DNA of 64,000 nt from Thermococcus sp. JdF3 (GTDB lineage: Archaea > Methanobacteriota_B > Thermococci > Thermococcales > Thermococcaceae), in the NCBI RefSeq assembly GCF_012027495.1, contig NZ_SNUK01000002.1, positions 186,001-250,000 on the forward strand. Direction: 5' to 3'. Made by a program: the position numbers and the translations under genes. Positions within the stretch are counted from its first letter, which is position 1. Every line of letters starts with the position of its first letter. Shown here one piece after another: positions 1 to 64,000 of this stretch. The notes beneath the pieces are model-generated. The model did no database searches. It was not told the origin of the DNA and worked only from the letters and a program-made list of their open reading frames with translations.

Positions 1-308
1 GCCTGGGTGAGGCCCTGAATGTACCTGGCGAGCTGCTCCTGCTCGAACTTCTTTATGGCTTCCTCGAGCGTCATGTTGCCGTTCTGGGTCTCGTTGAGTA
101 TGCTCTCTATTTGCTTGTCTATTTCCTCCTTCGGCCCCAGCCAGACGCTGGTCATGGTTATGTTGGCGCTGCCGTTGGGCAGGAGGACTATCCTGAAGGT
201 GAAGTCCTGCTTGTAAACCTGGACCTCGTCTCCAGCCGAGACAAAGCCCGGGCCAACGAAGGACGCCAGGAGAATCGCGGCGAAAATGACCGCAAGGACT
301 CTTTTCAT
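1..308 (-). CDS. N-terminal part of a secreted protein of unknown function (runs off the window)
   Basis: The minus strand is open from an ATG at 308 to the window edge, giving 102 residues without a stop. A ribosome site GGAGG lies 9 bases before the start. Residues 1-25 form a clear signal peptide: Lys-Arg, a hydrophobic core, then a cleavage region ending VSA. The mature part begins with a strand-rich stretch containing an Asn-Gly-Ser-Ala-Asn-Ile-Thr segment with possible glycosylation sites. A charged helical stretch rich in Glu, Lys and Gln follows. A TATA-like TTAAATA on the minus strand lies near 357-366. I do not recognise the family. It resembles in style, though not clearly in sequence, the secreted helical proteins at 56168-57502 and 58528-59733. 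The C-terminus is missing, so no function is offered. Confidence 0.75.
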   Translation of the reverse strand, partial: MKRVLAVIFAAILLASFVGPGFVSAGDEVQVYKQDFTFRIVLLPNGSANITMTSVWLGPKEEIDKQIESILNETQNGNMTLEEAIKKFEQEQLARYIQGLTQ

Positions 309-430
309 TACACATTACCTCCATTCTACCTGTGCTGGTAGTTAGCGCCACTTTGGGGTATTTAACTTTATCCCAGAGAGGCCAGAAGAGAGAGCCAGCC
401 AACACAGGGAAAAATGAGAGGACAGAGAGT

Positions 431-1723
431 TCAGCTCGTCCACTTGGAAGAGTCCAGTTCTCCTTCCGTCTTGGCAACAATGGTCGTTCCTGCCAGGTCG
501 CCGGTGACGTTCACCATCGTCCTGCCCATGTCAAGGATTGCGTCGATTCCGAGTATCATGGCGTAGGCCAGGGCAACAGGACTTCCGGCCGTGAGGTCGA
601 GACCGACGCTCTGGAGAACCATGGCGAGCATTATGGCTCCCGCGCCGGGAACTCCGGCCGTTCCTATCGAAGCCAGAACCGCCGTGAGAACGACCACGAG
701 TTGCTGGCTCAGGGAGAGTGGCTGGCCGATGGCGTATGCGACGAATAGGACTGTAACCCCCTGGTAGAGCGCGGTTCCGTCCATGTTTATCGTCGCACCA
801 AGGGGCAGCGTGAAGGAGAATATTCCCCTGTCGATGCCCATCCTCTCCTCCGCAACGCGCATCGTAACCGGCAGCGTTCCGCTGGAGCTCCTCGTGACGA
901 AAGCCGTCAGCATGGCGTCCTTTGCCCTTTTGAGGAACTTAACCGGGTCGATACCAAAGATTTTGAGCAGGACGGCATATACAAGCAGTATTTGAAGAAC
1001 CAGACCGGCGTAAACGGCCAGAACGACCGTTGTCAGCGGCCCGATGACCTTCGTGCCCTGGATTGCCATGACGTAGGCTATGAGTGCGAAGACACCTATC
1101 GGTGCGTACTGCATGACCCCTCCGACTATGAGGTACATCGCCTCAGCAAGGCCGTCAAAGGCCCTGAGAAGTGTCGTTCCAGCGGTCCTAAGCCTCTCGT
1201 CCTCCCTGTTGGTGAGGTATGTTAGGGCTATCCCAAGGACTATCGCAAAGAATATCGTCTGAAGAACCGCACCGCTGGAGAGCGACTCAAATGGGTTCGT
1301 CGGCACTATGTTCAGGAGAGTGTCAACCAGGGACGGCGGCTGGGCCTCGATGGCCTTGCCGGCACCGGTTCCAAGGTCAACCCCCCTCCCCACGTGGAAG
1401 AGGTTGCCCATGAGCAGGCCGAAGAACACCGCAAACGCTGAGGTAAACAGGTAGTAAACGACGATCTTAACGCCCACACGACCCAACCTGGCGGGGCTGA
1501 TGCTTGATGCACCCACCACAAGGGACGCGAGGACTATTGGCATGACGAGCATCTTCAGAAGCCTGACGAAGAGGTCGCCGAAGGGCTTTACGTATGTCTC
1601 AACGGCGTCCTGCCAGCCGAAGTGAGCCGCTACCAGGCCAAACACTGCGCCCAGAATGAGGCCCCAGAGTATCTTCCAGAGAACCGGGTAGTCCAGATAC
1701 CTTCTCAGAAGTCCCTTTCCCAC
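431..1723 (-). CDS. gltP: sodium-coupled aspartate/glutamate symporter (GltPh/GltTk type)
   Basis: This is an inner-membrane dicarboxylate/amino acid:cation symporter that imports acidic amino acids with sodium. The 430 residues match the family length. The signatures of the structurally known archaeal homologues are present: the hairpin-1 serine motif RSSSGT at about 278-283, the NMDGT motif at 313-317 in TM7, and a TM8 segment with the conserved Asp and Arg ([12 protein letters not shown]) that hold the substrate. GTG is the start, because GGGGGTGG lies 4 bases upstream. A TATA-like ATTAATATAT on the minus strand (1781-1790) gives it its own promoter. It lies downstream of birA on the same strand with a 102-bp gap, so it is probably a separate unit. 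The family call is very secure. Aspartate rather than glutamate preference is inferred from the Thermococcales relatives. Confidence 0.95.
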
Positions 1724-1780
1724 TGTTCCACCCCCTCATTAAGCTGACTAATTGCCAGCAGAATCAATAAGCCGATGATG

Positions 1781-1790
1781 ATATATTAAT
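1781..1790 (-). promoter_or_regulatory. TATA box for the aspartate symporter gene
   Basis: The minus strand reads ATTAATATAT about 60 bp before the GTG start at 1723, in an AT-rich patch unlike the surrounding coding DNA. Position and composition fit an archaeal TATA box. Confidence 0.5.
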
Positions 1791-1825
1791 GTTATCCGTC
1801 AAATATTGACAGAATGACAAAGAAC

Positions 1826-2536
1826 TTAGAAGAACCTTAGCGAGACGTCTCCATACAGGATTCTCCTTAACTGTCCGTCAATGTCCATAAGTAATGAGCC
1901 ATCGTCCAGTATGTCCAGTGCCATACCGGAGATTCTCTCATTCCCTTCAGTTACGGTGACGGCCTTTCCCAGTATGAATGCTCTCTCGCGAACCTTCGCC
2001 ATCAGCAGGTCAGGCCTCTCCCGGAAGACGCGGTACCATCCGTCTAGGTGGAGCAGGATCCTCTCAAGAACCGCATCGAGTGGCACTTCCCTACCGATAA
2101 ACTGCACCATCGAAACAGCGTTTTTCCTGAGCTCCTCGGGGATGGCGTTGTTCACGTTGAGGCCGATTCCCAGTATACTGTACTCCCCGGCCTTTCCCTC
2201 GGTCAGTATTCCAGATATCTTCCTGCCCCCCGCCCACACATCGTTGGGCCACTTTATCCCGGACTCTATTCCAAAGTCCGCGAGCGTATCGACGACCGCC
2301 AGCGCCCCGACGAAGACGAGCCGCGGATCCACTCTGGGAGGCTTGAGAACGACGCTGAGCCACAGGCCGCCCTCGGGGGAGGTCCAGTTCCTTCCCCTCC
2401 TGCCCCTCCCAGCGGTCTGCCGCTTCGCCACGACAACCGTTCCCTCCGGGACATCCTGCGCTATTCGCTTCGCGTACTCGTTGGTGGAGTCAACCTCGTC
2501 CAGGGTTATGAGCTTTCTTCCGATGATGCGCTCCAT
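1826..2536 (-). CDS. birA: biotin--[acetyl-CoA-carboxylase] ligase (biotin protein ligase)
   Basis: The enzyme activates biotin with ATP and attaches it to a lysine of a carrier domain. The 236-residue form has the catalytic core and small C-terminal domain but no N-terminal DNA-binding domain, as in the Pyrococcus enzyme. Visible motifs are DSTNEYAK near 16-23, the biotinyl-AMP loop GRGRRGRNW at 43-51, SPEGGLW, the KWPND segment and GIGLNVNN. The C-terminal YGDVSLRFF matches the Pyrococcus ending [10 protein letters not shown] chose ATG 2536 because GGTGGTGGAA precedes it. An in-frame ATG at 2560 with AAGGAG before it would add 8 residues and cannot be excluded. The likely substrate, a protein with an AMKM biotinylation site, is encoded nearby at 3582-5363, with the aldolase gene in between on the opposite strand. 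Confidence 0.93.
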
Positions 2537-2590
2537 TTCCACCACCAAAGCGATTTCCATGGACTCCTTAAACAACCTTCGCCCAAAAAC

Positions 2591-2598
2591 CTTAAATC
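2591..2598 (+). promoter_or_regulatory. TATA box of the aldolase gene
   Basis: CTTAAATC, preceded by an A-rich BRE-like stretch (CAAAAAC), lies 32-39 bp before the aldolase ATG at 2630. This is the usual archaeal spacing for a short leader. Confidence 0.55.
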
Positions 2599-2609
2599 CT
2601 CAAAGAATA

Positions 2610-2626
2610 TATCACTCCCGGTGATT
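2610..2626 (+). promoter_or_regulatory. Thermococcales glycolytic motif, binding site for the sugar regulator TrmBL1/Tgr
   Basis: The sequence TATCAC, five bases, then GTGATT fits the published consensus TATCAC-N5-GTGATA with one mismatch at the last base. It lies downstream of the TATA box, between it and the start codon. Published work links that position to repression when sugars are absent. The right half-site overlaps the ribosome-binding GGTGATT of the aldolase gene, so the operator and the translation signal share bases. Confidence 0.75.
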
Positions 2627-2629
2627 AGT

Positions 2630-3475
2630 ATGGATGCATACCAGAACGTAGGCATAAAGAGGAGGATGAAGCGCTTCTTCAGGAGGGACGGAAGGGCCCT
2701 CATCTTCGCCATGGACCACGGCTTCGAGCACGGGCCGATGGACTTCGAGGAGCACTGGGAGCACGTGAACCCGCGGATTATCATAAAAAAGGTCGTCAGG
2801 GCCGGAATCGACGGCGTCATGATGCTCCCGGGCCTCGCGAGAATGGCGGGCGATGAGGTGAAGCCCAACGTCGGTCTGATGATCAAGCTCACCAGCAAGA
2901 CCAACCTCCGCCCGAAGGACGACCAGCTCCTCCAGAGCCAGCTGGGTTTCGTTGAGGACGCGATAAAGCTGGGCGCCGATGCGATAGCGGCGACGGTTTA
3001 CTGGGGTTCCCCACAGGAAGACGTCATGATGCGTCAGTTCGCCGAGATAGCGAGCTACGCCCACGACCTCGGCTTCCCGGTCGTCCAGTTCGCCTACCCG
3101 CGCGGACCGTACATAAACGAGAAGTACGGCAGGAAAGAGGACTACCGCGTCGTCATGTACGGCGCGAGGGCGGCCGTCGAGAGCGGTGCAGACATGATAA
3201 AGACCTACTGGACGGGCTCGAGGGAGAGCTTTGCCAAGGTCGTTGATGCCGCCGCAGGCGTTCCGGTTCTCCTCAGCGGCGGGGCCAAGGCTGAGAACCC
3301 CGTGGACTTCCTCAACCTCGTCTGGGAGGTCATAGAGGCCGGTGGCGCCGGAGCGGTCGTTGGCAGGAACATCTTCCAGCGCGAGAACCCGGAGCCCTTC
3401 ATAAAGGCCCTCCTCCGCGTCGTCCACAGGAACGAGGACCCGGAGGAAGCGGCGAAAGCCGAGGGGCTTCTCTGA
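2630..3475 (+). CDS. fba: class I fructose-1,6-bisphosphate aldolase, archaeal (DhnA) type
   Basis: This cytoplasmic enzyme cleaves or forms fructose 1,6-bisphosphate in the modified Embden-Meyerhof pathway and in gluconeogenesis. Its 281 residues are typical of Thermococcus archaeal class I aldolases. The motif MDHGFEHGP near 28-36 is typical of the family. Lys191 in DMIKTYWTG is the expected Schiff-base lysine. LSGGAKAE and GAVVGRNIF form the phosphate-binding ends of the barrel strands. The ATG at 2630 has GGTGATT 4 bases before it. A longer in-frame reading exists upstream but runs antisense through birA and is not credible. The promoter carries a glycolytic-regulator palindrome at 2610-2626, so sugar-dependent control is expected. 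Confidence 0.96.
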
Positions 3476-3527
3476 TTTCAGTTATTTCGACTTTTGCCGA
3501 TATTCTTTTCTCCTTTCGCCGCAATCC

Positions 3528-3533
3528 TTTTAA
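3528..3533 (+). promoter_or_regulatory. TATA-like element before the carboxyltransferase gene
   Basis: TTTTAA inside CCTTTTAAGG lies about 50 bp before the ATG at 3582. It follows a T-rich stretch (3503-3515) that probably ends aldolase transcription. Confidence 0.4.
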
Positions 3534-3581
3534 GGCCAGGGCTTTGTACCGTCTCACAACGGAACCGAAGGGGTGACCAAC

Positions 3582-5363
3582 ATGGCCAGGGTTGAAATCA
3601 TAGACACCACCTTCCGGGACGCCCACCAGTCCCTCATAGCGACGAGAATGACCACCGACGATATGCTGGCGATAGCCGAGAAGATGGACAGGATCGGCTT
3701 CTACTCCATGGAGGTCTGGGGAGGGGCTACCTTTGACGTCTGCATACGCTACCTCAACGAGGACCCCTGGGAGCGGTTGAGGCTCCTCAGGGAGCACATC
3801 AGGAAGACCAAGCTTCAGATGCTCCTCCGCGGCCAGAACGTCGTCGGCTACAGGCACTATCCAGATGACGTGGTCGAGAAGTTCGTCGAGCTGGCCCACA
3901 GGAACGGGATCGACATCTTCCGCGTCTTTGATGCACTCAACGACGTCAGGAACATGGAGGTTGCGATAAGGAAGGCCAAGGAAGTTGGGGCGGAGGTTCA
4001 GGGGGCCATCGCTTACACCACCGGAAAGATCTTCACGCTCGAGTACTACCTGGGAAAGGTCGAGGAGCTTTTGGCTCTCGACGTCGATGTAATCACGATC
4101 AAGGACATGGCGGCCCTGCTCACCCCCAGGAGGGCCTATGAACTGGTCAGGGAGATAAAAGAGCGCTATGGCGTCCCCGTCAATGTCCACACCCACTCGA
4201 CCACTGGAATGGCGGTCGCGACCTACCTCAAGGCAGTCGAAGCTGGAGCGGACTACATAGACACCGCGATAAGCCCGCTCGCCTTCGGAACGGCCCAGCC
4301 GGGCATACAGACCATCTGGCACGCCCTGCCGGAAGCGGTTGGGAGTCACCTTGACAGGGATCTGATACACGAGGTCTCGCGCTACCTCAAGAAACTGCTG
4401 GAAGAGAAGTACTCCGGTCTGCTCCACAAGGAGACGCTGATGGTGAACCCCTACGTGCTCAAGTACCAGGTCCCCGGGGGCATGTACTCCAACCTAATCT
4501 CCCAGCTGAAGGAGATGAAAGCTCTAGACCGGCTTCAGGAGGTTCTCGAGGAGATTCCGCGCGTCAGGGAGGACCTCGGGTGGCCGCCGCTGGTGACGCC
4601 GACCAGCCAGATAGTCGGAACGCAGGCGGTTCTCAACGTCCTCTTCGGCAGGTACGAGAGGATAACGGAGGAGGTCAAGAACTACATAAGGGGCCTCTAC
4701 GGCAGGCCGCCGGGAGAGATAAACCCTGAGCTGAGGAAGAAAGTCCTCGGCGACGAGGAGCCGATAACCGAAAGGCCCGGAAGCCTGCTCGGGCCCGGGC
4801 TGGAGGAGTGCAGGAGAAAGCTTGAGGAGCTCGGCTACCTGGAGAATGAGGAGGACGTTCTGACCTACTGCCTCTTCCCGCAGGTGGCGCTTGAGTTTTT
4901 CAGGGCCAGAAGGGAGGGCAGGAGAAAGCCGGGACTCCCGAAGACGGTTCAGAGGTTCAAGCTCTACGTGGACGGCGTCGAGTTCGAGGTCGGCGTTGAG
5001 GGAGTTGACCTGAGCGCGCTCAGATACCTGCCCCAGGTGGCCGGGGTTCCGACTCCACCCAGCGCTCCGAAAACAGCACCTGCTCCTGCGCCCGTTGCTG
5101 CCCCCGCTCCTGCTCCGGTTGCTCCAGCAGCAGCGCCCGCACTGGCCAGTGAGGGTGCCGTAACGGCTCCAATGCCGGGCAAGATTCTTAGAATACTCGT
5201 CAAGGAGGGCGAGCAGGTCAAGACCGGCCAGGGGTTGGTCGTCCTCGAGGCAATGAAGATGGAGAACGAAATTCCGGCACCAAAGGATGGAGTGGTTAAG
5301 AAGATCCTCGTCAAGGAAGGCGACACCGTGGACACCGGACAGACACTGATAGAGCTTGAATGA
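3582..5363 (+). CDS. biotin-dependent carboxyltransferase with fused biotin carrier domain (pyruvate carboxylase subunit B / oxaloacetate decarboxylase alpha type)
   Basis: The protein carries the carboxyl-transfer half-reaction on pyruvate/oxaloacetate together with its own biotin carrier. In the 593 residues, the HMGL-like barrel covers about 3-265 (IIDTTFRDAHQS, metal-binding HTHST near 205). The conserved PYC/OADA domain covers about 285-485. An Ala-Pro linker covers roughly 500-525, and a biotinyl-lipoyl domain ends the protein with the attachment site EAMKMEN. ATG 3582 is preferred over the GTG three codons earlier because GGGGTGA is then correctly spaced as a ribosome site. No biotin carboxylase subunit or membrane beta subunit is nearby, so carboxylase and decarboxylase roles cannot be told apart. 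The biotin ligase gene lies about 1 kb upstream. Confidence 0.9.
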   Translation: MARVEIIDTTFRDAHQSLIATRMTTDDMLAIAEKMDRIGFYSMEVWGGATFDVCIRYLNEDPWERLRLLREHIRKTKLQMLLRGQNVVGYRHYPDDVVEKFVELAHRNGIDIFRVFDALNDVRNMEVAIRKAKEVGAEVQGAIAYTTGKIFTLEYYLGKVEELLALDVDVITIKDMAALLTPRRAYELVREIKERYGVPVNVHTHSTTGMAVATYLKAVEAGADYIDTAISPLAFGTAQPGIQTIWHALPEAVGSHLDRDLIHEVSRYLKKLLEEKYSGLLHKETLMVNPYVLKYQVPGGMYSNLISQLKEMKALDRLQEVLEEIPRVREDLGWPPLVTPTSQIVGTQAVLNVLFGRYERITEEVKNYIRGLYGRPPGEINPELRKKVLGDEEPITERPGSLLGPGLEECRRKLEELGYLENEEDVLTYCLFPQVALEFFRARREGRRKPGLPKTVQRFKLYVDGVEFEVGVEGVDLSALRYLPQVAGVPTPPSAPKTAPAPAPVAAPAPAPVAPAAAPALASEGAVTAPMPGKILRILVKEGEQVKTGQGLVVLEAMKMENEIPAPKDGVVKKILVKEGDTVDTGQTLIELE

Positions 5364-5378
5364 AGCCTTCTCCCAGCT

Positions 5379-5390
5379 TCTTTTCTTTCT
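5379..5390 (+). terminator. oligo-T terminator after the carboxyltransferase gene
   Basis: A pyrimidine tract TCTTTTCTTTCT lies 16 bases after the stop codon and has no strong hairpin. This is the usual archaeal oligo-T termination signal. Confidence 0.4.
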
Positions 5391-5484
5391 ATCGCCCTCT
5401 TAAAATACTTTCACTGGGAATCCGGACATGATTTCCAACGGTTAGTTCAAAAACGGAATACCTTCAGTTTTTTGCCGAAAAGCA

Positions 5485-5490
5485 TTTATA
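5485..5490 (+). promoter_or_regulatory. TATA box of the CstA-type transporter gene
   Basis: TTTATA, preceded by the A-rich CCGAAAAGC, lies 48-53 bp before the ATG at 5538. The rest of the 174-bp gap holds the terminator tract and no gene that I can see. Confidence 0.55.
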
Positions 5491-5537
5491 CTCCAGAAGT
5501 GTACATCACAGCGCAGAATATACATGGAGGTGCAACC

Positions 5538-7295
5538 ATGAACTCCGCTGTAATAGTTCTTCTGGCCGGTGCAATATACCTGGCCATGTACTTCAGCTAT
5601 GGCAAGAGCCTCCAGAGCAAGGTTGTAAAGGCAGACCCCAACAGACCGACTCCGGCCCACAGGCTCTACGACGGAGTTGACTACGTTCCAGCGCACCCGC
5701 TCGTTCTGTACGGCCACCACTTTGCATCGATAGCGGGAGCAGGGCCTATAGTTGGTCCGGCAATTGCAATGGCATGGGGTTGGCTGCCTGGACTGCTGTG
5801 GGTCTGGTTCGGAAACGTCTTCATCGGTGCCGTCCACGACTATCTCGCACTGATGTCCTCTGTCCGCTACGATGGCAAGTCGGTCCAGTGGATTGCAGGA
5901 AAGCTCATGAGCAGGAAGACGGGCGTAGCCTTCGAGGTCTACATCTGGTTCGCCCTCCTGCTGGTCGTCGCGGCTTTCGTCGCGGTAACAGCCAAGCTCC
6001 TGACCGTGACACCCCAGGCGGCAACCGCAACGCTGCTCTTCCTGCTCGTCGCGGTGATACTGGGTTACCTGATGTACAAGGTCAGGCTGGACTTCAAGCT
6101 GGCAACGATAATAGGCATCGTCCTCCTCATCGCAGCAGTGTGGATCGGTCTCAAGTACCCGCTGGTCTTCGTGGACGGCCAGACCGACACGACCTCCGCA
6201 GCCTACACGACCGCCTACCACTACTGGAACATAATCCTCATGATTTACATCATAATCGCGGCCTCGCTCCCGGTGTGGATACTCCTCCAGCCCAGGGACT
6301 ACCTCAACGCCTACATCCTCTGGTTCGGCCTCATCTTCGGTGGAATAGCGTTCATCTTCCTTGCCAAGGACTTCACTGCTCCAGCGTACACAACCTGGAG
6401 TGCCTACGTGGTTACCGGAATAGGAGAAGGCGGCAGTAAAATCCCTGTAGCATCGCCCTTCTGGCCAACGATACCTCTCATAATCGCCTGTGGCTCGCTC
6501 AGCGGATTCCACTCCCTCGTCGGCTCTGGAACCACCAGCAAGCAGCTCGACAACGAGATACACGGCCTCATGGTTGGCTACGGTGGAATGTTCACTGAAG
6601 GGTTCCTTTCAACGATCGTCATAACCGCCATAGCCGTCTACGGAGTCCAGCTCACGGGACTTCAGCCGGAGCAGTGGGCCACCGAGTACATAACCAAGGG
6701 AGGCCTTGGAACCTTCCTCGGCGGCTACGCCAAGGCCGTCAGCGAGTTCTACGGCGTCAGTGAGACCTTCGGAAAGACCTTCGCGACGCTGTGGGTTTCG
6801 GCCTTTACGCTGACCTCGCTCGACACGGCCACGAGGCTCGGCCGCTTCGCCTGGCAGGAGCTTTTCAGCATGGTCACTGACACGAGCAAGGGAATCGCAA
6901 AGATCCTCACCAACAAGTGGGTGGCCTCGATAATAATAGCAGGCATTGGAACCTACCTAGCCTGGGGAGCCGGCTACAAGGTCATCTGGCCGGCGTTCAG
7001 CGCGATGAACCAGATGCTCGCGAGTATAGCCATGATGACCGCTGCACTCTGGGTTGCAAAGGTCCAGAGGGCTGGAAACTGGAGCTGGGCGGTTCTAATC
7101 CCTGCTCTCTTCCTCTGGATTACAGTGACGGCGGCGATAATCTGGTACCTCATCTACGTGCCGATGGTCGGCCAGTACCTCATAGCCGTCAAGGGTGCGC
7201 TCGTGGTCAGCCTGCTCCTCAACCTGCTCCTCGCCTGGGACTTCTGGGTCGCCTGGAAGAAGCCCAGGGAAGAGTACGCCGCGAGCGCGGCCTGA
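5538..7295 (+). CDS. cstA: CstA-family carbon starvation / peptide or pyruvate transporter
   Basis: This is a membrane protein of the carbon starvation A family, whose bacterial members import peptides or pyruvate when good carbon is scarce. The 585 residues carry many hydrophobic helices. Family signatures include YFSYGKSLQSKVV near the N-terminus, the YDGVDYVPAHPLVLYGHHFASIAGAGP-type segment around 45-75, GNVFIGAVHDY, and the central GFHSLVGSGTTSKQ. DTATRLGRFAWQE and FSAMNQMLA lie further on. ATG 5538 is chosen because GGAGGTGCAACC precedes it. An in-frame ATG 22 codons earlier lies close to the TATA box and lacks a ribosome site. Archaeal CstA substrates are not settled, so only the family is firm. 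Confidence 0.9.
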   Translation: MNSAVIVLLAGAIYLAMYFSYGKSLQSKVVKADPNRPTPAHRLYDGVDYVPAHPLVLYGHHFASIAGAGPIVGPAIAMAWGWLPGLLWVWFGNVFIGAVHDYLALMSSVRYDGKSVQWIAGKLMSRKTGVAFEVYIWFALLLVVAAFVAVTAKLLTVTPQAATATLLFLLVAVILGYLMYKVRLDFKLATIIGIVLLIAAVWIGLKYPLVFVDGQTDTTSAAYTTAYHYWNIILMIYIIIAASLPVWILLQPRDYLNAYILWFGLIFGGIAFIFLAKDFTAPAYTTWSAYVVTGIGEGGSKIPVASPFWPTIPLIIACGSLSGFHSLVGSGTTSKQLDNEIHGLMVGYGGMFTEGFLSTIVITAIAVYGVQLTGLQPEQWATEYITKGGLGTFLGGYAKAVSEFYGVSETFGKTFATLWVSAFTLTSLDTATRLGRFAWQELFSMVTDTSKGIAKILTNKWVASIIIAGIGTYLAWGAGYKVIWPAFSAMNQMLASIAMMTAALWVAKVQRAGNWSWAVLIPALFLWITVTAAIIWYLIYVPMVGQYLIAVKGALVVSLLLNLLLAWDFWVAWKKPREEYAASAA

Positions 7296-7297
7296 CG

Positions 7298-7313
7298 TCT
7301 TTTCCTTATTTTT
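7298..7313 (+). terminator. T-rich tract after the CstA-type gene
   Basis: TCTTTTCCTTATTTTT follows the stop codon closely and fits an archaeal oligo-T terminator. The next gene starts at 7332, so readthrough is also possible. Confidence 0.35.
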
Positions 7314-7331
7314 GATTCTCAGGTGGTGAGA

Positions 7332-7622
7332 ATGAAGGACAAAGAAAAAGACCCGCTGGATAACGTTAGAGCCTTCTTAAAGGGTTTTTTCGGGGCATTC
7401 AAACAGAACTCAACCGAGTACCTCGAATTCGAGCTGAGAGAGCTTGAGAACGTCTTCGCGCTCACGCTCATGGGGGCTTTCGTTGGAATCCCCAGCCCGC
7501 CGACGACGCTCGTGATAAGAGTGCTCCCCCACATGACGCGCGAGCTGTACGTAATGCAGCGCAGGGCGGTGGATATGGACGACGTGCTCGGCGAGCTGGC
7601 GGGGATGTTTGAAATCACGTGA
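7332..7622 (+). CDS. small conserved protein leading the ArsA/MIP18 operon
   Basis: The product has 96 residues, starting at ATG 7332 after GGTGGTGAG. It begins with charged residues (KDKEKD). An amphipathic middle follows, then a strand-rich part containing the Pro-rich PSPPTTL and a closing helix. I see no signal peptide, metal motif or known domain. It ends 9 bases before the ArsA-type ATPase gene and clearly shares its transcript. A role as adaptor or client-loading partner of the ATPase is inference from position only. Confidence 0.7.
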   Translation: MKDKEKDPLDNVRAFLKGFFGAFKQNSTEYLEFELRELENVFALTLMGAFVGIPSPPTTLVIRVLPHMTRELYVMQRRAVDMDDVLGELAGMFEIT

Positions 7623-7631
7623 GGTGGTCCC

Positions 7632-8624
7632 ATGAGGGAGTTCTTCCTGCCCAAAAAGGGCTACCGTGTCGTCTTTTTCATAGGTAAGGGTGGAGTTGGT
7701 AAAACTACCAGTTCGGCGGCGGCCGCTGCGGCGCTCGCGGAGAGGGGCTACCGGACGCTGATAGTGTCGCTCGACCCGGCCCACAACCTCGGTGACGTGC
7801 TGATGGTAAAGCTCAAGGACAAACCGAAGAAGATAGCCGAGAACCTCTACGCGGCGGAGCTTGACATGGAGAAGCTGATAAAGACCTACCTCAAGCACCT
7901 GGAGGAGAGCATGAAGCACACGTACCGCTACCTCACCGTCATAAACCTGGAGAAGTACTTCGAGGTTCTGAGCTACTCCCCGGGAATCGAGGAGTACGCC
8001 ACGCTGGAGGCGGTGAGGGAGATACTCGCAAACGGGGACGACTGGGACGTTATAATCTTCGACACCCCTCCAACAGGGCTGACCCTCCGCGTTCTCGCGC
8101 TCCCCAAAATCTCCCTAATCTGGACGGACAAACTCATCGAGATAAGGAAGGCCATCCTCGACAGACGCGCCGCAATAGCCAACATCCATGGAGAGCAGGA
8201 GTTCACCGTTGAGGGCGAGAAGATAAAGCTGCCCACGAGGGAGCAGGACGACGCCGTGATGAAGGAGCTGAAGTCCTACCGCGAAGAGGTGGCCTTCGTT
8301 GAGGGAGTTATAACCGACCCCGAGAAAACGAGCGTTGTGACCGTTATGAACCCTGAGATGCTCCCGCTCTACGAGACGGAGAGGGCCTACAAAAGCCTGA
8401 AGAAGTTCAGAGTTCCCTTCAACATGATCGTCATGAACAAGGTTCTGGAGCTGAGGACGGAGGTTCCGGAGCTGAAGGCCAAGATAAAAGCCCAGGAGCG
8501 GGTTCTCGGGGAGGTTGGGAGGAAGTTCAGCGGGATCGAGGTGGTAAGGATACCCATCTTCGCAGAGGAGCCTCGCGGGCTGGAGCGTCTCAGAACCCTC
8601 GGGGGAACGATAGTTGGAGAGTGA
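7632..8624 (+). CDS. ArsA/GET3-family ATPase
   Basis: This is a cytoplasmic P-loop ATPase of 330 residues. The deviant Walker A GKGGVGKTT is at 18-26. The switch-I segment DPAHNLGD and the switch/A-loop DTPPTGLTLRVLALP follow, as in ArsA and GET3. Eukaryotic GET3 delivers tail-anchored membrane proteins, and bacterial ArsA drives arsenite efflux. No arsB or arsenic regulator is nearby, and I see no CXXC zinc pair of GET3. The operon context includes a 96-residue protein before, then a MIP18/DUF59 protein overlapping by 11 bases, then a one-helix membrane protein. This favours membrane-protein targeting or Fe-S carrier work over arsenic resistance. That is inference. Confidence 0.85.
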   Translation: MREFFLPKKGYRVVFFIGKGGVGKTTSSAAAAAALAERGYRTLIVSLDPAHNLGDVLMVKLKDKPKKIAENLYAAELDMEKLIKTYLKHLEESMKHTYRYLTVINLEKYFEVLSYSPGIEEYATLEAVREILANGDDWDVIIFDTPPTGLTLRVLALPKISLIWTDKLIEIRKAILDRRAAIANIHGEQEFTVEGEKIKLPTREQDDAVMKELKSYREEVAFVEGVITDPEKTSVVTVMNPEMLPLYETERAYKSLKKFRVPFNMIVMNKVLELRTEVPELKAKIKAQERVLGEVGRKFSGIEVVRIPIFAEEPRGLERLRTLGGTIVGE

Positions 8625-8901
8625 AGAAATCTACGAGATGCTTAAAAGGGTGAAGGAACCCATAACAGAGGTGGATATAGTGAGCCTCGGGCTCGTCGAG
8701 GCCGTCACCGCCGATGAGGAGGGCGTCAGGGTATACCTCCGGCTCTCCGAGGGCGTGGAGCACCCGTTTCAGAACGCCCTCAGCTGGCCCGTTCGCTGGC
8801 GGATCGTGAGGGACGTCGCCGCTGCCCTCGATGATGTCGCCGGTCTCGAGATACTCGACGCACGAACCCTCGAAAGATATTACCCGCTGGAGGAGGATTG
8901 A
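8614..8901 (+). CDS. MIP18/DUF59-family protein (possible Fe-S assembly factor)
   Basis: The 95-residue protein has the one-domain layout of the MIP18 (DUF59) family. It opens with EIYEMLKRVKEPITEVDIVSLGLVEAV, a form of the family's 'D-P-E-I-..-I-V-D-L-G-L-V' opening. The family is linked to iron-sulphur cluster transfer, but the conserved Cys is not obvious here. TTG 8614 is taken as start, overlapping the ATPase gene by 11 bases with GGGGGAACG upstream. ATG 8638 is an alternative. The overlap points to translational coupling with the ATPase. Confidence 0.7.
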   Translation: MESEEIYEMLKRVKEPITEVDIVSLGLVEAVTADEEGVRVYLRLSEGVEHPFQNALSWPVRWRIVRDVAAALDDVAGLEILDARTLERYYPLEED

Positions 8902-8902
8902 G

Positions 8903-9556
8903 ATGGACAATCAGGTACTGTTCGCTGCGATATTCCTTATTGCGGGCATCTCCGCCCTTCAGTTCTACAGGGGGCGGAAGCTGAACCTCATGCTGATGGA
9001 ACACTACATACGGGCCGTCAAAGAGGTAATCAATCCGGAAGATGAGCTTTACACCTGGCTCGGCGGCTACATCGGCTTTCGCGCCGAGTACAAGGTCAAC
9101 CGGGGCAACATCAGGAAGTTTGAGTACACCCTAACACTCCTCCCGAGGCACAGCCTCCTGTACTTCCCGATAGCCCTTATAACAAGCAGGCATGACAAGC
9201 TCTACATCGTCGTGAGACCATTCAACGACATAAAGCACGAGGCCCATCTGATACAGAAGGGATACTACAGAATGAGGCCGGGAATAGAGAACGAGGAGCT
9301 GCTCAAGAAGGAGATAATTGAGATAGCCGGAAGGCAGTACGAGGCCCTCTACGAGAAGAGGAGGGACGTGGAGAACCTGAAGGCACTCATCGAGAGCTTC
9401 TCAAACCCCCACAACGTCAAGCACGTCTCCCTTACCCCAAGCACCAACGTTTTTTACATCCAGATGAAGCCTGAACCTGAGACCATCGGTTCGGACATTG
9501 AGAGGATAATGCGCTTCGTCAACGAGAGGCTCAAGGAGAGCCCCTTCTCCCCGTGA
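8903..9556 (+). CDS. one-helix membrane-anchored protein of unknown function
   Basis: The product has 217 residues. Residues 4-22 form a single hydrophobic helix, followed by RGRKLN, so the bulk (about 25-217) is predicted to be cytoplasmic and anchored by its N-terminus. The soluble part mixes strands (FRAEYKV, FEYTLTLLPRHSLLYF) and charged helices. ATG 8903 begins one base after the previous stop, and GGAGGA is the ribosome site. The gene is the last of the ArsA/MIP18 operon. I do not recognise a family. The shared transcript suggests a membrane partner of the ATPase. Confidence 0.75.
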   Translation: MDNQVLFAAIFLIAGISALQFYRGRKLNLMLMEHYIRAVKEVINPEDELYTWLGGYIGFRAEYKVNRGNIRKFEYTLTLLPRHSLLYFPIALITSRHDKLYIVVRPFNDIKHEAHLIQKGYYRMRPGIENEELLKKEIIEIAGRQYEALYEKRRDVENLKALIESFSNPHNVKHVSLTPSTNVFYIQMKPEPETIGSDIERIMRFVNERLKESPFSP

Positions 9557-9622
9557 ACCTTTCTTTCATCCGGGGAAAACGTTAAATCCTCCGACCACCC
9601 ATTTTCTAGGGCGGTGGATGTT

Positions 9623-10399
9623 ATGAAGGTCTATAAAGTCAGCTTCGGCGAACCTGGACTTGGATGGGTCGTTCTTGTCCACGGCCTGGGTGAGCACAGC
9701 GGGAGATATGGGAGACTAATTGGGGAACTCAACGATGCCGGCTTTGCCGTCTACACCTTCGACTGGCCCGGCCACGGTAAGAGCCCCGGCAAGAGGGGAC
9801 ATACAAGCGTTGAGGAAGCAATGGAGATAATCGACGGCATTATAGATAAAATCGGTGAAAAACCATTCCTCTTCGGCCACAGCCTCGGCGGACTGGCAGT
9901 AATCCGCTACGCTGAGACAAGGCCTGAGAAGATACGGGGCGTGGTGGCATCCTCACCGGCACTCGCCAAGAGCCCCGAAACGCCAGATTTCATGGTGGCC
10001 CTCGCGAAGTTCCTCGGGAAAATCGCTCCAGGAATCGTTCTTTCCAACGGGCTGAAGCCGGAGCTGCTTTCCAGGAACCCCGATGCGGTGAAGCGTTACG
10101 TCGAAGATCCACTCGTCCACGACAGGATTTCCGCAAAGCTCGGAAGGAGCGTCTTTGAAAACATGGAACTGGCCCACAGGGATGCAGGGAGGATAAAGGT
10201 TCCCGTGTTGCTAATCATCGGCACAGGGGATGTAATAACACCGCCCAAGGGGTCAAGGAGGCTCCTGGAAGAGCTCACAGTCGAGGACAAGGCAATTAAG
10301 GAGTTCGAAGGGGCCTACCACGAGATATTTGAGGACCCTGAATGGGCGGATGAACTCCACCGAACGGTGGTTGAGTGGATGGTGAGGCACGCGGGGTGA
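9623..10399 (+). CDS. alpha/beta hydrolase, monoacylglycerol lipase / lysophospholipase type
   Basis: The 258-residue serine hydrolase has the motifs of monoglyceride lipases. These are the oxyanion-hole VHGLGEHSGRYG at 19-30, DWPGHGKSPG, and the nucleophile elbow GHSLGG with Ser87. The acid lies in IIGTGDVITPP, and the His in GAYHEIFEDPE. No signal peptide or membrane segment is seen, so it acts inside the cell. The natural ester substrate cannot be read from sequence. Because Thermococcales lipids are ether-linked, detoxification or imported-lipid use is more likely than membrane turnover. ATG 9623 has GGTGGATG upstream. It is followed after 6 bases by a metalloprotease gene and probably shares its transcript. 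Confidence 0.88.
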   Translation: MKVYKVSFGEPGLGWVVLVHGLGEHSGRYGRLIGELNDAGFAVYTFDWPGHGKSPGKRGHTSVEEAMEIIDGIIDKIGEKPFLFGHSLGGLAVIRYAETRPEKIRGVVASSPALAKSPETPDFMVALAKFLGKIAPGIVLSNGLKPELLSRNPDAVKRYVEDPLVHDRISAKLGRSVFENMELAHRDAGRIKVPVLLIIGTGDVITPPKGSRRLLEELTVEDKAIKEFEGAYHEIFEDPEWADELHRTVVEWMVRHAG

Positions 10400-10405
10400 A
10401 TTCTC

Positions 10406-11206
10406 ATGATCTTCAACACCTTCCAGGATTTTATGGAACGCTGGGACGGGAGCCCGGAGGGTTGGATCGCATACATCAGCAACTATCCGGAACTCTTCGA
10501 AAAAATTAAGGAGGACTATGCGAGATACGGGGCAAGCTGGAGGGATTATCTGAAGCTGCTGGACAAGAGGAAGCCCGAGGAGTTCCCTAAAGCATATGAG
10601 CGCCTCAGGGAAGCACTGCCAAAAATTGCCGCCGATGTTGAGAGGCTGTTCGGGATTACCCAAAATGATTACAACATCGTCATATACGTCGGCCTTGAAA
10701 ATGGGGCCGGGTGGGTGACAGAATTCATGGGAAAGCCCTCAATTCTTTTCGGCCTGGAAGCCGTAGCCGAGCTTGGATGGTACGATGGAATCGGGGGACT
10801 GATTGCGCATGAATTTGGACACCTTGTGCACTGGCTCATGAGGAACGAGAACCTGGAAAAGCTCGAAGAGGAGGCCCTTATGGGGCTGTATACGGAGGGA
10901 TACGCCCAGAGGGTGGAGGACATCCTAACGGGGAGACCATGGCACCTCGAGTATGATGGATGGTTCGAATGGTGTGCGAGAAACGAGCGGTGCCTCAAGG
11001 AGGAGTTCGCAAGGAGGGTCCGGAAAAACGAACCGCTGAACCCGTTCTTTGGCTCGTGGTACGAGCTCTTCGGAATGAAGTTTACCGGCTACTATCTCGG
11101 CTACAGGTTCATCAGGTGGCTTGAAGAGATGCTCTCCTTTGAGGAAATAGCAAAACTGGAGAAAGAAATGGTCAGGAGAATGATTCTGGAGTTCCTTGAG
11201 GGCTAA
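10406..11206 (+). CDS. putative zinc metalloprotease (HEFGH), intracellular
   Basis: The 266-residue protein has a classical zincin site. His135, Glu136 and His139 lie in [12 protein letters not shown]. Glu164 in YTEGYAQRV, 25 residues later, is a good third ligand as in gluzincin-like or DUF2268-like peptidases. There is no signal peptide. The N-terminal 80 residues are a charged helical segment. The gene starts 6 bases after the lipase-type gene, so the two may be co-transcribed, and its last 4 bases overlap the end of purA on the other strand. The catalytic site is clear but the substrate is unknown. Confidence 0.75.
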
Positions 11207-12222
11207 ATGACCTCCCTTCTGTCTATTATGTGCTCCAGCTCAGGCCCCGTCTTGATGAGCCCTACCGGAACACCGACGCGCTCCTCGATTTCCTCAACGA
11301 ACTCCCTGGCCCTCCTGGGAAGCTTGTCGTAGTCGGTAACGCCGAAGGCATCCTTGTCGTACTTGTCCAGCATCGTCAGGGCGAGCATCGTCGCGCCGTT
11401 GAGCTTCGCGGAGTAGCGGGCGAACTCAAAGTCGAACCAGCCGACCCTCCTCCGCCTCCCTGTGACGGTCCCGTACTCAACGAGACCCAGCTTCTCCGCC
11501 TCCTCCTGGCTCATCTCGGTCGGGAACGGCCCCTCCCCAACCCTCGTCGGGAAGCTCTTGAAGACGACTATGACGTCGTCAACCCTCGTCGGGCCTATTC
11601 CCACGTCGCTCGCTATGGCCGAAGCGGTCGTGTCCTTCGAGGTCACGTAGGGGTAGGTTCCGTAGTAGAGGCTCAGCCCGAAGCCCTGTGTCCCCTCGAC
11701 GAGTACGAGCTTCCCTTCGTCCAGGGCGTCGTTCACTTCCGCGGCGACATCCGTCAGGTATGGCTCAAGCTCGGGGACGTCCTTTGCGAGCCTCGCCCGC
11801 CTCATGACCCTGTCGGCGTTTGCCGGCCCGCAGCCGCTTCCGGTGGTTCCTATCCTGTCGTGGAGGTGGCTGTTGCTCCTGTCGAGCTTCTTGTGCTCGT
11901 CCTCGATTATGGAACAGCGGTAGTCGATGCCAACCCTCTCGGCGACGTTGAAGTCCCTGAGGTGCTCGAGCTCGTGGAAGAACACCCCGGGATCAACTAG
12001 AACACCCGCACCCACGAGAAGCCGGGCCTTCGTCTGGATGAACGCCGTTGGAAGCTGCCTGACCGCGTACTTCGTACCGTTGATAAAAACACTGTGGCCC
12101 GCGTTCGTTCCAACCCCACCGCGCGCTATGACCTCAGGCTCGTCCTTCAGGGCAAGGTAAGCGATAACAGAGCCCTTGCCCTCATCTCCCCACTGACCAC
12201 CAACAACGATGTAGCTCGGCAT
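11203..12222 (-). CDS. purA: adenylosuccinate synthetase, short archaeal form
   Basis: The enzyme condenses IMP and aspartate using GTP in the first step from IMP to AMP. The 339 residues are about 90 fewer than in E. coli, as usual for Thermococcales. [11 protein letters not shown] at 8-18 carries the catalytic Asp13 and the GTP loop. NAGHS gives the catalytic His43. TTGSGCGPA, the [20 protein letters not shown] segment and the [11 protein letters not shown] motif follow. The start ATG has AAGGAGCC before it. A minus-strand TATA-like TTATAA lies near 12256. The purC, purP and purO genes of the same pathway lie 7-8 kb away. Confidence 0.96.
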
Positions 12223-12335
12223 GGCTCCTTACCCAGGTTTAAGTCAATAGGGGGCTTATAACGGTTTCGGATTTAACGAAAAAATGTCTAAAAATAATCG
12301 CCATCCTGAAAACGTTGAACTGGGAAATGGAGAAG

Positions 12336-14186
12336 TTAAGAAAGGGTTTTCACCACGAAGGCTAGCAAATCGGTCAGCTCCTTAGCCCTCGTCTCCGGCG
12401 ATGCCCCCATGTGCCCGCTCTTGGTCTCGACGCGGAGGTAGACAGGCGCTCCGAGCCCCTTCAGCTTCATGAAGAACTTGAGGGCGTGTGCGGGATGAAC
12501 GCGGTCGTCGTGTAAACCCGTGTAGATGAGCGTCGGCGGATAGCTCTTTTCAGGGCCGACGTTATGGTACGGGGAGTATTTAAGAAGGAACTCCCTGTCA
12601 TTCGGGTCGTCGGGGTTTCCGTACTCCGGAATCCAGACGCTCCCGATGTAGAGTTTATGGAAGCGGAGCATGTCTATGACGGGGTAGCCTATCAAGGCCG
12701 CGTCCATCACGTCCGGCCGCTGGACGAGCGTAGCTGAGACCAGAAGCCCGCCGTTGCTCCTTCCCCAGGCGGCAACGCGATAGCCCTCACCCTTGAGCTT
12801 ACCGAGAACGGCTATGAAGTCGTCGAAGACGTTCTGCTTGTTCTCCCTCATTCCCGCCCTGTGCCACCCCTCGCCGTATTCGCTCCCACCGCGCAGGTTG
12901 GCCATTCCAAAGGTCCCGCCACGCTTTAGGAACGGAATCACATGCGGGAAGAAGCGCGGAGTTAAGGCGATGTTGAAGCCTCCATAGCCGAAGACCCACG
13001 CTTTCCTCTCGTCCCCCTCGCCCTTCACGAGGAAGTAGTGAACCCTCGTCCCGTCCGTAGAGGGGGCAAAGTCTTCCTCGACCCTGAAGTTCCCGTTGAT
13101 TCCCTGCCCCTCTACAAGCTTAAGCCCACCGCTGAACTCGTAGAGCCTGTAGGGGACGGTGAAGCTCTCATACCTTATGAGCGCCCTCGTCCCATCTGTG
13201 TCGAGCGGGTAAACGCTCCCCGGGAGGTCGAAGGTTATCTCGTCGAGCTTCTCCCCGTCGGGCGAGTAAACCTCAACCCTGTGGCTCGCGTGGACGAGCC
13301 TGCCGGCGAGGATTTTGCCGTCAACTAGAACTGCCCACTCGAGCGGGAAGTCACCCTCGGGAATTACTTCTTCGACTTCCCCGTCCGTTATAGCTATAAC
13401 CTTTCCAAGACCCTTCCCCTCCCTCGTGAGGACGTAGAGCCTTCCGTCGATCATGTCAATTGGCTCGACCGGAACGTCCGCCGAGTAAACTTTCCTCCAC
13501 TCCTTTGGCCTGTCTATCGGCCCGGCGTAGATCTCGGCGCTGTTCCAGCCGAAAGTAACGGTGACCATCGCGGTCCTTCCGTCGGTGCTCTTCATGAGCG
13601 AGATGAAGTGGCCGGAGCTAAGGCCCTCGCCGAAGACGAGTCTTTCCCCATCTTCATCCTTCCAGAAGAGCCTCACCGCAGGTGCCTTAACGCCGTCCGG
13701 GGTTTCGCCGTGCCTGTAGAAGCGGGAGAAGTAGTAGCCGTTTTCCAGGAAGGTAACGTTCCAGACCGAGGGCCTGAACTCGTCAACCACTTCCCCGGTT
13801 TCGAGGTCGATGATCCTCGTTATTCCCTCGTCCGCCCCACCTATCGAGAAGCTGTAGGCGAGTCTTTTCCCGGCATTGTCTGCCGTGAAGCCCTGGAGGA
13901 GAACCTCGTCGCCGAGTTCCCTCTCGAGCTCCTTTGAATCAACTATGGCCTCTCCTCCGAGCCACCTGATGACCTGTCTATCCCTCTCGCGGTACATCGC
14001 TATTACGCCCTTCTCCGTCAGCCTCGCACCGGTCAGGACCGGAATCGAGTAGTACTCCCAGACCTCGGGGAAGAGCTCGTCGCTCAGCCCTCCGATGAAT
14101 TCTCTGAAGCGTTTGTTCTCCTCCTCGATGAGCCTCAGAAGGCGCTCGTCCTTGAGGTTCTCCATCCACAGGTACGGATCCTCCAT
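12336..14186 (-). CDS. prolyl oligopeptidase (S9A serine peptidase)
   Basis: This cytoplasmic enzyme cuts short peptides after proline. The chosen start, ATG 14186 with GGTGG upstream, gives exactly 616 residues, the length of the Pyrococcus furiosus enzyme. The catalytic triad falls where expected: Ser477 in GRSNGGL, Asp560 in LHDDRVHP and His592 in SGHMG. The N-terminal half is a beta-propeller, and the N-terminal EDPYLWMEN opens the protein as in the family. A longer in-frame reading to 14282 passes through the promoter region and is rejected. The gene is divergent from ribD, with a palindrome between them at 14233-14252. Confidence 0.96.
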   Translation of the reverse strand: MEDPYLWMENLKDERLLRLIEEENKRFREFIGGLSDELFPEVWEYYSIPVLTGARLTEKGVIAMYRERDRQVIRWLGGEAIVDSKELERELGDEVLLQGFTADNAGKRLAYSFSIGGADEGITRIIDLETGEVVDEFRPSVWNVTFLENGYYFSRFYRHGETPDGVKAPAVRLFWKDEDGERLVFGEGLSSGHFISLMKSTDGRTAMVTVTFGWNSAEIYAGPIDRPKEWRKVYSADVPVEPIDMIDGRLYVLTREGKGLGKVIAITDGEVEEVIPEGDFPLEWAVLVDGKILAGRLVHASHRVEVYSPDGEKLDEITFDLPGSVYPLDTDGTRALIRYESFTVPYRLYEFSGGLKLVEGQGINGNFRVEEDFAPSTDGTRVHYFLVKGEGDERKAWVFGYGGFNIALTPRFFPHVIPFLKRGGTFGMANLRGGSEYGEGWHRAGMRENKQNVFDDFIAVLGKLKGEGYRVAAWGRSNGGLLVSATLVQRPDVMDAALIGYPVIDMLRFHKLYIGSVWIPEYGNPDDPNDREFLLKYSPYHNVGPEKSYPPTLIYTGLHDDRVHPAHALKFFMKLKGLGAPVYLRVETKSGHMGASPETRAKELTDLLAFVVKTLS

Positions 14187-14232
14187 GAAAACCACCATCT
14201 TAACGTTCGGCAAAGGGCATAAAAAAGTTTTG

Positions 14233-14252
14233 TTGTTCCCAAATCGGAACAA
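14233..14252. promoter_or_regulatory. palindrome between prolyl oligopeptidase and riboflavin operon, likely operator
   Basis: TTGTTCC, six bases, then GGAACAA is a perfect 7-bp inverted repeat in the 98-bp divergent gap. It sits just before the ribD TATA-like CTTAAAAG (about 14256-14263) and close to the minus-strand TATA-like TTTTTTAT (about 14220-14226). Another GGAACA copy lies at 14268-14273. Arrangement between two promoters suggests a regulator site. Control by the archaeal flavin regulator RbkR is possible but not shown. Confidence 0.5.
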
Positions 14253-14284
14253 AATCTTAAAAGTTTCGGAACAGACGCTCAACC

Positions 14285-15367
14285 ATGAGCACGGAAGACG
14301 AGAGGTTCATGCGGCTCGCGCTTGAGCTGGCCAAAAAGGGGGAGGGCCGGGTCAACCCAAACCCCACGGTCGGGGCCGTCATCGTTAAGAACGGGAAGAT
14401 AATCGGCCTCGGCTGGCATCAACGCTTCGGCGGGAAGCACGCGGAAGTGAACGCCATAGAGGATGCCAAGAGGAAGGGCCACGACGTCAGGGGCGCCACG
14501 ATGTACGTAACGCTCGAACCCTGCTCCCACTGGGGGAAGCAGCCGCCGTGCGCCGACAGGATAATAGAGGAGGGATTCAAGCGGGTCGTAGTTGCCATGG
14601 AAGACCCTAACCCCCTCGTGGCCGGCAGGGGAATCGAGAAGATGAGGAAAGCGGGCATAGAGGTCGAGGTAGGCCTTCTGGAGGAGGAGGCGAGGAAGCT
14701 CAACGAGATTTTCATCAAGTACATACCCACCGGAACCCCCTTCGTCTCGATAAAGCTTGCCCTGACCTTAGACGGCTTCATAGCAACCGAGAACGGTTCC
14801 TCACAGTGGATTACAGGAGAAAGGGCGAGGCTGAAGGTCCAGGAGCTCAGGAGGAGGCACATGGCCGTAATGGTCGGCTCCGGAACGGTTCTGGCGGACG
14901 ACCCGAGGCTCAACTGCCGGCTCGATAACTGCCCGGAGAAGGTGAAGGCAATCCTCGACCGCTCCGGAAGGGTTGCGGAGGCGATTAAGGCGGGAAGGAG
15001 GTTCAGACTCTTCGAGGACGGGAAGGTGATATTCTTCACCGAGAGGCCGGAGCTCTTCGAAGGAATAGCCGAGGCATACCCGATAACCGAGCCAGAGAAA
15101 ATCCTGAGGAAGCTCGGCGAGCTGGGGATAGACAGCGTTCTGATAGAGGGCGGAAGGATTGCCTGCGAGTTCTTGGCTTTTGCGGACAAGTTCTACCTCT
15201 TCTACGGGCCGAAGCTCTTCGGCAACGGAATCAAGCCCTTCGAGTGCCTGAAGGTCGAAACGGCCAGCGACGCCCCAGTTCTTGAGATAGAATCGCTGGA
15301 GAGGCTCGGCGAGAGCTTCCTCGTGACGGCTTACCCCGGTGGTGGAGATGTTCAGCGGGATCGTTGA
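14285..15367 (+). CDS. ribD: bifunctional pyrimidine deaminase/reductase of riboflavin synthesis
   Basis: RibD carries out steps two and three of riboflavin synthesis: deamination of the diaminopyrimidine and NADPH reduction of its ribosyl chain. The deaminase domain (1 to about 145) has the zinc site His52-Ala-Glu54, Cys80 and Cys89 (HAEVNA, then LEPCSHWGKQPPC). The reductase domain (about 148-360) starts SIKLALTLDGFIA and has the EGG motif near the end. The 360 residues are normal for the bacterial fused enzyme. It is the first gene of ribD-ribE-ribBA-ribH. Most archaea use separate, unrelated enzymes, so this bacterial-type operon suggests ancient transfer. Confidence 0.95.
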   Translation: MSTEDERFMRLALELAKKGEGRVNPNPTVGAVIVKNGKIIGLGWHQRFGGKHAEVNAIEDAKRKGHDVRGATMYVTLEPCSHWGKQPPCADRIIEEGFKRVVVAMEDPNPLVAGRGIEKMRKAGIEVEVGLLEEEARKLNEIFIKYIPTGTPFVSIKLALTLDGFIATENGSSQWITGERARLKVQELRRRHMAVMVGSGTVLADDPRLNCRLDNCPEKVKAILDRSGRVAEAIKAGRRFRLFEDGKVIFFTERPELFEGIAEAYPITEPEKILRKLGELGIDSVLIEGGRIACEFLAFADKFYLFYGPKLFGNGIKPFECLKVETASDAPVLEIESLERLGESFLVTAYPGGGDVQRDR

Positions 15368-15905
15368 GGGAACGGGAGGAGCCCACTACTCTGCTGGAAG
15401 GCTCCACGTCGAGTTGCCCTTTGAGGTCAAACCCGGGGACAGCGTCGCCGTTAACGGGGCCTGCCTAACGGTGGTCGAGTTCGATGGGAGGATAGCGACC
15501 TTCGACGTCGGCGAGGAGACGCTGAGGAGGACGAACCTGAGGGGGGCGAAGGTGGTGAACCTCGAAAGGGCCCTGAAGCTCGGCGAAAGGCTCGACGGGC
15601 ACATCGTTACCGGCCACGTGGACGGGACGGTTCGCTTTATAGCCTCGCGGAGGAGCGGGAACACGACGTGGATGGCCTTCGAGATGCCGCCCGAGAAGTG
15701 GGGGATAGCTGAGAAGGGCTCCATAGCCCTGAACGGCGTCTCCCTGACTGTTGCGAGGGTGGAATCAAACCGCTTCTGGATCCAGGTAATTCCGTACACC
15801 CTCAAAAACACCAACCTCGGTCTCCTGAGGCCTGGTGAGAGGGTGAACTACGAGATTGACGTCCTGGCCAGATACGTAAAGCGCATCATGGAGGCAGGGG
15901 TATGA
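15348..15905 (+). CDS. ribE: riboflavin synthase, bacterial alpha-chain type
   Basis: The enzyme dismutates two lumazine molecules to riboflavin. It has 185 residues with two lumazine-binding barrel repeats. The first opens MFSGIVEGTG and has VNGACLTV. The second begins at the GHVDG segment (about residue 86) and has LNGVSLTV. The C-terminal helix is short. ATG 15348, with GGTGGAG before it, overlaps the end of ribD by 20 bases, so the two are translationally coupled. Archaea usually have an unrelated RibC-type synthase related to RibH. Confidence 0.95.
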   Translation: MFSGIVEGTGGAHYSAGRLHVELPFEVKPGDSVAVNGACLTVVEFDGRIATFDVGEETLRRTNLRGAKVVNLERALKLGERLDGHIVTGHVDGTVRFIASRRSGNTTWMAFEMPPEKWGIAEKGSIALNGVSLTVARVESNRFWIQVIPYTLKNTNLGLLRPGERVNYEIDVLARYVKRIMEAGV

Positions 15906-17062
15906 ACTGGGAGGAGATCAGGAAAGCCGTGCTCGATGGGAAGCCGGTCGTTTTGATAGATGACAGGAGGGAGTTCGAAGCGGATTTGATTTATCCCGCG
16001 GAGATAGCTTCGTCCGAGGTCGTCAACTTCATGCTCTCGGCCAAAGGGCTTCTCTGCCTCACGATGGACATGGACGAGGCCCTAGAGAGGGGCTTCTTTC
16101 CGCTCCCGAGCAAGGAAGGTGAGACGAACTTTCTGGTTCCGGTTGATTACAGCGAAACCTTCACCGGGATAACAGCGGAGGAGAGGGCTTTAACCGCTCG
16201 AAAAATCGCCGAGGGGCTGGACATCGAGGCCTTCCGCTACCCGGGCCATCTGCACCTCCTCGGGGGAGTGGGCCTCAACAGGCGGAGGGGGCACACCGAG
16301 AGCTCGCTGGAGCTTATGGAGTTCCTCTGTTTCAAACGCTACGCCCTGATAGTGGAGATCCTCGACGAGGAAGGCGACTCCCACAACAGGGACTACGCGC
16401 TCAACTTCGCGAGGGAGCACGGTTTGCCAGTCCTCACAACCGACGACGTCTGGAAGGAATTCGTGAGGAGGAAGCAACTGGTAAGAGTTTACGCCAACGC
16501 GAGGCTGCCGACGCGCTACGGCGAGTTCAGAATCATAGCCTTCGACAACGAGCTGGATTTCAGGGAGCACGTGGCGATAGTGAAGGAGCCCTACGGTGAG
16601 ATTCCGCTTGTGAGGGTTCACTCGAAGTGCCTGACCGGGGACACTCTGGCCTCTCTCAAGTGCGACTGCGGGAGCCAGCTGGCCAACGCCCTGAGGATGA
16701 TAGCCCAGGAGGGGGGCATACTCCTCTACATGGACCAGGAGGGCAGGGGAATAGGCCTGAAGGAGAAGATAAAGGCCTACGAGCTTCAGGATAAGGGCCT
16801 CGACACGGTTGAGGCAAACGAGGCGCTCGGCCATAAGGAGGATGAGAGAACCTATGAGGCCGCGTTCCAGATGCTCCGCGCCTTGGGCGTGTCGAAGGTC
16901 AGGCTCATCACCAACAACCCGGCAAAAGCCAAAGCCCTCGAGGAGTTCGGGATAGAGGTGGTTGAGACGATTCCGGCTCCGGGCGAGGTTACAGACCACA
17001 ACAGGCCTTACCTCAGGGTGAAGGCCGAGAAGCTCGGCCACAGGATTCCCTTCGAGATATAA
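15902..17062 (+). CDS. ribBA: 3,4-dihydroxy-2-butanone-4-phosphate synthase / GTP cyclohydrolase II
   Basis: This bifunctional enzyme makes both precursors of lumazine from ribulose 5-phosphate and GTP. The N-terminal domain (1 to about 195) has the acidic loop REFEADL at 23-29 and the RRGHTES motif with His131. The C-terminal GTP cyclohydrolase II domain (about 197-386) has zinc cysteines 243, 254 and 256 in CLTGD...KCDCGSQL, then MDQEGRGIGL. Its ATG overlaps the ribE stop as ATGA. The typical bacterial loop DDEDRENEGDL is one residue shorter here. No FMN riboswitch is present upstream of the operon. Confidence 0.96.
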   Translation: MNWEEIRKAVLDGKPVVLIDDRREFEADLIYPAEIASSEVVNFMLSAKGLLCLTMDMDEALERGFFPLPSKEGETNFLVPVDYSETFTGITAEERALTARKIAEGLDIEAFRYPGHLHLLGGVGLNRRRGHTESSLELMEFLCFKRYALIVEILDEEGDSHNRDYALNFAREHGLPVLTTDDVWKEFVRRKQLVRVYANARLPTRYGEFRIIAFDNELDFREHVAIVKEPYGEIPLVRVHSKCLTGDTLASLKCDCGSQLANALRMIAQEGGILLYMDQEGRGIGLKEKIKAYELQDKGLDTVEANEALGHKEDERTYEAAFQMLRALGVSKVRLITNNPAKAKALEEFGIEVVETIPAPGEVTDHNRPYLRVKAEKLGHRIPFEI

Positions 17063-17121
17063 TCAATCACCGTATTATTTAATTCACGAATTAGACAAAA
17101 CAGTATTACGGGGGTGAGGGT

Positions 17122-17583
17122 ATGGAGGTTCGCGTCGTTGAGGGTGAATTCATGGGTGAGAACCTGAAGATAGGCGTCGTTGTTGCGCGCTTCAACGACC
17201 TCCTGACCGGGGAGCTCCTCAAGGGGGCGCTCGACTGCTTCGAGAGGCACGGCGTTGATAGGGTGGACGTGGTTAAAGTACCGGGCTCCTTCGAGATACC
17301 GCTCGCTGCCAAAAAGCTCGCCGAGAGGGGCTACGACGCGGTTCTGGCCCTCGGTGCTGTTGTTAGAGGTGAAACCAAGCACTTCGATCTGGTTGCCAGC
17401 GAGGTTGCCAAGGGAGTTGCCAAGGTTTCGCTCGACACGGGCGTTCCGGTTATCTTCGGCGTGATAACCGTGGAGGACGAGCTCCAGGGCTTCGACAGGG
17501 CGGGGGTGAAGAGCAACAAGGGCTTCGAGTACGCTATGGCAACGCTGGAGATGGCGAACCTCATGAAAAAACTCAGGGACTGA
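17122..17583 (+). CDS. ribH: 6,7-dimethyl-8-ribityllumazine synthase
   Basis: The enzyme joins the ribitylaminouracil and the four-carbon phosphate to give lumazine and forms large symmetric shells. Of 153 residues, key parts are ARFNDLLTGELLKGA (substrate binding), PGSFEIP, and GAVVRGETKHFD with catalytic His87. It follows ribBA after a 59-bp gap containing a TATA-like TATTATTTAAT, so it may have an extra promoter. The ATG has GGGGGTGAGGGT upstream. The last 11 bases overlap purO, which comes from the other strand. Confidence 0.96.
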   Translation: MEVRVVEGEFMGENLKIGVVVARFNDLLTGELLKGALDCFERHGVDRVDVVKVPGSFEIPLAAKKLAERGYDAVLALGAVVRGETKHFDLVASEVAKGVAKVSLDTGVPVIFGVITVEDELQGFDRAGVKSNKGFEYAMATLEMANLMKKLRD

Positions 17584-18163
17584 GCCAAGCCAGCCCCCAC
17601 TCCTTCCTTTCTTTCACTATCCCGATTGCGAGCACCTTCTTCTTGAAGGGAAGCTCCATAGCCTTCTCGGCAAGCTCCTCAGCGCTCTCAAAGGCCGGTA
17701 ACTCCAGCTCGGCAAAGCCCAGGTTGTAGGTCGCTGTAACAAAGGCCTTCCCCTCCTTCAGCCCCAGTTCCTTCACCCAGAACTCGTCCCTCCCGGCGAA
17801 GCCGAGCCAGCCCTTCCCGCCGGTCCCGATTATACCCGCTATCCTCGGCGTGCTGTAATCGTCCCTCTCGTAGTCGAGGGCATCGAGGACGTGGATTAGG
17901 GCCTTCTTGGGGCTCTCCCACTCGAGGGCCTGGGCAATGAAGTCCGTCTGGAGGCCGTTCGTGACGACGGCGTACTCATCGAGGAGCCTCACGACGGGGT
18001 AGCTGACGTATGGGTTGTCGGTCTCGGTTAGGTTCTCGATGTAAACTGCCCTCCCTTTAACGATGGCCTTCCTCCTAGGAAAGGAGCGGGAGCAGAGAAG
18101 GTAGAAGGCGAAGGGCTTTCCGTTCATCAGGCCGATCCCCAGGGTTCTGCCCGTGTAGGTCAA
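17573..18163 (-). CDS. purO: archaeal IMP cyclohydrolase
   Basis: PurO closes FAICAR to IMP, replacing the bacterial PurH cyclohydrolase. The 196-residue protein has the family opening YTGRTLGIG and the internal NPYVSYPVVR, NGLQTDF and DYSTPRI segments. The start is TTG 18163, which overlaps the purP stop (TTGA), with GGTGGT correctly spaced before it. No nearer ATG fits. It is the last gene of thiC-purC-purP-purO. Confidence 0.93.
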   Translation of the reverse strand: MTYTGRTLGIGLMNGKPFAFYLLCSRSFPRRKAIVKGRAVYIENLTETDNPYVSYPVVRLLDEYAVVTNGLQTDFIAQALEWESPKKALIHVLDALDYERDDYSTPRIAGIIGTGGKGWLGFAGRDEFWVKELGLKEGKAFVTATYNLGFAELELPAFESAEELAEKAMELPFKKKVLAIGIVKERKEWGLAWLSP

Positions 18164-19092
18164 GTTACCACCTCCTCAAGCCTGTCCTCCCCGAGGGCGA
18201 GCCTTATCTCCCGCGCTATCCTCCTGCCCACGCTCATCGGCTCGTCCCAGTAGAGCCGTCCGTACCAGTGGAGCGCGTTGGAACCGCCGTCTATCCGCGA
18301 GGCGAAGCCTATCGCCCTAAAACTCCCATCGTAGGCGAAGTGGAGGGCGAAGGGGCCGATTACCCCAGGTGGCTCCAGCTTTTTCATCGCCCCAACGAAG
18401 GCCAGGCCGTAGTCGTAGAGCCTCGGCAGGAGCGACTCCCTCAAAGCGACGCCGACGTTCCCCGCTATGGTGTAGGGGAGCGGTTTTACCGGCCAGCGGG
18501 CGTTTCCATCGGCTATAAGCACTCGCTCATCGACTCCGAGGAGCTCGAGCCTTTCCAAAATCGGCGAGTAGAAGAAGTGGACGTAGAGGTAAACGCCCGG
18601 TATGAACTCCTCGATTCTGAACTTGGCCTCGATGTCCCCCAGTCTCTCCTCAAGCTCCTCGCCCCTCGCCAGGAAGTGCCCGCTCCCGCCCCGCGGGCCT
18701 TCGAGGCGGACGAAGTAGGGCTCGTCCGGCTTAATCTCTTCGGGCTCGATAACCTCAACCCTAGGAATTCCGGCCGCGTCCAGGGCCCTGTCCTGCAGTT
18801 CAAAGGCCGTCTCCCACTTCAGAAAGCGTTTGTTGCCGAAGAACCTTGCTTTAGCCTTCTCTATCCCCTCAGGCCCGAGGTAGGCGACGAAGGAGCCGTG
18901 GGGGATCACTATCCCATCGTCCTCAAGGATCGCGCCCATGTCTTCCGTGACGATGAGCTCGTCCGCGAGCCTCGTGGAGGCGTAGAAGGCCCTCCTTTCG
19001 GGCTTCACGTAGAGCCTCGTCCTAAACCCCTCGTCTTTAGCTCCAAGGAGAATCTGGAGGGAGGAGTGTGAAGCTATCGTCGAGAGGATCAC
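18160..19092 (-). CDS. purP: formate-dependent AICAR formyl ligase
   Basis: PurP uses ATP and formate to turn AICAR into FAICAR, the archaeal alternative to the folate-dependent PurH step. The 310-residue ATP-grasp protein begins with the family SSLQILLGAKDEGF. The ligand-binding IPHGSFVAYLG, RLEGPRGGSGHF, IADGNARW and RIDGGSN segments follow. The start is GTG 19092, with GGAGGTGAT before it, overlapping the purC stop. The next gene, purO, overlaps by 4 bases, and the two enzymes act in sequence. Confidence 0.95.
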   Translation of the reverse strand: MILSTIASHSSLQILLGAKDEGFRTRLYVKPERRAFYASTRLADELIVTEDMGAILEDDGIVIPHGSFVAYLGPEGIEKAKARFFGNKRFLKWETAFELQDRALDAAGIPRVEVIEPEEIKPDEPYFVRLEGPRGGSGHFLARGEELEERLGDIEAKFRIEEFIPGVYLYVHFFYSPILERLELLGVDERVLIADGNARWPVKPLPYTIAGNVGVALRESLLPRLYDYGLAFVGAMKKLEPPGVIGPFALHFAYDGSFRAIGFASRIDGGSNALHWYGRLYWDEPMSVGRRIAREIRLALGEDRLEEVVT

Positions 19093-19748
19093 TCTATCAC
19101 CTCCGAGAGTTCCTCCCGGGTCAGAATCCGCCCATCTTTCGCGACGCGCATCGTGTCCCCGCTAAGTTCATCTATGATGATCAGCCGGCCATCGAGCCTT
19201 CCGAACTCGAGCTTGAAGTCAACGAGCTGGAGGCCCTTTGAGGAAAAGAACTCCCTCAAGATTCTTGCCACCTTCCTCGTCGTTTCCTTCATCTCCCTGA
19301 CTTCCTCTTCGCCCGCGATTCCAAGGGCGACCACTGCCTCCTCGGCTATGGGCGGGTCGTCGAGGGAGTCGTCCTTCAGGGTGAACTCAACTACCCCGAG
19401 CCTCTGGAATGGCTTTGTCCAGCCCTTATAGCGCCTCAGAAAGCTCCCGTAGGCGAGTTCCCGATAAATGACCTCCAGCGGAATCCTCTCGGCCTTCAGA
19501 AAGCGCGCCTTTCTCTCGTCAATCCGCTCGACGAAGTGCGTCTTTACGCCGTTTCTCTCAAGGAGGCGGAAGAAGAACTCCGTCTGCTCCAAAACGAGGC
19601 TCCCCTTTCCAGCCATCTCACCGATTACCTCGTTGCCCCCGCTGTCCTCCCGGCCGTTCCTGCCAAGGACGGTGTCCTTGAAGTGGAAGATTAGGTACGG
19701 GCCGTCCTCGTAGACGTCCTTCGTCTTGCCAGAGTAGACGAGCCTCAC
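19089..19748 (-). CDS. purC: SAICAR synthetase
   Basis: The enzyme joins aspartate to CAIR in purine synthesis. The 219 residues start LVYSGKTKDVY, as in the family. They include HFVERIDERKARFLKAERIPLEVIYRE-type substrate segments, the ATP-site LVDFKLEFG near 165-173, and IIDELSGDTMR near the end. The GTG start has GGGGTGAG upstream. It lies 4 bases after thiC and overlaps purP. No purE was found, although the enzyme needs its product. Confidence 0.95.
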   Translation of the reverse strand: MRLVYSGKTKDVYEDGPYLIFHFKDTVLGRNGREDSGGNEVIGEMAGKGSLVLEQTEFFFRLLERNGVKTHFVERIDERKARFLKAERIPLEVIYRELAYGSFLRRYKGWTKPFQRLGVVEFTLKDDSLDDPPIAEEAVVALGIAGEEEVREMKETTRKVARILREFFSSKGLQLVDFKLEFGRLDGRLIIIDELSGDTMRVAKDGRILTREELSEVIE

Positions 19749-19752
19749 TCTC

Positions 19753-21033
19753 TCACCCCTTCCGGAGCATCTCCTGGATGAGCTTTATCGCGCAGAGGTC
19801 GCCGCACATGGAGCATGCCTCGGTCTTCGTCGGTCTCTCCTTCCTTATCTCGACGAACATCTCCCTGTCCTCGCTGAGCTCGAACTGCTTCGCCCAGTCG
19901 AGCCTGCCCCTCGCGACGCTCATGAGGTAGTCCTTCCTGAAGTCCGCCTCGAAGCGGGTCAGGTTTACCGCGTGGGCCGCTATTCTGGAAGCTATAACCC
20001 CCTCGCGAACGTGCTCAACCGTCGGCAGTCCGAGGTGCTCAGCTGGCGTCACATAGCAGAGGAAGTCCGCACCGTTCAGGGCCGCTATCGCACCGCCGAT
20101 GGCCGCACTTATATGATCGTAGCCCGGGAAGATGTCGGTAACTATTGGCCCAAGAACGTAGAAGGGCGCGTTGTCCGTGGCAACTTTCGCGAGCTTCACC
20201 TGCGCCGGTATCTGGTCTATGGGCACGTGTCCCGGCCCCTCGACCATTGTCTGAACGCCGGCTTCCCTCGCGCGCCTCACGAGCCTCCCGAGGGTGTAGA
20301 GTTCCGCTATCTGAAGCTCGTCGCCGGCATCGGGAAGTCCACCAGGTCTAAGCCCGTCGCCGAGGCTCAGGACGACGTCGTACTCCCGCGCGAGCTCAAG
20401 GAGGTAGTCGTAGTCCTTATAAAACGGGTTCTCCTCGCCCCAGTGGAGTATCCATGCAGCCAGAAAAGTCCCGCCGCGCGAGACCATGCCGACGATCCTC
20501 TTTGCCCTCTTCATCTTCTCGACGACTTCCTTGGTTACTCCAACGTGAATCGTCGTGTAGTCAACGCCGTCCCGGAAGTGCTTCTCAACGGCCCTCCACA
20601 TGTCGTCCTCGCCCATCTCGATGATTGCCTTCCCTTTAGCGAGCATCTCCTCGGCGGCCTGGTAGATTGGAACCGTCCCAATTGGAACATCAACGGCGTG
20701 CATTATGGCCTTCCTTATGGAGTCGAGGTCACCGCCGGTGGAGAGGTCCATTATCGTGTCCGCCCCGTACTTGACGGCCACCTTGGCCTTCTCCATCTCG
20801 GCCCTGACATCGACGATGTCGCGGGAGGTGCCTATGTTGGCGTTCACCTTGACGCGGACAACGCTTCCAACGGCGACCGGCTTCACCCAGTCGTGGCGGA
20901 CGTTGCGGAAGATGACGGTGTGTCCTTTCGCCACGCTCCTCCTGAGCTTCTCGGGGCTTATGCCCTCCCTCTCGGCGATGAACTTCATCTCCTCCGTGAT
21001 TACGCCCCGCTTTGCCTCCTCAAGCTGGGTCAT
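19753..21033 (-). CDS. thiC: phosphomethylpyrimidine synthase (radical SAM ThiC)
   Basis: ThiC rearranges aminoimidazole ribotide (AIR) into hydroxymethylpyrimidine phosphate, the pyrimidine half of thiamine. The protein has 426 residues. NANIGTS, TIMDLSTGGD, GTVPIYQA, SRGGT, DGLRPG and VEGPGHVP are all present. The C-terminal cluster motif is Cys407, Cys410 and Cys414 in CSMCGDLC. It is one residue shorter than the bacterial CX2CX4C and typical of archaeal ThiC. ATG 21033 is preferred because GGTGATGG then serves as ribosome site. The gene heads a transcript with purC, purP and purO. AIR is also the purine intermediate just before the steps that lead to PurC. Confidence 0.96.
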   Translation of the reverse strand: MTQLEEAKRGVITEEMKFIAEREGISPEKLRRSVAKGHTVIFRNVRHDWVKPVAVGSVVRVKVNANIGTSRDIVDVRAEMEKAKVAVKYGADTIMDLSTGGDLDSIRKAIMHAVDVPIGTVPIYQAAEEMLAKGKAIIEMGEDDMWRAVEKHFRDGVDYTTIHVGVTKEVVEKMKRAKRIVGMVSRGGTFLAAWILHWGEENPFYKDYDYLLELAREYDVVLSLGDGLRPGGLPDAGDELQIAELYTLGRLVRRAREAGVQTMVEGPGHVPIDQIPAQVKLAKVATDNAPFYVLGPIVTDIFPGYDHISAAIGGAIAALNGADFLCYVTPAEHLGLPTVEHVREGVIASRIAAHAVNLTRFEADFRKDYLMSVARGRLDWAKQFELSEDREMFVEIRKERPTKTEACSMCGDLCAIKLIQEMLRKG

Positions 21034-21068
21034 TCCCATCACCCGGTTTTAAAACCTCTTTATAACAA

Positions 21069-21088
21069 AGTTTTTAAATTTCAAAACT
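21069..21088. promoter_or_regulatory. palindromic operator between thiC and thi4
   Basis: AGTTTTTAAA followed by TTTCAAAACT is a 20-bp palindrome with 9 of 10 pairs matching. It sits in the 94-bp gap between the divergent genes. It overlaps the probable thi4 TATA (TTTTTAAAT) and lies beside the thiC minus-strand TATA (GTTATAAAG, about 21057-21066). A second, shorter inverted pair, AAAACTCAGTTTT, overlaps its right end. I infer a repressor site for thiamine genes. An archaeal ThiR-type regulator is a candidate but no such gene is in the window. Confidence 0.6.
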
Positions 21089-21127
21089 CAGTTTTTACCG
21101 CGGCTTAAAAGGTTTTGGGTGGTGGCG

Positions 21128-21877
21128 ATGAAGGAGATGGAGATAAGCAGGGCGATAATCGAGGCCTACACGGCCGAGCTTCTTGACAGTCTGAGCCTCG
21201 ACGTGGCGATAGTAGGTGCTGGCCCCTCGGGAATGGTCGCCGGCTACTACCTCGCCAAGAACGGCGCGAAAGTTTCGATATTTGAGAAGAAGCTCTCCAT
21301 CGGCGGCGGAATCTGGGGCGGCGCGATGGGCTTCAACAGGATAGTCGTCCAGGAGGAAGCCAGGGAAATCCTCGACGAGTTCGGGATAACTTACAGGCCC
21401 TTCAAAAACGGCCTCTACGTTGCCGATGCCATCGAGACGGCAACGACGATAGCGAGCAAGGCTGTAAAGGCAGGAGTAAAGTTCTTCAACATGATAGAGG
21501 TCGAGGATCTCGTCCTGAAAGAAAACCGCGTGGCGGGGATAGTCATCAACTGGACGCCGGTTCTCATGACGGGCCTCCACGTGGACCCGCTCACCGTCGA
21601 GGCGAAGTTCGTAATTGACTCAACCGGTCACGGGGCGCAGATAAGCCAGCACCTCGTTAAGAGGGGCCTGCTCAAGGTTCCTGGAGAGGGCCCGATGTGG
21701 GCCGAGAGGGGCGAGGAGCTCACGGTCAAGCACACGGGGGAAATCTTCCCCGGTCTCTACGTCACTGGAATGGCCGCTAACGCGATAGCCGGTGCCCCGA
21801 GAATGGGCCCGATATTCGGCGGAATGTTCCTCAGCGGGAGGAAAGCGGCCCTCGAAATCCTCGAAAAGCTGGGGTGA
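21128..21877 (+). CDS. thi4: thiazole synthase Thi4, sulfide-using archaeal type
   Basis: The enzyme makes the thiazole part of thiamine from NAD and glycine. The 249-residue Rossmann protein has the dinucleotide loop VGAGPSG at 29-35. It also has GGGIWGGAM and DSTGHGA, with GLYVTGMAANAIAG closing the FAD-like fold. In yeast Thi4 a cysteine donates its own sulphur in a single turnover. Here the aligned position in TGLHVDP is His151, so the enzyme should use free sulfide and turn over repeatedly, as known for Methanocaldococcus Thi4. ATG 21128 has GGTGGTGG upstream. thiDN follows after 4 bases. Confidence 0.93.
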   Translation: MKEMEISRAIIEAYTAELLDSLSLDVAIVGAGPSGMVAGYYLAKNGAKVSIFEKKLSIGGGIWGGAMGFNRIVVQEEAREILDEFGITYRPFKNGLYVADAIETATTIASKAVKAGVKFFNMIEVEDLVLKENRVAGIVINWTPVLMTGLHVDPLTVEAKFVIDSTGHGAQISQHLVKRGLLKVPGEGPMWAERGEELTVKHTGEIFPGLYVTGMAANAIAGAPRMGPIFGGMFLSGRKAALEILEKLG

Positions 21878-21881
21878 TGGA

Positions 21882-23177
21882 ATGGCCGTTTTGATTGTAG
21901 CCGGCCTCGACACCGGTGGGGGAGCGGGCATTAAAGCCGACATCGAGATGGTCTCGGCTCTGGGGGAGCACCCGCTCCCGATTCTCACAGCGGTCACCTA
22001 CCAGAACCCCGAGAGGGTTTCGGGCTATTTTTCCCTCCCAGTGGAGGCCTTAAGGGACCAGATACGGGCCGTTAAGGGGCACTTCGATATCAAGGCAGTC
22101 AAAGTGGGCATGCTCGGGAGCGGGGGGATAGCAAGGGTCGTTGCCAAGGAGACGGAGGACTTAACGAGGGTCTTCGATCCGGTGATGGCTTCGAGCACCG
22201 GTGAGAGGCTCATCGACGACATCGGGTCGCTCAAGGTTCTCATTAAGGACTCAATCGTTACCCCCAACGTCCCGGAGGCCGAAGCTCTAAGCGGTCTTAA
22301 AATCCACTCCCTCGAGGACATGAAGGAATCGGCGAGGATCATAGCCAAGACTCTAAAAGCTGAGGCGGTAATCGTCAAAGGCGGCCACCTGAACCTAACC
22401 GACGTCCTCTACTGGAACGGGGAGTTCTTCGAGTTTCCTGGGGAAAAGGTTGATGGCTTCACCCACGGGACGGGCTGTGCCTTCTCCTCGGCTTTGGCCA
22501 CTTTTCTGGCGAAGGGCCTTGAGCTTCCAGAGGCGGTGGAAAGGGCCAAGCGCTTCGTTGAAGGTGCTATAAGGTTCTCAAAGGCCGAGGCAAAGGCCGT
22601 CAATCCCTTCTGGGAGCTCCAGAGGGACGCCCACCGCTGGAGGGCTAGGGAAGAGCTTGAAAGGGCAGTTCAAGAACTCGTGAAGTTCGGCGGGAGGCTC
22701 AACCCTCACGTTCCGGAGGTGGGCACTAACTTCGCGATCGCGACGCCCCTCAGGGAAGTCTTTGCCGTCAAGGGCAGAATCGTCCGCTACGGGAAAACGG
22801 TTAAGCCCGTGGGCCCGGTCGAGCTGAACGCCAGCGACCACCTGAGGAGAGCTTTGCTCAAGATGCGCGAGTTCTACCCCGATGTAAGGGCCGTCCTGAA
22901 CCTGCGCTACTCCGGGGAGCTGGTGGAGAGGGCTGAACGGCTTGGCTTTGTCGTTTCATTCTACGACAGGAGGGAGGAGCCCGAGGAGGTCAAGAGGGCG
23001 GAGAAAGGAACGATGGAATGGGGAATTGAGACGGCAGTGAAGAGAGCAGGAAAAAGGCCCGACGTAATATACCACCTCGGGGACTGGGGCAAGGAGCCAA
23101 TGGTTCTAATCTTTGGAAGGGACGCGCGGGAGGTGGTGGATAGGGTCAGGGTTCTCCTTTCTCCCTCTCCTCGATGA
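21882..23177 (+). CDS. thiDN: HMP(P) kinase fused to ThiN thiamine-phosphate synthase domain
   Basis: The N-terminal ThiD domain (1 to about 255) phosphorylates hydroxymethylpyrimidine. It shows GLDTGGGAGIKAD, AVTYQNP, DPVMASSTG and the anion-hole DGFTHGTGCAFSSA. The C-terminal ThiN domain (about 265-425) couples pyrimidine and thiazole phosphates, replacing ThiE. It includes NPHVPEVGTNFAIA and a late HLGDWGKEP segment. The 431 residues match the archaeal fusion. ATG 21882 has GGGGTGATGG before it. The end overlaps an opposite-strand gene by 32 bases. With Thi4 and ThiC, this gives a near-complete thiamine route. Confidence 0.94.
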   Translation: MAVLIVAGLDTGGGAGIKADIEMVSALGEHPLPILTAVTYQNPERVSGYFSLPVEALRDQIRAVKGHFDIKAVKVGMLGSGGIARVVAKETEDLTRVFDPVMASSTGERLIDDIGSLKVLIKDSIVTPNVPEAEALSGLKIHSLEDMKESARIIAKTLKAEAVIVKGGHLNLTDVLYWNGEFFEFPGEKVDGFTHGTGCAFSSALATFLAKGLELPEAVERAKRFVEGAIRFSKAEAKAVNPFWELQRDAHRWRAREELERAVQELVKFGGRLNPHVPEVGTNFAIATPLREVFAVKGRIVRYGKTVKPVGPVELNASDHLRRALLKMREFYPDVRAVLNLRYSGELVERAERLGFVVSFYDRREEPEEVKRAEKGTMEWGIETAVKRAGKRPDVIYHLGDWGKEPMVLIFGRDAREVVDRVRVLLSPSPR

Positions 23178-24279
23178 AGACCCTCACGTGCTCCGGCGCT
23201 CTCTCCTTTATCTCCTCAGCCAGCTCCCGCCGGTCAAGATAGGTTCTGAGAAGGATTTTCCCCCTAAGCCAGGGGTTTTTGATTCCCTCCGCGGCTCTGA
23301 GGGCATCTCCGTAACTCCCGGTGTTCAAAAGTCCAAGGGCGAGGTTCCACCAAGCGGCATCGCTCCCGACCTCGGCGGCTATTGCCTCTCCTCTCCCAGG
23401 CCTTCCATCGACGGCATATAGGTAGGCCAGATGAGACAACATCTCGGGGCGGTACGGCTTTTCAAGGAGGCGGTAGAGACTTTCAAGCCTCTCGGGTTTG
23501 TCGTGGATTCTGAAAAGGGCCTGCCTGTAGTGGTTGGGGTTTTCGAGCGAGTCGAGGACACACTTTGCCCCTTCCACACTCCCCCGGAACAGGAAGTTCG
23601 AGGCCGTTCTCAGGACTTCCTCCACCTCCCAGGGGGCGTAGGCTGGCGGAAGGGCGTCAATATCAATCGGGTGGGCGTCGAGGAGTCCCCTCAAAAGGGT
23701 CCTGTATCGCCCAATTTTTTGGGGAGCGTTCGCGAGGCCGTACCTGAGGAGCGTCTCCCGCATTTTCTCGAAGTCCCTGACTATCATCGCGAAGAGTCTC
23801 ACAGTTGAATCGAGCCACTCCTCCAGGGGGACCTCGAAGTAGAGCTCTTGGTGTGGCCCATACCACTCGAGGGAGAGAACCTTCAGGGTTTTCCCGTCCC
23901 TCACCAGGTGCAGGTCTATCCAGGGGTCGTAGGAGCCGAGGCTCACCACGGGGTGCTCCTCAAGGAACGCATCGAAGTTCTTCCCCGCGAGGGCCTTTCT
24001 GTACGGGTCGTCCCCGAGCTTTCCTCTCCTCAGCTCGCCGAGGTCGAGGGGCGGCTTGACTTCGAGAAGGTGGAAGTTCAGCAACGCAAGCTCCTCCAGC
24101 GCGCTCCCGAGAAAGACGTCCGCCCCGAAGACGGGGAGGTCGCCCCGCCAGAGGCTTAAAATTCCGTAGTCGTCCCACTCAAGGCGGAGGTACTCAAGGA
24201 AGTCCCCGGTCTTCACCAGCCCCGCGAGACTCTCAAAGAGAATTTCCCTCGTGGCCCCAACACTCCATTCAACCTCCAT
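23146..24279 (-). CDS. unknown 377-residue protein with helical-repeat C-terminal half
   Basis: I do not recognise a family. The first 180 residues mix strands and helices, including an LRLEWDDYGILSLWRGD opening. Residues about 230-370 are short helix pairs of the HEAT/TPR kind (ALFRIHDKPERLESLYRLLE, SHLAYLYAVDGRPGRGEAIA, NLALGLLNTGSYGDALRAAE). A protein-protein interaction role would fit. ATG 24279 has GGTGGTAG upstream and overlaps the preceding gene by 11 bases, so the two are coupled. There are no membrane segments. Function is unknown. Confidence 0.75.
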   Translation of the reverse strand: MEVEWSVGATREILFESLAGLVKTGDFLEYLRLEWDDYGILSLWRGDLPVFGADVFLGSALEELALLNFHLLEVKPPLDLGELRRGKLGDDPYRKALAGKNFDAFLEEHPVVSLGSYDPWIDLHLVRDGKTLKVLSLEWYGPHQELYFEVPLEEWLDSTVRLFAMIVRDFEKMRETLLRYGLANAPQKIGRYRTLLRGLLDAHPIDIDALPPAYAPWEVEEVLRTASNFLFRGSVEGAKCVLDSLENPNHYRQALFRIHDKPERLESLYRLLEKPYRPEMLSHLAYLYAVDGRPGRGEAIAAEVGSDAAWWNLALGLLNTGSYGDALRAAEGIKNPWLRGKILLRTYLDRRELAEEIKERAPEHVRVFIEEREKGEP

Positions 24280-24871
24280 AAGCTACCACCTTCAGGAGAA
24301 GCCTCACCTGCCTGGTGTTCTCAAGGAACGCCCGCTCAAGCCCGTGCTTTGAGCAGACCTCAAAGAGCTCTCCGAGGTCAAAGGCGAGGGAGCTTAGGAA
24401 GCACTCCTCGGCGCTGAGAAAATCTCCAAGAGGAACCCGTACGGCCGAATCTTCCGTCGAGAAGGTTACCCCTCCCGGGGAAAGCCCCACCACACCGTAG
24501 AAGCCCGCGAACGACAGTCGTATTCCTTCATCAACAGGGTCCGCCAGTAGGCGCGTTCCGGTCAGCTCCGCCAGCTGGAGGGCCCTCCCGAACCTGCCCC
24601 TTGCGAGGGCGCCGATGCTTAAAATTCCTTCCGCGAATTTCAGGTAGTCTTCCTCGCCCCGGGCGATGAAGAAACCCCCGGCCGAGAACTCGACACTCGC
24701 CCTTGGTCGGGTGCATTCCTTAAAACGCTCCCAGGGTCCTGGGTGGAAAAGTGCACTCGTGAAGCTCCCGGGAACGCGGACCGTCTCGTCCACGAGGGCC
24801 TCCAGTGCGGCCTTCTTTATGCACTCCTTTGGGTTGTTATCCTCCGGCACGGCTCTAATTTCCACCCTCAT
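24269..24871 (-). CDS. unknown 200-residue protein paired with the helical-repeat protein
   Basis: The gene starts at ATG 24871 and ends inside the start of the next gene (11-base overlap). The product has no signal peptide or membrane helix. It contains several cysteines (ECIKK, KECTRP, ECFLSS, EVCSKHG) without a clear metal spacing. Its middle part is glycine-rich and strand-rich (FAGFYGVVGLSPGGVTF). I recognise no family. The tight overlap suggests it works with the downstream protein. Confidence 0.68.
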   Translation of the reverse strand: MRVEIRAVPEDNNPKECIKKAALEALVDETVRVPGSFTSALFHPGPWERFKECTRPRASVEFSAGGFFIARGEEDYLKFAEGILSIGALARGRFGRALQLAELTGTRLLADPVDEGIRLSFAGFYGVVGLSPGGVTFSTEDSAVRVPLGDFLSAEECFLSSLAFDLGELFEVCSKHGLERAFLENTRQVRLLLKVVAYGG

Positions 24872-24909
24872 ACGATCTGAAGTTGGAATAAGCCTTTTAA
24901 ATTTTCCGG

Positions 24910-25662
24910 TTATATTGGAAGCCCCGGAATCGGGCCGTGGATAAGTCTAAGCAGGGCCACGAGAACAGGCTGATGGAGGAGGTAGATCGCCAAGGTGTGT
25001 CTCCCGGCGAAGGTTACGAGATGAACCAGCGGATTCTCCGGCGTGGGCAGGCGGGCCTTCCTCTCACCGGTGGGATAGAAAACGCTCCCCGCGGTCATTC
25101 CCAGGAGGTACACTCCAAACCAGGGGAAGATCGGGAAGTAGTCGGGAGCGAAGTAGTCCTCGGGCGTGATGCCCAGGGGAAGGAGGAACAGGCCGTCGTG
25201 GAGGTTCCTTACTAGGGAATAGCTAAGGAGGAAAAAGAAGGCCCAGAAAAGGTTCTTTCTCCCGAACCGGTGAAATGGGATAGCCAGGAGCGTCGCCACG
25301 CCGAGGAAGTGGAGGATTCCAAAGTGAATCGTCATTTTGCCGGGGAGGAGTGAGGTGGCCAGGGTTATGAGCATGCCAAGGCCAAAGAGCTTGATAAAGC
25401 GCCGGAAATACTTCCTGTATGGTTGGGGGTTTCTCTTTACCGTTCGAGAATAGCTTATCCAGAATGAGAGACCCGATGTAAAGACGAATATCGAGGCGGT
25501 GGTGACTGCGAAGGCGAACCAGAACGTACGGTGCCCGGAGTAGTTGAGGAAGAGCCAGAGGTCTGTGACAAAGTTTGAGACCACCATCATCGTTATTCCG
25601 ATACCGCGCAGGAGATCAACCTCCCAGTACCGGCCCTTCAGGTACACTTCGGCGCCGAGCAT
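24910..25662 (-). CDS. polytopic membrane protein, DUF1624 / heparan-acetyltransferase-like
   Basis: The 250-residue protein has about seven hydrophobic helices. It opens RYWEVDLLRGIGITMMVVSNF, the arginine-containing first-helix motif of the DUF1624/YeiB/acyltransferase-3-like group. It later has HFGILHFLGVATLL and a closing HTLAIYLLHQPVLV, both typical of that group (the His and the Y-L-x-H-Q-P ending). Members move acyl groups across membranes or are uncharacterised. The acceptor here is unknown. The ribosome site is weak. It is followed on the same strand by two unknown genes. Confidence 0.75.
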   Translation of the reverse strand: MLGAEVYLKGRYWEVDLLRGIGITMMVVSNFVTDLWLFLNYSGHRTFWFAFAVTTASIFVFTSGLSFWISYSRTVKRNPQPYRKYFRRFIKLFGLGMLITLATSLLPGKMTIHFGILHFLGVATLLAIPFHRFGRKNLFWAFFFLLSYSLVRNLHDGLFLLPLGITPEDYFAPDYFPIFPWFGVYLLGMTAGSVFYPTGERKARLPTPENPLVHLVTFAGRHTLAIYLLHQPVLVALLRLIHGPIPGLPI

Positions 25663-25700
25663 AAGGTCTCTTGGGACTGATCCCTAATATCCATTTCGCC

Positions 25701-26303
25701 TTATAGGAGGACACATAGAACGTCGAAGAGCACCGAGCCGAGCCAGTGGAGGAGAAAGCTGGGGAGAAAGCTCCCGGCCCGAAGGTCGAGTTTGGCGAAG
25801 ACTATTCCCGCCACGAACGAATAGGGAACCTCTATGCCCGGCTTTCCAACGTGGACAAGGGCGTAGGGAACATCCTGCGCCAGAATCCCGAGCCATTCAT
25901 TCTTTCTAGCGAGGGGAAAGAGCAGTATTCCCCTGTAAAATGCCTCGTGGGCGAACATTATGGCCCCTATGGCCAGCTCCTTGACGATGAAATCAAGCGG
26001 TCCCGAGTATTCAAATATTGGATAGTACTCCTTCATCGACGGGATTGTCGTGCCGTAGAGGCTCAGCGGAATGGTGGCAATGAAAAGGAAAAGGGCCCAC
26101 CGATACTCGGAAAGCCTGCCCGCCTGAACCCCCAGCTCCCCCCGTTCGAAGCCTAGGGCATACGCTAAGACTAGGGGAAGGGCGAAGTAGAAGAGGGCGT
26201 TGTAACCGGCCCACCTGAAGAGCCCGCCGCCGCTGTACCTGACGGCGAGGATAAATGGTATTGAGAGTGCATAGAGAACGTACGGGTTGCGTCTGAGTTT
26301 CAT
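25701..26303 (-). CDS. CPBP-family intramembrane protease-like protein
   Basis: The 200-residue membrane protein carries the Abi/CPBP signature in reduced form. HEAFYRG replaces the usual EExxxR, followed by a second block with His (ALVHVGKPG) and a third (LHWLGSVLFD). About six hydrophobic segments are visible. Relatives process prenylated proteins or protect bacteriocin producers, and their role in archaea is unknown. ATG 26303, with GGTGTGA upstream, is preferred. A GTG at 26315 would overlap the preceding stop but lacks a ribosome site. Confidence 0.75.
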   Translation of the reverse strand: MKLRRNPYVLYALSIPFILAVRYSGGGLFRWAGYNALFYFALPLVLAYALGFERGELGVQAGRLSEYRWALFLFIATIPLSLYGTTIPSMKEYYPIFEYSGPLDFIVKELAIGAIMFAHEAFYRGILLFPLARKNEWLGILAQDVPYALVHVGKPGIEVPYSFVAGIVFAKLDLRAGSFLPSFLLHWLGSVLFDVLCVLL

Positions 26304-26311
26304 AGGGGCAT

Positions 26312-27220
26312 TCACACCATGAAGCTTATCTGGACGCTGTTTGCGTACCTCCTTATCTCTATGCCCCGGTTCGTGAACACTATGCCTATTTCAAGCGGCC
26401 TCTTTGGATTGGCCCTTCTGATGACCCTTATGCCAACCTCCGTTCCAATCCGGTCCTTGTTGAGACGGTTCATATAGGAGTAAAGGAGGGTGAGGAAGTT
26501 CCTGTAGTCCTGCATCTCCTCAAAGAACTCCTTCTGCTCCGGATTTAGCCGGGGGTATATGTATCTGTGGAAAAACCAGTCAAAAGAGCTCCGTGTTTCA
26601 GTCGCGTACGCAAAAAGCAGCTTATAGAACTCCATGTTCTTGTTGCCGAACGAGGAGTCTATACCCGTTATGGCCCTTCCGAGATAGCTGGATGCCTCGC
26701 TTAATTTCATATTTATCAGCGTCAGCTCCATGTCTCCCCCGCGGAGGTCCATCTGAATGTATCTGTCCGCCCCAAAGTCCATGTAGATTGTGCTGTAGAA
26801 GAGAATCAGCCTCCGCGGACGGTAGCTCATCTGCTGAAGAATCCGACGAAGGACATCGCCCAGCCTGTTCAGCTGTCTGGGGTCGCCTATCATGAGGGCC
26901 TCTATTCCCATGATGCTGTCCTGAAGGGCCACATCATTATCAAGCCAAAATTCAATCTCCCTCCGCCATCCGGGCATGTTGTATCTGTTGAGAACCTTCA
27001 GATCCACTATGGAGACGGGAACTTCCTTTTGAATCCTTCCGAATCTCCTCTTGAAAATCACCACCGGATGATACCCCGTCGAAGGGTTGAGACGGGAGAC
27101 CGGGATTTCACTCACCTTACGAAGGGCCAGCAACGCACTCCGAATCTTTGGAACGTCATCTTTAACGAATTTTGAGCCGAGGTCTTCCAGCAGTATCCTA
27201 AGCCTCTCCTCGCTGACCAT
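26312..27220 (-). CDS. unknown 302-residue protein
   Basis: The gene starts at ATG 27220 with GGTGTGGTG upstream and ends 8 bases before the CPBP-type gene start. The protein is rich in charged helices with many Arg (GYHPVVIFKRRFGRIQ, MSYRPRRLILFYSTIYMDFGADRYIQMDLRGGDMEL-type blocks). There is no signal peptide or membrane helix. The C-terminal 40 residues form a probable small beta sheet (LEIGIVFTNRGIEIRRYANSVQ). I do not recognise it. The tight spacing suggests one transcript with the CPBP-type membrane protein. Confidence 0.7.
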   Translation of the reverse strand: MVSEERLRILLEDLGSKFVKDDVPKIRSALLALRKVSEIPVSRLNPSTGYHPVVIFKRRFGRIQKEVPVSIVDLKVLNRYNMPGWRREIEFWLDNDVALQDSIMGIEALMIGDPRQLNRLGDVLRRILQQMSYRPRRLILFYSTIYMDFGADRYIQMDLRGGDMELTLINMKLSEASSYLGRAITGIDSSFGNKNMEFYKLLFAYATETRSSFDWFFHRYIYPRLNPEQKEFFEEMQDYRNFLTLLYSYMNRLNKDRIGTEVGIRVIRRANPKRPLEIGIVFTNRGIEIRRYANSVQISFMV

Positions 27221-27262
27221 GCACCACACCAGAATAGATATAAAAAGAAGGGATTAAAAACC

Positions 27263-28300
27263 TCACTCCGAGTCCTCGGCCGTGGACTCGCCCTTCTTCT
27301 CCTCGGCCGCCTTGGTCTTCTTCTTGCTGGTGGTCTTCTTGGTCGTCGTTCTCCTGGTCTTTCTGCCCTTGGTGCTCTTTCTGGTGGTGCTCTTCCGGGT
27401 GGTCTTCTTTTTGGCCTTCTTCTCGGTCTCTTCCTTCTTCTCTGCTGCCTCGGTCTCCTCGGCCTTTTCACTGGAGGGCTCCTCGGCCTCCGTTACCTCC
27501 TTTTCCTCGACCGCGGTCTCGCCCTCATCGGTCTTCTCGACGAGCGGCTCGCTGACCTCCTCCTCGAGCTCCACAACTTCCTCGCCCTTCTCCTCGGGCG
27601 GCTTGAGGAGCTCGTCAACGCCCGGTTTGAAGTTGACCTCCTCGTAGCCGATGAACTTGAGGTCGCTCTCAAGGAGTATCTCGCCGAGGACAAGGGTGTT
27701 CTTGTCAAGCCCAGCGTTGCTGAAGTCCACGGTAACGTCCTTCTCTCCAACCTCAATGATGACCTTTCCGGGGTCCACCCGGGGCATGCGGAGCTCTATC
27801 AGGGCCTTGACTTTCTCTATTGGATCCTCAATCTTCTCAACAACCTCTGCCTCGTAGACGAGGTGCTTGCCGGCGTAGGGGTGGTTGAAATCAACCCTCA
27901 CGCGGCCGCCGCTGACGGTGAGGACGCGGCCCTTGAGCTTCCTTCCGCTCTCAGTCTCTATCTCAACCGGCATTCCCGGGAACGGGTAGATGCCCTGTCT
28001 CCTGAACTGGCCGAGGGTGAAGGTCTTGATGAGCTTGGGGTCGCGCTTTCCAAAGCCCTTCTCGGGCGGAACTATTATCTCGTACTTCTTTCCGACCTCG
28101 AGGCCATCAAGCTGCTCGTCGAGGCCGCCGAGGACGTGACCGGCGCCGACGGCTATCGGAACCGGGCCGTAAATACCGTTCTCGTTGTAGATTCCGGCTT
28201 CCTTGGCAACCTCCTCGTAGGTGGTGTCAAAGACCTCGCCGGTCTCCTTGACCTTTCCGGTGTAGTGAAGCCTTATGACGTCTCCCTTCTGAACCTTCAT
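27263..28300 (-). CDS. long FKBP-type peptidyl-prolyl isomerase with acidic and then basic tail
   Basis: The protein assists folding by turning X-Pro bonds. Residues 1 to about 155 are the archaeal FKBP with inserted flap domain (RLHYTGKVKETGEVFDTTYEE, IAVGAGHVLGGLDEQLDGLEVG, VDFNHPYAGKHLVYEAEV). Residues about 156-235 are the extra C-terminal domain of the 26-30 kDa archaeal class. The last 110 residues are unusual. An acidic Glu-rich stretch (about 236-285) is followed by a Lys/Thr/Arg-rich stretch with KSTTRKST, KTRRTTTKKTT and SKKKTK repeats, like histone H1 or AlgP tails. ATG 28300 (or 28303) follows GGAGG. A GC palindrome lies upstream at 28361-28376. Confidence 0.93.
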   Translation of the reverse strand: MKVQKGDVIRLHYTGKVKETGEVFDTTYEEVAKEAGIYNENGIYGPVPIAVGAGHVLGGLDEQLDGLEVGKKYEIIVPPEKGFGKRDPKLIKTFTLGQFRRQGIYPFPGMPVEIETESGRKLKGRVLTVSGGRVRVDFNHPYAGKHLVYEAEVVEKIEDPIEKVKALIELRMPRVDPGKVIIEVGEKDVTVDFSNAGLDKNTLVLGEILLESDLKFIGYEEVNFKPGVDELLKPPEEKGEEVVELEEEVSEPLVEKTDEGETAVEEKEVTEAEEPSSEKAEETEAAEKKEETEKKAKKKTTRKSTTRKSTKGRKTRRTTTKKTTSKKKTKAAEEKKGESTAEDSE

Positions 28301-28360
28301 CATCGTAACCTCCTTTTTCCTGCTCTACCCCGGATTGAGAGGGTTGCTTTTTAAGCTTTT

Positions 28361-28376
28361 GCCGGCGGCCGCCGGC
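28361..28376. promoter_or_regulatory. perfect 16-bp GC palindrome between fkbp and cysS
   Basis: GCCGGCGG followed by CCGCCGGC reads the same on both strands. It lies just upstream of the fkbp minus-strand TATA-like region (CTTAAAAAG, about 28349-28357) in the 185-bp divergent gap. An A-T-poor palindrome at this position could be an activator or repressor site for the chaperone gene. The cysS TATA-like CTAATAAAAGG lies at 28445-28455. Confidence 0.4.
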
Positions 28377-28485
28377 ACACACCCGGGGACTTCCAATAAA
28401 GAGAAGGCCGCGTACACAGATCTGGCCATAATGAAGGCGATAACCTAATAAAAGGGCTTCGCGAAGTTCCCCCGGTGGTGAGAAG

Positions 28486-29916
28486 ATGGCCATAAGAGTG
28501 TACAACACCCTGACGAGGCAGAAGGAGGAGTTCAGGCCTTTGAGAGACGGGGAGGTCAGGATGTACGTCTGTGGGCCAACGGTTTACGATTACACTCATC
28601 TCGGCCACGCGAGAACCTACGTGGCCTTCGACGTTATCCGGAGATACCTTGAGCACAGGGGCTACACAGTCCTCATGGTGATGAACTTCACGGACATCGA
28701 CGATAAAATCATCCGCAGGGCGAATGAAACCGGTGAAGACCCCAAGGAGCTCGCCGAGAGGTTCCTGCGCCTCTTCCTCGAGGACATGGAGGCCCTGAAG
28801 GTCAAGCCGGCCGACATCTACCCGCGCGTCACCGAGCACATGGAGGACATCATAGAGTTCGTGAGGAAGCTCCAGGAGAAGGGCTACGCCTACGAGGGAA
28901 GCGACGGCGTTTACTTTGAGGTTCAGAGGTTTAAGGACTACGGAAAGCTGAGCAAGATACGGCGGGAGGACCTCGTAAAGGGCGCGCGCGTCGAGCCCGG
29001 CGAGGGCAAGAGGAACCCCGAGGACTTCGCCCTCTGGAAGAAGGCAAAGCCCGGCGAGCCGAAGTGGGAAAGCCCCTGGGGCGAGGGGAGGCCGGGCTGG
29101 CACATAGAGTGCTCCACGATGAGCACCAAGTACCTCGGCGAGAGCTTCGACATCCACGGCGGCGGCAACGACCTCATCTTCCCGCACCACGAGAACGAGA
29201 TAGCCCAGACCGAGGCCTGCACCGGCCACGAGTGGGTTCGCTACTGGCTCCACACCGGCTTTCTCATGGTGAACGGCGAGAAAATGAGCAAGAGCCTCGG
29301 CAACTTCGTGACGATAAGGGAGATGCTGGAGCGCTACGACCCCGAGGTGATAAGGCTTTTCATTCTCCAGAGGCACTACCGCTCGCCCCTCGACTACACT
29401 GAGGAGGGCATGGAGCACGCAAAGAACAACCTTGAGAGGCTCTACAACACCCTCGAGAACATCCGCGTGGCCATGGAGAGGGCCGATATAGCATTCAAGT
29501 GGGGTCAGGAAGAGTTCGAGACCTACGAGGCGATAAGAAACGCGAGGGAGAAGTTCTACAGCGCCATGGACGACGACTTCAACACTGCCGAAGCTTTAAA
29601 GGCGGTGTTCGAGGCGAGCAACGCGGTCAACAGGTATCTAACGAAGGTTGAAAAGCCGAAGGAGAGCATCCTTCGCAAGGCGCTGGAGTTCTTCAGGATT
29701 GTAAGCGAGGTCTTCGGCATCTTCGAGGACTACTTCAGGGAGCAGAGGGCGGGCGAGGAGGAGGCCCTTATCCAGCTCCTCATTGACGTCCGCGCCCAGC
29801 TCAGGAAGGAGCGCAACTTTGCTTTGGCCGACAGAATAAGGGCAGAGCTCAGGGAGATGGGCATTCAGCTCGAGGACACCCCGCAGGGAACGGTTTGGAA
29901 GAGGGTCAGGGTTTAG
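28486..29916 (+). CDS. cysS: cysteinyl-tRNA synthetase
   Basis: The enzyme charges tRNA-Cys in the cytoplasm. The 476-residue class I synthetase has the first zinc cysteine in YVCGPTVYD and the HIGH-type motif THLGHART. IECSTMS and HHENEIAQ complete the zinc site. EKMSKSLGN is the KMSKS loop. The DALR-like anticodon-binding helices occupy the C-terminal third. ATG 28486 is preceded by GGTGGTGAG. A minus-strand small gene overlaps its end by 11 bases. The CRISPR array follows. Confidence 0.97.
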   Translation: MAIRVYNTLTRQKEEFRPLRDGEVRMYVCGPTVYDYTHLGHARTYVAFDVIRRYLEHRGYTVLMVMNFTDIDDKIIRRANETGEDPKELAERFLRLFLEDMEALKVKPADIYPRVTEHMEDIIEFVRKLQEKGYAYEGSDGVYFEVQRFKDYGKLSKIRREDLVKGARVEPGEGKRNPEDFALWKKAKPGEPKWESPWGEGRPGWHIECSTMSTKYLGESFDIHGGGNDLIFPHHENEIAQTEACTGHEWVRYWLHTGFLMVNGEKMSKSLGNFVTIREMLERYDPEVIRLFILQRHYRSPLDYTEEGMEHAKNNLERLYNTLENIRVAMERADIAFKWGQEEFETYEAIRNAREKFYSAMDDDFNTAEALKAVFEASNAVNRYLTKVEKPKESILRKALEFFRIVSEVFGIFEDYFREQRAGEEEALIQLLIDVRAQLRKERNFALADRIRAELREMGIQLEDTPQGTVWKRVRV

Positions 29917-30076
29917 CCTCTCCCCCGTGATCTGGATTACATTCCACCCGGAACTTCCTGAAACGGGTTGGTCTTCTTATTTCTTCAAAATCTATCCAGC
30001 CCATCTCCGCCAGCCTTACAAGGTCCCGCGCAGCCGGGTCTGTCCTCCCTTTGTCCCTCCACTTTTTTCGAACCAC
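29906..30076 (-). CDS. small basic protein (56 residues) next to the CRISPR trailer end
   Basis: The minus strand codes for 56 residues from GTG 30076 to a TGA inside the end of cysS. A strong ribosome site, GGTGGGGA, sits before the GTG. The product is rich in Arg and Lys (VRKKWRDKGRTD, EEIRRPTRFRKFRVE) with one cysteine and a helix DLVRLAEMGW. The composition looks like real coding sequence. No family is recognised. Reading further upstream in frame meets a TAG inside the first degenerate CRISPR repeat. The gene may therefore be complete, or it may be the tail of a longer gene cut by the array. Confidence 0.5.
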   Translation of the reverse strand: MVRKKWRDKGRTDPAARDLVRLAEMGWIDFEEIRRPTRFRKFRVECNPDHGGEAKP

Positions 30077-30104
30077 GGCTCCCCACCCGGAGTCACGATG
30101 TTTG

Positions 30105-30134
30105 CTTTCAATTCTCCTAGAGTCCTATTGTCCG
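30105..30134 (-). repeat. strongly decayed terminal CRISPR repeat
   Basis: The first 26 bases match the consensus except for one T-to-C change, while the last four bases (TCCG instead of CAAC) are lost. The interval to the next repeat is 52 bp rather than 34-39. This is the oldest end of the array. Confidence 0.85.
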
Positions 30135-30153
30135 GGGGGACGTTCGGTCCCCC
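30135..30153. repeat. GC hairpin inside the last CRISPR interval
   Basis: GGGGGAC, five bases, then GTCCCCC is a perfect 7-bp stem. It lies between the two decayed repeats, where pre-crRNA transcription leaves the array. It could act as an RNA end or pause structure. Confidence 0.55.
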
Positions 30154-30186
30154 ACACCCCTCGAACTTCCGCGGGGGTTTTATAGA

Positions 30187-30216
30187 GTTTCAATTCTCAT
30201 AGAGTCTTATTGCAAC
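30187..30216 (-). repeat. mildly decayed CRISPR repeat
   Basis: Two substitutions (first base C to G, and CTCCT to CTCAT) mark this repeat as next to the old end of the array. Confidence 0.9.
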
Positions 30217-31951
30217 GTCGCCATACAGACCGAGAAGCCCAAGACAGAGCCGTCTTTCAATTCTCCTAGAGTCTTATTGCAACCACGACCATGTATACAT
30301 CATTCCAACGTTGAACTGTCTTTCAATTCTCCTAGAGTCTTATTGCAACGTGATAAGAAGATTTTCATAGATGAGAAATCGCTAGCTTTCAATTCTCCTA
30401 GAGTCTTATTGCAACTTAAAACCCCGAGCTCCTCCGCCTTTTCCTCGACCTTCCTTTCAATTCTCCTAGAGTCTTATTGCAACAGTTCATTTTCATGCAC
30501 TCTCGCGAACTTTCGTGAGACTTTCAATTCTCCTAGAGTCTTATTGCAACTAGGTGATGTCCAGCTCGTAGCCCTCGTCCGGCTCCACTTTCAATTCTCC
30601 TAGAGTCTTATTGCAACGAGGGCAAAATCGCCGAAAACGTGAGATACAGCAGGAACTTTCAATTCTCCTAGAGTCTTATTGCAACCCAACACCCACATAC
30701 CCCCACACGCTCATACAAACAGCTTTCAATTCTCCTAGAGTCTTATTGCAACCTTCCTCCCGGGCCGGGAGGGGCACCGTGCCCGAGCTTTCAATTCTCC
30801 TAGAGTCTTATTGCAACCATTATTATACTTGCCTGCAGGACTTATATGTTTTACTTTCAATTCTCCTAGAGTCTTATTGCAACGTTCCAGGTGAGTTCGA
30901 GCGTGTAAGAGCCCTCGCTCTTTCAATTCTCCTAGAGTCTTATTGCAACTTCAAGATGGATTTGGAGGTCGAGGGGAAAATATACTTTCAATTCTCCTAG
31001 AGTCTTATTGCAACGAGACCATCAGAGCGATAGAAGCCCTTAGAACCGAGCTTTCAATTCTCCTAGAGTCTTATTGCAACTGAACATTCGTCACATATAG
31101 CCGTGACCTCTTCCGTCCTTTCAATTCTCCTAGAGTCTTATTGCAACTCAGGGACTGGAAATTACTGGTTTGACTACGCAGTTCTTTCAATTCTCCTAGA
31201 GTCTTATTGCAACATACTTAAAGCCCTGGAGGAGAAGAAAATCTTAGTCCTTTCAATTCTCCTAGAGTCTTATTGCAACACCCTATCAAGATACAAAACA
31301 AAACCCTCGAAGTCCTCCTTTCAATTCTCCTAGAGTCTTATTGCAACAAGACTGCGGGCACGATAACGCCGACTAAAAGCACTTTCAATTCTCCTAGAGT
31401 CTTATTGCAACGCTCATAGACCTCACCCGCGACAGGGCGACCTTCTACGCCTTTCAATTCTCCTAGAGTCTTATTGCAACCTTCTCCAGCGCCTTACTGA
31501 ACTCCTTGAGATCCTCACTTTCAATTCTCCTAGAGTCTTATTGCAACCTCAGAGGTCCCGGAGAAGCTCGGCATCGGCCAGCTCTTTCAATTCTCCTAGA
31601 GTCTTATTGCAACGGGTGAGGCATGAAGGCGAGCAAGATGATCATCCTCACTTTCAATTCTCCTAGAGTCTTATTGCAACGGTAAAACTGAGGAGTATAA
31701 TCACCCCCACGATTAAACTTTCAATTCTCCTAGAGTCTTATTGCAACCGGTATCTCCACGTTCCCGCTCTCTGCGTTCGTCTTGCTTTCAATTCTCCTAG
31801 AGTCTTATTGCAACTTACGGGCACGGAGAGGGGTAAGGCAGGGGTAGTCTCCCCTTTCAATTCTCCTAGAGTCTTATTGCAACGATAATCCTCTTAGCGT
31901 CTTCAATGTCCTCCTCATGGGCTTTCAATTCTCCTAGAGTCTTATTGCAAC

Positions 31952-32460
31952 AGGACGGGAATTCCGTTTGTTTGCCCAATGGAGTTATTGTATGGCGCCG
32001 ATATTTAAATCTTTCTGGAAACCGGGCCAAAAGCGGTCGAACCGGGGGAGGATTCCAGGGATGCATAACCGTGCCTGACTGGAAAAACCCCTTTCCAAAC
32101 CCAGCTTTTTTGGGGAGGGTGGAGATGCCCGCAGTTTCCTGACCTGAGAAAGCCTTCTGAATCACCAATGGTGCGTCACAATGTGCCGGATAACGAAAAA
32201 AGCAAATTTCCACAGGTAAAATCGGTTTCTGGGCCCCCATTACGGCTGTTTTCGGCATTCCGAAGAAAATTCGTTATAATATTGTAAATAAAACGCAACA
32301 TGATGTCACAACTCCAGAAGTATAAACTCCGGCTTCCAGAGACTTGATTGCGGGATTTTCCCAGAAAAGAGCGATAAAACGCCCCCGCTTTGGAGAACAC
32401 GGGGTTTAATCGTGATACTCGACCCACCGGCAGATTTGGGGTGCTTTTTCTCTCTGGAAA
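31952..32460 (-). other. CRISPR leader region (no convincing gene)
   Basis: The gap between the array and the next gene is 584 bp and more AT-rich than its surroundings. Thermococcales CRISPR leaders are about 500 bp, which fits. The minus-strand TATA box is at 32001-32010. Short open frames here lack ribosome sites and coding character. The precise outer boundary is not visible in the sequence. The last ~75 bp belong to the promoter of the phosphoribosyltransferase. Confidence 0.7.
32001..32010 (-). promoter_or_regulatory. TATA box for pre-crRNA transcription
   Basis: The minus strand reads ATTTAAATAT after a BRE-like CAGAAAG. A start about 25 bases further on would fall near 31976-31980, just before the first repeat at 31951. 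Confidence 0.65.
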
Positions 32461-32495
32461 TTAACAGGGCCATGTCAAAACGTCCTCCAAAAACC

Positions 32496-32503
32496 TTAAA
32501 TAA
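32496..32503 (+). promoter_or_regulatory. TATA box of the phosphoribosyltransferase gene
   Basis: TTAAATAA follows AAAAACC, a good BRE-TATA combination. It lies 33-40 bp before the ATG at 32536. Confidence 0.6.
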
Positions 32504-32535
32504 AACTTCGTTTTTGCTCCGTTAAGGGAAATCCA

Positions 32536-33183
32536 ATGAAGAAGTTTCCGGCGTATCTCGCTTCTTGGGACGACATAGAAAGGTGGGCAAAGGAAGGAGC
32601 ATGGAAGATTCTCGAAGACGGATGGAGGCCCGACGTGGTGGTCGGACTCGCCAGGGGGGGCTGGGTTGCAGCGAGGCTCTACTGCGACTACCTCGGCGTC
32701 AAGGACCTGGTCAGCCTCAAGGTAGAGCACTGGGGCGTAACGGCCACCCCGGACGGAAAGGCAAAGCTCAGGTACGGCACCAGCTACGACCTTAGCGGCA
32801 AGAAGGTCCTCATCGTCGACGACATCAGTGACACGGGCGAGAGCCTGACGCTCGCCAAGAACTACATCGAGGGCAAGGGGCCGGCTGAGATAAGGGTCGC
32901 CACGCTCCTCACCATCAGGGGCTCCCGCTTCAAGCCTGACTACTACGGCGAGGAGATCGACTGGGCGTGGATAGTCTTCCCGTGGAACTTCATTGAGGAC
33001 ATGATTAACCTCGTTGGCAACCTCCTTGAGGAGAAGGAAGCTCTGACCACCGATGAAATCATCGAACTGTTCAGGGAGCTCCATGGGATGGAGGTGCCGA
33101 AGGGCAGGCTCGAAGAGGCACTCCGCATGGCGGAGCGCAGGAAGGTTTTTAAGTTCCGCGAGGGAGCCTGGCGCAGAGCCTGA
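32536..33183 (+). CDS. purine phosphoribosyltransferase (xanthine/guanine/hypoxanthine type) with C-terminal extension
   Basis: The enzyme should join a purine base to PRPP in nucleotide salvage. The PRPP loop VLIVDDISDTGESL spans about residues 92-105. The pyrophosphate-loop region VVGLARGGWVAARL spans about 34-47. A base-binding hood DWAWIVFPWNF follows around 141-151. The last 55 residues form a helical extension (LTTDEIIELFRELHGMEV, GRLEEALRMAERRKVFK) that resembles a small winged-helix or tetramer contact, so a regulatory role is possible. Base preference is not readable. The promoter is at 32496-32503. A small gene follows after 12 bases. Confidence 0.88.
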   Translation: MKKFPAYLASWDDIERWAKEGAWKILEDGWRPDVVVGLARGGWVAARLYCDYLGVKDLVSLKVEHWGVTATPDGKAKLRYGTSYDLSGKKVLIVDDISDTGESLTLAKNYIEGKGPAEIRVATLLTIRGSRFKPDYYGEEIDWAWIVFPWNFIEDMINLVGNLLEEKEALTTDEIIELFRELHGMEVPKGRLEEALRMAERRKVFKFREGAWRRA

Positions 33184-33195
33184 GGGTGTGATAGA

Positions 33196-33516
33196 TTGGA
33201 CCTGGAAAAGAAGGTTCAGGAAATCAGGAATCACAGCGTTTACGCCAGGGAAATCTACGAAATGCACAGCGAGAGCATAGACCGGGTACTCGAGAACTAC
33301 GACGGTCTCAAGGAGGACTACCTCAACGACCACTCCCGCGCCCGCATCGTGAGGATCGTCTTCAACGAGGACAACGGTCTCCCGCTGGCGATAGAGTTCA
33401 ACAGGAAGGACGACAGCTTCAAGGGCTTCACAATAGCTATCGGCAAGCCCCACATAAGGAGCAACGGAAACGGAAAGGGCGGGGATGAACCCCCTCACGA
33501 AGACTCCAGCGGCTGA
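33196..33516 (+). CDS. unknown 106-residue charged protein
   Basis: The likely start is TTG 33196 with GGTGTGA upstream. Residues 1-45 are a long charged helix (EKKVQEIRNHSVYAREIYEM). Residues 46-90 form probable beta strands (RIVRIVFNEDNGLPLAIEFN, GFTIAIGKP), and the tail is Gly/Asn-rich. It sits 12 bases after the phosphoribosyltransferase gene on the same transcript. It overlaps by 22 bases the end of the opposite-strand peptidase gene. I see no known family. Confidence 0.65.
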   Translation: MDLEKKVQEIRNHSVYAREIYEMHSESIDRVLENYDGLKEDYLNDHSRARIVRIVFNEDNGLPLAIEFNRKDDSFKGFTIAIGKPHIRSNGNGKGGDEPPHEDSSG

Positions 33517-35285
33517 ACGTAGAAGCCCATTTCTATCCCCTTTTCACACCATATTTCGTAGCTGCTCAGGTAGTACGTCGGGTTCTGGAAGAGGGCCGTC
33601 AGGTTCCTGTTCTCCCCCGCCACCCAGACGATGTAGTTCGCCCGGTTGCGGGGGTTTCTCACGGCCATTATCACGGCGGTTCCCGTGATGCTGCCGAGCT
33701 CTCCCGTGATAACGGGGTCTTCCTCGTCTCCAGTCAGGACGTAGGAGTGGACCTCCCAGTCAGGGCTCTTCTCCAGCACCCAGCGGTCTCCCCCTGCGGG
33801 CACAAAGCGCAGCGGAAAGCCCTCGTCCAGCTCATCGACGAGCGAGTTTGAGTACGGCCCCCCCACCAGCACCAGGTTCGAACCGAGGTCATCGTCGGTG
33901 ACGTTCACGTCCGCCTTTATCGAGACCTCCACCGTCCCGTCCCACTGGGAGTAAAAGGTCCTGAGGTTCTCGGCTATGGCCTCGGCCGTCTCCCTGTCCC
34001 TCTCCACTCCAGAGGGATCCGGATTCCGGGTTCCGTAAACGACTATGACCTCTCCCTCAACCGCGCCCCTGTCGAAGGCCCTCAGCGGTGTAACCGGGAC
34101 GCGCTCGCTGTAAAGCTCCCACGCCTTATCTGGAGGAATCATGGTTCTCAGGTCCACGAGCATCTCGTCCACGTACTCCCCCAGAGGGACGGAGTTCTGG
34201 ACGCTCATTGCCGTGTACTTCCTGTAAAGCTGAAGCACCTCGTCTATCCAGAACTCGCCCCAGGCCCTCTGGAGCCACACTGCTAAAGCCGCGTAGTCGG
34301 GGTCCACGTTGGAGAGCGCGAAGTCCAGCCAGCCGTCGGCGAAGCCCTCGTATATCATTCCCGTCCTGTCCCAGAAGTGAATGTCGTAGCGCGCGAGGTA
34401 GGGCATGTCCCCCTCTATGGTGTCCTCCAGGTAGGCCAGGGAGTATGTGTCGCCGTAGCTGGCGTAGAGGCCCGGCAGGGTAATGTCGTGGCCCAGCTCA
34501 TGGTAGACGAAGCCCAGGTAGATAAGCTCGTCAAGGCCCGTGTTGTTCACGTAGTCCCTGTTGAGGGGCAGGCCGAACATCGTGTCCCTCGCCGTCTTGT
34601 AGCTCCAGGCCGTCCTCTGGGGGTCGCGTCTCACGAGCGGCACCATTCCCCCGGCCCCGTATATCTGGACGCCGTCCCTGAGGGGATTGAAGCTGTGGCC
34701 GTGTATCGCCACCAGGAATGGATGCAGGAACTCGAAACGAACGTTGGAAACGTCGGTGTAGCGACCCATGAACCCGTCCGGTGGCAGGAGCGAGAGGGCG
34801 TTCTCGTATATCCCGAGGTCCTCCCGGTAGTAATCCCCGTGGGTTCTGTAAAAGGTCATGAAGTCGCTCTCCCTGGCGAAATCCCTCAGGGCCTCGATGA
34901 AGTCGAGTGTCCAGGGGTCGCCGATGTTTCCCCAGGGCTGGAGCTCGGGCGGTTCCGTGCAGAGAAGGAGGTAGTATTCGGTGTAGTACAGCCTAAGGTC
35001 CCTCTCCGAGATGGAAGAGGTGTTTTCAAGGTGCTTCCGCAGCATCTGAACCGCGCGGTGGTTCCTGTAGGGGGCGAAGTAACGATCAACCTCATCGAGG
35101 TAGCCGTCGCGGTCTATGACGAAGGGGTCGCTCCGGCCAAAGGCGAGGTAGTAAACGACGCTCAGTAGCTCCGAGTTGGGGCTTATCTCGACGCTCACCT
35201 TTCCGGTCACGCTGTAGCCGGCTGCCTGCGGCGCGGTGGTTGCAATGAGGAGTGCAAGGATTATTAAAGCCCACAGTCGCTTCAT
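33495..35285 (-). CDS. secreted DUF4932-like zinc metallopeptidase
   Basis: The 596-residue exported protein starts with a signal peptide (MKRLWALIILALL, cleavage near 21-24). A zincin site lies at His262, Glu263 and His266 in FVYHELGHDITLPG. A likely third ligand is the Glu of YEGFADGWLDFA about 60 residues later. The layout resembles proteins annotated as DUF4932. The C-terminal 180 residues look like a separate beta-rich domain (EVIVVYGTRNPDPSGVERD, NLVLVGGPYSNSLVDEL), of a kind seen in S-layer-associated proteins. ATG 35285 has GGGTGTCGTT upstream. The longer in-frame reading runs into the divergent gene and is rejected. It probably degrades external protein. Confidence 0.8.
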   Translation of the reverse strand: MKRLWALIILALLIATTAPQAAGYSVTGKVSVEISPNSELLSVVYYLAFGRSDPFVIDRDGYLDEVDRYFAPYRNHRAVQMLRKHLENTSSISERDLRLYYTEYYLLLCTEPPELQPWGNIGDPWTLDFIEALRDFARESDFMTFYRTHGDYYREDLGIYENALSLLPPDGFMGRYTDVSNVRFEFLHPFLVAIHGHSFNPLRDGVQIYGAGGMVPLVRRDPQRTAWSYKTARDTMFGLPLNRDYVNNTGLDELIYLGFVYHELGHDITLPGLYASYGDTYSLAYLEDTIEGDMPYLARYDIHFWDRTGMIYEGFADGWLDFALSNVDPDYAALAVWLQRAWGEFWIDEVLQLYRKYTAMSVQNSVPLGEYVDEMLVDLRTMIPPDKAWELYSERVPVTPLRAFDRGAVEGEVIVVYGTRNPDPSGVERDRETAEAIAENLRTFYSQWDGTVEVSIKADVNVTDDDLGSNLVLVGGPYSNSLVDELDEGFPLRFVPAGGDRWVLEKSPDWEVHSYVLTGDEEDPVITGELGSITGTAVIMAVRNPRNRANYIVWVAGENRNLTALFQNPTYYLSSYEIWCEKGIEMGFYVQPLESS

Positions 35286-35379
35286 AACGACACCCGGTGG
35301 TATTTTGGACGACGGGTATTTAAAGCTTCCGACAGCTTTTAAAGCCCAACCGGAAGATAGGGAATTCGGGTGACCGAAA

Positions 35380-36372
35380 ATGAGGGCGAGAGGATTGATT
35401 ATCACACTCATCTTACTAACCGCGGCGGCCGGGCTCATCCCGTTCGCCGGAGCCTCGTCAGGAAACCCCCTCATAGTTACCAGCATAGCCCCGATTGCCT
35501 CAATAGTTCAGGACGCCTTCGGGGACTCCGTCGAGGTCGTCTACCTCATTCCTCCCGGGGCGGATCCGCACGAGTACCAGCTGACCGCGGGCCAGATAGA
35601 GCTCCTGAGGAAAGCCGACGTGATAGCAACCACCGGCGGCCACCTGCCCGTGGAGAAGAAGATAGCCGAGCTGAAGGAGGAGGGAACAATAACTGGGGAG
35701 GCGCTTTTCCTCGACGACTACAGGCGCGAGGGCTTCCGCTATCTCCCCGAGTACTGGTACAACGATAAGGACAACCCCCACGGCGTCTGGCTGGACCCGA
35801 CCAACGCTCTGGCCATAGTACGGGCGGCCGAGAAGGCTCTCGAGAAGGCTAACCCCTCCGGAGCCGAACTTTACAGGGCAAGGTACCGGGACTTCGAGAG
35901 CAGGGTTAGGGCGATAGTGGAAGCCTACGGGGCACTGGTTAAGGACAACGGAACCGCCGTGATCCAGATGCCCCCCGACCAGTACGCCATCGAGTGGCTC
36001 GGGATAAGGGCAACCGCCGCCATAAAGCCCGAGGAGGAGGTTCCGGCGGTAGGTGTGGACGACCTCATCCCCGATGCCAGGCGGGCTGACCTCATAGTCT
36101 ACGCCAGGGACAGCCCGGACCAGATGAAGGACGCGGCGAGGGAGCTGGCGGCAAAGAGCGGAAAGCCGCTGGCGGAGATAACGGTCTTCTGGAGCGACAG
36201 GCCCTACACAGAGGTGCTGATGGAAAACAGTGCGGCAATTCTTAAGGCGCTGGGGGGAGAAAAGCCCGAAACCGGGCCGACCCAAAGAAAGGACGTCGGA
36301 CGGTACGTTCTGGTCTCCCTCGTGGTGGGACTCGTCCTTGGGACGGCCTTAGGAGTGGCTCTGAAGAAGTGA
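35380..36372 (+). CDS. ZnuA/TroA-type metal-binding protein with C-terminal membrane anchor
   Basis: The 330-residue surface protein belongs to cluster A-I metal-binding proteins, which catch Zn or Mn for ABC import. A signal peptide covers about 1-26. Metal ligands are expected in ADPHEYQ, TTGGHLPVEK, NPHGVWLDP and the late acidic loop. There is no His-rich loop, which argues against a classical ZnuA. A final helix (about 308-327, YVLVSLVVGLVLGTALGVAL, then KK) tethers it to the membrane instead of a lipobox. No ABC permease or ATPase of this type lies beside it. The metal is not decidable from sequence. Confidence 0.85.
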   Translation: MRARGLIITLILLTAAAGLIPFAGASSGNPLIVTSIAPIASIVQDAFGDSVEVVYLIPPGADPHEYQLTAGQIELLRKADVIATTGGHLPVEKKIAELKEEGTITGEALFLDDYRREGFRYLPEYWYNDKDNPHGVWLDPTNALAIVRAAEKALEKANPSGAELYRARYRDFESRVRAIVEAYGALVKDNGTAVIQMPPDQYAIEWLGIRATAAIKPEEEVPAVGVDDLIPDARRADLIVYARDSPDQMKDAARELAAKSGKPLAEITVFWSDRPYTEVLMENSAAILKALGGEKPETGPTQRKDVGRYVLVSLVVGLVLGTALGVALKK

Positions 36373-36375
36373 CTT

Positions 36376-36388
36376 CATTTTTGTTTTC
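36376..36388 (+). terminator. T-rich terminator after the metal-binding protein gene
   Basis: CATTTTTGTTTTC lies three bases past the stop codon and fits an archaeal oligo-T terminator. It also separates the gene from the convergent permease gene. Confidence 0.45.
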
Positions 36389-36424
36389 CCCAGCTGGAAA
36401 AATGAACAGCAAAAAATGAAAGAA

Positions 36425-37318
36425 TCACTCGCGCTTGTAGGGCCTTCCGTCCCACTTCGGCGGCCTTGCCTTTCCAATGATGCCCGCCACGATGATGAGG
36501 GTCATTATATAGGGCAGCATCAGGATGAACTGCCCTGGGATTATGTGCTTCGGTGCGAGCCATGCGGCAAGGGCGTCGAAGAATCCGAAAAGCCATCCGC
36601 CTATGAGCGATACCAGAGGGTTCCAGCCACTGAAGACCATGTTGGCGAGGGCTATGAAACCCCTTCCTCCGGACATGGTCTTGTGTACGAGGCCGAGCCA
36701 GTCAACGCTCATGAAGGCGCCGCCGAGGCCGGCCAGGGCGTGCCCATAGACCGTTGACCAGAACCTGTACTTCTCGACGTTTATACCCAGGGCATCGGCC
36801 GCCTCCGGATTCTCTCCAACGGAGCGCACGCGGAGTCCGAGCGGGGTCTTGAAGAGCACCCACCAGGTGACCAGCGCGATGAGGATGGTCACTAGAACCA
36901 TCGGACTGAGCTCACCGTAGGGTGTCTTCCAGTGCCACATCTGGGCGTCGTGCGGAAGCTGGTGCTGGCCGGCGGTTCCCCAGTATGCGAGGATACCGAA
37001 GGGAACGACACCCATGGCGAGCAGGTTGATGCCTATACCGGGGATAACGTGGTCTCCCTTGAGATAGACTGTGAGGACACCGTGGAGCATTCCCAGGAGC
37101 ACTCCCACGAAGATTCCTCCAACCAGGCCGACGACGGCGTTACTGGCGAGTTCGGCAAATATCGCGCCGAAGAAGGCGCTCATCAGGAGGACACCCTCGT
37201 AGCCGATGCTGACCACACCTGCGCGCTCGCTCCACGCGGCGCCAACGCTTGTGAGCACTATGGGCACCATGGCCATTAGGGATGTTATCAGGATGGAGAG
37301 CACGGATCCAACGTCCAT
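36425..37318 (-). CDS. ABC transporter permease 2 of a BMP-type (nucleoside) importer
   Basis: The 297-residue membrane protein has about eight or nine helices. It belongs to the branched-chain/ribose-type permease fold used by nucleoside importers such as bacterial NupQ/YufQ. Typical parts are AAWSERAGVVSIGYEGVLLMSAFFGA, GINLLAMG, and the coupling loop GENPEAADALGINVEKYRFWS around 160-180. The ATG at 37318 overlaps the stop of the other permease gene by one base, so the two permeases are made together. It is the last gene of the transport operon. Confidence 0.9.
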   Translation of the reverse strand: MDVGSVLSILITSLMAMVPIVLTSVGAAWSERAGVVSIGYEGVLLMSAFFGAIFAELASNAVVGLVGGIFVGVLLGMLHGVLTVYLKGDHVIPGIGINLLAMGVVPFGILAYWGTAGQHQLPHDAQMWHWKTPYGELSPMVLVTILIALVTWWVLFKTPLGLRVRSVGENPEAADALGINVEKYRFWSTVYGHALAGLGGAFMSVDWLGLVHKTMSGGRGFIALANMVFSGWNPLVSLIGGWLFGFFDALAAWLAPKHIIPGQFILMLPYIMTLIIVAGIIGKARPPKWDGRPYKRE

Positions 37319-38367
37319 CAGGCAGCCCCCCTGTGGATTGCTTTCTTAACCAGGTCGTACAGGCTCGGGATGGCGACGGTTATGACGATGATTCCCTGGA
37401 TGACCTTGATGATCTCCAGCGGGACGTGGGCCTGAGCCTGCATCAGGGCGGTTCCAGCGCGGAGCATTCCAAAGAATATTGCCGCCAGGATTATTCCCAG
37501 AGGGTGATTCCTTCCGACAAGGGCAACGCCTATTCCATCGAAACCGAAGCCGTAGATGTTCGCACCGCCCTGGCTGATGGCATAGCCAGGTCCCTCCCCC
37601 ATAATTTTCATGGCACCGCCGAGGCCGCTGAGGAGACCGCCGATGAGGAAAGACCACATGACCGCCATCTTTGGATTCATCCCCGCGTAGCGTGCGGCTT
37701 TCTGGTTTATTCCGCTGGCGCGCATGCCGAAGCCCATCGTGGTGTGCCAGAGCAGGAAGTAGGTGAGCACCGCGGCAATGACCGCGATGACTATCGCTAT
37801 CGAAAGTCCGTAGCCGATGATGGGAAGCCTTGCATCAACAGGTATCCTGATGGTCTTGTTGGGGTCGTTGGGGTTGGCGTAGGGGCCGACTATGAGCCAG
37901 AGAACGAAGAACCAGCCTATCCAGTTGAGCATGATCGTGGATATAACCTCGTGAACTCCGCGGTAGACCTTGAGCACCGCCGCAGGAAGGGCCCAGAGGG
38001 CGCCGAGGAGCATGCCCATGGCAAGGCCGAACCACATGTTGTCCCATATGTTGGTGAATATCACCGCGGCTATGGCTCCGAAGTAGAAAGAGCTCTCAGC
38101 ACCAATGTTGAAGATTCCTGTCCTTGTGCCGATTGCGAACGTGAGCGCCGTGAGCATTATCGGGGTCGCGTACTTGAGGGTGGACGCTATTCCGTACGTG
38201 GATCCAAGGGCGCCCTGGAAGAGCCAGTAGTACGCGGACCACGGGTTGTAGCCGAAGGCCAGGAGGACTATCGCACCGATGACGAAACCCACGAGTATGG
38301 CTATGAGGCTCTCAACGAAGGGACGGAGGTTTATTGACTTCAGGGACTCACTTCCGGATTTCTTCAT
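37318..38367 (-). CDS. ABC transporter permease 1 of a BMP-type (nucleoside) importer
   Basis: The 349-residue permease is related to NupP/YufP. It shows a first helix after KSINLRPFVESLIAI, ATPIMLTALTFAIGTRTGIFNIGAE, and a coupling loop MRASGINQKAARYAGMNPKMAV. The last of these contacts the ATPase. GGGAGGT sits before the start. Its start overlaps the end of the ATPase gene by 20 bases and its end meets permease 2. Confidence 0.92.
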   Translation of the reverse strand: MKKSGSESLKSINLRPFVESLIAILVGFVIGAIVLLAFGYNPWSAYYWLFQGALGSTYGIASTLKYATPIMLTALTFAIGTRTGIFNIGAESSFYFGAIAAVIFTNIWDNMWFGLAMGMLLGALWALPAAVLKVYRGVHEVISTIMLNWIGWFFVLWLIVGPYANPNDPNKTIRIPVDARLPIIGYGLSIAIVIAVIAAVLTYFLLWHTTMGFGMRASGINQKAARYAGMNPKMAVMWSFLIGGLLSGLGGAMKIMGEGPGYAISQGGANIYGFGFDGIGVALVGRNHPLGIILAAIFFGMLRAGTALMQAQAHVPLEIIKVIQGIIVITVAIPSLYDLVKKAIHRGAA

Positions 38368-39886
38368 AGCGGATACCTCCCATCATCATTCCTATCTCTT
38401 CTGTGTTCACTTCCTCGGGCTTCACAACGCCCATGAACTCGCCTTCATAGATGATTCCCATCCTGTCGCTGAGCTGAAGAACCTCGTCCAGATCGGCCGA
38501 GACCAAAAGGACGGCCTTGCCCTCGTTTCTGAGCTTGATGAGGTAGTTCCTTATGTACTCCGTCGAGGCGACATCGACACCGCGCGTCGGCTGGGCCGCG
38601 ATGATGAATATGGGCTCCTTGCTAACTTCCCTCGCGACTATGAGCTTCTGCTGGTTTCCGCCGCTGAGGGACTTAACGGGTGCCTCAGTACCCGGGGCGG
38701 AGATGTCGAACTGCTCTATGAGCGACCTGGCGTGCTCTCTGGCCTTGCTCCAGTTTATAACACCCTTGAAGCGCTGGAACTTGGGGTGCCAGTGGAGGCC
38801 GAGGACAGAGTTTTCGGTCACCGTCATGTCCAGAATGAGACCCATGTGAGTCCTGTCCTCAGGTACGTGGGCCATTCCGAGGTCGTAGAGCTCCCTTGGC
38901 CCCTTGCCCGTGATGTCCCGGCCCTGAAGGTATATTCTGCCTCCCACCACTTTCCGGAGGCCTGAAATTGCCTCAATCAGCTCGGTCTGACCGTTGCCCT
39001 CGACACCTGCTATTCCAAATATCTCGCCGGCGCGGACATCGAACGAGAGGCCGTTGACCGCAATCTCGCCACGGTCACCCATCACCTTGAGGTTCTCGAC
39101 GCGGAGAATCGGCTCACCGGGCTCCTTTGGCGGCTTCTCTATCTTCAGAACAACGTCCCTGCCAACCATCATCTTGGCAAGGAGCTGGGGGGTTGCCTCG
39201 CTCGTGTTGACCGTTCCGATAACCTCGCCCTTCCTGATGACGGTGACACGGTCGGTGAGGTCCATGACCTCGTTGAGCTTGTGGCTGATGAAGATGATGG
39301 TCTTGCCCTCCGCCCTGAGCTGTCTCAGAACGCGGAAGAGCTCCTCAACCTCTATGGGAGTGAGAACCGCCGTGGGCTCATCGAGGATGAGGACATCAAC
39401 GTCGCGGTAGAGCATCTTGAGGATCTCTATTCTCTGCTGAACACCAACGGGGAGGTCCTCAACAGGGATTTCGAGGGGCACCTGAAAGTTTAGGTCGTCC
39501 ATGAGCTTCTGGAGCCTTTCCCTTGCCCTGTCCACGTCTATCTTAGAAAACGCACCATGTCCCTCCATTCCAAGTATTATGTTGTGGAGGGCGTCGAAGA
39601 CTTCAACGAGCGTGAAGTGCTGGTGAACCATACCGATGCCGTGGGCGATGGCATCGGAGGGGCTCTTAAAGCGAACCTCTTCGCCCCCGATGAGAATTTT
39701 ACCTGATGTAGGATGGAGCATCCCGAAGAGGATCTTCATGAGGGTGGTCTTTCCAGCACCGTTCTCACCGAGGAGACCCAAAATCTCGCCTTTATTAACC
39801 GTAAGATCAACACCTTTGAGGGCCTTCGTGCCGTCAGGATACACCTTGACGATTCCCTTCATCTCGATTATTGGTGTTCTCTCCAT
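38348..39886 (-). CDS. ABC transporter ATPase with two nucleotide-binding domains, BMP-type importer
   Basis: The 512-residue protein fuses two ATPase domains, as in sugar and nucleoside importers. Domain 1 has Walker A GENGAGKTT at 40-48, an unusual LPVGVQQRIEIL signature and Walker B VLILDEPTAVL. Domain 2 has a degenerate Walker A, GVEGNGQTE, the signature LSGGNQQK, and ILAAQPTRGVD-like Walker B (IIAAQPTRGVD). One good and one weakened site are typical of this class. GGGGGTG precedes the ATG. It comes 43 bases after the binding-protein gene. Confidence 0.94.
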   Translation of the reverse strand: MERTPIIEMKGIVKVYPDGTKALKGVDLTVNKGEILGLLGENGAGKTTLMKILFGMLHPTSGKILIGGEEVRFKSPSDAIAHGIGMVHQHFTLVEVFDALHNIILGMEGHGAFSKIDVDRARERLQKLMDDLNFQVPLEIPVEDLPVGVQQRIEILKMLYRDVDVLILDEPTAVLTPIEVEELFRVLRQLRAEGKTIIFISHKLNEVMDLTDRVTVIRKGEVIGTVNTSEATPQLLAKMMVGRDVVLKIEKPPKEPGEPILRVENLKVMGDRGEIAVNGLSFDVRAGEIFGIAGVEGNGQTELIEAISGLRKVVGGRIYLQGRDITGKGPRELYDLGMAHVPEDRTHMGLILDMTVTENSVLGLHWHPKFQRFKGVINWSKAREHARSLIEQFDISAPGTEAPVKSLSGGNQQKLIVAREVSKEPIFIIAAQPTRGVDVASTEYIRNYLIKLRNEGKAVLLVSADLDEVLQLSDRMGIIYEGEFMGVVKPEEVNTEEIGMMMGGIRYEEIRK

Positions 39887-39929
39887 TGCCGCACCCCCTT
39901 TGAAATGTAGAGAAAAGAAAATTAAAGGA

Positions 39930-41159
39930 TTACTTGGCCAGTTCCATCATTTCCTGCCAGGTCTTGGCGTTCCTAACTTCCACGATTCCGTCCTTGTCCA
40001 TCGGGGCAGGAACTCTGATCACACCGGTGGTTATCTTGCCCTGGAGCTCCTTGACGGCGTCCCAGATCCAGTCCGGAACCTGCTTCCTGGTGTCCTCCAG
40101 GTACTGCTTCAGCTCGTCCCTGCTGTTGAAGCCGAGGTCCTTGAGCTTCTGCTTCTGGGTGTCCTCCGGGAGGGAGTCGAACATGGCCATAACATCGTCA
40201 ACGGTGCTGAGGCCAACACCGCCCTCCTTAAGGCCAAGCTCAACTATTCCTCCCTTGAAGTTGCCCTCAACGGCATCCTTGACCGCGGTGTAAACACCGA
40301 CGTCAACGCGCTTCATCATGCTGGCGATTATGACGCCCGGCTTAATCCAGTCCTGGGCCGAGTCAACACCGATGGCGAACGGCGGGCCCATCTTCTTTCC
40401 CTGAGAGTCAAGGACCTCTCCAACCGCGTCAAAGACGCCGAGTCCGGTTCCGCCGGCGACCTGGTAGATGACCCAGGCACCCTGCGCGAGCTGGGCCCTG
40501 GCTGCGGCCTTACCCTTGGCGGCGTCGCCGAAGCTTCCGGTGTACTGGTAGAGGACGTCTATGGTAACGTCCTTACCCTCTTTCTGTTTGTAGTAGTCCT
40601 CGGCCCACTTAACACCGAAGCGGTAACCAGCCTCGAACTTGTAGAGAACTGGTATCTCCATACCGAGAACGATTCCAACCTTGTCCTTGCCGTCGTTGGC
40701 CGCTATGAGGCCAGCGAGCGCACCGGCAAGGGCCGAACCCTCGTTCTCCTTGAAGAGGATGCTCATGACGTTGTCCTTGTCGGGAATGTAACCATCGATA
40801 ATGGCGAACTTCTGGTCGGGGTACTCGTCCGCGACCTGCTTAACGGCGTCGGTCATCATGAAGCCGACGGCTATGATAACGAGGTACTTCTTCTGGGCGG
40901 CGAGGGTCTCGAGGTTTTTAACGTAGTCGTCCTCGCTGTTGCTCTGAAGCTCAACGAGGTCGAGGTTGAAGTCCTTCGCCGCCTTGCTGGCACCGAGGTA
41001 CGCCATGTCGTTGAAGCTCAGGTCACCCCTTCCACCGACATCATAGACTATGGCAATGGCGCCTTTAGTGGATTCTTCTCCACCGGGGGATATGCAGCCA
41101 CTGGCCACGACGCTCAAAGCCAGAAGACCAATTAAAAACAGACTCAACCACCTTTTCAT
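39930..41159 (-). CDS. BMP/PnrA-family substrate-binding lipoprotein
   Basis: The 409-residue surface protein starts with a lipobox signal (LLALSVVASGC, Cys22), so it is lipid-anchored outside the cell. The family includes the spirochaete purine-nucleoside receptor PnrA/BMP. The family core is visible in AIVYDVGGRGDLSFND, GFMMTDAVKQVADEYPDQKFAIIDGY, and YQVAGGTGLGVFDAV with IGVDSAQDWIKPG. The ligand is likely a purine nucleoside by family, not by direct proof. It is the first gene of the four-gene importer operon. Confidence 0.93.
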   Translation of the reverse strand: MKRWLSLFLIGLLALSVVASGCISPGGEESTKGAIAIVYDVGGRGDLSFNDMAYLGASKAAKDFNLDLVELQSNSEDDYVKNLETLAAQKKYLVIIAVGFMMTDAVKQVADEYPDQKFAIIDGYIPDKDNVMSILFKENEGSALAGALAGLIAANDGKDKVGIVLGMEIPVLYKFEAGYRFGVKWAEDYYKQKEGKDVTIDVLYQYTGSFGDAAKGKAAARAQLAQGAWVIYQVAGGTGLGVFDAVGEVLDSQGKKMGPPFAIGVDSAQDWIKPGVIIASMMKRVDVGVYTAVKDAVEGNFKGGIVELGLKEGGVGLSTVDDVMAMFDSLPEDTQKQKLKDLGFNSRDELKQYLEDTRKQVPDWIWDAVKELQGKITTGVIRVPAPMDKDGIVEVRNAKTWQEMMELAK

Positions 41160-41200
41160 GCTAACACCCCACGAGTTTTCAGAGGTATAACTCCGGACGG

Positions 41201-41209
41201 AATATATAG
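41201..41209 (-). promoter_or_regulatory. TATA box of the nucleoside importer operon
   Basis: The minus strand reads CTATATATT about 42-50 bp before the lipoprotein ATG at 41159. It is the clearest TATA box in the 122-bp gap between divergent genes. Confidence 0.65.
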
Positions 41210-41281
41210 TTTGCGGTTACGTAAAAACCGAAAATTTGAGAAAGAATTTTAACCATTCCGTGAAAGTTTTTTGTGATGACC

Positions 41282-41731
41282 ATGCTGAAGAAAATAGCCG
41301 AACTGAACTCGGGAGCCATTTTAATAACAGGAGACGGGAAGAGGCTTGCGAAAATATACATCAATGCCTGGAGCAAGGACGGCAGGCGCGTGCTTGCTGA
41401 ATACATTCCATTCCAGGTGAACGGTGACGTCTACATCGGCCCACCGTTTGAGAGTGACGACTTCGATGTGTACCTGATAATCAACCCCCTCTCGCGCTCG
41501 AAGGCTGAGAGGCAAAGGCTCCAGAAGTGGCTGGGGGAGCACAGAGACAAACTCATCCTGCTGTACGAACATAAGTACGTGAAGGATTCGATAACGCGCT
41601 ACAGAATCAAGGACTTCATTGACTATCTAATCGCATACAAGAGGGAAACCGTCGGGTTCGAAAGGGTCGATGTGATGCGTCTGGAGGACGGGCGAATAGT
41701 CGAGAGCAAAACCTACGTCAGGAGGTACTGA
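41282..41731 (+). CDS. unknown 149-residue protein
   Basis: ATG 41282 is chosen because GTGATG lies before it. Earlier GTG and ATG codons, 3 and 2 codons upstream, are possible. The protein mixes strands and helices, with basic patches (SRSKAERQRLQKWLGEHRDK, YKRETVGFERVD), and has no membrane segment. It stands alone between the importer operon and the sRNA. I recognise no family. Confidence 0.65.
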   Translation: MLKKIAELNSGAILITGDGKRLAKIYINAWSKDGRRVLAEYIPFQVNGDVYIGPPFESDDFDVYLIINPLSRSKAERQRLQKWLGEHRDKLILLYEHKYVKDSITRYRIKDFIDYLIAYKRETVGFERVDVMRLEDGRIVESKTYVRRY

Positions 41732-41745
41732 ACGGGCACGTGCGG

Positions 41746-41753
41746 TTTATAAA
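41746..41753 (+). promoter_or_regulatory. TATA box of the box C/D sRNA
   Basis: TTTATAAA lies 21-28 bases before the 5' stem of the sRNA (41774), the normal TATA-to-start distance in archaea. Confidence 0.65.
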
Positions 41754-41773
41754 CCCTCGGGAGGAGACACTCC

Positions 41774-41833
41774 CGCCCGATGACGAGTGGCTTCGGGTCT
41801 GAGGTATGATGACACCAGCTATCGCCGAGGGCG
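41774..41833 (+). ncRNA. box C/D guide sRNA (2'-O-methylation guide)
   Basis: All parts have the exact archaeal spacing. Box C ATGACGA is at 41780-41786, then a 12-nt guide, box D' CTGA at 41799-41802, three bases, box C' ATGATGA at 41806-41812, a 12-nt guide, and box D CCGA at 41825-41828. CGCCC (41774-41778) pairs with GGGCG (41829-41833), leaving the three-base kink-turn bulge. Box C carries T-to-C at position 5 and box D carries T-to-C at position 2. These two bases face each other in the kink-turn, so a U.U pair has become C.C. The D guide complements CGATAGCTGGT, a stretch like the conserved GAUAGCUGGU of 23S rRNA domain II. The D' guide complements ACCCGAAGCCAC, whose target I cannot place. 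Confidence 0.8.
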
Positions 41834-41842
41834 TTCATAATT

Positions 41843-41850
41843 ATTATATA
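41843..41850 (+). promoter_or_regulatory. TATA box of ftsY
   Basis: ATTATATA lies 33-40 bp before the ftsY ATG at 41883, after the end of the sRNA. Confidence 0.6.
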
Positions 41851-41882
41851 TGGAAAAGCCGCCCGCTAATCAGGTGGTGACG

Positions 41883-42875
41883 ATGTTCGGGAAGCTCAGG
41901 GAGAAGCTTAAGAAGTTCACAAAAACAGTTGAGGGGAAAATAGAGGAAGAAGAGAAGACCGTTGAAAAATCGGTGCCTCAAAAGGGTGAGGAGAAGAAAG
42001 GGTTCATAGAGCGACTTCTCCAGGTCGAGATAAAGGAGAAGGACATAGAGGAGGCCCTCGACGAGCTTGAGCTCGAACTGCTTGAGGCAGATGTTGCCCT
42101 CGAAACTGTAGAGGCCCTTAGGGAAAAGATAAAGGAGAAGCTCGTCGGGAAAAAGATAAGGGTCGGAACGAACAAGGCGAAGATCATCGAAGAGGCCCTC
42201 CGCGATGCCATACTCGAAATCCTGACCCCTGAGAGGAGGATTGACCTCCTGGAGATGATACGCTCCAGGGAGGAGAAGCCCTTCGTCATAGCCTTCGTGG
42301 GCTTCAACGGGAGCGGAAAAACCACGACCATAGCCAAGCTCGCCCACTGGCTCAAGAAGAACGGGCTGAGCGTCGTCATAGCCGCCAGCGACACCTTCAG
42401 AGCAGGGGCAATAGAGCAGGTAGAAGAGCACGCGAAGCGCGTTGGGGTGAAGGTCATAAAGCACTCCTACGGCGCCGACCCGGCGGCGGTGGCCTACGAT
42501 GCAATCCAGCACGCGAAGGCCAGGGGGCTTGATGTCGTCATCATAGACACCGCCGGAAGGAACGAGCTGAACAGAAACCTCATGGACGAGATGAAGAAGA
42601 TAGCACGCGTAACCAAGCCCGACCTGGTGATATTCGTCGGCGACAGCCTGAGCGGAAACGCCGTCGTCGAGCAGGCGAAGCAGTTCAACGAAGCTGTTAA
42701 GATAGACGGAGTAATTCTTACCAAGCTCGACGCCGACGCGAGGGGAGGTGCGGCGCTGAGCATAAGTCACGCCATAGGAGCGCCGATACTCTTCGTCGGC
42801 GTCGGCCAGGGCTACGACGACTTAAAGCCCTTCGACGAGAAGTGGTTCGTGGAGAGGATTTTTGGAGAGGGGTGA
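41883..42875 (+). CDS. ftsY: signal recognition particle receptor FtsY
   Basis: FtsY docks SRP-bound ribosomes at the membrane and hydrolyses GTP with SRP54. In the 330 residues, an N-terminal charged A-like helix (1-40, Lys/Glu-rich) is followed by the four-helix N domain (about 42-125). The NG GTPase has its P-loop [10 protein letters not shown] at 140-149. [25 protein letters not shown] and the late [13 protein letters not shown] follow. ATG 41883 has GGTGGTGAC before it. It meets a convergent membrane-protein gene 6 bases after its stop. Confidence 0.97.
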
Positions 42876-42881
42876 AACGTT

Positions 42882-43352
42882 TCATACCGAGACGGATGTT
42901 CCACCCCACACCATAATGCAGAGGATAAACGAGACTACGAGTGACGTGGCTATCCATATCAGCCTTTCCACTCTTCTTATCGGGCCGTCCAGTCTTATAC
43001 CTGGGAGGCTGTACAGGACCACCGAGCCTGTTGCAGGTACGAAAAAGGAAATCCATGACCTTTCGAAGATGTCCAAGAGAAGAATCGTTATTAAAACGAC
43101 GGCAAGGGAAGGAACTCCAAATGATACGAGTTTGTCCCATTTCTTCCAGAGGCCGAGGATGATTGCGATTAGGAACGGTGCTGTTGCGAGAAGGACGAAA
43201 GTTGCTGACGGTCCAAAGTGAAAGTCGCAGATTGGATATGGGTGTATTTGAAGGCAGGATGCTTTAACATAATACCTCGAAGGGAGTGAAACCATGAGCA
43301 GGAACTCCCACGCAGGAAAGATGAAAAGATAGAGGAGCGAGCGAAGTCTCAT
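42882..43352 (-). CDS. small polytopic membrane protein, unknown
   Basis: The 156-residue protein has four to five hydrophobic helices (residues about 5-25, 50-67, 78-94, 101-117, 131-149). Between the first two lies a segment with three cysteines (KASCLQIHPYPICDFHFG, plus Cys141 in the last helix). No family is recognised. GGAGGTGAATTC precedes the ATG and contains the stop codon of a 52-residue frame, so the two are probably coupled. Confidence 0.7.
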   Translation of the reverse strand: MRLRSLLYLFIFPAWEFLLMVSLPSRYYVKASCLQIHPYPICDFHFGPSATFVLLATAPFLIAIILGLWKKWDKLVSFGVPSLAVVLITILLLDIFERSWISFFVPATGSVVLYSLPGIRLDGPIRRVERLIWIATSLVVSFILCIMVWGGTSVSV

Positions 43353-43356
43353 GAAT

Positions 43357-43515
43357 TCACCTCCTCTTAGGAATTACCTTCACAAGGTGAGTCCCGGAGC
43401 CCCAGTTGCCCCATGCGAGATAGTGTTCGCGCATGTTCCGTCCATCATGAACCACCACGTAGATGGTATCCGCTTCTTCGGGGGAATCACTGTTTGGATA
43501 TATTCTCCAAAACAC
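43357..43515 (-). CDS. short open frame (52 residues) upstream of the membrane protein
   Basis: From GTG 43515 the minus strand encodes 52 residues with natural-looking composition (DSPEEADTIYVVVHDGRN, REHYLAWGNWGSGTHLVKVIP). It ends at a TGA inside the ribosome site of the next gene, as operon neighbours often do. There is no good ribosome site for the GTG. Thirty-odd bases upstream, GGGAGGAGTAAC stands before another GTG whose frame stops after four codons. This may be the remnant of a longer gene broken near its start. Confidence 0.4.
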   Translation of the reverse strand: MFWRIYPNSDSPEEADTIYVVVHDGRNMREHYLAWGNWGSGTHLVKVIPKRR

Positions 43516-43617
43516 TTAATAAATCTTGTGTGGACAGAAGTTAATACGCCGGCACGTTACTCCTCCCTAAACTGAACTTAATGGATACAACTGTATGCTA
43601 AGAGACGCAAAGATGTG

Positions 43618-44394
43618 TCAAAGGGCCAAAAGCTCGTATAAGTCCTCGAAGTCCGTTTTGGCAGTCATGTCGATGTTCACCGGCGTGACGCTGACCTTTC
43701 TTTCAACCTTCAGTGCGTAGGCATCGGTTCCCGGCTCGAACTCCTGAACGAGCCTCCCCACGATCCAGTAGTAGGGGTTGCCCTTGGGGTCTATCCGCTC
43801 CTCTATCGTCGGAGAATAGCGCTTCCTTGCGAGGCGCGTTATCGCTATGCCTGTTCCCTCACTGGCGTCGCTCGGGACGTTCACGTTGAGCATGTCCACT
43901 CCTTCAGGCAGGCCCTTCTCAAGGACTGCCGCCGCTATCCTCCTCAGGAAGTGTGCTGAAACCGAGAAGTCAATACCCTCCCCCTCGCCGAGGGTCTTCT
44001 TCCACTCGACCTCAAGGCTTATAGCTACACTTGGAATCCCGTGGGTAGAAGCCTCTATCGCCGCCGAGGCCGTTCCAGAGACGGTTATCTCCGTGCTCAA
44101 GTTCTCGCCGAGGTTTATTCCGCTAACTGCCAGGTCAAAGTCGCCGAAGCGGGCTATGGCGAAAATCACGCAGTCGGTCGGCGTTCCGTCTATGCCATAC
44201 GCTATCTTCGCGCCGGGGACGTTCACGCGTTTGGCCCTTATCGGCCTGTGGAGGGTCATCGCCCGACCGCTCGCGCTCCTCTGGAAGAGCGGGGCAACGA
44301 CGTAGACCTCGCCGAGCTCGCTCAGGGCCTTCACAGCCGCGCGCAGGCCGTTGGAGTAGATGCCGTCGTCGTTGGTGAGGAGTATCCTTGGCAT
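43618..44394 (-). CDS. surE: 5'/3'-nucleotidase SurE
   Basis: SurE removes phosphate from nucleoside monophosphates. The 258-residue protein starts PRILLTNDDGIYSNGLRA, with the metal-binding Asp-Asp at residues 8-9. APLFQRSASGRAMTL and SGINLGENLSTEITVSGTASAA, a metal and phosphate site, follow. ATG 44394 gives the normal start. The longer in-frame reading adds an unlikely 14 residues. It is divergent from the archaeosine gene with a 60-bp gap. Confidence 0.94.
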   Translation of the reverse strand: MPRILLTNDDGIYSNGLRAAVKALSELGEVYVVAPLFQRSASGRAMTLHRPIRAKRVNVPGAKIAYGIDGTPTDCVIFAIARFGDFDLAVSGINLGENLSTEITVSGTASAAIEASTHGIPSVAISLEVEWKKTLGEGEGIDFSVSAHFLRRIAAAVLEKGLPEGVDMLNVNVPSDASEGTGIAITRLARKRYSPTIEERIDPKGNPYYWIVGRLVQEFEPGTDAYALKVERKVSVTPVNIDMTAKTDFEDLYELLAL

Positions 44395-44454
44395 GGTTCC
44401 GGTTAAGCCCTCACCTTTAAAAACCCTATTCACCACCCGCCCCTAGGTGAGAGC

Positions 44455-45429
44455 ATGACGTACTGGACGAGCGAGGACAACGTCGCTGGAAAGCCGGGAA
44501 CGGCGCTCTTCATAATCCTCCCAACGATAGGCTGCTACCGCTTCAGGATCAACCAGGCCTGCTACATGTGCGCATATCCAACGGCAGCGCCCAAGGTAAA
44601 GTGGAGTCAAGATGCCATAGTGGACTACGTTATGGAGGCGCTCAAGAGAATTGAGGGCAAAAAGGGTCCCTTCGCGGTGAGGATGTTCACCTCGGGTTCA
44701 TTCCTCGACAACGGCGAGCTTAAGCCCGAAACGAGGAGGAAGATCTTCGAGATTCTGGCGGAACGCGATGAGGTCAGGGAGATAGTTATCGAGAGCAGGA
44801 GCGAGCTGGTTCGCTACGATGCCGTCAAGGAGCTGGCCGAGATAGTTCCCGACAAGCACTTTGAGGTCGCTATCGGCCTCGAAACGGCCAACGACGATGT
44901 CGCAGACGTTTCCATCAACAAGGGAAACACCTTCGAGGACTTTGTCAGGGCGGCAGAGACGACCCACGAAGCTGGAGCAAAGGTCAAGACCTACCTCCTG
45001 CTGAAGCCTATTTTCCTGAGCGAACGCGACGGCATAGAGGACGCCAAGGGGAGCATAATCAAAGCTGAGCCCTACACTGACACCTTCTCGATAAACATCA
45101 CCGATATCCAGAAGGGAACGCTGTACGAGAGGCTCTGGGAAAAGAGGGAGTACCGCCCGCCCTGGCTCTGGAGCGCCGTTGAGGTTCTAATCTGGGCGAA
45201 GAAGCGCTTCCCGGACAAGAGGATCCTGAGCGACCCGGTTGGGGCTGGCTCAAAGCGTGGACCTCACAACTGCCTCACGGACTACGACCGGGCCATAGGA
45301 AGGGCGATAAAGAAGTTCTCCGCGACTCAGGACATCAGCTACATTGAGAACCTCAAGCCAGAGTGCCGCGAGAGATGGGAGTACATAGTCGAAAACGGTC
45401 TCCTCGACTGGCAGCTGGTGACGTGGTGA
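44455..45429 (+). CDS. raSEA: radical SAM archaeosine synthase subunit RaSEA
   Basis: RaSEA works with ArcS to turn preQ0-lysine on tRNA position 15 into archaeosine. The 324-residue protein has an Elp3-like radical SAM motif with Cys27, Cys36 and Cys39 (GCYRFRINQACYMC), the wide spacing of this family. FTSGSFLDNGE, IESRSE and GLETANDDVAD are other radical SAM barrel strands. The C-terminal GSKRGPHNCLTDYDRAI contains a further cysteine. A T-rich tract follows (45440-45446). The ArcS partner is not in the window. I am fairly sure of the family. Confidence 0.88.
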   Translation: MTYWTSEDNVAGKPGTALFIILPTIGCYRFRINQACYMCAYPTAAPKVKWSQDAIVDYVMEALKRIEGKKGPFAVRMFTSGSFLDNGELKPETRRKIFEILAERDEVREIVIESRSELVRYDAVKELAEIVPDKHFEVAIGLETANDDVADVSINKGNTFEDFVRAAETTHEAGAKVKTYLLLKPIFLSERDGIEDAKGSIIKAEPYTDTFSINITDIQKGTLYERLWEKREYRPPWLWSAVEVLIWAKKRFPDKRILSDPVGAGSKRGPHNCLTDYDRAIGRAIKKFSATQDISYIENLKPECRERWEYIVENGLLDWQLVTW

Positions 45430-45528
45430 AGTTATTTCGTTTTTGAAAGAATCTTCATGCTCTCTTTTCGCTCCCCTTATAACGCCTCTCGTGATTCTTT
45501 GATGTCCACTTGTGAGCACCCACGAAAG

Positions 45529-45536
45529 CTTTAAAT
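45529..45536 (+). promoter_or_regulatory. TATA box of the ferredoxin oxidoreductase operon
   Basis: CTTTAAAT, with the A-rich CGAAAG before it, lies about 45-50 bp before the korD ATG at 45580 and would serve all seven genes downstream. Confidence 0.55.
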
Positions 45537-45579
45537 GTTGACAAACGTAAAAGGGCTTAGCAAATCGCGGGTGATGCTT

Positions 45580-45852
45580 ATGGCAGATGTCGAAGGGAAA
45601 ACCGTTGTCGTGAAGGAGAACTACCTCGTTACCGGCAAGGCGGAAGGTGTTGTTGAAATCGACGTCGACACTTTTCTCTGCAAGGGCTGCGGTGTTTGCG
45701 TTGAAATGTGCCCGAGAAAAGTGTTTGAGTGGAGCAAGGAGCTCAGCGAAAAGGGCGTTCACTACCCGGTTCCCGTTCACGCCGAGAAGTGCGTCAAGTG
45801 CAAGCTCTGCGAGCTCCTCTGCCCGGACTTTGCCATCGCGGTTAGGTGGTGA
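45580..45852 (+). CDS. korD: 2-oxoacid:ferredoxin oxidoreductase, delta (ferredoxin-like) subunit
   Basis: This small subunit passes electrons from the catalytic subunits to ferredoxin. Its 90 residues hold two 4Fe-4S motifs, CKGCGVCVEMCP and CVKCKLCELLCP. ATG 45580 is preferred because GGGTGATG then serves as ribosome site. It is the first gene of a run of seven subunit genes. Only one delta gene is present for two alpha-beta-gamma sets, so it may be shared. Confidence 0.94.
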   Translation: MADVEGKTVVVKENYLVTGKAEGVVEIDVDTFLCKGCGVCVEMCPRKVFEWSKELSEKGVHYPVPVHAEKCVKCKLCELLCPDFAIAVRW

Positions 45853-45855
45853 CTC

Positions 45856-47046
45856 ATGATAATCAGAGGAAACGAGCCGGATCAGATTCGGCTCATAAAA
45901 AGGCTTTACAAACCGGGCAACTACTTCATGCAGGGCAACGAGGCGGTAGCTTATGGCGCCCTCTTCGCAGGATGCCGCTTCTACGCGGGTTATCCGATAA
46001 CCCCGTCGAGCGAAATCGCCGAAACCATGGCTCGCGAACTGCCCAAGCTCGGCGGCTACTACCTCCAGATGGAGGATGAGATCGGGAGCATAGCCGCGAT
46101 GGTCGGCGCCTCCTGGACAGGATTCAAGGTCATGACTGCCACAGCTGGACCGGGATTCAGCCTCATGCAGGAAAACCTCGGCTATGCCGTGATGACCGAG
46201 ACCCCGCTCGTTCTGGTCGACGTCCAGAGGAGCGGCCCCTCAACTGGACAGGCCACGAAGGGAGCTCAGGGCGACTTCTTCCAGGCGAGGTGGGGAACCC
46301 ACGGTGATCACCCGATAGTTGCCGTCTCTCCAACGAGCGGGCAGGACGCATTCTGGGAGACGATAAGAGCATTTAACATCGCCGAAAAGCTGAGAACCCC
46401 CGTTGTGGTGCTCTTCGATGGAGTCCTCGCCCACACGAGGGAGCAGATAAAGATTCCGGACGTTTCGGAGGTCGAGATAACCTACCGCAAGCTTCCGGAG
46501 AACGAGGAAGAGGCAAAGCTTCCCTTCGGCGACCCCCACGGGGACGGCGTTCCACCGATGCCCCTCTTCGGCCACGGCTACTTCACCCACGTCACCGGCT
46601 CAACCCACAAGGAGAACGGGCTGAGGGACGTCTACACCCCCGAGGTCCACGACAGGCTCGTGAGGAGAATCCACCGGAAGATAGAGAAGAACCGCGAAGT
46701 TTACGAGAAGTACGAGGAGCACTTCACGGACGACGCCGAGATACTCGTCGTCAGCTGGGGTGTGACGGCTAGGCCCGCCCTTGGAGCGGTTCTCAGGGCT
46801 AGGGAGGAAGGAATAAAGGCCGGCCTCTTCGTGCCGAAGACCGTCCACCCGTTCCCGGGTGAGAGAATGCGCGAGCTGGCAAAGAAATCCAGAGCGATAC
46901 TCGTCGCCGAGATGAACCTCGGTCAGATGATAATCGAGGTCGAGCGCTACGTTAACGACGACGTCCTCCTCAAGGGCGTGAACAAAATCGGCGGAGTGCC
47001 TCTGACCGTTGAGGAGATCCTCCGCGAGATAAGGGGTGTTGCCTGA
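45856..47046 (+). CDS. korA: 2-oxoglutarate:ferredoxin oxidoreductase, alpha subunit
   Basis: The alpha subunit carries part of the thiamine-diphosphate active site for oxidative decarboxylation of a 2-oxoacid to its CoA ester. The 396 residues include GCRFYAGYPITPSSEIAE, the TPP-pyrimidine-domain QMEDEIGSIAAMVGAS, GPGFSLMQENLGYA and RSGPSTGQATKGAQGD. The order korD-korA-korB-korC matches the Pyrococcus 2-ketoglutarate enzyme. Substrate is inferred from this order. It starts 3 bases after korD and overlaps korB by one base. Confidence 0.92.
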   Translation: MIIRGNEPDQIRLIKRLYKPGNYFMQGNEAVAYGALFAGCRFYAGYPITPSSEIAETMARELPKLGGYYLQMEDEIGSIAAMVGASWTGFKVMTATAGPGFSLMQENLGYAVMTETPLVLVDVQRSGPSTGQATKGAQGDFFQARWGTHGDHPIVAVSPTSGQDAFWETIRAFNIAEKLRTPVVVLFDGVLAHTREQIKIPDVSEVEITYRKLPENEEEAKLPFGDPHGDGVPPMPLFGHGYFTHVTGSTHKENGLRDVYTPEVHDRLVRRIHRKIEKNREVYEKYEEHFTDDAEILVVSWGVTARPALGAVLRAREEGIKAGLFVPKTVHPFPGERMRELAKKSRAILVAEMNLGQMIIEVERYVNDDVLLKGVNKIGGVPLTVEEILREIRGVA

Positions 47047-47900
47047 TGGCGAAGAAGATATACTCCACCTATCCGATGGTTAAGTACCTCCGCAAGGAGG
47101 CCCTTCCCACCGCTCTCTGTCCCGGCTGCGGCGGTGGAACGGTCCTCAACGCCTTCGCGAACGCGATCGACGGTCTCAAGATTGACCCCAAGGACCTCGT
47201 CGTCGTCAGCGGTATAGGCTGCTCCGCCTGGATAGCCTCGCCGTACTTCCTCGCCGACACCCTCCACACGACCCACGGGAGGGCGATAGCCTTCGCGACC
47301 GGCGTCAAGGTCGGTTTGCCGGACAAGAAAGTCGTCGTCATAAGCGGTGACGGTGATTTGGCGAGCATAGGCGGCAACCACCTGCTCCACGCCGCGAGGA
47401 GGAACATAGACATAACGGTCATCCTCGTGAACAACTTCATCTACGGAATGACCGGGGGCCAGGTCGCCCCGACGACGCCGTTCGGCGCTAAAACGACCAC
47501 CAGCCCGTACAGGAACATAGAGCACCCGCTTCAGATTTCCGAGACTGTCGCTGCCGCCGGAGCGAGCTACGTTGCCAGGTGGACCACCGCCCACGTCTAC
47601 CAGCTCATCGAGAGCATAAAGAAAGCCCTCCAGGTTAAGGGCTTCTCGCTCGTTGAGGTCATCTCCCAGTGCCCCGTCCAGTACGGGAGGAGGAACAGGA
47701 TGAAGGAGCCGGCCGAGATGCTCAGGTGGTTCCTCAAGAACTCGGTTCCGGTCAGCAGGGCGAGAAACATGAGCCCGGAGGAGCTTGAGGGCAAGTTCGT
47801 CATAGGAGAGATAGTCAACAGGGAGAGGCCGGAGTTCACCACGGAGCTTAACAAGCTCATAGACGAGGTTCAGGAGCATTTCGGCCTTAAGGAGGAGTGA
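47046..47900 (+). CDS. korB: 2-oxoglutarate:ferredoxin oxidoreductase, beta subunit
   Basis: The beta subunit binds thiamine diphosphate and an Fe-S cluster. In its 284 residues, CPGCGGGTVLNA (cluster cysteines), the TPP motif GDGDLASIGGNHLLHA ending with VNNFIYGMTGGQ, and a later CPVQYGRRNR are clear. The ATG overlaps the korA stop by one base. Confidence 0.94.
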   Translation: MAKKIYSTYPMVKYLRKEALPTALCPGCGGGTVLNAFANAIDGLKIDPKDLVVVSGIGCSAWIASPYFLADTLHTTHGRAIAFATGVKVGLPDKKVVVISGDGDLASIGGNHLLHAARRNIDITVILVNNFIYGMTGGQVAPTTPFGAKTTTSPYRNIEHPLQISETVAAAGASYVARWTTAHVYQLIESIKKALQVKGFSLVEVISQCPVQYGRRNRMKEPAEMLRWFLKNSVPVSRARNMSPEELEGKFVIGEIVNRERPEFTTELNKLIDEVQEHFGLKEE

Positions 47901-47905
47901 GAGCT

Positions 47906-48418
47906 ATGCAGGTTAGGTTTGCAGGCATAGGAGGCCAGGGTGTTGTTCTGGCCGGCGTCATACTCGGCGAGGCCGCCGCCATAGAGGGGCTGAACGTCGT
48001 CCAGACCCAGGATTACAGCTCCGCGAGCAGGGGCGGCCACTCCATAGCGGACGTGATAATATCTAAGGAGCCGATTTACGACGTCATAGTCACCGAGGCG
48101 GACGTTCTCGTCGCACTCGCCCAGCTCGGCTACGACACCGTAAAGGACGAGCTGAGGAAGGACGGGCTGCTGATTATAGACACAGACCTGGTTAAGCCCG
48201 ATAGGGACTACATCGGTGCCCCGTTCACGCGCCTGGCGGAGGAGAGCACCGGTCTGGCACTTACCGTCAACATGGTCGCCCTCGGCTACCTTGTGGCGAA
48301 AACCGGCGTTGTGAAGAAGGAAAACGTCGAGGAGGCCATAAGGAGGAGGGTTCCCAAGGGAACCGAGGATATAAACATCAAAGCCTTCAGGGTCGGTTAC
48401 GAGGAGGGATGTGGATGA
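47906..48418 (+). CDS. korC: 2-oxoglutarate:ferredoxin oxidoreductase, gamma subunit
   Basis: The gamma subunit of 170 residues opens MQVRFAGIGGQGVVLAGVILGEAA, the glycine-rich start of this subunit family. It also has QDYSSASRGGHSIADVIIS and ALGYLVAKTG. ATG 47906 has GGAGGAGTG before it. It ends inside the start of the second alpha gene (ATGA). Confidence 0.93.
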   Translation: MQVRFAGIGGQGVVLAGVILGEAAAIEGLNVVQTQDYSSASRGGHSIADVIISKEPIYDVIVTEADVLVALAQLGYDTVKDELRKDGLLIIDTDLVKPDRDYIGAPFTRLAEESTGLALTVNMVALGYLVAKTGVVKKENVEEAIRRRVPKGTEDINIKAFRVGYEEGCG

Positions 48419-49563
48419 GATATCCGTTTCCGGTTGGCAGAAGCGACTTCATTCAGGGTGATGAGGCGATAGCAAGGGCAGCAATCCTCGCAGGATGCCG
48501 CTTCTACGCGGGCTATCCAATCACGCCGGCCAGTGAGATATTCGAGGCCATGGCCCTCTACATGCCTCTGGTGGATGGCGTGAGCATACAGATGGAGGAT
48601 GAGCTCGCCAGCATGGCGGCGATAATAGGCGCCTCTTGGGCAGGGGCGAAGGCGATGACCGCCACGAGTGGCCCGGGATTCAGTCTCATGCAGGAGAACC
48701 TCGGCTACGCGATAATGACGGAAACTCCGGTTGTTGTTGTGGACGTCCAGCGCGGCGGTCCATCAACGGGCCAGCCGACCCTCGCGGCCCAGGGCGACAT
48801 AATGCAGGCCATCTGGGGAACGCACGGTGACCATTCACTGATAGTCCTCAGTCCCTCAACCGTCCAGGAGGCCTTTGACTTCACCATAAGGGCCTTCAAC
48901 CTGGCGGAGAAGTACAGGACGCCGGTGGTTCTTCTCACCGACGCGGAGATAGCCCACATGCGTGAGCGCGTTTACATTCCCCAGCCGGGGGAGGTCGAGA
49001 TAATCGACCGCAAGCTTCCGGCCAGCGAGGAGGAGGCGAAGTTCCCGTTCGGCGACATCCACGGCGACGGCGTGCCGCCGATGCCGATATTCGGCAGGGG
49101 GTACAGAACCTACGTCACTGGCCTCACCCACGACGAGCGCGGAAGGCCCAAGACGGTGGACGCGGAGGTTCACGAGAAGCTCATACGGAGAATAATCGAA
49201 AAGCTGGAGCACAACAGGGAGGACATCATCTCCTACGATGCCTTCGAGCTCGATGACGCCGAGGTAGCGATAATAAGCACGGGCATAGTCTCCCGCTCGG
49301 CGGTAAGAGCCGTTAAGATACTCCGCGAGAGGGGCGTTAAGGCCGGCCTTCTCAAGCTCAACACGATATGGCCTTTCGACTTCGACATGATTGAGGAGCT
49401 TGCCGAGCGCGTGAGGAAGATATACGTCCCGGAGATGAACCTCGGACAGCTATACCACCTCGTCAAAGAGGGCGCCAACGGAAAAGCGGAGGTCGAACTG
49501 ATAGCGAAGATAGGCGGCGAGGTTCACACTCCGATGGAGATAGTCGAGAGGGTGGTGGGCTGA
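48415..49563 (+). CDS. second 2-oxoacid:ferredoxin oxidoreductase, alpha subunit
   Basis: The 382-residue protein is a close paralogue of KorA (GCRFYAGYPITPASEIFEAMA, QMEDELASMAAIIGAS, GGPSTGQPTLAAQGD). This is the third-type enzyme set that follows kor in Pyrococcus, with unsettled substrate. ATG 48415 overlaps the korC stop as ATGA, with GGAGGG upstream. The ATG two codons earlier is possible. Differences such as SNKR-type contacts cannot be linked to substrate by eye. Confidence 0.9.
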   Translation: MRYPFPVGRSDFIQGDEAIARAAILAGCRFYAGYPITPASEIFEAMALYMPLVDGVSIQMEDELASMAAIIGASWAGAKAMTATSGPGFSLMQENLGYAIMTETPVVVVDVQRGGPSTGQPTLAAQGDIMQAIWGTHGDHSLIVLSPSTVQEAFDFTIRAFNLAEKYRTPVVLLTDAEIAHMRERVYIPQPGEVEIIDRKLPASEEEAKFPFGDIHGDGVPPMPIFGRGYRTYVTGLTHDERGRPKTVDAEVHEKLIRRIIEKLEHNREDIISYDAFELDDAEVAIISTGIVSRSAVRAVKILRERGVKAGLLKLNTIWPFDFDMIEELAERVRKIYVPEMNLGQLYHLVKEGANGKAEVELIAKIGGEVHTPMEIVERVVG

Positions 49564-50409
49564 ATGTACCTGAAGTCCGCTTACGAGATTCGCGATAAGT
49601 ACCTGAGAAAGGACATGCTGCCGACGATATTCTGTCCGGGCTGTGGGATAGGCTCGGCCCTACAGTACACGCTTCGCGCGATAGACGACCTCGGCCTCAA
49701 CCCGGACGAGATAGTCTGGGTCAGCGGAATAGGCTGTTCCTCCCGCGTGCCTGGATTCGTCAACTTCGACGGCCTCCACACGACCCACGGGAGGGCTCTG
49801 GCCTTCGCCACCGGCATAAAGCTTGCCAATCCTGACCTCAAGATAATCGCCTTCATGGGTGACGGCGATGCCGCAGCCATCGGTGGAAACCACTTCATTC
49901 ACGCCATCAGAAGGAACCTCGACGTCACTGTGATACTCATCAACAACTTCACCTATGGAATGACCGGCGGACAGGTCGCACCGACGGCCCTTAAGGGCCT
50001 GCGCGGAACGACCGCTCCCTACGGCCAGTTCGAGAACCCCTTCGACATAGCCGACCTCGCTGTCTCCGCCGGAGCCAACTACGTGGCAAGGTGGAGCGTC
50101 TTCAACTACCTCCAGGGAATCAACAGCATAAAGAAGGCCCTTCAGAAGGAGGGCTTTACTCTGGTCGAGTTCCTCTCTCCGTGCCCGATAAGCTTCGGAA
50201 GGAGGAACAGAATGAAGACCGCTCCGGAACTGCTCCGCTGGTACCAGAAGATAACCGTCCCGCTGGCGAAGGCGAAGAAGATGTCGCCAGAGGAGCTTGA
50301 GGGTAAGATAGTCATAGGAGAATTCGCCGACAGGGACAGACCGGGGCTCGTGAGGGAGTACGAGGCGTACAAGAGGCGCGCCAAGAAGATGATGGGGTGG
50401 GAAGAATGA
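49564..50409 (+). CDS. second 2-oxoacid:ferredoxin oxidoreductase, beta subunit
   Basis: The 281-residue paralogue of KorB has CPGCGIGSALQY, GDGDAAAIGGNHFIHA with INNFTYGMTGGQ, and CPISFGRRNR. These are the same cluster and TPP sites. The ATG follows the alpha-gene stop directly. The end overlaps the gamma gene by four bases. Confidence 0.92.
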   Translation: MYLKSAYEIRDKYLRKDMLPTIFCPGCGIGSALQYTLRAIDDLGLNPDEIVWVSGIGCSSRVPGFVNFDGLHTTHGRALAFATGIKLANPDLKIIAFMGDGDAAAIGGNHFIHAIRRNLDVTVILINNFTYGMTGGQVAPTALKGLRGTTAPYGQFENPFDIADLAVSAGANYVARWSVFNYLQGINSIKKALQKEGFTLVEFLSPCPISFGRRNRMKTAPELLRWYQKITVPLAKAKKMSPEELEGKIVIGEFADRDRPGLVREYEAYKRRAKKMMGWEE

Positions 50410-50966
50410 GGAAGGAGATACTCTTCAGCGGCTTCGGCGGTCAGGGAGTTATCCTGGCGAGCGTTATCCTCGGAAGGGCCGCGGCCGTCTACGAGAACCT
50501 CTACGCGGTGCAGACCCAGGCTTACGGCCCTGAGTCCAGGGGTGGAGCGAGCAAGGCGGAGGTCGTCATAAGCGACGAGCCCATAGACTACCCCAAGACC
50601 CTCAAGCCGGACTGTGCGGTTTTCTTCTCCCAGGAGGCCTACAACAAGTACCTCCACACGGTAAAGGAGGGCGCGAGAATCATTGTTGAGGAGGAGCTCG
50701 TCCCACACCGCAACCTGGAGTTCGAGAAGAAGCTCAACGTCATAGCGCTTCCGCTCACCAAAATAGCCGAGGAAACCACCGGCCTGAGCCTCACGATGAA
50801 CATCCTCACCCTGGGAATCCTGACGGCCTGGACCGGTGTCGTGAGCAGGGAGGCTATAGAAAAGGCCGTTCTGGATGCGGTCCCCAAGGGCACCGAGGAG
50901 ATAAACCTCAGGGCACTTCACAAGGGCTTCGAGCTTGGGGAGAAGGCAGGGGCTGGAGACCCCTGA
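50406..50966 (+). CDS. second 2-oxoacid:ferredoxin oxidoreductase, gamma subunit
   Basis: The 186-residue protein opens KEILFSGFGGQGVILASVILGRAA and has QTQAYGPESRGGASKAEVVIS, as gamma subunits do. ATG 50406 overlaps the beta stop as ATGA, with GGGGTGGG before it. The run of seven genes ends here. A pyrimidine tract (50967-50980) follows. No second delta subunit is present. Confidence 0.91.
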   Translation: MRKEILFSGFGGQGVILASVILGRAAAVYENLYAVQTQAYGPESRGGASKAEVVISDEPIDYPKTLKPDCAVFFSQEAYNKYLHTVKEGARIIVEEELVPHRNLEFEKKLNVIALPLTKIAEETTGLSLTMNILTLGILTAWTGVVSREAIEKAVLDAVPKGTEEINLRALHKGFELGEKAGAGDP

Positions 50967-50980
50967 CCCCTTTCTTTCCC
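50967..50980 (+). terminator. pyrimidine-rich terminator after the oxidoreductase operon
   Basis: The tract CCCCTTTCTTTCCC directly follows the final stop codon and precedes a new promoter-like gap. Confidence 0.35.
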
Positions 50981-51014
50981 AAAAACTTATCAACCCGCGC
51001 CCCCATTTCTTACC

Positions 51015-51488
51015 ATGCTCATCAACGAGACCAAAGAGCGGACGTGGCACGGGCCCGTAAAGCTTGCCGACAGCTTTTTCAAGCGCTTTAGGGGGCTGAT
51101 GCTGGTAAGGCACGTCAACCACGCCCTCGTCTTCGTCCTCCCTACCGAGACCAGGGCCAATGCCTCAATACACATGTTCTTCATGCTGAGCGATATAGAC
51201 GTGATCTGGCTCGATTCGACGAGGCGCGTTGTCGATTTCAAAACCGCCAGGAAGTGGCGCCTCTACACCCCCAGAAAGCCGGCCAAATACATAATCGAGG
51301 GGCCCGTTGGAATTATAAAAACGCTCGACGTCGAGGAAGGCGACCTCATAAGCTGGAGCCCGAGCGAGGAGAAGGAGCGTACCGTCCCGGTGAAGGTGTC
51401 CCTTCCAGATGGCTTCTCCTTTGACAAGGGTACCAACGGGATGGCCTTCACGGAGAGTGTGCGGGAAGTGAAGGCAAGAGAGCATTAA
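51015..51488 (+). CDS. DUF192-family protein
   Basis: The 157-residue cytoplasmic protein has the DUF192 core at about 12-115. [23 protein letters not shown] is the family's F-x-x-R-x-x-G-L-M-x-R start. [25 protein letters not shown] and [24 protein letters not shown] follow. The last 40 residues are an extra tail. The family's function is unknown. Its stop overlaps a nucleotidyltransferase remnant on the other strand by two bases. Confidence 0.85.
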
Positions 51489-51679
51489 ACGTACACAACC
51501 TCCCGCATCACGTGCCTGACTATCCTGGGTTTCAATGCGGACTTGAGGACGAGGTCAACCCTGACACCGAGGAGTTCCTCAGGGTACTCCTCAAGCTCTA
51601 TGAACCTGAGGAAGGATGGGACCTCACAGAAGTCGACCAGAATGTCGATGTCGCTCGTTTCTTTATCTAATCTCAGCCC
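51485..51679 (-). pseudogene. remnant of an MNT/MntA-type nucleotidyltransferase
   Basis: The minus strand reads LDKETSDIDILVDF, with the catalytic Asp-x-Asp of the minimal nucleotidyltransferases. About 45 more natural residues (RFIELEEYPEELLG, VRVDLVLKSALKPRIVRH) follow to a TAA. Upstream in frame there is a TGA at 51680-51682, no start codon, and no trace of the usual GSF/YARGE motif. The N-terminal third is therefore lost. Such proteins act as antitoxins for HEPN toxins. It lies just downstream of a vapBC pair, so this is a decayed toxin-antitoxin area. Confidence 0.75.
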
Positions 51680-51726
51680 TCAAAGCGGTCTGTTCCCTAC
51701 GCAGGTTCTCTGTGCTCAGAGGGGAT

Positions 51727-52203
51727 TTAACCCTCTCCCCAGAAATCCCCTGGGAGGAGGCGGATTATTTCCCCCACGCCCGCGAAGTCCTCGTCGAGGG
51801 TGGCTAAACTATCGCAGTTGTACTCTAAGGCAGTGGCCAGAATTCTTGCATCGTGGGGAAGGAGAGAATAGTCGCGAACGAGGGTGGCAACCGTCAGCCA
51901 GTCCCTTGAGTCTGAAACCAGGAGAACATCCTTTGCATCCAGAAGCGCCAGGATGTCCGAGATAACATCAGAAGCTCTGTTCCTGAACTCCTCGTCATCC
52001 TTGAGGAGCTTTTTGACCCCCCACACCGACCTCGCACCGTACTCCTTCTCCCCCAGCCTCCTGATGAGGACGTAAAACAGCTCATCAACGACGGTATCAG
52101 ATGTCAGCTTTCCTTCCTTTGCTTCGAGTATCTCAACGGCGTAATGGGTGAGGCTCGTCTCTACCAGGTAGTTGTATAGAACGCTGGAGTCTATGAAAAT
52201 CAC
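51727..52203 (-). CDS. vapC: PIN-domain ribonuclease toxin VapC
   Basis: The 158-residue protein is a PIN-domain nuclease that probably cuts RNA when its antitoxin is gone. The acidic site includes Asp5 (FIDSSVLYNYL), Glu41 (DTVVDELFYVL), an Asp in PHDARILATALEYNCDSLATLDEDFAGV and the final Asp there. The start is GTG 52203, which overlaps the antitoxin stop as GTGA. Confidence 0.88.
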   Translation of the reverse strand: MIFIDSSVLYNYLVETSLTHYAVEILEAKEGKLTSDTVVDELFYVLIRRLGEKEYGARSVWGVKKLLKDDEEFRNRASDVISDILALLDAKDVLLVSDSRDWLTVATLVRDYSLLPHDARILATALEYNCDSLATLDEDFAGVGEIIRLLPGDFWGEG

Positions 52204-52373
52204 CGCTCGTACACCTCGGCCCGGTATCTCTTGAACTCCTCGGCGTTCCCTTTTCCGAGCATTCCCGGTCGAACATCTTTTTTCTTGTTCTCAATGAGTT
52301 TCCTGAGCTCGAGGGCTTCTTTAAGGAGATGAGAGTACAGTTCCAGCGCCCGCTGATAGGTAACCTCAGACAT
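52200..52373 (-). CDS. vapB: VapB-type antitoxin, 57 residues
   Basis: A 57-residue frame runs from ATG 52373 with GGTGATATC upstream to a TGA overlapping the vapC GTG. It is a charged helical protein (LELYSHLLKEALELRKLIEN, KKKDVRPGMLGKGN, EEFKRYRAEVYER). Its size, position and 4-base overlap are those of an antitoxin placed before VapC. A DNA-binding N-terminus of the AbrB or RHH kind is not evident, so the family within VapB is open. Confidence 0.78.
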   Translation of the reverse strand: MSEVTYQRALELYSHLLKEALELRKLIENKKKDVRPGMLGKGNAEEFKRYRAEVYER

Positions 52374-52417
52374 GATATCACCGGTAATAGCTCTTACAAG
52401 GTGGATAAAAACGTTTC

Positions 52418-52765
52418 TCAGAACTCAAACTCTACCCCGTTCTCCTCGCCCTCCCAGAGGATTACTCTTTTGAGCCTGACGCCCTCTGGCAGTTTTTTCT
52501 CCACCTCTTCCGCAATCCACAGGGCCACGTTTTCGGTCGTCGGGTTTTCGAAGAGAGCGTTTAAGTTCCTGTGGTCGAGTTTCCCAATGATTTCATTCAC
52601 GATTCTCCTCAGCTCGAGGAAGTCCATCACGTAGCCGTTCTCCAGTGGACCTTCGACTGCCACCTCAAGCCTGAAGGTGTGGCCGTGTATCTCCTCGGGA
52701 TTCCCGTTGATGATAACTGCATGGGCAGCTTCAAATTTGAAGCGCTCGATGATTCTGGCTCTCAT
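52418..52765 (-). CDS. 6-pyruvoyltetrahydropterin-synthase-like enzyme, archaeal PTPS-III type
   Basis: The 115-residue protein has the zinc histidines His15 (FEAAHAV) and His27, His29 (EEIHGHTF). The catalytic Cys of the standard CxxxHGH motif is absent, and Glu24 forms an ExxHGH motif. That is the PTPS-III pattern. Archaeal members such as Pyrococcus PF1278 have been shown to replace FolB, giving 6-hydroxymethyldihydropterin. A role in archaeal pterin synthesis is therefore likely. ATG 52765 has GGTGGGTATC upstream. Confidence 0.87.
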   Translation of the reverse strand: MRARIIERFKFEAAHAVIINGNPEEIHGHTFRLEVAVEGPLENGYVMDFLELRRIVNEIIGKLDHRNLNALFENPTTENVALWIAEEVEKKLPEGVRLKRVILWEGEENGVEFEF

Positions 52766-52885
52766 GATACCCACCACAGGTCTTGGATGCTATTCAAACT
52801 AAAACCTTTGGTCCAGTGTTATGCATAACTCAACATATTTTGGCCATTTAAAAATAACCCACCGTAATGTTTAAAACCCGCAGGT

Positions 52886-52894
52886 CTTATAAGG
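52886..52894 (+). promoter_or_regulatory. TATA box of metG
   Basis: CTTATAAGG lies 32-40 bp before the metG ATG at 52926. The 160-bp gap before metG shows no other gene or RNA that I can see. Confidence 0.6.
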
Positions 52895-52925
52895 CCCTAA
52901 ACCCATTGCCGGGACGGTGGTTAAA

Positions 52926-55160
52926 ATGGTCAGGTACATGGTAACGTCCGCTCTTCCTTACGCTAACGGCCCCATTCACGCGGGACACCTGGCGGGGGCT
53001 TACCTCCCTGCGGACATCTTCGTGCGCTACCTGAGGCTCAAGGGAGAGGAAGTGCTCTTCGTCTGTGGAACCGATGAACACGGAACCCCCATAACCTTCC
53101 GCGCGCTCAAGGAGAACCGGAGCGCCAGGGAAATCGTTGACGAGTTCCACGAGCACATAAAGACGACCTTTGAGAGGGCCAAGATAAGCTTCGACTACTT
53201 CGGCAGGACCGAGTTACCTGTCCACTACCGGGTAAGCCAGGAGTTCTTCCTCAAGGCGCTTGAGAACGGCCATCTCGTCAAGAAGGTCACCAAGCAGGCA
53301 TACTGCGAGCACGACAGGATGTTCCTACCGGACAGGTTTGTGATAGGGACCTGCCCCTACTGCGGCGCCGAGAACCAGCGCGGCGACCAGTGTGAGGTCT
53401 GCGGCCACCCGCTGACTCCTGAGATACTCATAAACCCGCGCTGCAACCTGTGCGGCAATCCAATCACCACAAAAGACTCCGCCCATTACTACATCCGGAT
53501 GCAGGACTTCGAAGAGAGGCTGAAGGAGTGGGTTCTCAGCCAGGAGCACTGGAAGCCGAACGTCAGGAACACCGTTCTCGGCTGGATCAACGAGGGCCTG
53601 GAAGAGAGGGCCATGACGAGGGACCTCAACTGGGGAATACCCGTCCCCCTCGACGACGAGGACGTTAAAGGAAAGGTGCTCTACGTCTGGTTCGAGGCAC
53701 CCATAGGCTACATCTCGATCACAATCGAGCACCTGAAGCAGGAGGGAAGAGAGAACGAGTGGAAGAAGTTCTGGCTCAACCTCGACGGCGAGACCAGGGT
53801 AATCCACTTCATCGGTAAGGACAACGTGCCCTTCCACGCGATATTCTGGCCCTCCTTCCTGATGGCCTACGGGAAGTATAGAGATGAGGAAGTCGAGGCC
53901 GAGTGGAACCTGCCCCACGACATCCCGGCCAACGAGTACCTCAACCTTGAGGGCAAGAAGTTCTCGACGAGCAGGAACTGGGCCATATGGGTTCACGAGT
54001 TCCTCGACGCCTTCCCGGCCGACTACCTGCGCTACTACCTCACCGCCATAATGCCCGAAACTCGCGACAGCGACTTCAGCTTCGCCGACTTCAAGAGCAA
54101 GATAAACGAGGAGCTCGTCAACAACCTCGGCAACTTCGTTCACAGGGCGATGACCTTTGCCAACCGCTACTTCGATGGAACTGTGCCGGAGAGAGGCGAG
54201 CTGGACGACCTCGACAGGGGGGCCTTCGAGGAGATTGAGAAGGCATTTGAGGAGACCGGAAAGCTGATAGCCCAGTACAGGTTCAAGGACGCCCTCAAGA
54301 GGGTTATGGAACTCGCCATCTTTGGCAACCGCTACTTCGACTACCAGAAGCCGTGGAAGACCGCCAAAACCGACCGCGTAAGGACGGCAACCACAGTGAA
54401 CATATCCCTCCAGATAGTCAAGGCCCTCGGAATCCTCCTTGAACCATTCCTGCCGGACGCGAGCGAGAAGATATGGCACCTCCTCAACCTTGAGGAGCTC
54501 AAGCGCTGGGAGTTCACCGAGATTCCAGCCGGACACCGCGTTAGAAAGGCCAGCCCAATGTTCAAGAAGGTGACCGACGATGACATCATCTACTTCATCG
54601 TGAACTACATAGCACGGGGCAATCCCAAGAGCGCCAGGCTGCTCCTTGACAAATACTACAAGCGGGACGATGTAGTGAAGGTTGCATTCGAGCGCTTTGG
54701 AGATGCCAAACGGGAAGAGGCGATGGCAATCCTTAAGAGCATCTACGGGGATGAAATCGGGCCTAAAACTGAAAAGTCCGGAAAAGCTTCGAAGAAGGAG
54801 GAGGCGAAGAAAAAGGAGAAAGGTGGTGGAAGCATGGAGTACATAAGCTTTGACGACTTCCTGAAGCTTGATCTGAGGGTCGGGAAGATAATCGAGGTCA
54901 GCGACCACCCCAACGCCGACAGGCTCTACGTGGTCAAGGTTGACCTTGGGGACGAAGTCAGGCAGCTCGTTGCCGGGCTGAAGAAGTACTACAAGCCGGA
55001 AGAGCTGCTCAACCACTACGTCGTCATCATAGCAAACCTCGAACCCAAGAAGCTTCGCGGCGTTGAGAGCCAGGGAATGCTTCTGGCAGCCGACGACGGC
55101 GAAAACGTCGCCCTGCTGATGCCGGATAAAGAAATAAAGCCGGGTGCAAGAATAGGGTGA
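52926..55160 (+). CDS. metG: methionyl-tRNA synthetase with C-terminal tRNA-binding domain
   Basis: The enzyme charges tRNA-Met in the cytoplasm. The 744 residues begin with a class I core: HIGH-type PIHAGH near 20-25 and the zinc knuckles CPYCG...CEVCGHP...CNLCGNP at about 138-180. The KMSKS-like KKFSTSRNWAIW follows, then the helical anticodon domain. A Lys/Glu-rich linker (KKEEAKKKEKGGG, about 618-635) leads to a Trbp111/EMAP-type OB fold (LDLRVGKIIEVSDHPNADRLYVV) at about 640-744. Some archaea keep this domain as a separate protein. GGTGGTTAAA precedes the ATG. The end is 4 bases from a convergent gene. Confidence 0.97.
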   Translation: MVRYMVTSALPYANGPIHAGHLAGAYLPADIFVRYLRLKGEEVLFVCGTDEHGTPITFRALKENRSAREIVDEFHEHIKTTFERAKISFDYFGRTELPVHYRVSQEFFLKALENGHLVKKVTKQAYCEHDRMFLPDRFVIGTCPYCGAENQRGDQCEVCGHPLTPEILINPRCNLCGNPITTKDSAHYYIRMQDFEERLKEWVLSQEHWKPNVRNTVLGWINEGLEERAMTRDLNWGIPVPLDDEDVKGKVLYVWFEAPIGYISITIEHLKQEGRENEWKKFWLNLDGETRVIHFIGKDNVPFHAIFWPSFLMAYGKYRDEEVEAEWNLPHDIPANEYLNLEGKKFSTSRNWAIWVHEFLDAFPADYLRYYLTAIMPETRDSDFSFADFKSKINEELVNNLGNFVHRAMTFANRYFDGTVPERGELDDLDRGAFEEIEKAFEETGKLIAQYRFKDALKRVMELAIFGNRYFDYQKPWKTAKTDRVRTATTVNISLQIVKALGILLEPFLPDASEKIWHLLNLEELKRWEFTEIPAGHRVRKASPMFKKVTDDDIIYFIVNYIARGNPKSARLLLDKYYKRDDVVKVAFERFGDAKREEAMAILKSIYGDEIGPKTEKSGKASKKEEAKKKEKGGGSMEYISFDDFLKLDLRVGKIIEVSDHPNADRLYVVKVDLGDEVRQLVAGLKKYYKPEELLNHYVVIIANLEPKKLRGVESQGMLLAADDGENVALLMPDKEIKPGARIG

Positions 55161-55164
55161 GGGC

Positions 55165-56112
55165 TCAAAGTTTGAGCTCCACCCAGTTCTCCCTCTTCTT
55201 CTTGTAGACCCTCACCAAGCCCTGCTTCTCAAGGCGCTGGAACATCCTCCAGGCGGTTGTCTTTGGAATCCCAAGCATCTCCCGGACTTCGGCCTGTTTG
55301 GCCCTGCCGCCCCTGTCGAACAGGTAGAGCAGCGCATTCTCCTCGTCCTTCGTCAGTTCGTACTCCTTGAGGCGTCTCTCGAAGTCCTCCCTGCTGATGC
55401 CGGGGGTCCTTTCCTCTTTTCCCCCGCGCTTCATGTAGGCAAAGCCCCCACCGGCGGCAAGTGCGAGGAGGACCAGGATACCGACCACCGTCCAGTTCGT
55501 GGAGCCCTCATCAGGAGCACTCGGAGTCGAGGATGGAGAGCCCGGATTGGAGGGCACCGTTGAGTTGGAAAGTTCAGTGGTCGTTCCCGATGTGGGCGGG
55601 ACTGTTGGAACATTGGTTCCCGTTGGTTGGTATTCAAGGACATAGGAAACCGTCTGGTTTCCGGGGGGCATTAGTATAGAGTTTCCATCTATCTCAAGGG
55701 GTATGTCGGTGAGGTCAACTATGACAGCGTTATCTGGAAACGTGATCTTAACGGGGACGGTTGAGTTGAAACGAATACTCCATATGGCGCCATTTTTTGC
55801 GGTCAGGTCGGGAGTGTAATAGGCTATTCTAACGCCCGTGGCGTTTTCAAAGTACACGGTAAGAGTGGAGCCGTTTATCTCATACGGCAGGGGTTTTCCG
55901 TTCTCATCGATAACGGTCAGCCCCTCAACGTTGGTAGCGAGGAGCGGGACGGAAAAGCTGACCGTGTAGTTCTCGGGAACGATGACCGCGACTACCTTAA
56001 CGTACCCGTCGGAATAGACCGTGAGGCCCAGGGACTCGACGGAGTACTGCCCGCTTACGAGGGGCAGGGCCATGAGCGCAATTACGAGCACCATCACTGC
56101 TTTGCTCCTCAT
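55165..56112 (-). CDS. membrane-tethered winged-helix regulator, module B
   Basis: The 315-residue protein has a signal peptide (1 to about 21) and an outside beta-rich domain (about 23-170) with VDLTDIPLEIDGNS and MPPGNQTVSY. A Pro/Thr/Ser linker (about 172-205) leads to one transmembrane helix (about 210-228, TVVGILVLLALAAGGGFAY) followed by Lys-Arg. A cytoplasmic winged-helix domain (about 245-315) has AEVREMLGIPKTTAWRMFQRLEKQGLVRV. This is a one-component transmembrane transcription factor, with the sensor outside and the DNA-binding end inside. It is a paralogue of 57656-58495. The upstream gene encodes the secreted partner of the same module. Start: ATG 56112 after GGAGGTGCTGGG. Confidence 0.82.
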   Translation of the reverse strand: MRSKAVMVLVIALMALPLVSGQYSVESLGLTVYSDGYVKVVAVIVPENYTVSFSVPLLATNVEGLTVIDENGKPLPYEINGSTLTVYFENATGVRIAYYTPDLTAKNGAIWSIRFNSTVPVKITFPDNAVIVDLTDIPLEIDGNSILMPPGNQTVSYVLEYQPTGTNVPTVPPTSGTTTELSNSTVPSNPGSPSSTPSAPDEGSTNWTVVGILVLLALAAGGGFAYMKRGGKEERTPGISREDFERRLKEYELTKDEENALLYLFDRGGRAKQAEVREMLGIPKTTAWRMFQRLEKQGLVRVYKKKRENWVELKL

Positions 56113-56167
56113 CCCAGCACCTCCGGAAGTTAAGAGATCCCCCTTAAAAAATATTAGAATGAGGGGC

Positions 56168-57502
56168 TCACTCGTCATCCTCCGACTCGTCTTTCTCGTC
56201 TTTACCGTCGTGCTCCCTGTCCTCGTTGTCATTCTCAGAGTCCTCATGCTGGCCGTTGTCGTCATCGTGGGAATCCTGCTCCTCGTAGTCCCCATCCTGG
56301 TCATCTTCGCTCTCGTCGTCGGTATATTCGTCCCCGTGCTCGTCTTTCTCCTTGTGGTCATCCTCGTATTCGTCCTCGCCATCCTTTTCATCCTTGTGCT
56401 CTTCTTTCTCTTCCCTCTCCTCCTTTTCATGCTCTTCGCGCTCCTCGTGCTCCTTCTCCTCCCTGTACTCCTTCTCTATCTCTTTGGTGTCCTCGATTAT
56501 CTCCTTCAGCTCCTCGTTGATGTCGTGGAGCATGTCGAGAGCTTCTTCGTACTGGCCGCTCTCGACAAGGGCGTTGAATCCCTCGTACATCGTCTGGAGC
56601 TCCATCAGGTTCTCCTGGAGGTATGTGACATTTATCGTGGAGTTCTGAAGCATGGCCATTAGCTCCTGCATGAGTTTCATCTGCTCCTGGAGCTTCCCCA
56701 TGAAGGCCTGGCTTATCTCATCGGCCTTTGCACCGACGATACCCTCGGAGAGATCCTCAACGGCATCCTCAAGCTTGTCCATGAGCTCCTCCGCGTACTC
56801 AAGGTCTGCCTTGAGGACGGTAACGTTGCCGCTGGCGAGGTCCTGGGCAACGACCATATAGGCGGCCTTGGTCTCGTTGTAAAGCGCCATGACGTAGGTA
56901 ACGTTGAGACCCTCGCTCTGAGCCTCCGCGATGACTTTCTCAACGTACGGGAAGTACTCCGCGGCCCTGTGAAGCTCCTCCTTGGCGTCCATTACTGTCT
57001 CATAGTACTCGTGCTCTTCCTCCATCTTCTTCTCCTTGTGCTCCTCGTAGTAGTCGGTCAGCTCCTCGATGACCTCCTTGTAGAGGTAGAGGGCATTCAT
57101 AGAGGCGTTTATGCTCTCGCTGTAGTTGCCGGCGTTGTAAAGTTCCCACGCCTGGGCACGGGTTGCTTCAGCCTGGGAGTAGAGGTCAAGGGTGTGATTG
57201 GAGATTGTGACGTTGTTCGCATTGAGCTCGGCCATCAGACCTGCCGTGTAATCGGAGACCTTATCCAGTATCACAAGCAGGTTGTACGCCTGAACACCGC
57301 TCGTATTCGTTGTATTGGTGACGTTGGTCATGTTAACTGGGGTGGTGTTGGTCGCGTTCGTGGCGTTGACCTGCAGGGTCTGGTTGCTCACTGCGGTTGT
57401 GTTGGTTGCCGTGGCGTCTACGCTGGCCGCCCATGCGGCGGTGCTGAGTGGTATCAGTGCTCCTATGAAGAGCACCAGCAGTGTTTTCATACTCATCCTC
57501 AT
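56168..57502 (-). CDS. secreted helical protein with acidic Asp/Glu/His tail, module B
   Basis: The 444-residue exported protein has a signal peptide (1 to about 25). An Asn/Thr-rich stretch (about 28-65) follows with many N-glycosylation sequons (TNTTAVSNQT, NATNATNTT, NVTNTTNTS). Long helical hairpins (about 75-345) then include the block YNETKAAYMVVAQDL. The tail (about 335-444) is almost only Glu, Asp, Lys and His (EEREEHEKEEREEKEEH, SEDDQDGDYEEQDSHDDDN), likely disordered and metal-binding. The helical part is paralogous to the protein at 58528-59733 (YNETKDAYKVVLDDL). The downstream gene encodes the membrane regulator. GGTGAGAGCC precedes the ATG, and a shared 16-bp motif lies at 57563-57578. 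No known family. Confidence 0.8.
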   Translation of the reverse strand: MRMSMKTLLVLFIGALIPLSTAAWAASVDATATNTTAVSNQTLQVNATNATNTTPVNMTNVTNTTNTSGVQAYNLLVILDKVSDYTAGLMAELNANNVTISNHTLDLYSQAEATRAQAWELYNAGNYSESINASMNALYLYKEVIEELTDYYEEHKEKKMEEEHEYYETVMDAKEELHRAAEYFPYVEKVIAEAQSEGLNVTYVMALYNETKAAYMVVAQDLASGNVTVLKADLEYAEELMDKLEDAVEDLSEGIVGAKADEISQAFMGKLQEQMKLMQELMAMLQNSTINVTYLQENLMELQTMYEGFNALVESGQYEEALDMLHDINEELKEIIEDTKEIEKEYREEKEHEEREEHEKEEREEKEEHKDEKDGEDEYEDDHKEKDEHGDEYTDDESEDDQDGDYEEQDSHDDDNGQHEDSENDNEDREHDGKDEKDESEDDE

Positions 57503-57534
57503 GGCTCTCACCTGATGTTGTGTAGTGTCCACAC

Positions 57535-57542
57535 GTATATTA
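57535..57542 (-). promoter_or_regulatory. TATA box of module B
   Basis: The minus strand reads TAATATAC about 33-40 bp before the ATG at 57502. Confidence 0.55.
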
Positions 57543-57562
57543 GGAACCCGCCGGACTTTGCT

Positions 57563-57578
57563 CGTTTCAAAACGTTCC
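57563..57578 (-). promoter_or_regulatory. 16-bp motif shared by the two module promoters, copy B
   Basis: On the plus strand this reads CGTTTCAAAACGTTCC. It matches the copy at 59791-59806 in 14 of 16 positions and lies 61 bp before the first gene's ATG, about 20 bp upstream of the TATA box. Upstream of TATA is the usual site of archaeal activators. Confidence 0.6.
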
Positions 57579-57655
57579 TCCGAGTTTCTCCTTTACAAAA
57601 AAGCACTTAAGAAGAGGAAAGAGGAGGTTAAACGCCTCACTTGTCTCCATAGGCC

Positions 57656-58495
57656 CTAAAACCTGAGCTCCACCCAGTTTTCCTTCCTGCCCTTAAGAAC
57701 CTTCACCAGACCCTTCCTCTCAAGGCGCTTGAACATCCTCCAGGCGGTGGTTTTGGGTAGACCTATCGCTTCGCGAACCTCTGCCTGACTGGCCTTTCCG
57801 CCCTTGTCGAAGATGTAGAGCAGCGCGCGCTTCTCCTCCTCGTTGAGGTCGAGGTTTTCCAGCCGGGCTTGGAATTCCTCCCGGGTGGGCATTGATTTTC
57901 CTCCGCCTTTCCTTCTCCAGAGCGCGTAGGCGAAACCTCCGATCACTCCAAGACCGGCCAGGATTAGCAGATACGCCGAACTCTCCGTTCCGCCCTCACT
58001 GCCAGCCCCTCTGCCGTTGAGTGTGTAGGAGACGCTCTGGTTTCCGGGAGGCATGGTTATCGAGTTCCCCGCTATTTCGAGGGGTATATCGCTCAGGTCG
58101 ACCACTATGGCGTTCTCAGGCAGTACTACAGTGAAGGAATCGTTGGTCGCAACGTGAAGCGTCCACACCATGCCTTCCTTCGCGGTCAGGTCGGAGGTAT
58201 AGTAGGAGACCTTGACTATGCCGGCGTCCCCGGAATATATGAGGAGGCTTCCGTTCTCAAGCCGGAAGTTTACGGGGTTTCCGCTCCCGTCTTCAACGAT
58301 AACGTTTTCGTAATGGTCACCGAGGAGGGGAAGTTCAATCTGGGAGGAATACTCCGCGGGCAGGATTTCATATTCAACCTTGACGTAGCCGTCATTGTAG
58401 ACCGTCAAAACCAGGGATGAGACGGTATAGGCACTAACCCCGTGCAGGAGGGTGAGCGTTATCAGCATGAGGATTGCGGCCCCTTTGAGTCTCAT
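57656..58495 (-). CDS. membrane-tethered winged-helix regulator, module A
   Basis: The 279-residue paralogue of the module B regulator has a signal peptide (1 to about 22). An outside beta-rich domain (about 24-160) carries VDLSDIPLEIAGNS and MPPGNQSVSY. A short Gly/Ser linker and a TM helix (about 175-193) follow with RRK, and the winged-helix domain (about 205-279) has AEVREAIGLPKTTAWRMFKRLERKGLVKV. The DNA-binding helices differ little from module B, so both could read the same site. It follows the module A secreted-protein gene after 32 bases. The protein ends WVELRF, close to WVELKL of the paralogue. Confidence 0.82.
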   Translation of the reverse strand: MRLKGAAILMLITLTLLHGVSAYTVSSLVLTVYNDGYVKVEYEILPAEYSSQIELPLLGDHYENVIVEDGSGNPVNFRLENGSLLIYSGDAGIVKVSYYTSDLTAKEGMVWTLHVATNDSFTVVLPENAIVVDLSDIPLEIAGNSITMPPGNQSVSYTLNGRGAGSEGGTESSAYLLILAGLGVIGGFAYALWRRKGGGKSMPTREEFQARLENLDLNEEEKRALLYIFDKGGKASQAEVREAIGLPKTTAWRMFKRLERKGLVKVLKGRKENWVELRF

Positions 58496-58527
58496 TTAAG
58501 CATCCCTCCATAACTAAAAAGGAAAGG

Positions 58528-59733
58528 TCAGGAGTGGGCGAGTATGAACTCATCGACCTTGTGGAGCATGTCCAGTGCTATTGCGAAGTGGGCTTTGGCC
58601 TGGAGGGGCTTCTTTGCCTTGAGAAGCTCGACGCCTATCCTGAGCTCCTGGGCGGCCACTTTCAGCTGAACCTCCGCCCTGGTGGTGTCAACACCCCTGC
58701 TCTTGAGCTCGCGGAGCGCCTTCGCGTCCTTCTGAATCCTGTCGTTCATCTCCCTGAGGAAAGCGCGGACGTCCTTCAGCTTTTCATCGAGCTCCCTCTC
58801 GCGAACCTTTCTGAGTACGAACTCAACGGCGTTGTGGAACTCAACTATGGTTTCCCTGTTATCCTTCATGACGGTCAGAGCGTCCTCCCACTTGCCCTCG
58901 TCGGCCAGGGCCTTGACCTGGCTGTAAACCTCCGAGAAAGCATTGAGCCTCTCCTGGAGCTCCGTCACGTTGTAACCGTTCTGCTCCCCGACTTCGATTG
59001 CCTTCTGAGCTATCTCCATTCCCTTCTCGCCCTTGATCAGGAAGTCCTTGACGATCTCCTCAGCGTTTGCGTAGGCGAGCTCCTCGCGGACCTTTCTCAG
59101 CTCCTCGTCGAGGAGGGCTTTCTTCTCTTTGGCGACTTCATAGTCTGCCTTCGCCTTTTCGTAGTCCCCGGCCTTAAGGTCATCGAGCACAACTTTGTAG
59201 GCATCTTTGGTCTCGTTGTAGAGCGCGGTGAGGTTGCTCACGTCTATCCCCTGGTTCCCCGCCAGCCTTATGGTCTTCTCAACGAACCTGAAGTACTCCG
59301 TCATGCGCTCGATTTCCATTTTGATGCGTTCCCTTACATCCTGGACCTTCTCTTTGGCCTCCTTAAGCGCTGAGAGGGCAACCTTGTAGTGGTGCATGGC
59401 CGTGAGGCTGTCCAGTATCGAGTTGTAGTAGTCGCCGGCCTCGTACTCGCTCACCGCCTTTTCCCTGTAGTCCTCTGCGAGCTCGTAGTGGGTGAGTATC
59501 GTGGAGTTCTCGGGCAGCTTGTCCTTTATAGGTTCTATCTTCTCCCCGGCGAACTTGCTCAGCCTCTGAAGCTGGTCAATCAGCTGACCCGCTATCACCA
59601 TCTCCCTGGTGCTGTTGTCCATTGCTACTCCAGTGTACGAGCCGGTGTTGTTGCTCTCAGCCAGGCCCAGCGGTATTACGCTGCCAAGGAGCAGCATTGC
59701 CAGGGCCAGTGCAAAGCCCTTTATCCCCTTCAT
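58528..59733 (-). CDS. secreted helical (coiled-coil) protein, module A
   Basis: The 401-residue exported protein has a signal peptide (1 to about 25). The rest is nearly all charged helix with repeated hairpins (HYELAEDYREKAVSEYEAGDY, ALYNETKDAYKVVLDDLKAGDYEKAKADYE, ALADEGKWEDAL). This looks like a chain of TPR-like or spectrin-like pairs. It is paralogous to 56168-57502 but lacks the acidic tail and the Asn/Thr-rich stretch. There is no membrane anchor at the C-terminus (FILAHS). ATG 59733 is preferred because GGTGATGCCC lies before it. It is the first gene of its pair, with the regulator gene downstream. Family unknown. Confidence 0.8.
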   Translation of the reverse strand: MKGIKGFALALAMLLLGSVIPLGLAESNNTGSYTGVAMDNSTREMVIAGQLIDQLQRLSKFAGEKIEPIKDKLPENSTILTHYELAEDYREKAVSEYEAGDYYNSILDSLTAMHHYKVALSALKEAKEKVQDVRERIKMEIERMTEYFRFVEKTIRLAGNQGIDVSNLTALYNETKDAYKVVLDDLKAGDYEKAKADYEVAKEKKALLDEELRKVREELAYANAEEIVKDFLIKGEKGMEIAQKAIEVGEQNGYNVTELQERLNAFSEVYSQVKALADEGKWEDALTVMKDNRETIVEFHNAVEFVLRKVRERELDEKLKDVRAFLREMNDRIQKDAKALRELKSRGVDTTRAEVQLKVAAQELRIGVELLKAKKPLQAKAHFAIALDMLHKVDEFILAHS

Positions 59734-59765
59734 GGGCATCACCGATGAACGCTAGGGGCTAAACC

Positions 59766-59773
59766 TATTTGAG
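59766..59773 (-). promoter_or_regulatory. TATA-like element of module A
   Basis: The minus strand reads TCAAATAG about 33-40 bp before the ATG at 59733. It is weaker than the module B box, which would suit an activator-dependent promoter. Confidence 0.35.
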
Positions 59774-59790
59774 GACTCCGACGGAACGAA

Positions 59791-59806
59791 CGTTTCAGAG
59801 CGTTCC
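59791..59806 (-). promoter_or_regulatory. 16-bp motif shared by the two module promoters, copy A
   Basis: On the plus strand this reads CGTTTCAGAGCGTTCC, 58 bp before the module A start. It overlaps the end of the preceding gene. A further GGAACG at 59783-59788 makes a wider inverted pair with the CGTTCC at its right end. Confidence 0.6.
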
Positions 59807-60076
59807 ATTCCTCTCAAGCTCCCTTATATGGAGGGCTGTAACGCATATTCCTTCCACCACGTTCCTAAAATGCGGAATCTCTCCAAACTGGGCGTACAGA
59901 CTCCCGTAGTTCGGGTGCCACGCATCGACCTGCTCACGCCCTCTGGCGGTGATGATGTACACCACCCAGCCCTTATCCTTGAGCATCTCAACGAGCCTCC
60001 ACACGTTCGTCATGTCGTTTTCCTCGGCTATCTCAACGCCGTACTCGGCCTTGATTTTCTCGAAAAGTTCCGACAT
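59795..60076 (-). CDS. small conserved protein of unknown function (93 residues)
   Basis: ATG 60076 has GGTGAGAAAG upstream. The protein begins SELFEKIKAEYGVEIAEEND and has a strand WVVYIITARGREQVDAW, so it looks like a small alpha-beta domain, perhaps winged helix. It has a single cysteine. It sits between the module A promoter and an exporter gene on the same strand. I recognise no family. Confidence 0.65.
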   Translation of the reverse strand: MSELFEKIKAEYGVEIAEENDMTNVWRLVEMLKDKGWVVYIITARGREQVDAWHPNYGSLYAQFGEIPHFRNVVEGICVTALHIRELERNGTL

Positions 60077-60107
60077 CTTTCTCACCGGGGAGGATTGGGA
60101 CTGAGCG

Positions 60108-60860
60108 TTAAAAACCTTTGAGTGCCCTGAGGAGGAGCCTCACCGCGACCAGTATCAGAAGCCCTGAGAACAGTATCTTAAACCGCCTCGGCTGCAGCTT
60201 TGGAACCAGTCTGGCCCCCACGGCGGCCCCTATTATGAGGCCGGGGGAGAGCAGGAGCGCCGTTTGAAGGTCCACCTGCCCAAGTCCGATGTGGGTGGCC
60301 GTTCCCACCAGGGCCGTGAAGAACAGGGCGAGGCTGGACGTTCCGACCGCGTAGTTCACGGGGAGGCCCGCGAGGGTGTGGAAGAGGGGAACGTTCAGTA
60401 CGCCCCCGCTGACCCCCAGAAGTCCGGAGGTTAGACCGGAGAGGGCACCGATCAGCGGAACCTTTCTATAGTTTATCCTCAAAGCCTCCCCGCGGTTTCT
60501 TACATCGCTTTTCCTGATGAAGATGTGGGCAACGTAGATTAGGAGAAGCCCGAATACTGCCTCCAGCACGTTTGAGTTCAGCATCCCCGAGAGGTACGCG
60601 CCTATCACCGCGGCCGGAATTGAAAAGGCCTCCTTCAGAAAGGCCACCCTGTAGAGAACCCTGCCGGCCCGGATGTGGGCGTAGGCGGAGGATAGGGAGC
60701 TTATCGTGATACAGGCGAGGCTGGTTCCGATAGCCACGTGAATGGGCAGTCCAAGGAACACCAGGGAGGGGACGATGAGGAACCCGCCCCCTACCCCGAA
60801 GAGGCCCGCTATCGTGCCTATGAGTGCACCGATTAAAACCGCCATCACCGGGTTAAGCAT
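60108..60860 (-). CDS. TauE/SafE-family anion exporter, copy 1
   Basis: The 250-residue membrane protein has about eight helices in two homologous halves. The repeats GALIGTIAGLFGVGGGFLIVPSLVFLG and GALSGLTSGLLGVSGGVLNVPLF are diagnostic of the TauE/SafE fold. The family moves sulfite, sulfonates or other organic anions, and the substrate here is not readable. A paralogue lies at 61464-62228, so the pair may have arisen by duplication. The divergent TATA region is at 60889-60940. Confidence 0.9.
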   Translation of the reverse strand: MLNPVMAVLIGALIGTIAGLFGVGGGFLIVPSLVFLGLPIHVAIGTSLACITISSLSSAYAHIRAGRVLYRVAFLKEAFSIPAAVIGAYLSGMLNSNVLEAVFGLLLIYVAHIFIRKSDVRNRGEALRINYRKVPLIGALSGLTSGLLGVSGGVLNVPLFHTLAGLPVNYAVGTSSLALFFTALVGTATHIGLGQVDLQTALLLSPGLIIGAAVGARLVPKLQPRRFKILFSGLLILVAVRLLLRALKGF

Positions 60861-60888
60861 TCCGCATCGGCCCGGTATCCCCCGGAGG

Positions 60889-60940
60889 GTTTATATAATT
60901 TAGCCGGAGGATTACAACTTCAGCCAAAAAATTTTTAAAC
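60889..60940. promoter_or_regulatory. divergent promoters: exporter 1 and small membrane protein
   Basis: On the minus strand TTATATAAAC (60889-60898) serves exporter 1. On the plus strand TTTTTAAAC (60932-60940) lies 22-30 bp before the ATG at 60962, so that transcript would start at or next to its start codon and be leaderless. Confidence 0.55.
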
Positions 60941-60961
60941 TTCAGAACCGTAGAAATCTGG

Positions 60962-61522
60962 ATGAAGATGGGATGGAAAAAGTACTGGCTGATGGTGCTT
61001 CTCGTCTTTGTGATAACCCAACCAGGCTCGATAACCTTCGCCAACTGGGACGCGCCCTACGGCTTTTACAAGGACCTCTCGGTCTGGCTCAGCTCCGCGG
61101 CGGGGGGATTGCTGCTGGTGCTTGCCTACGGCCTGTACGAGTGGGGAAGGAAAAAACTTGGCTCGGCGAATCTCCTTCTCTCCGCCGTTGTCCTGGTCCT
61201 GACCGTGGTGGTTGGTTATAGCGCGGAACTTGCCATCGGCGGGGAGATGGGCTACGGCAGCGGGAACATAGTGCTTTTCGTAATCGGTGGGTTCCTTGGG
61301 TTCATCTTGTCCGTAATGCTACTCTTGATCTCGTTACCATACGTCCCGACGGGAGATTTCTACTACCCCTACGATCGGCCGCTGGTGATCGCGTGGCTGG
61401 TTCTAATCGCGGTGGCGGCACTCATTGGAGCGTCCTATGCCATGGAAAGGAGGAAAGAAAAGCTCACGGAACCGGAAGGCCAAGACCCTTCAGGATCATC
61501 CTCAGAGCCAGGAGAGCCATGA
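60962..61522 (+). CDS. small membrane protein between two exporter genes
   Basis: The 186-residue protein has an N-terminal signal-like helix (10-25) and about four more helices (about 38-56, 65-84, 95-120, 138-160). A charged tail rich in Glu, Gly and Pro ends it. No family is recognised. The absence of a ribosome site and the close TATA fit a leaderless message. Its last 59 bases overlap the end of exporter 2, which comes from the other strand. Confidence 0.7.
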   Translation: MKMGWKKYWLMVLLVFVITQPGSITFANWDAPYGFYKDLSVWLSSAAGGLLLVLAYGLYEWGRKKLGSANLLLSAVVLVLTVVVGYSAELAIGGEMGYGSGNIVLFVIGGFLGFILSVMLLLISLPYVPTGDFYYPYDRPLVIAWLVLIAVAALIGASYAMERRKEKLTEPEGQDPSGSSSEPGEP

Positions 61523-62228
61523 CGACCGCGAAGGCCCTCTTAAGACTGCTCGCCCTCGTCCTCTTCGCTATCCTCGCACCGAGCTGAGCGCCGATTATCA
61601 GTCCCGGCACGAGGAGGACGAGCCACTGCGTCTCCACGTTGCCCATGGCGTAGTGCTTGAGCGCTCCAGCGGTTGCTGTGAACACTATCGCAAAGCTTGA
61701 AGTCGCCACCGCGTAGTGTATGGGGAGGCCGAGGTACGTCAGGAAGGGCACGTTGATTATTCCCCCGCCGACGCCGAGGAGACCGCTGGCGATTCCCGCG
61801 AAGAAACCTCCAATCGGCACCAGCCTGTAGTTGACCCCCACTTCCTCAAGTTTGACCTCACCCGGCTCGGCCGTCTTCTTTCTGTATATCCTGACAGCGA
61901 CTACTACAAGGGCGAGACCGAAGATGACCTTCAGCTGGGCGGCACTTATGAAGCTCGTGAGCCACGCACCGATGTAGGCACCGATTACGGCCGTTGAGGC
62001 AAGCAGGAGGCCGACCTTGTAGTGTATCCTCTTCTGCCTTGAGTACGCTATCGCCGAGCTGAGGGAGGTGAATACAACTGCCGCGCTTGATGTGCCCACC
62101 GCGTGGTGTATCTCGACGCCGAGGAAGTTCAGCGTCGGAACTATCAGGAATCCACCTCCAAGACCAAAGAGCGCCGCAAGGATGCCGATGAATACTCCGA
62201 CTGCGAAGTAGCCGACGTATTTGAGCAA
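61464..62228 (-). CDS. TauE/SafE-family anion exporter, copy 2
   Basis: The 254-residue paralogue of copy 1 has the same two half-repeats (GILAALFGLGGGFLIVPTLNFLG, GIASGLLGVGGGIINVPFLTYLG) and about eight helices. The start is TTG 62228, with a very strong GGAGGTGATT before it. The overlap with the small membrane protein is at the 3' ends. The M42 peptidase gene lies upstream on the same strand with a 28-bp gap. Confidence 0.9.
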   Translation of the reverse strand: MLKYVGYFAVGVFIGILAALFGLGGGFLIVPTLNFLGVEIHHAVGTSSAAVVFTSLSSAIAYSRQKRIHYKVGLLLASTAVIGAYIGAWLTSFISAAQLKVIFGLALVVVAVRIYRKKTAEPGEVKLEEVGVNYRLVPIGGFFAGIASGLLGVGGGIINVPFLTYLGLPIHYAVATSSFAIVFTATAGALKHYAMGNVETQWLVLLVPGLIIGAQLGARIAKRTRASSLKRAFAVVMALLALRMILKGLGLPVP

Positions 62229-62256
62229 GGAATCACCTCCGTCATTGATTGAACAC

Positions 62257-63252
62257 TCACAGTTCGAAGGCTATCGCCTCTATAAGCTTTATCAGTGCCT
62301 CAAGGTCGGCCAGATGGAGGGTCTCCACCTCGCTGTGGAGGTACCTCATCGGAACGCTCAAAGCGAGAACCTCACTCTTGCCCTGGAAGACTGACGCGTC
62401 CGTTCCGCCGCCGGTTACGCCAATCTGGAGGGGAATCCCGTTCCTCGACGCTATTTCCGCGACCTTTCTGGCGAGCCTCCTCGTGTAGATGGCCGAGTTG
62501 TCCACTGCCCTTATCACCGCTCCTCCGCCGAGGCGGACGTCACCCGTTAGCTCGCCACAGCAGGCAAAGGAATCGACGGCGAAGGCGTATCTCGGAGTGT
62601 AACGCTCCGCCAAAAAGCGGGCGCCCTTGAGGCCAATCTCCTCCTGCACGGTGAAGGCGAAAATCCACTTCCCATCCAAGTCGTGGTCAACCAGATCCTT
62701 TATCGCCTCCACGAGGGCAACGACCCCAAAGCGGTCATCGAGGGAGCGGGTGGAGACGTAGCGGCCGTTGAGAACCGCAAAGTGCTTCTTGAAGACCGCG
62801 TAGTCGAGCACCTTAACGCCGAGCTCTTCAGCCTCCTCCCGGCTTTCAGCCCCGATGTCTATGGCGAGCTTGCTCCATGGAACGGTGTCGAACTTCCGTT
62901 CAAGGTTGAGGTGCACCGGAAGGGCGCCAATGACGCCGTCGAGCCTCCCGCTCTCGGTTATCACGTCGAGGTGTCTGCCGTAGAGCAACCTGTCGTCTAT
63001 GCCGCCGATTTTCCTGAAGGTCAGCTTTCCGTCGGGCCTTATGCCCGTCACGAGAAGCCCTATCTCGTCCATGTGGGCCATGAAGATGGCCTTTAGCTCG
63101 CCCTCGCCGAGCTCGACGACGAGGTTTCCAATCGTGTCAACCGTGTAGTCGGCGTAGGGCTCAAGCCACTCCTCTATCTTTTCCCTGACCTTTTCCTCGT
63201 AGCCGGAAATCCCCGGAACCCGGGTGATTTCCCTCAGTTCATCAACGAGCAT
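62257..63252 (-). CDS. M42-family metallo-aminopeptidase (TET type)
   Basis: The enzyme trims peptides in the cytoplasm, usually as a dodecameric tetrahedral shell. The 331-residue protein has the two-metal site in FMAHMDEIGLL, SLDDRFG, VQEEIGLKGA, DSFAC and the final RYLHSEVETLH. The internal VTGGGTDAS motif is diagnostic. ATG 63252 follows GGTGGTTGTG. It is followed by exporter 2 and preceded by the dehydrogenase gene, 10 bases away. Confidence 0.93.
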   Translation of the reverse strand: MLVDELREITRVPGISGYEEKVREKIEEWLEPYADYTVDTIGNLVVELGEGELKAIFMAHMDEIGLLVTGIRPDGKLTFRKIGGIDDRLLYGRHLDVITESGRLDGVIGALPVHLNLERKFDTVPWSKLAIDIGAESREEAEELGVKVLDYAVFKKHFAVLNGRYVSTRSLDDRFGVVALVEAIKDLVDHDLDGKWIFAFTVQEEIGLKGARFLAERYTPRYAFAVDSFACCGELTGDVRLGGGAVIRAVDNSAIYTRRLARKVAEIASRNGIPLQIGVTGGGTDASVFQGKSEVLALSVPMRYLHSEVETLHLADLEALIKLIEAIAFEL

Positions 63253-63262
63253 CACAACCACC

Positions 63263-64000
63263 TCAGAGCATCCTAACCTTCTCGGGCGGACGTATCTTGA
63301 GAACCTCCCTGTTCACGAGCGTCTCCGGAACCTCACCCCTAAGAACAGCCAGGAGGTTCCTAACGGCCTGGAAGCCCATGTCCTCCATGGCTTCTCTCGA
63401 AAGGCCCGCGTAGTGGGGCGTTAGAACCGTCTCCCACTCATGTTTGAAAAGCTCGTGCTCCTGCACTGGCTCGTTCTCGAATACATCCGTCGCGTACCCC
63501 TTCAGTTTCCCTTCCTTGAGGGATTTCATGATGGCGTTCTCATCAACCAGGCTCCCGCGGCCAATATTGACGAGGTATTTGCCTTCGAGGAGCTTGAGCC
63601 TTTCCTCGTTGATGATGTGGTGGGTCTGCGGTGTGGATGGTAGGGCCAAAATCACGATATCGCTCTCCCTCAGGACGTCGTCGAGGGGGAGGTACCTGGC
63701 ACCGGCCTCCTCCTCTATATCGGGCTTCCGCGAGCGGGACCAGTAGAGTATCTCCGTCCCCATCGCCTTCATTCTCCGGGCTATGGCCTTTCCTATCGCC
63801 CCCATGCCGAGGATTCCGACCCTTTTGCCGTAGAGGGTCTCTATCTCCTTGAAACCACCCCACACCGTCCTGTGGGAGTCCCAGTTTCCTGAGCGGATAA
63901 ACCTGTCGGCGTAGGCTATCTTCCTGAGGAGTGCTATGGTCAGGCCAACGGCGAACTCGGCAACGGCCTCGCTGAGAACTCCCGCCACCTTGGTCACGTA
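63263..64000 (-). CDS. D-isomer specific 2-hydroxyacid dehydrogenase (C-terminal part; runs off the window)
   Basis: The frame is open to the window edge, so the N-terminal ~85 residues of a ~330-residue enzyme are missing. The visible part holds the Rossmann loop GILGMGAIGKAIA and the charged RSR at the end of strand 2, which favours NADPH. VNIGRGSLVDE carries the catalytic Arg. An acid lies in DVFENEP, and LTPHYAG has the catalytic His. Glyoxylate, hydroxypyruvate or phosphoglycerate use is possible. The sequence is not the closest form of Thermococcus litoralis glyoxylate reductase. It ends 10 bases before the M42 peptidase gene. Confidence 0.88.
   Translation of the reverse strand, partial: YVTKVAGVLSEAVAEFAVGLTIALLRKIAYADRFIRSGNWDSHRTVWGGFKEIETLYGKRVGILGMGAIGKAIARRMKAMGTEILYWSRSRKPDIEEEAGARYLPLDDVLRESDIVILALPSTPQTHHIINEERLKLLEGKYLVNIGRGSLVDENAIMKSLKEGKLKGYATDVFENEPVQEHELFKHEWETVLTPHYAGLSREAMEDMGFQAVRNLLAVLRGEVPETLVNREVLKIRPPEKVRML

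Follow-up and report, generated by a model that had tools for sequence, protein, structure and literature searches.

The 64,000-nucleotide stretch of Thermococcus sp. JdF3 DNA analysed here (the window) carries, at 55165–59739 on the minus strand, two homologous gene pairs, each composed of a gene for a secreted helical protein (S) followed by one for a type-I transmembrane regulator (R). We regard it as probable that R is a membrane-tethered one-component regulator of the S–R operons, as well as of operons that contain S only, and that S is its secreted partner and the main output of the circuit. The sequence comparisons support the pairing of S and R, the topology of R, a common predicted operator, the near-exclusive placement of this operator before S genes, and its conservation across lineages. 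Transmembrane regulators in Thermococci had been cataloged before; the common predicted operator is new here, and our survey of the open-access literature gave no description of it or of the S–R pairing.

Organization of the two modules and architecture of their products

In module A, S_A (58528–59739, minus strand) is followed by R_A (57656–58495, minus strand; 279 aa). The start of S_A is given as GTG 59742 in the ORF list, with ATG alternatives at 59739 or 59733. In module B, S_B (56168–57502, minus strand; 444 aa) is followed by R_B (55165–56112, minus strand; 315 aa), for which the longer start in the ORF list (56430) would overlap S_B. The S-to-R intergenic gap is 32 or 55 bp in the two pairs. 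A previous sequence-only reading had described two pairs of the same order and strand, which the ORFs confirm, and the four sequence blocks it quoted as shared are all present. R_A and R_B are 45% identical in alignment and S_A and S_B 27%, and in whole-genome searches the paralogue matches lie far beyond chance (E 2e-39 and 3e-33 for R; 2e-27 for S). The A/B duplication is one case of a larger family with several S–R classes per genome.

With respect to S, the S_A protein has a signal peptide, approximately 360 residues of helices and no transmembrane (TM) helix, and its AlphaFold model (pLDDT 86) is all-helical, in keeping with its original description as a signal-peptide helical protein. 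S_B, likewise a secreted helical protein, ends in a very acidic, His-containing tail of approximately 100 residues (56171–56470, minus strand; 8 His, 25 Asp and 34 Glu) that S_A does not have. Assignment of S to a known family was rejected, as every profile match was weak, generic helical and below cut-off: no Pfam or NCBIfam family scored above its threshold, and searches of the PDB by sequence and by fold gave no relative.

The AlphaFold model of R_A, built from 27 sequences with a mean pLDDT of 85, comprises an N-terminal helix (residues 4–17), an extracytoplasmic beta domain (residues 23–159; 58019–58429, minus strand), a TM helix (residues 173–196; 57908–57979, minus strand) followed by basic residues (WRRKGGGK), and a winged helix (residues 205–279; 57659–57883, minus strand) with the recognition helix PKTTAWRMFKRLE. 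Model and Pfam searches agree with the layout proposed earlier for R, namely a signal peptide, an outside beta domain, one TM helix and an inside winged helix, and the type-I topology that places the winged helix inside the cell is supported by the model.

Foldseek matched the beta domain of R_A to the N-domain of M1 aminopeptidases and to Ost1 (E 3e-5 to 1e-4), with TM-scores that are low over the whole query; the matches thus indicate a fold, not a function. Specifically, only this N-domain-like beta fold is matched, and a Pfam search found no M1 catalytic peptidase domain in R. At the other end of the protein, the TrmB profile (PF01978) scores above its curated cut-off of 25.6 bits in both R_A and R_B (35.8 and 32.3 bits), with an E of 7e-9 for the R_A winged helix. 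DUF7343 (PF24034) also matches the C-terminal domain, with R_B passing the cut-off and R_A just under it. In TrmB proper a sugar-binding domain lies at the C-terminus, whereas the N-terminal part of R is an exported sensor followed by a TM helix, and both Pfam and the model place nothing C-terminal to the winged helix of R that could be a TrmB-type sugar-binding effector domain. No part of R is better conserved than the recognition helix, whose PKTTAWRMF segment is invariant across the 27 aligned R proteins.

The manner in which a tethered winged helix would reach its target deserves comment, as the membrane restricts access of R to DNA, and this counts against the explanation that we favor. 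One solution would be regulated proteolysis that frees R as a soluble transcription factor, with the remaining circuit unchanged. The single TM helix would suit such a release, being flanked on both sides by flexible stretches of low pLDDT (residues 162–172 and 196–199), and family f2 of the class has a gene for an SppA-like protease in the neighborhood of the module. However, no membrane protease is prominent among the commonest Thermococcales neighbors, the syntenic M42-type peptidase looks cytosolic, and in bacteria comparable tethered regulators work while membrane-bound (PMC10269533). We consider release by proteolysis distinctly improbable, and retain a model in which R acts while tethered.

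Conservation of S–R pairing

Of 94 Thermococcales genomes, 91 encode an R homologue and 85 an S homologue, with all six genera represented. We fetched the flanking DNA around S or R hits and scanned it using profiles seeded with the proteins of the window. R lies directly downstream of S on the same strand, mostly within 100 bp, for 103 of the 117 S genes in these stretches, a figure that describes S/R hits rather than random loci because the stretches were picked around hits. The sequence-only reading would have been contradicted by homologues occurring mostly apart; the pairing is instead conserved. Moreover, within the class, sister families f2 and f4 encode, ahead of R, a secreted helical protein 272–302 aa long, such that the adjacent gene for an extracytoplasmic partner that characterizes co-component systems is found in the S–R order here as well. 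Family f5 has an R homologue with no S upstream.

Departures from this arrangement are of two types. Fourteen S matches stand without R; ten of these are near the main S class, and seven of the ten adjoin leuS. At eight loci, in genera g2, g3 and g4, S is followed by a short R that ends just past the TM helix (in seven cases with the sequence WKR) and contains no winged helix. S is thus able to exist without a cognate full R, and retention of the short form speaks for the sensor domain having a use beside S even without regulation.

Distance trees of S and R correlate at r 0.79, compared with a mean of 0.39 and a maximum of 0.55 over 500 trials in which partners were swapped within genomes. 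The agreement shows inheritance of S and R as a unit. It would also fit direct S–R contact, of which it is no proof, and congruent trees are equally expected if the two genes merely duplicate together.

In terms of annotation, two plasmid R homologues are labeled merely "MarR family" and "helix-turn-helix". TON_1525 of T. onnurineus, considered as a possible R homologue, was rejected, as it is a Tfx-family regulator (PMC4791640).

A predicted operator in front of S genes

Upstream of module A, the predicted operator A (59783–59806, minus strand) reads GGAACGCTCTGAAACGTTCGTTCC and contains both a direct repeat, GRAACG-N4-GRAACG, and a palindrome, GRAACG-N2-CGTTYC; it is followed by the TATA-like promoter element CCTCAAATA (59766–59774, minus strand). 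The corresponding sites upstream of module B are operator B, GGAACGTTTTGAAACG (57563–57578, minus strand), and the TATA-like element CCTAATATA (57536–57544, minus strand). In the upstream alignment of module A orthologues the block GGAACGCTCTGAAACGTTCGTTCC precedes TCCTCAAATA, and in module B GGAACGTTTTGAAACG precedes TTCCTAATATA. Both predicted operators reduce to GRAACG half-sites, and the element common to S–R operons can be written as GRAACG-N4-GRAACG and/or GRAACG-N2-CGTTYC, located immediately 5′ of an unusual TATA element.

The direct repeat GRAACGYTYTGAAACG occurs at 0–2 mismatches in 72 of 117 S upstream regions (none of 351 shuffles fell below 3) and the palindrome at 0–1 mismatch in 59 of 117 (2 of 585 shuffles), although these promoters are not independent, many being from close relatives. 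A stronger point than the counts is the spread of the operator through six genera and two further families: in families f2 and f4 the palindrome occupies the same position before the S gene, with six of seven instances exact and the seventh carrying one mismatch. Several relatives have unrelated sequence upstream of module A and keep the operator nonetheless, and its conservation is therefore not the product of the coding end that overlaps it in the window. A clear operator match is missing at some S–R operons.

Regulon scans, which relied on sequence patterns only, recovered 72 sites of the strict operator-plus-TATA pattern across the 94 genomes, compared with one for a reversed control, and an S gene lies downstream of 70 of the 72. 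Of the two exceptions, one precedes a gene for a PMT_2 glycosyltransferase and the other a DUF257 gene, and a looser operator pattern adds one small gene and more DUF257 genes. Because a few operators front genes of this kind, the predicted regulon is not purely S–R. The JdF3 genome itself has exactly two strict sites, both in the window. A wider regulon in this genome was considered and rejected, since the near matches examined lay within coding sequence or were without a fitting TATA context.

Archaeal activator sites are usually found upstream of the BRE/TATA elements. The position of the predicted operator directly upstream of the TATA element, and not over it, leads us to infer that R is an activator. 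The main competing view is that R is a repressor, or a pure homeostat that senses the envelope (membrane or ligand) alone, and that S is a regulated product that never touches R. This would account readily for the S-only operons, which retain the operator without a linked R, and for the few operators that front unrelated genes; seven loci with P1B ATPase and ArsR neighbors and with S tails that are rich in Met/Cys or in acidic residues also fit a metal-binding product. Operator position speaks against it, however, as does the persistence of S–R pairing across three families of the class, and the retention beside S of a short R that is unable to regulate suggests that S touches the sensor domain. 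We judge this view unlikely, if by no means far-fetched, and continue to favor R as an activator that is probably in contact with S.

The S-only loci have the palindrome at 0–1 mismatch in nine of ten cases, and the short-R operons keep the operator direct repeat. Retention of the operator at both types of locus fits S as the output, controlled in trans by an R encoded elsewhere.

Evidence that links R itself to the operator comes from its recognition helix. In class 1, from genus g3, this helix reads PKTT[VA]WRM[VI], and seven of seven promoters are without the operator (at least four mismatches). In a second group of seven loci, which we term metal-linked, an Arg in the helix preceding the recognition helix is replaced by Lys, and the visible half-sites are GRAACC. 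These helix changes appear to track loss or alteration of the operator, but are suggestive only, because each represents one clade and thus few independent events. The operator evidence nevertheless supports, at the level of sequence, the earlier proposal that the C-terminal domain behaves as a DNA-binding domain. An arrangement in which S and R instead form a structural surface complex, with a winged helix that does not bind DNA and a promoter element recognized by a different regulator of surface genes, could draw on the eight loci whose short R has no winged helix and on the fact that winged helices can bind protein. It would leave unexplained why R conserves its recognition helix above all else, why the operator is found almost nowhere but before S operons and changes together with the helix, and why the sister families have both the S–R pair and the operator. 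We view it as highly improbable, and R as the likely ligand of the operator.

The metal-linked modules (S lengths 443–565) sit divergently beside genes for a CPC-type P1B ATPase and an ArsR regulator, and one set is located on the T. peptonophilus plasmid NZ_CP014751.1. Given these neighbors, together with S tails rich in Met/Cys or acidic residues, metals are the likely signal in the GRAACC subgroup. S_B of the window has its acidic His-containing tail but no P1B ATPase or ArsR neighbors.

Elsewhere in the JdF3 genome, an S-like domain is found fused to CWB2 cell-wall-binding domains. Separately, and as judged by eye, CWB2 makes up the extracytoplasmic portion of a further type-I TM regulator. 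These associations point to the cell surface. The CWB2–S-like gene has one near match to the operator 126 bp upstream, whose conservation in orthologues is not clear.

Relation to known systems and a proposed circuit

Periplasmic helical partners of the CpxP/ZraP/CnrX type are exported and are controlled by the envelope or metal sensor that they modulate, acting on histidine kinases or anti-sigma systems. S resembles them in being helical and exported, and in the metal link of one S–R subgroup; our searches found no sequence match between S and these partners. The bacterial pairs ToxRS, TcpPH and VtrAC likewise combine a tethered, outside-reading DNA-binding regulator that has a single TM helix with a co-encoded extracytoplasmic partner. 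They differ in that their DNA-binding domain is N-terminal and that of R C-terminal, and R accordingly departs from the ToxR-like layout of an N-terminal OmpR-type winged helix, a TM helix and a C-terminal periplasmic domain, having the reverse polarity. In addition, S is encoded upstream and is soluble and all-helical, the S–R modules have an archaeal promoter and one operator common to paralogous modules, and no sequence relation between these pairs and S–R was found.

PMC10269533 catalogs transmembrane regulators (TTRs) in bacteria and archaea, with enrichment in Thermococci, and defines them by a DNA-binding domain plus a TM region. R fits this definition, as a single chain that combines a predicted DNA-binding winged helix with one TM helix. 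Bacterial co-component systems consist of a TTR and an adjacent partner (PMC10269533; PMC13042144). The consulted passages of PMC10269533 give no secreted partner, operator or type-I polarity for archaeal TTRs. Like R, ArnR and ArnR1 of Sulfolobus are archaeal membrane-bound one-component regulators. We know of no S partner for either. ArnR is a characterized protein with its HTH in the N-terminal region, a location shared by ArnR1 (PMC13286277); both regulate the archaellum. The original statement that no archaeal system of this form had been described consequently stands only in part: ArnR and the TTRs listed for Thermococci in PMC10269533 precede it, but we found no description of the S–R pair or its operator in the open-access literature, the scope of our survey, where COG2512 and DUF7343 also gave no matches.

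In the circuit that we propose, the parts assigned by inference are R as the operator binder, activation over repression, S–R contact, the sign of the feedback and the signal. R would be exported via its signal peptide and held by its one TM helix, with the beta domain outside and the winged helix inside. Still tethered, it would bind the predicted operator as a dimer or higher oligomer, most likely activating transcription of S and of its own gene. S would accumulate at the cell surface and act with or on the outside domain of R, thereby setting R activity, such that the state of the surface (an envelope condition; probably metals in one subfamily) would determine the rate at which the module is itself transcribed.

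A broader proposal, for which we see the case as evenly balanced, gives the co-component arrangement a deep archaeal ancestry: the secreted helical S and the transmembrane R of reverse polarity would have kept one recognized operator sequence since the common ancestor of Thermococcales and the sister families. Duplication would have produced modules working in parallel, which may regulate one another as well as stray S genes, and one branch would have become a device for responding to metals.

Little is known of how archaea relay information from the cell surface to the genome, and studies of membrane-bound archaeal regulators are few. The S–R module is present in nearly every genome of the Thermococcales, an order that includes genetically tractable species, and makes testable both the control of archaeal promoters by a tethered factor and the purpose of a secreted partner.

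Type-I membrane regulators and damaged R genes

In the JdF3 genome itself, a type-I membrane regulator on contig C6 (fetched stretch L066:6051-7055) was found to comprise a signal peptide, an outside domain that by eye is CWB2-like, a TM helix and a winged helix, and it is not linked to a gene for the secreted helical protein S. A third type-I membrane regulator, located on contig C3 (L065:6596-7564), possesses a different beta sensor and is also without an S partner. With respect to the S-paired regulator R, the frame is broken or truncated in two genomes (L083:7258-8134 and L111:7156-7857); a TGA breaks the reading frame in G027, and R is shortened in G029.

Predicted operators and an S-like domain outside the module

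The predicted operator, together with a TATA element, was also observed before a PMT_2 glycosyltransferase gene and before a DUF257 gene (L244:2473-2512; L245:4939-4989), the DUF257 arrangement occurring in four genomes of a single genus. Contig C3 of JdF3 additionally encodes a secreted CWB2 protein with a helical, S-like C-terminal domain (L246:1857-3080); relatives of this protein are present in 49 of the 61 genomes of the genus. Upstream of this gene lies a near match to the operator that shows no clear conservation.

A probably metal-linked subgroup

The S-R modules of one subgroup (L069, L089, L121, L128, L132, L136 and L137) are adjacent and divergent to genes for a CPC-type heavy-metal P1B ATPase and ArsR. 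Their S tails are acidic or Met/Cys-rich, their half-sites read GRAACC, and one set is carried by the T. peptonophilus plasmid NZ_CP014751.1.
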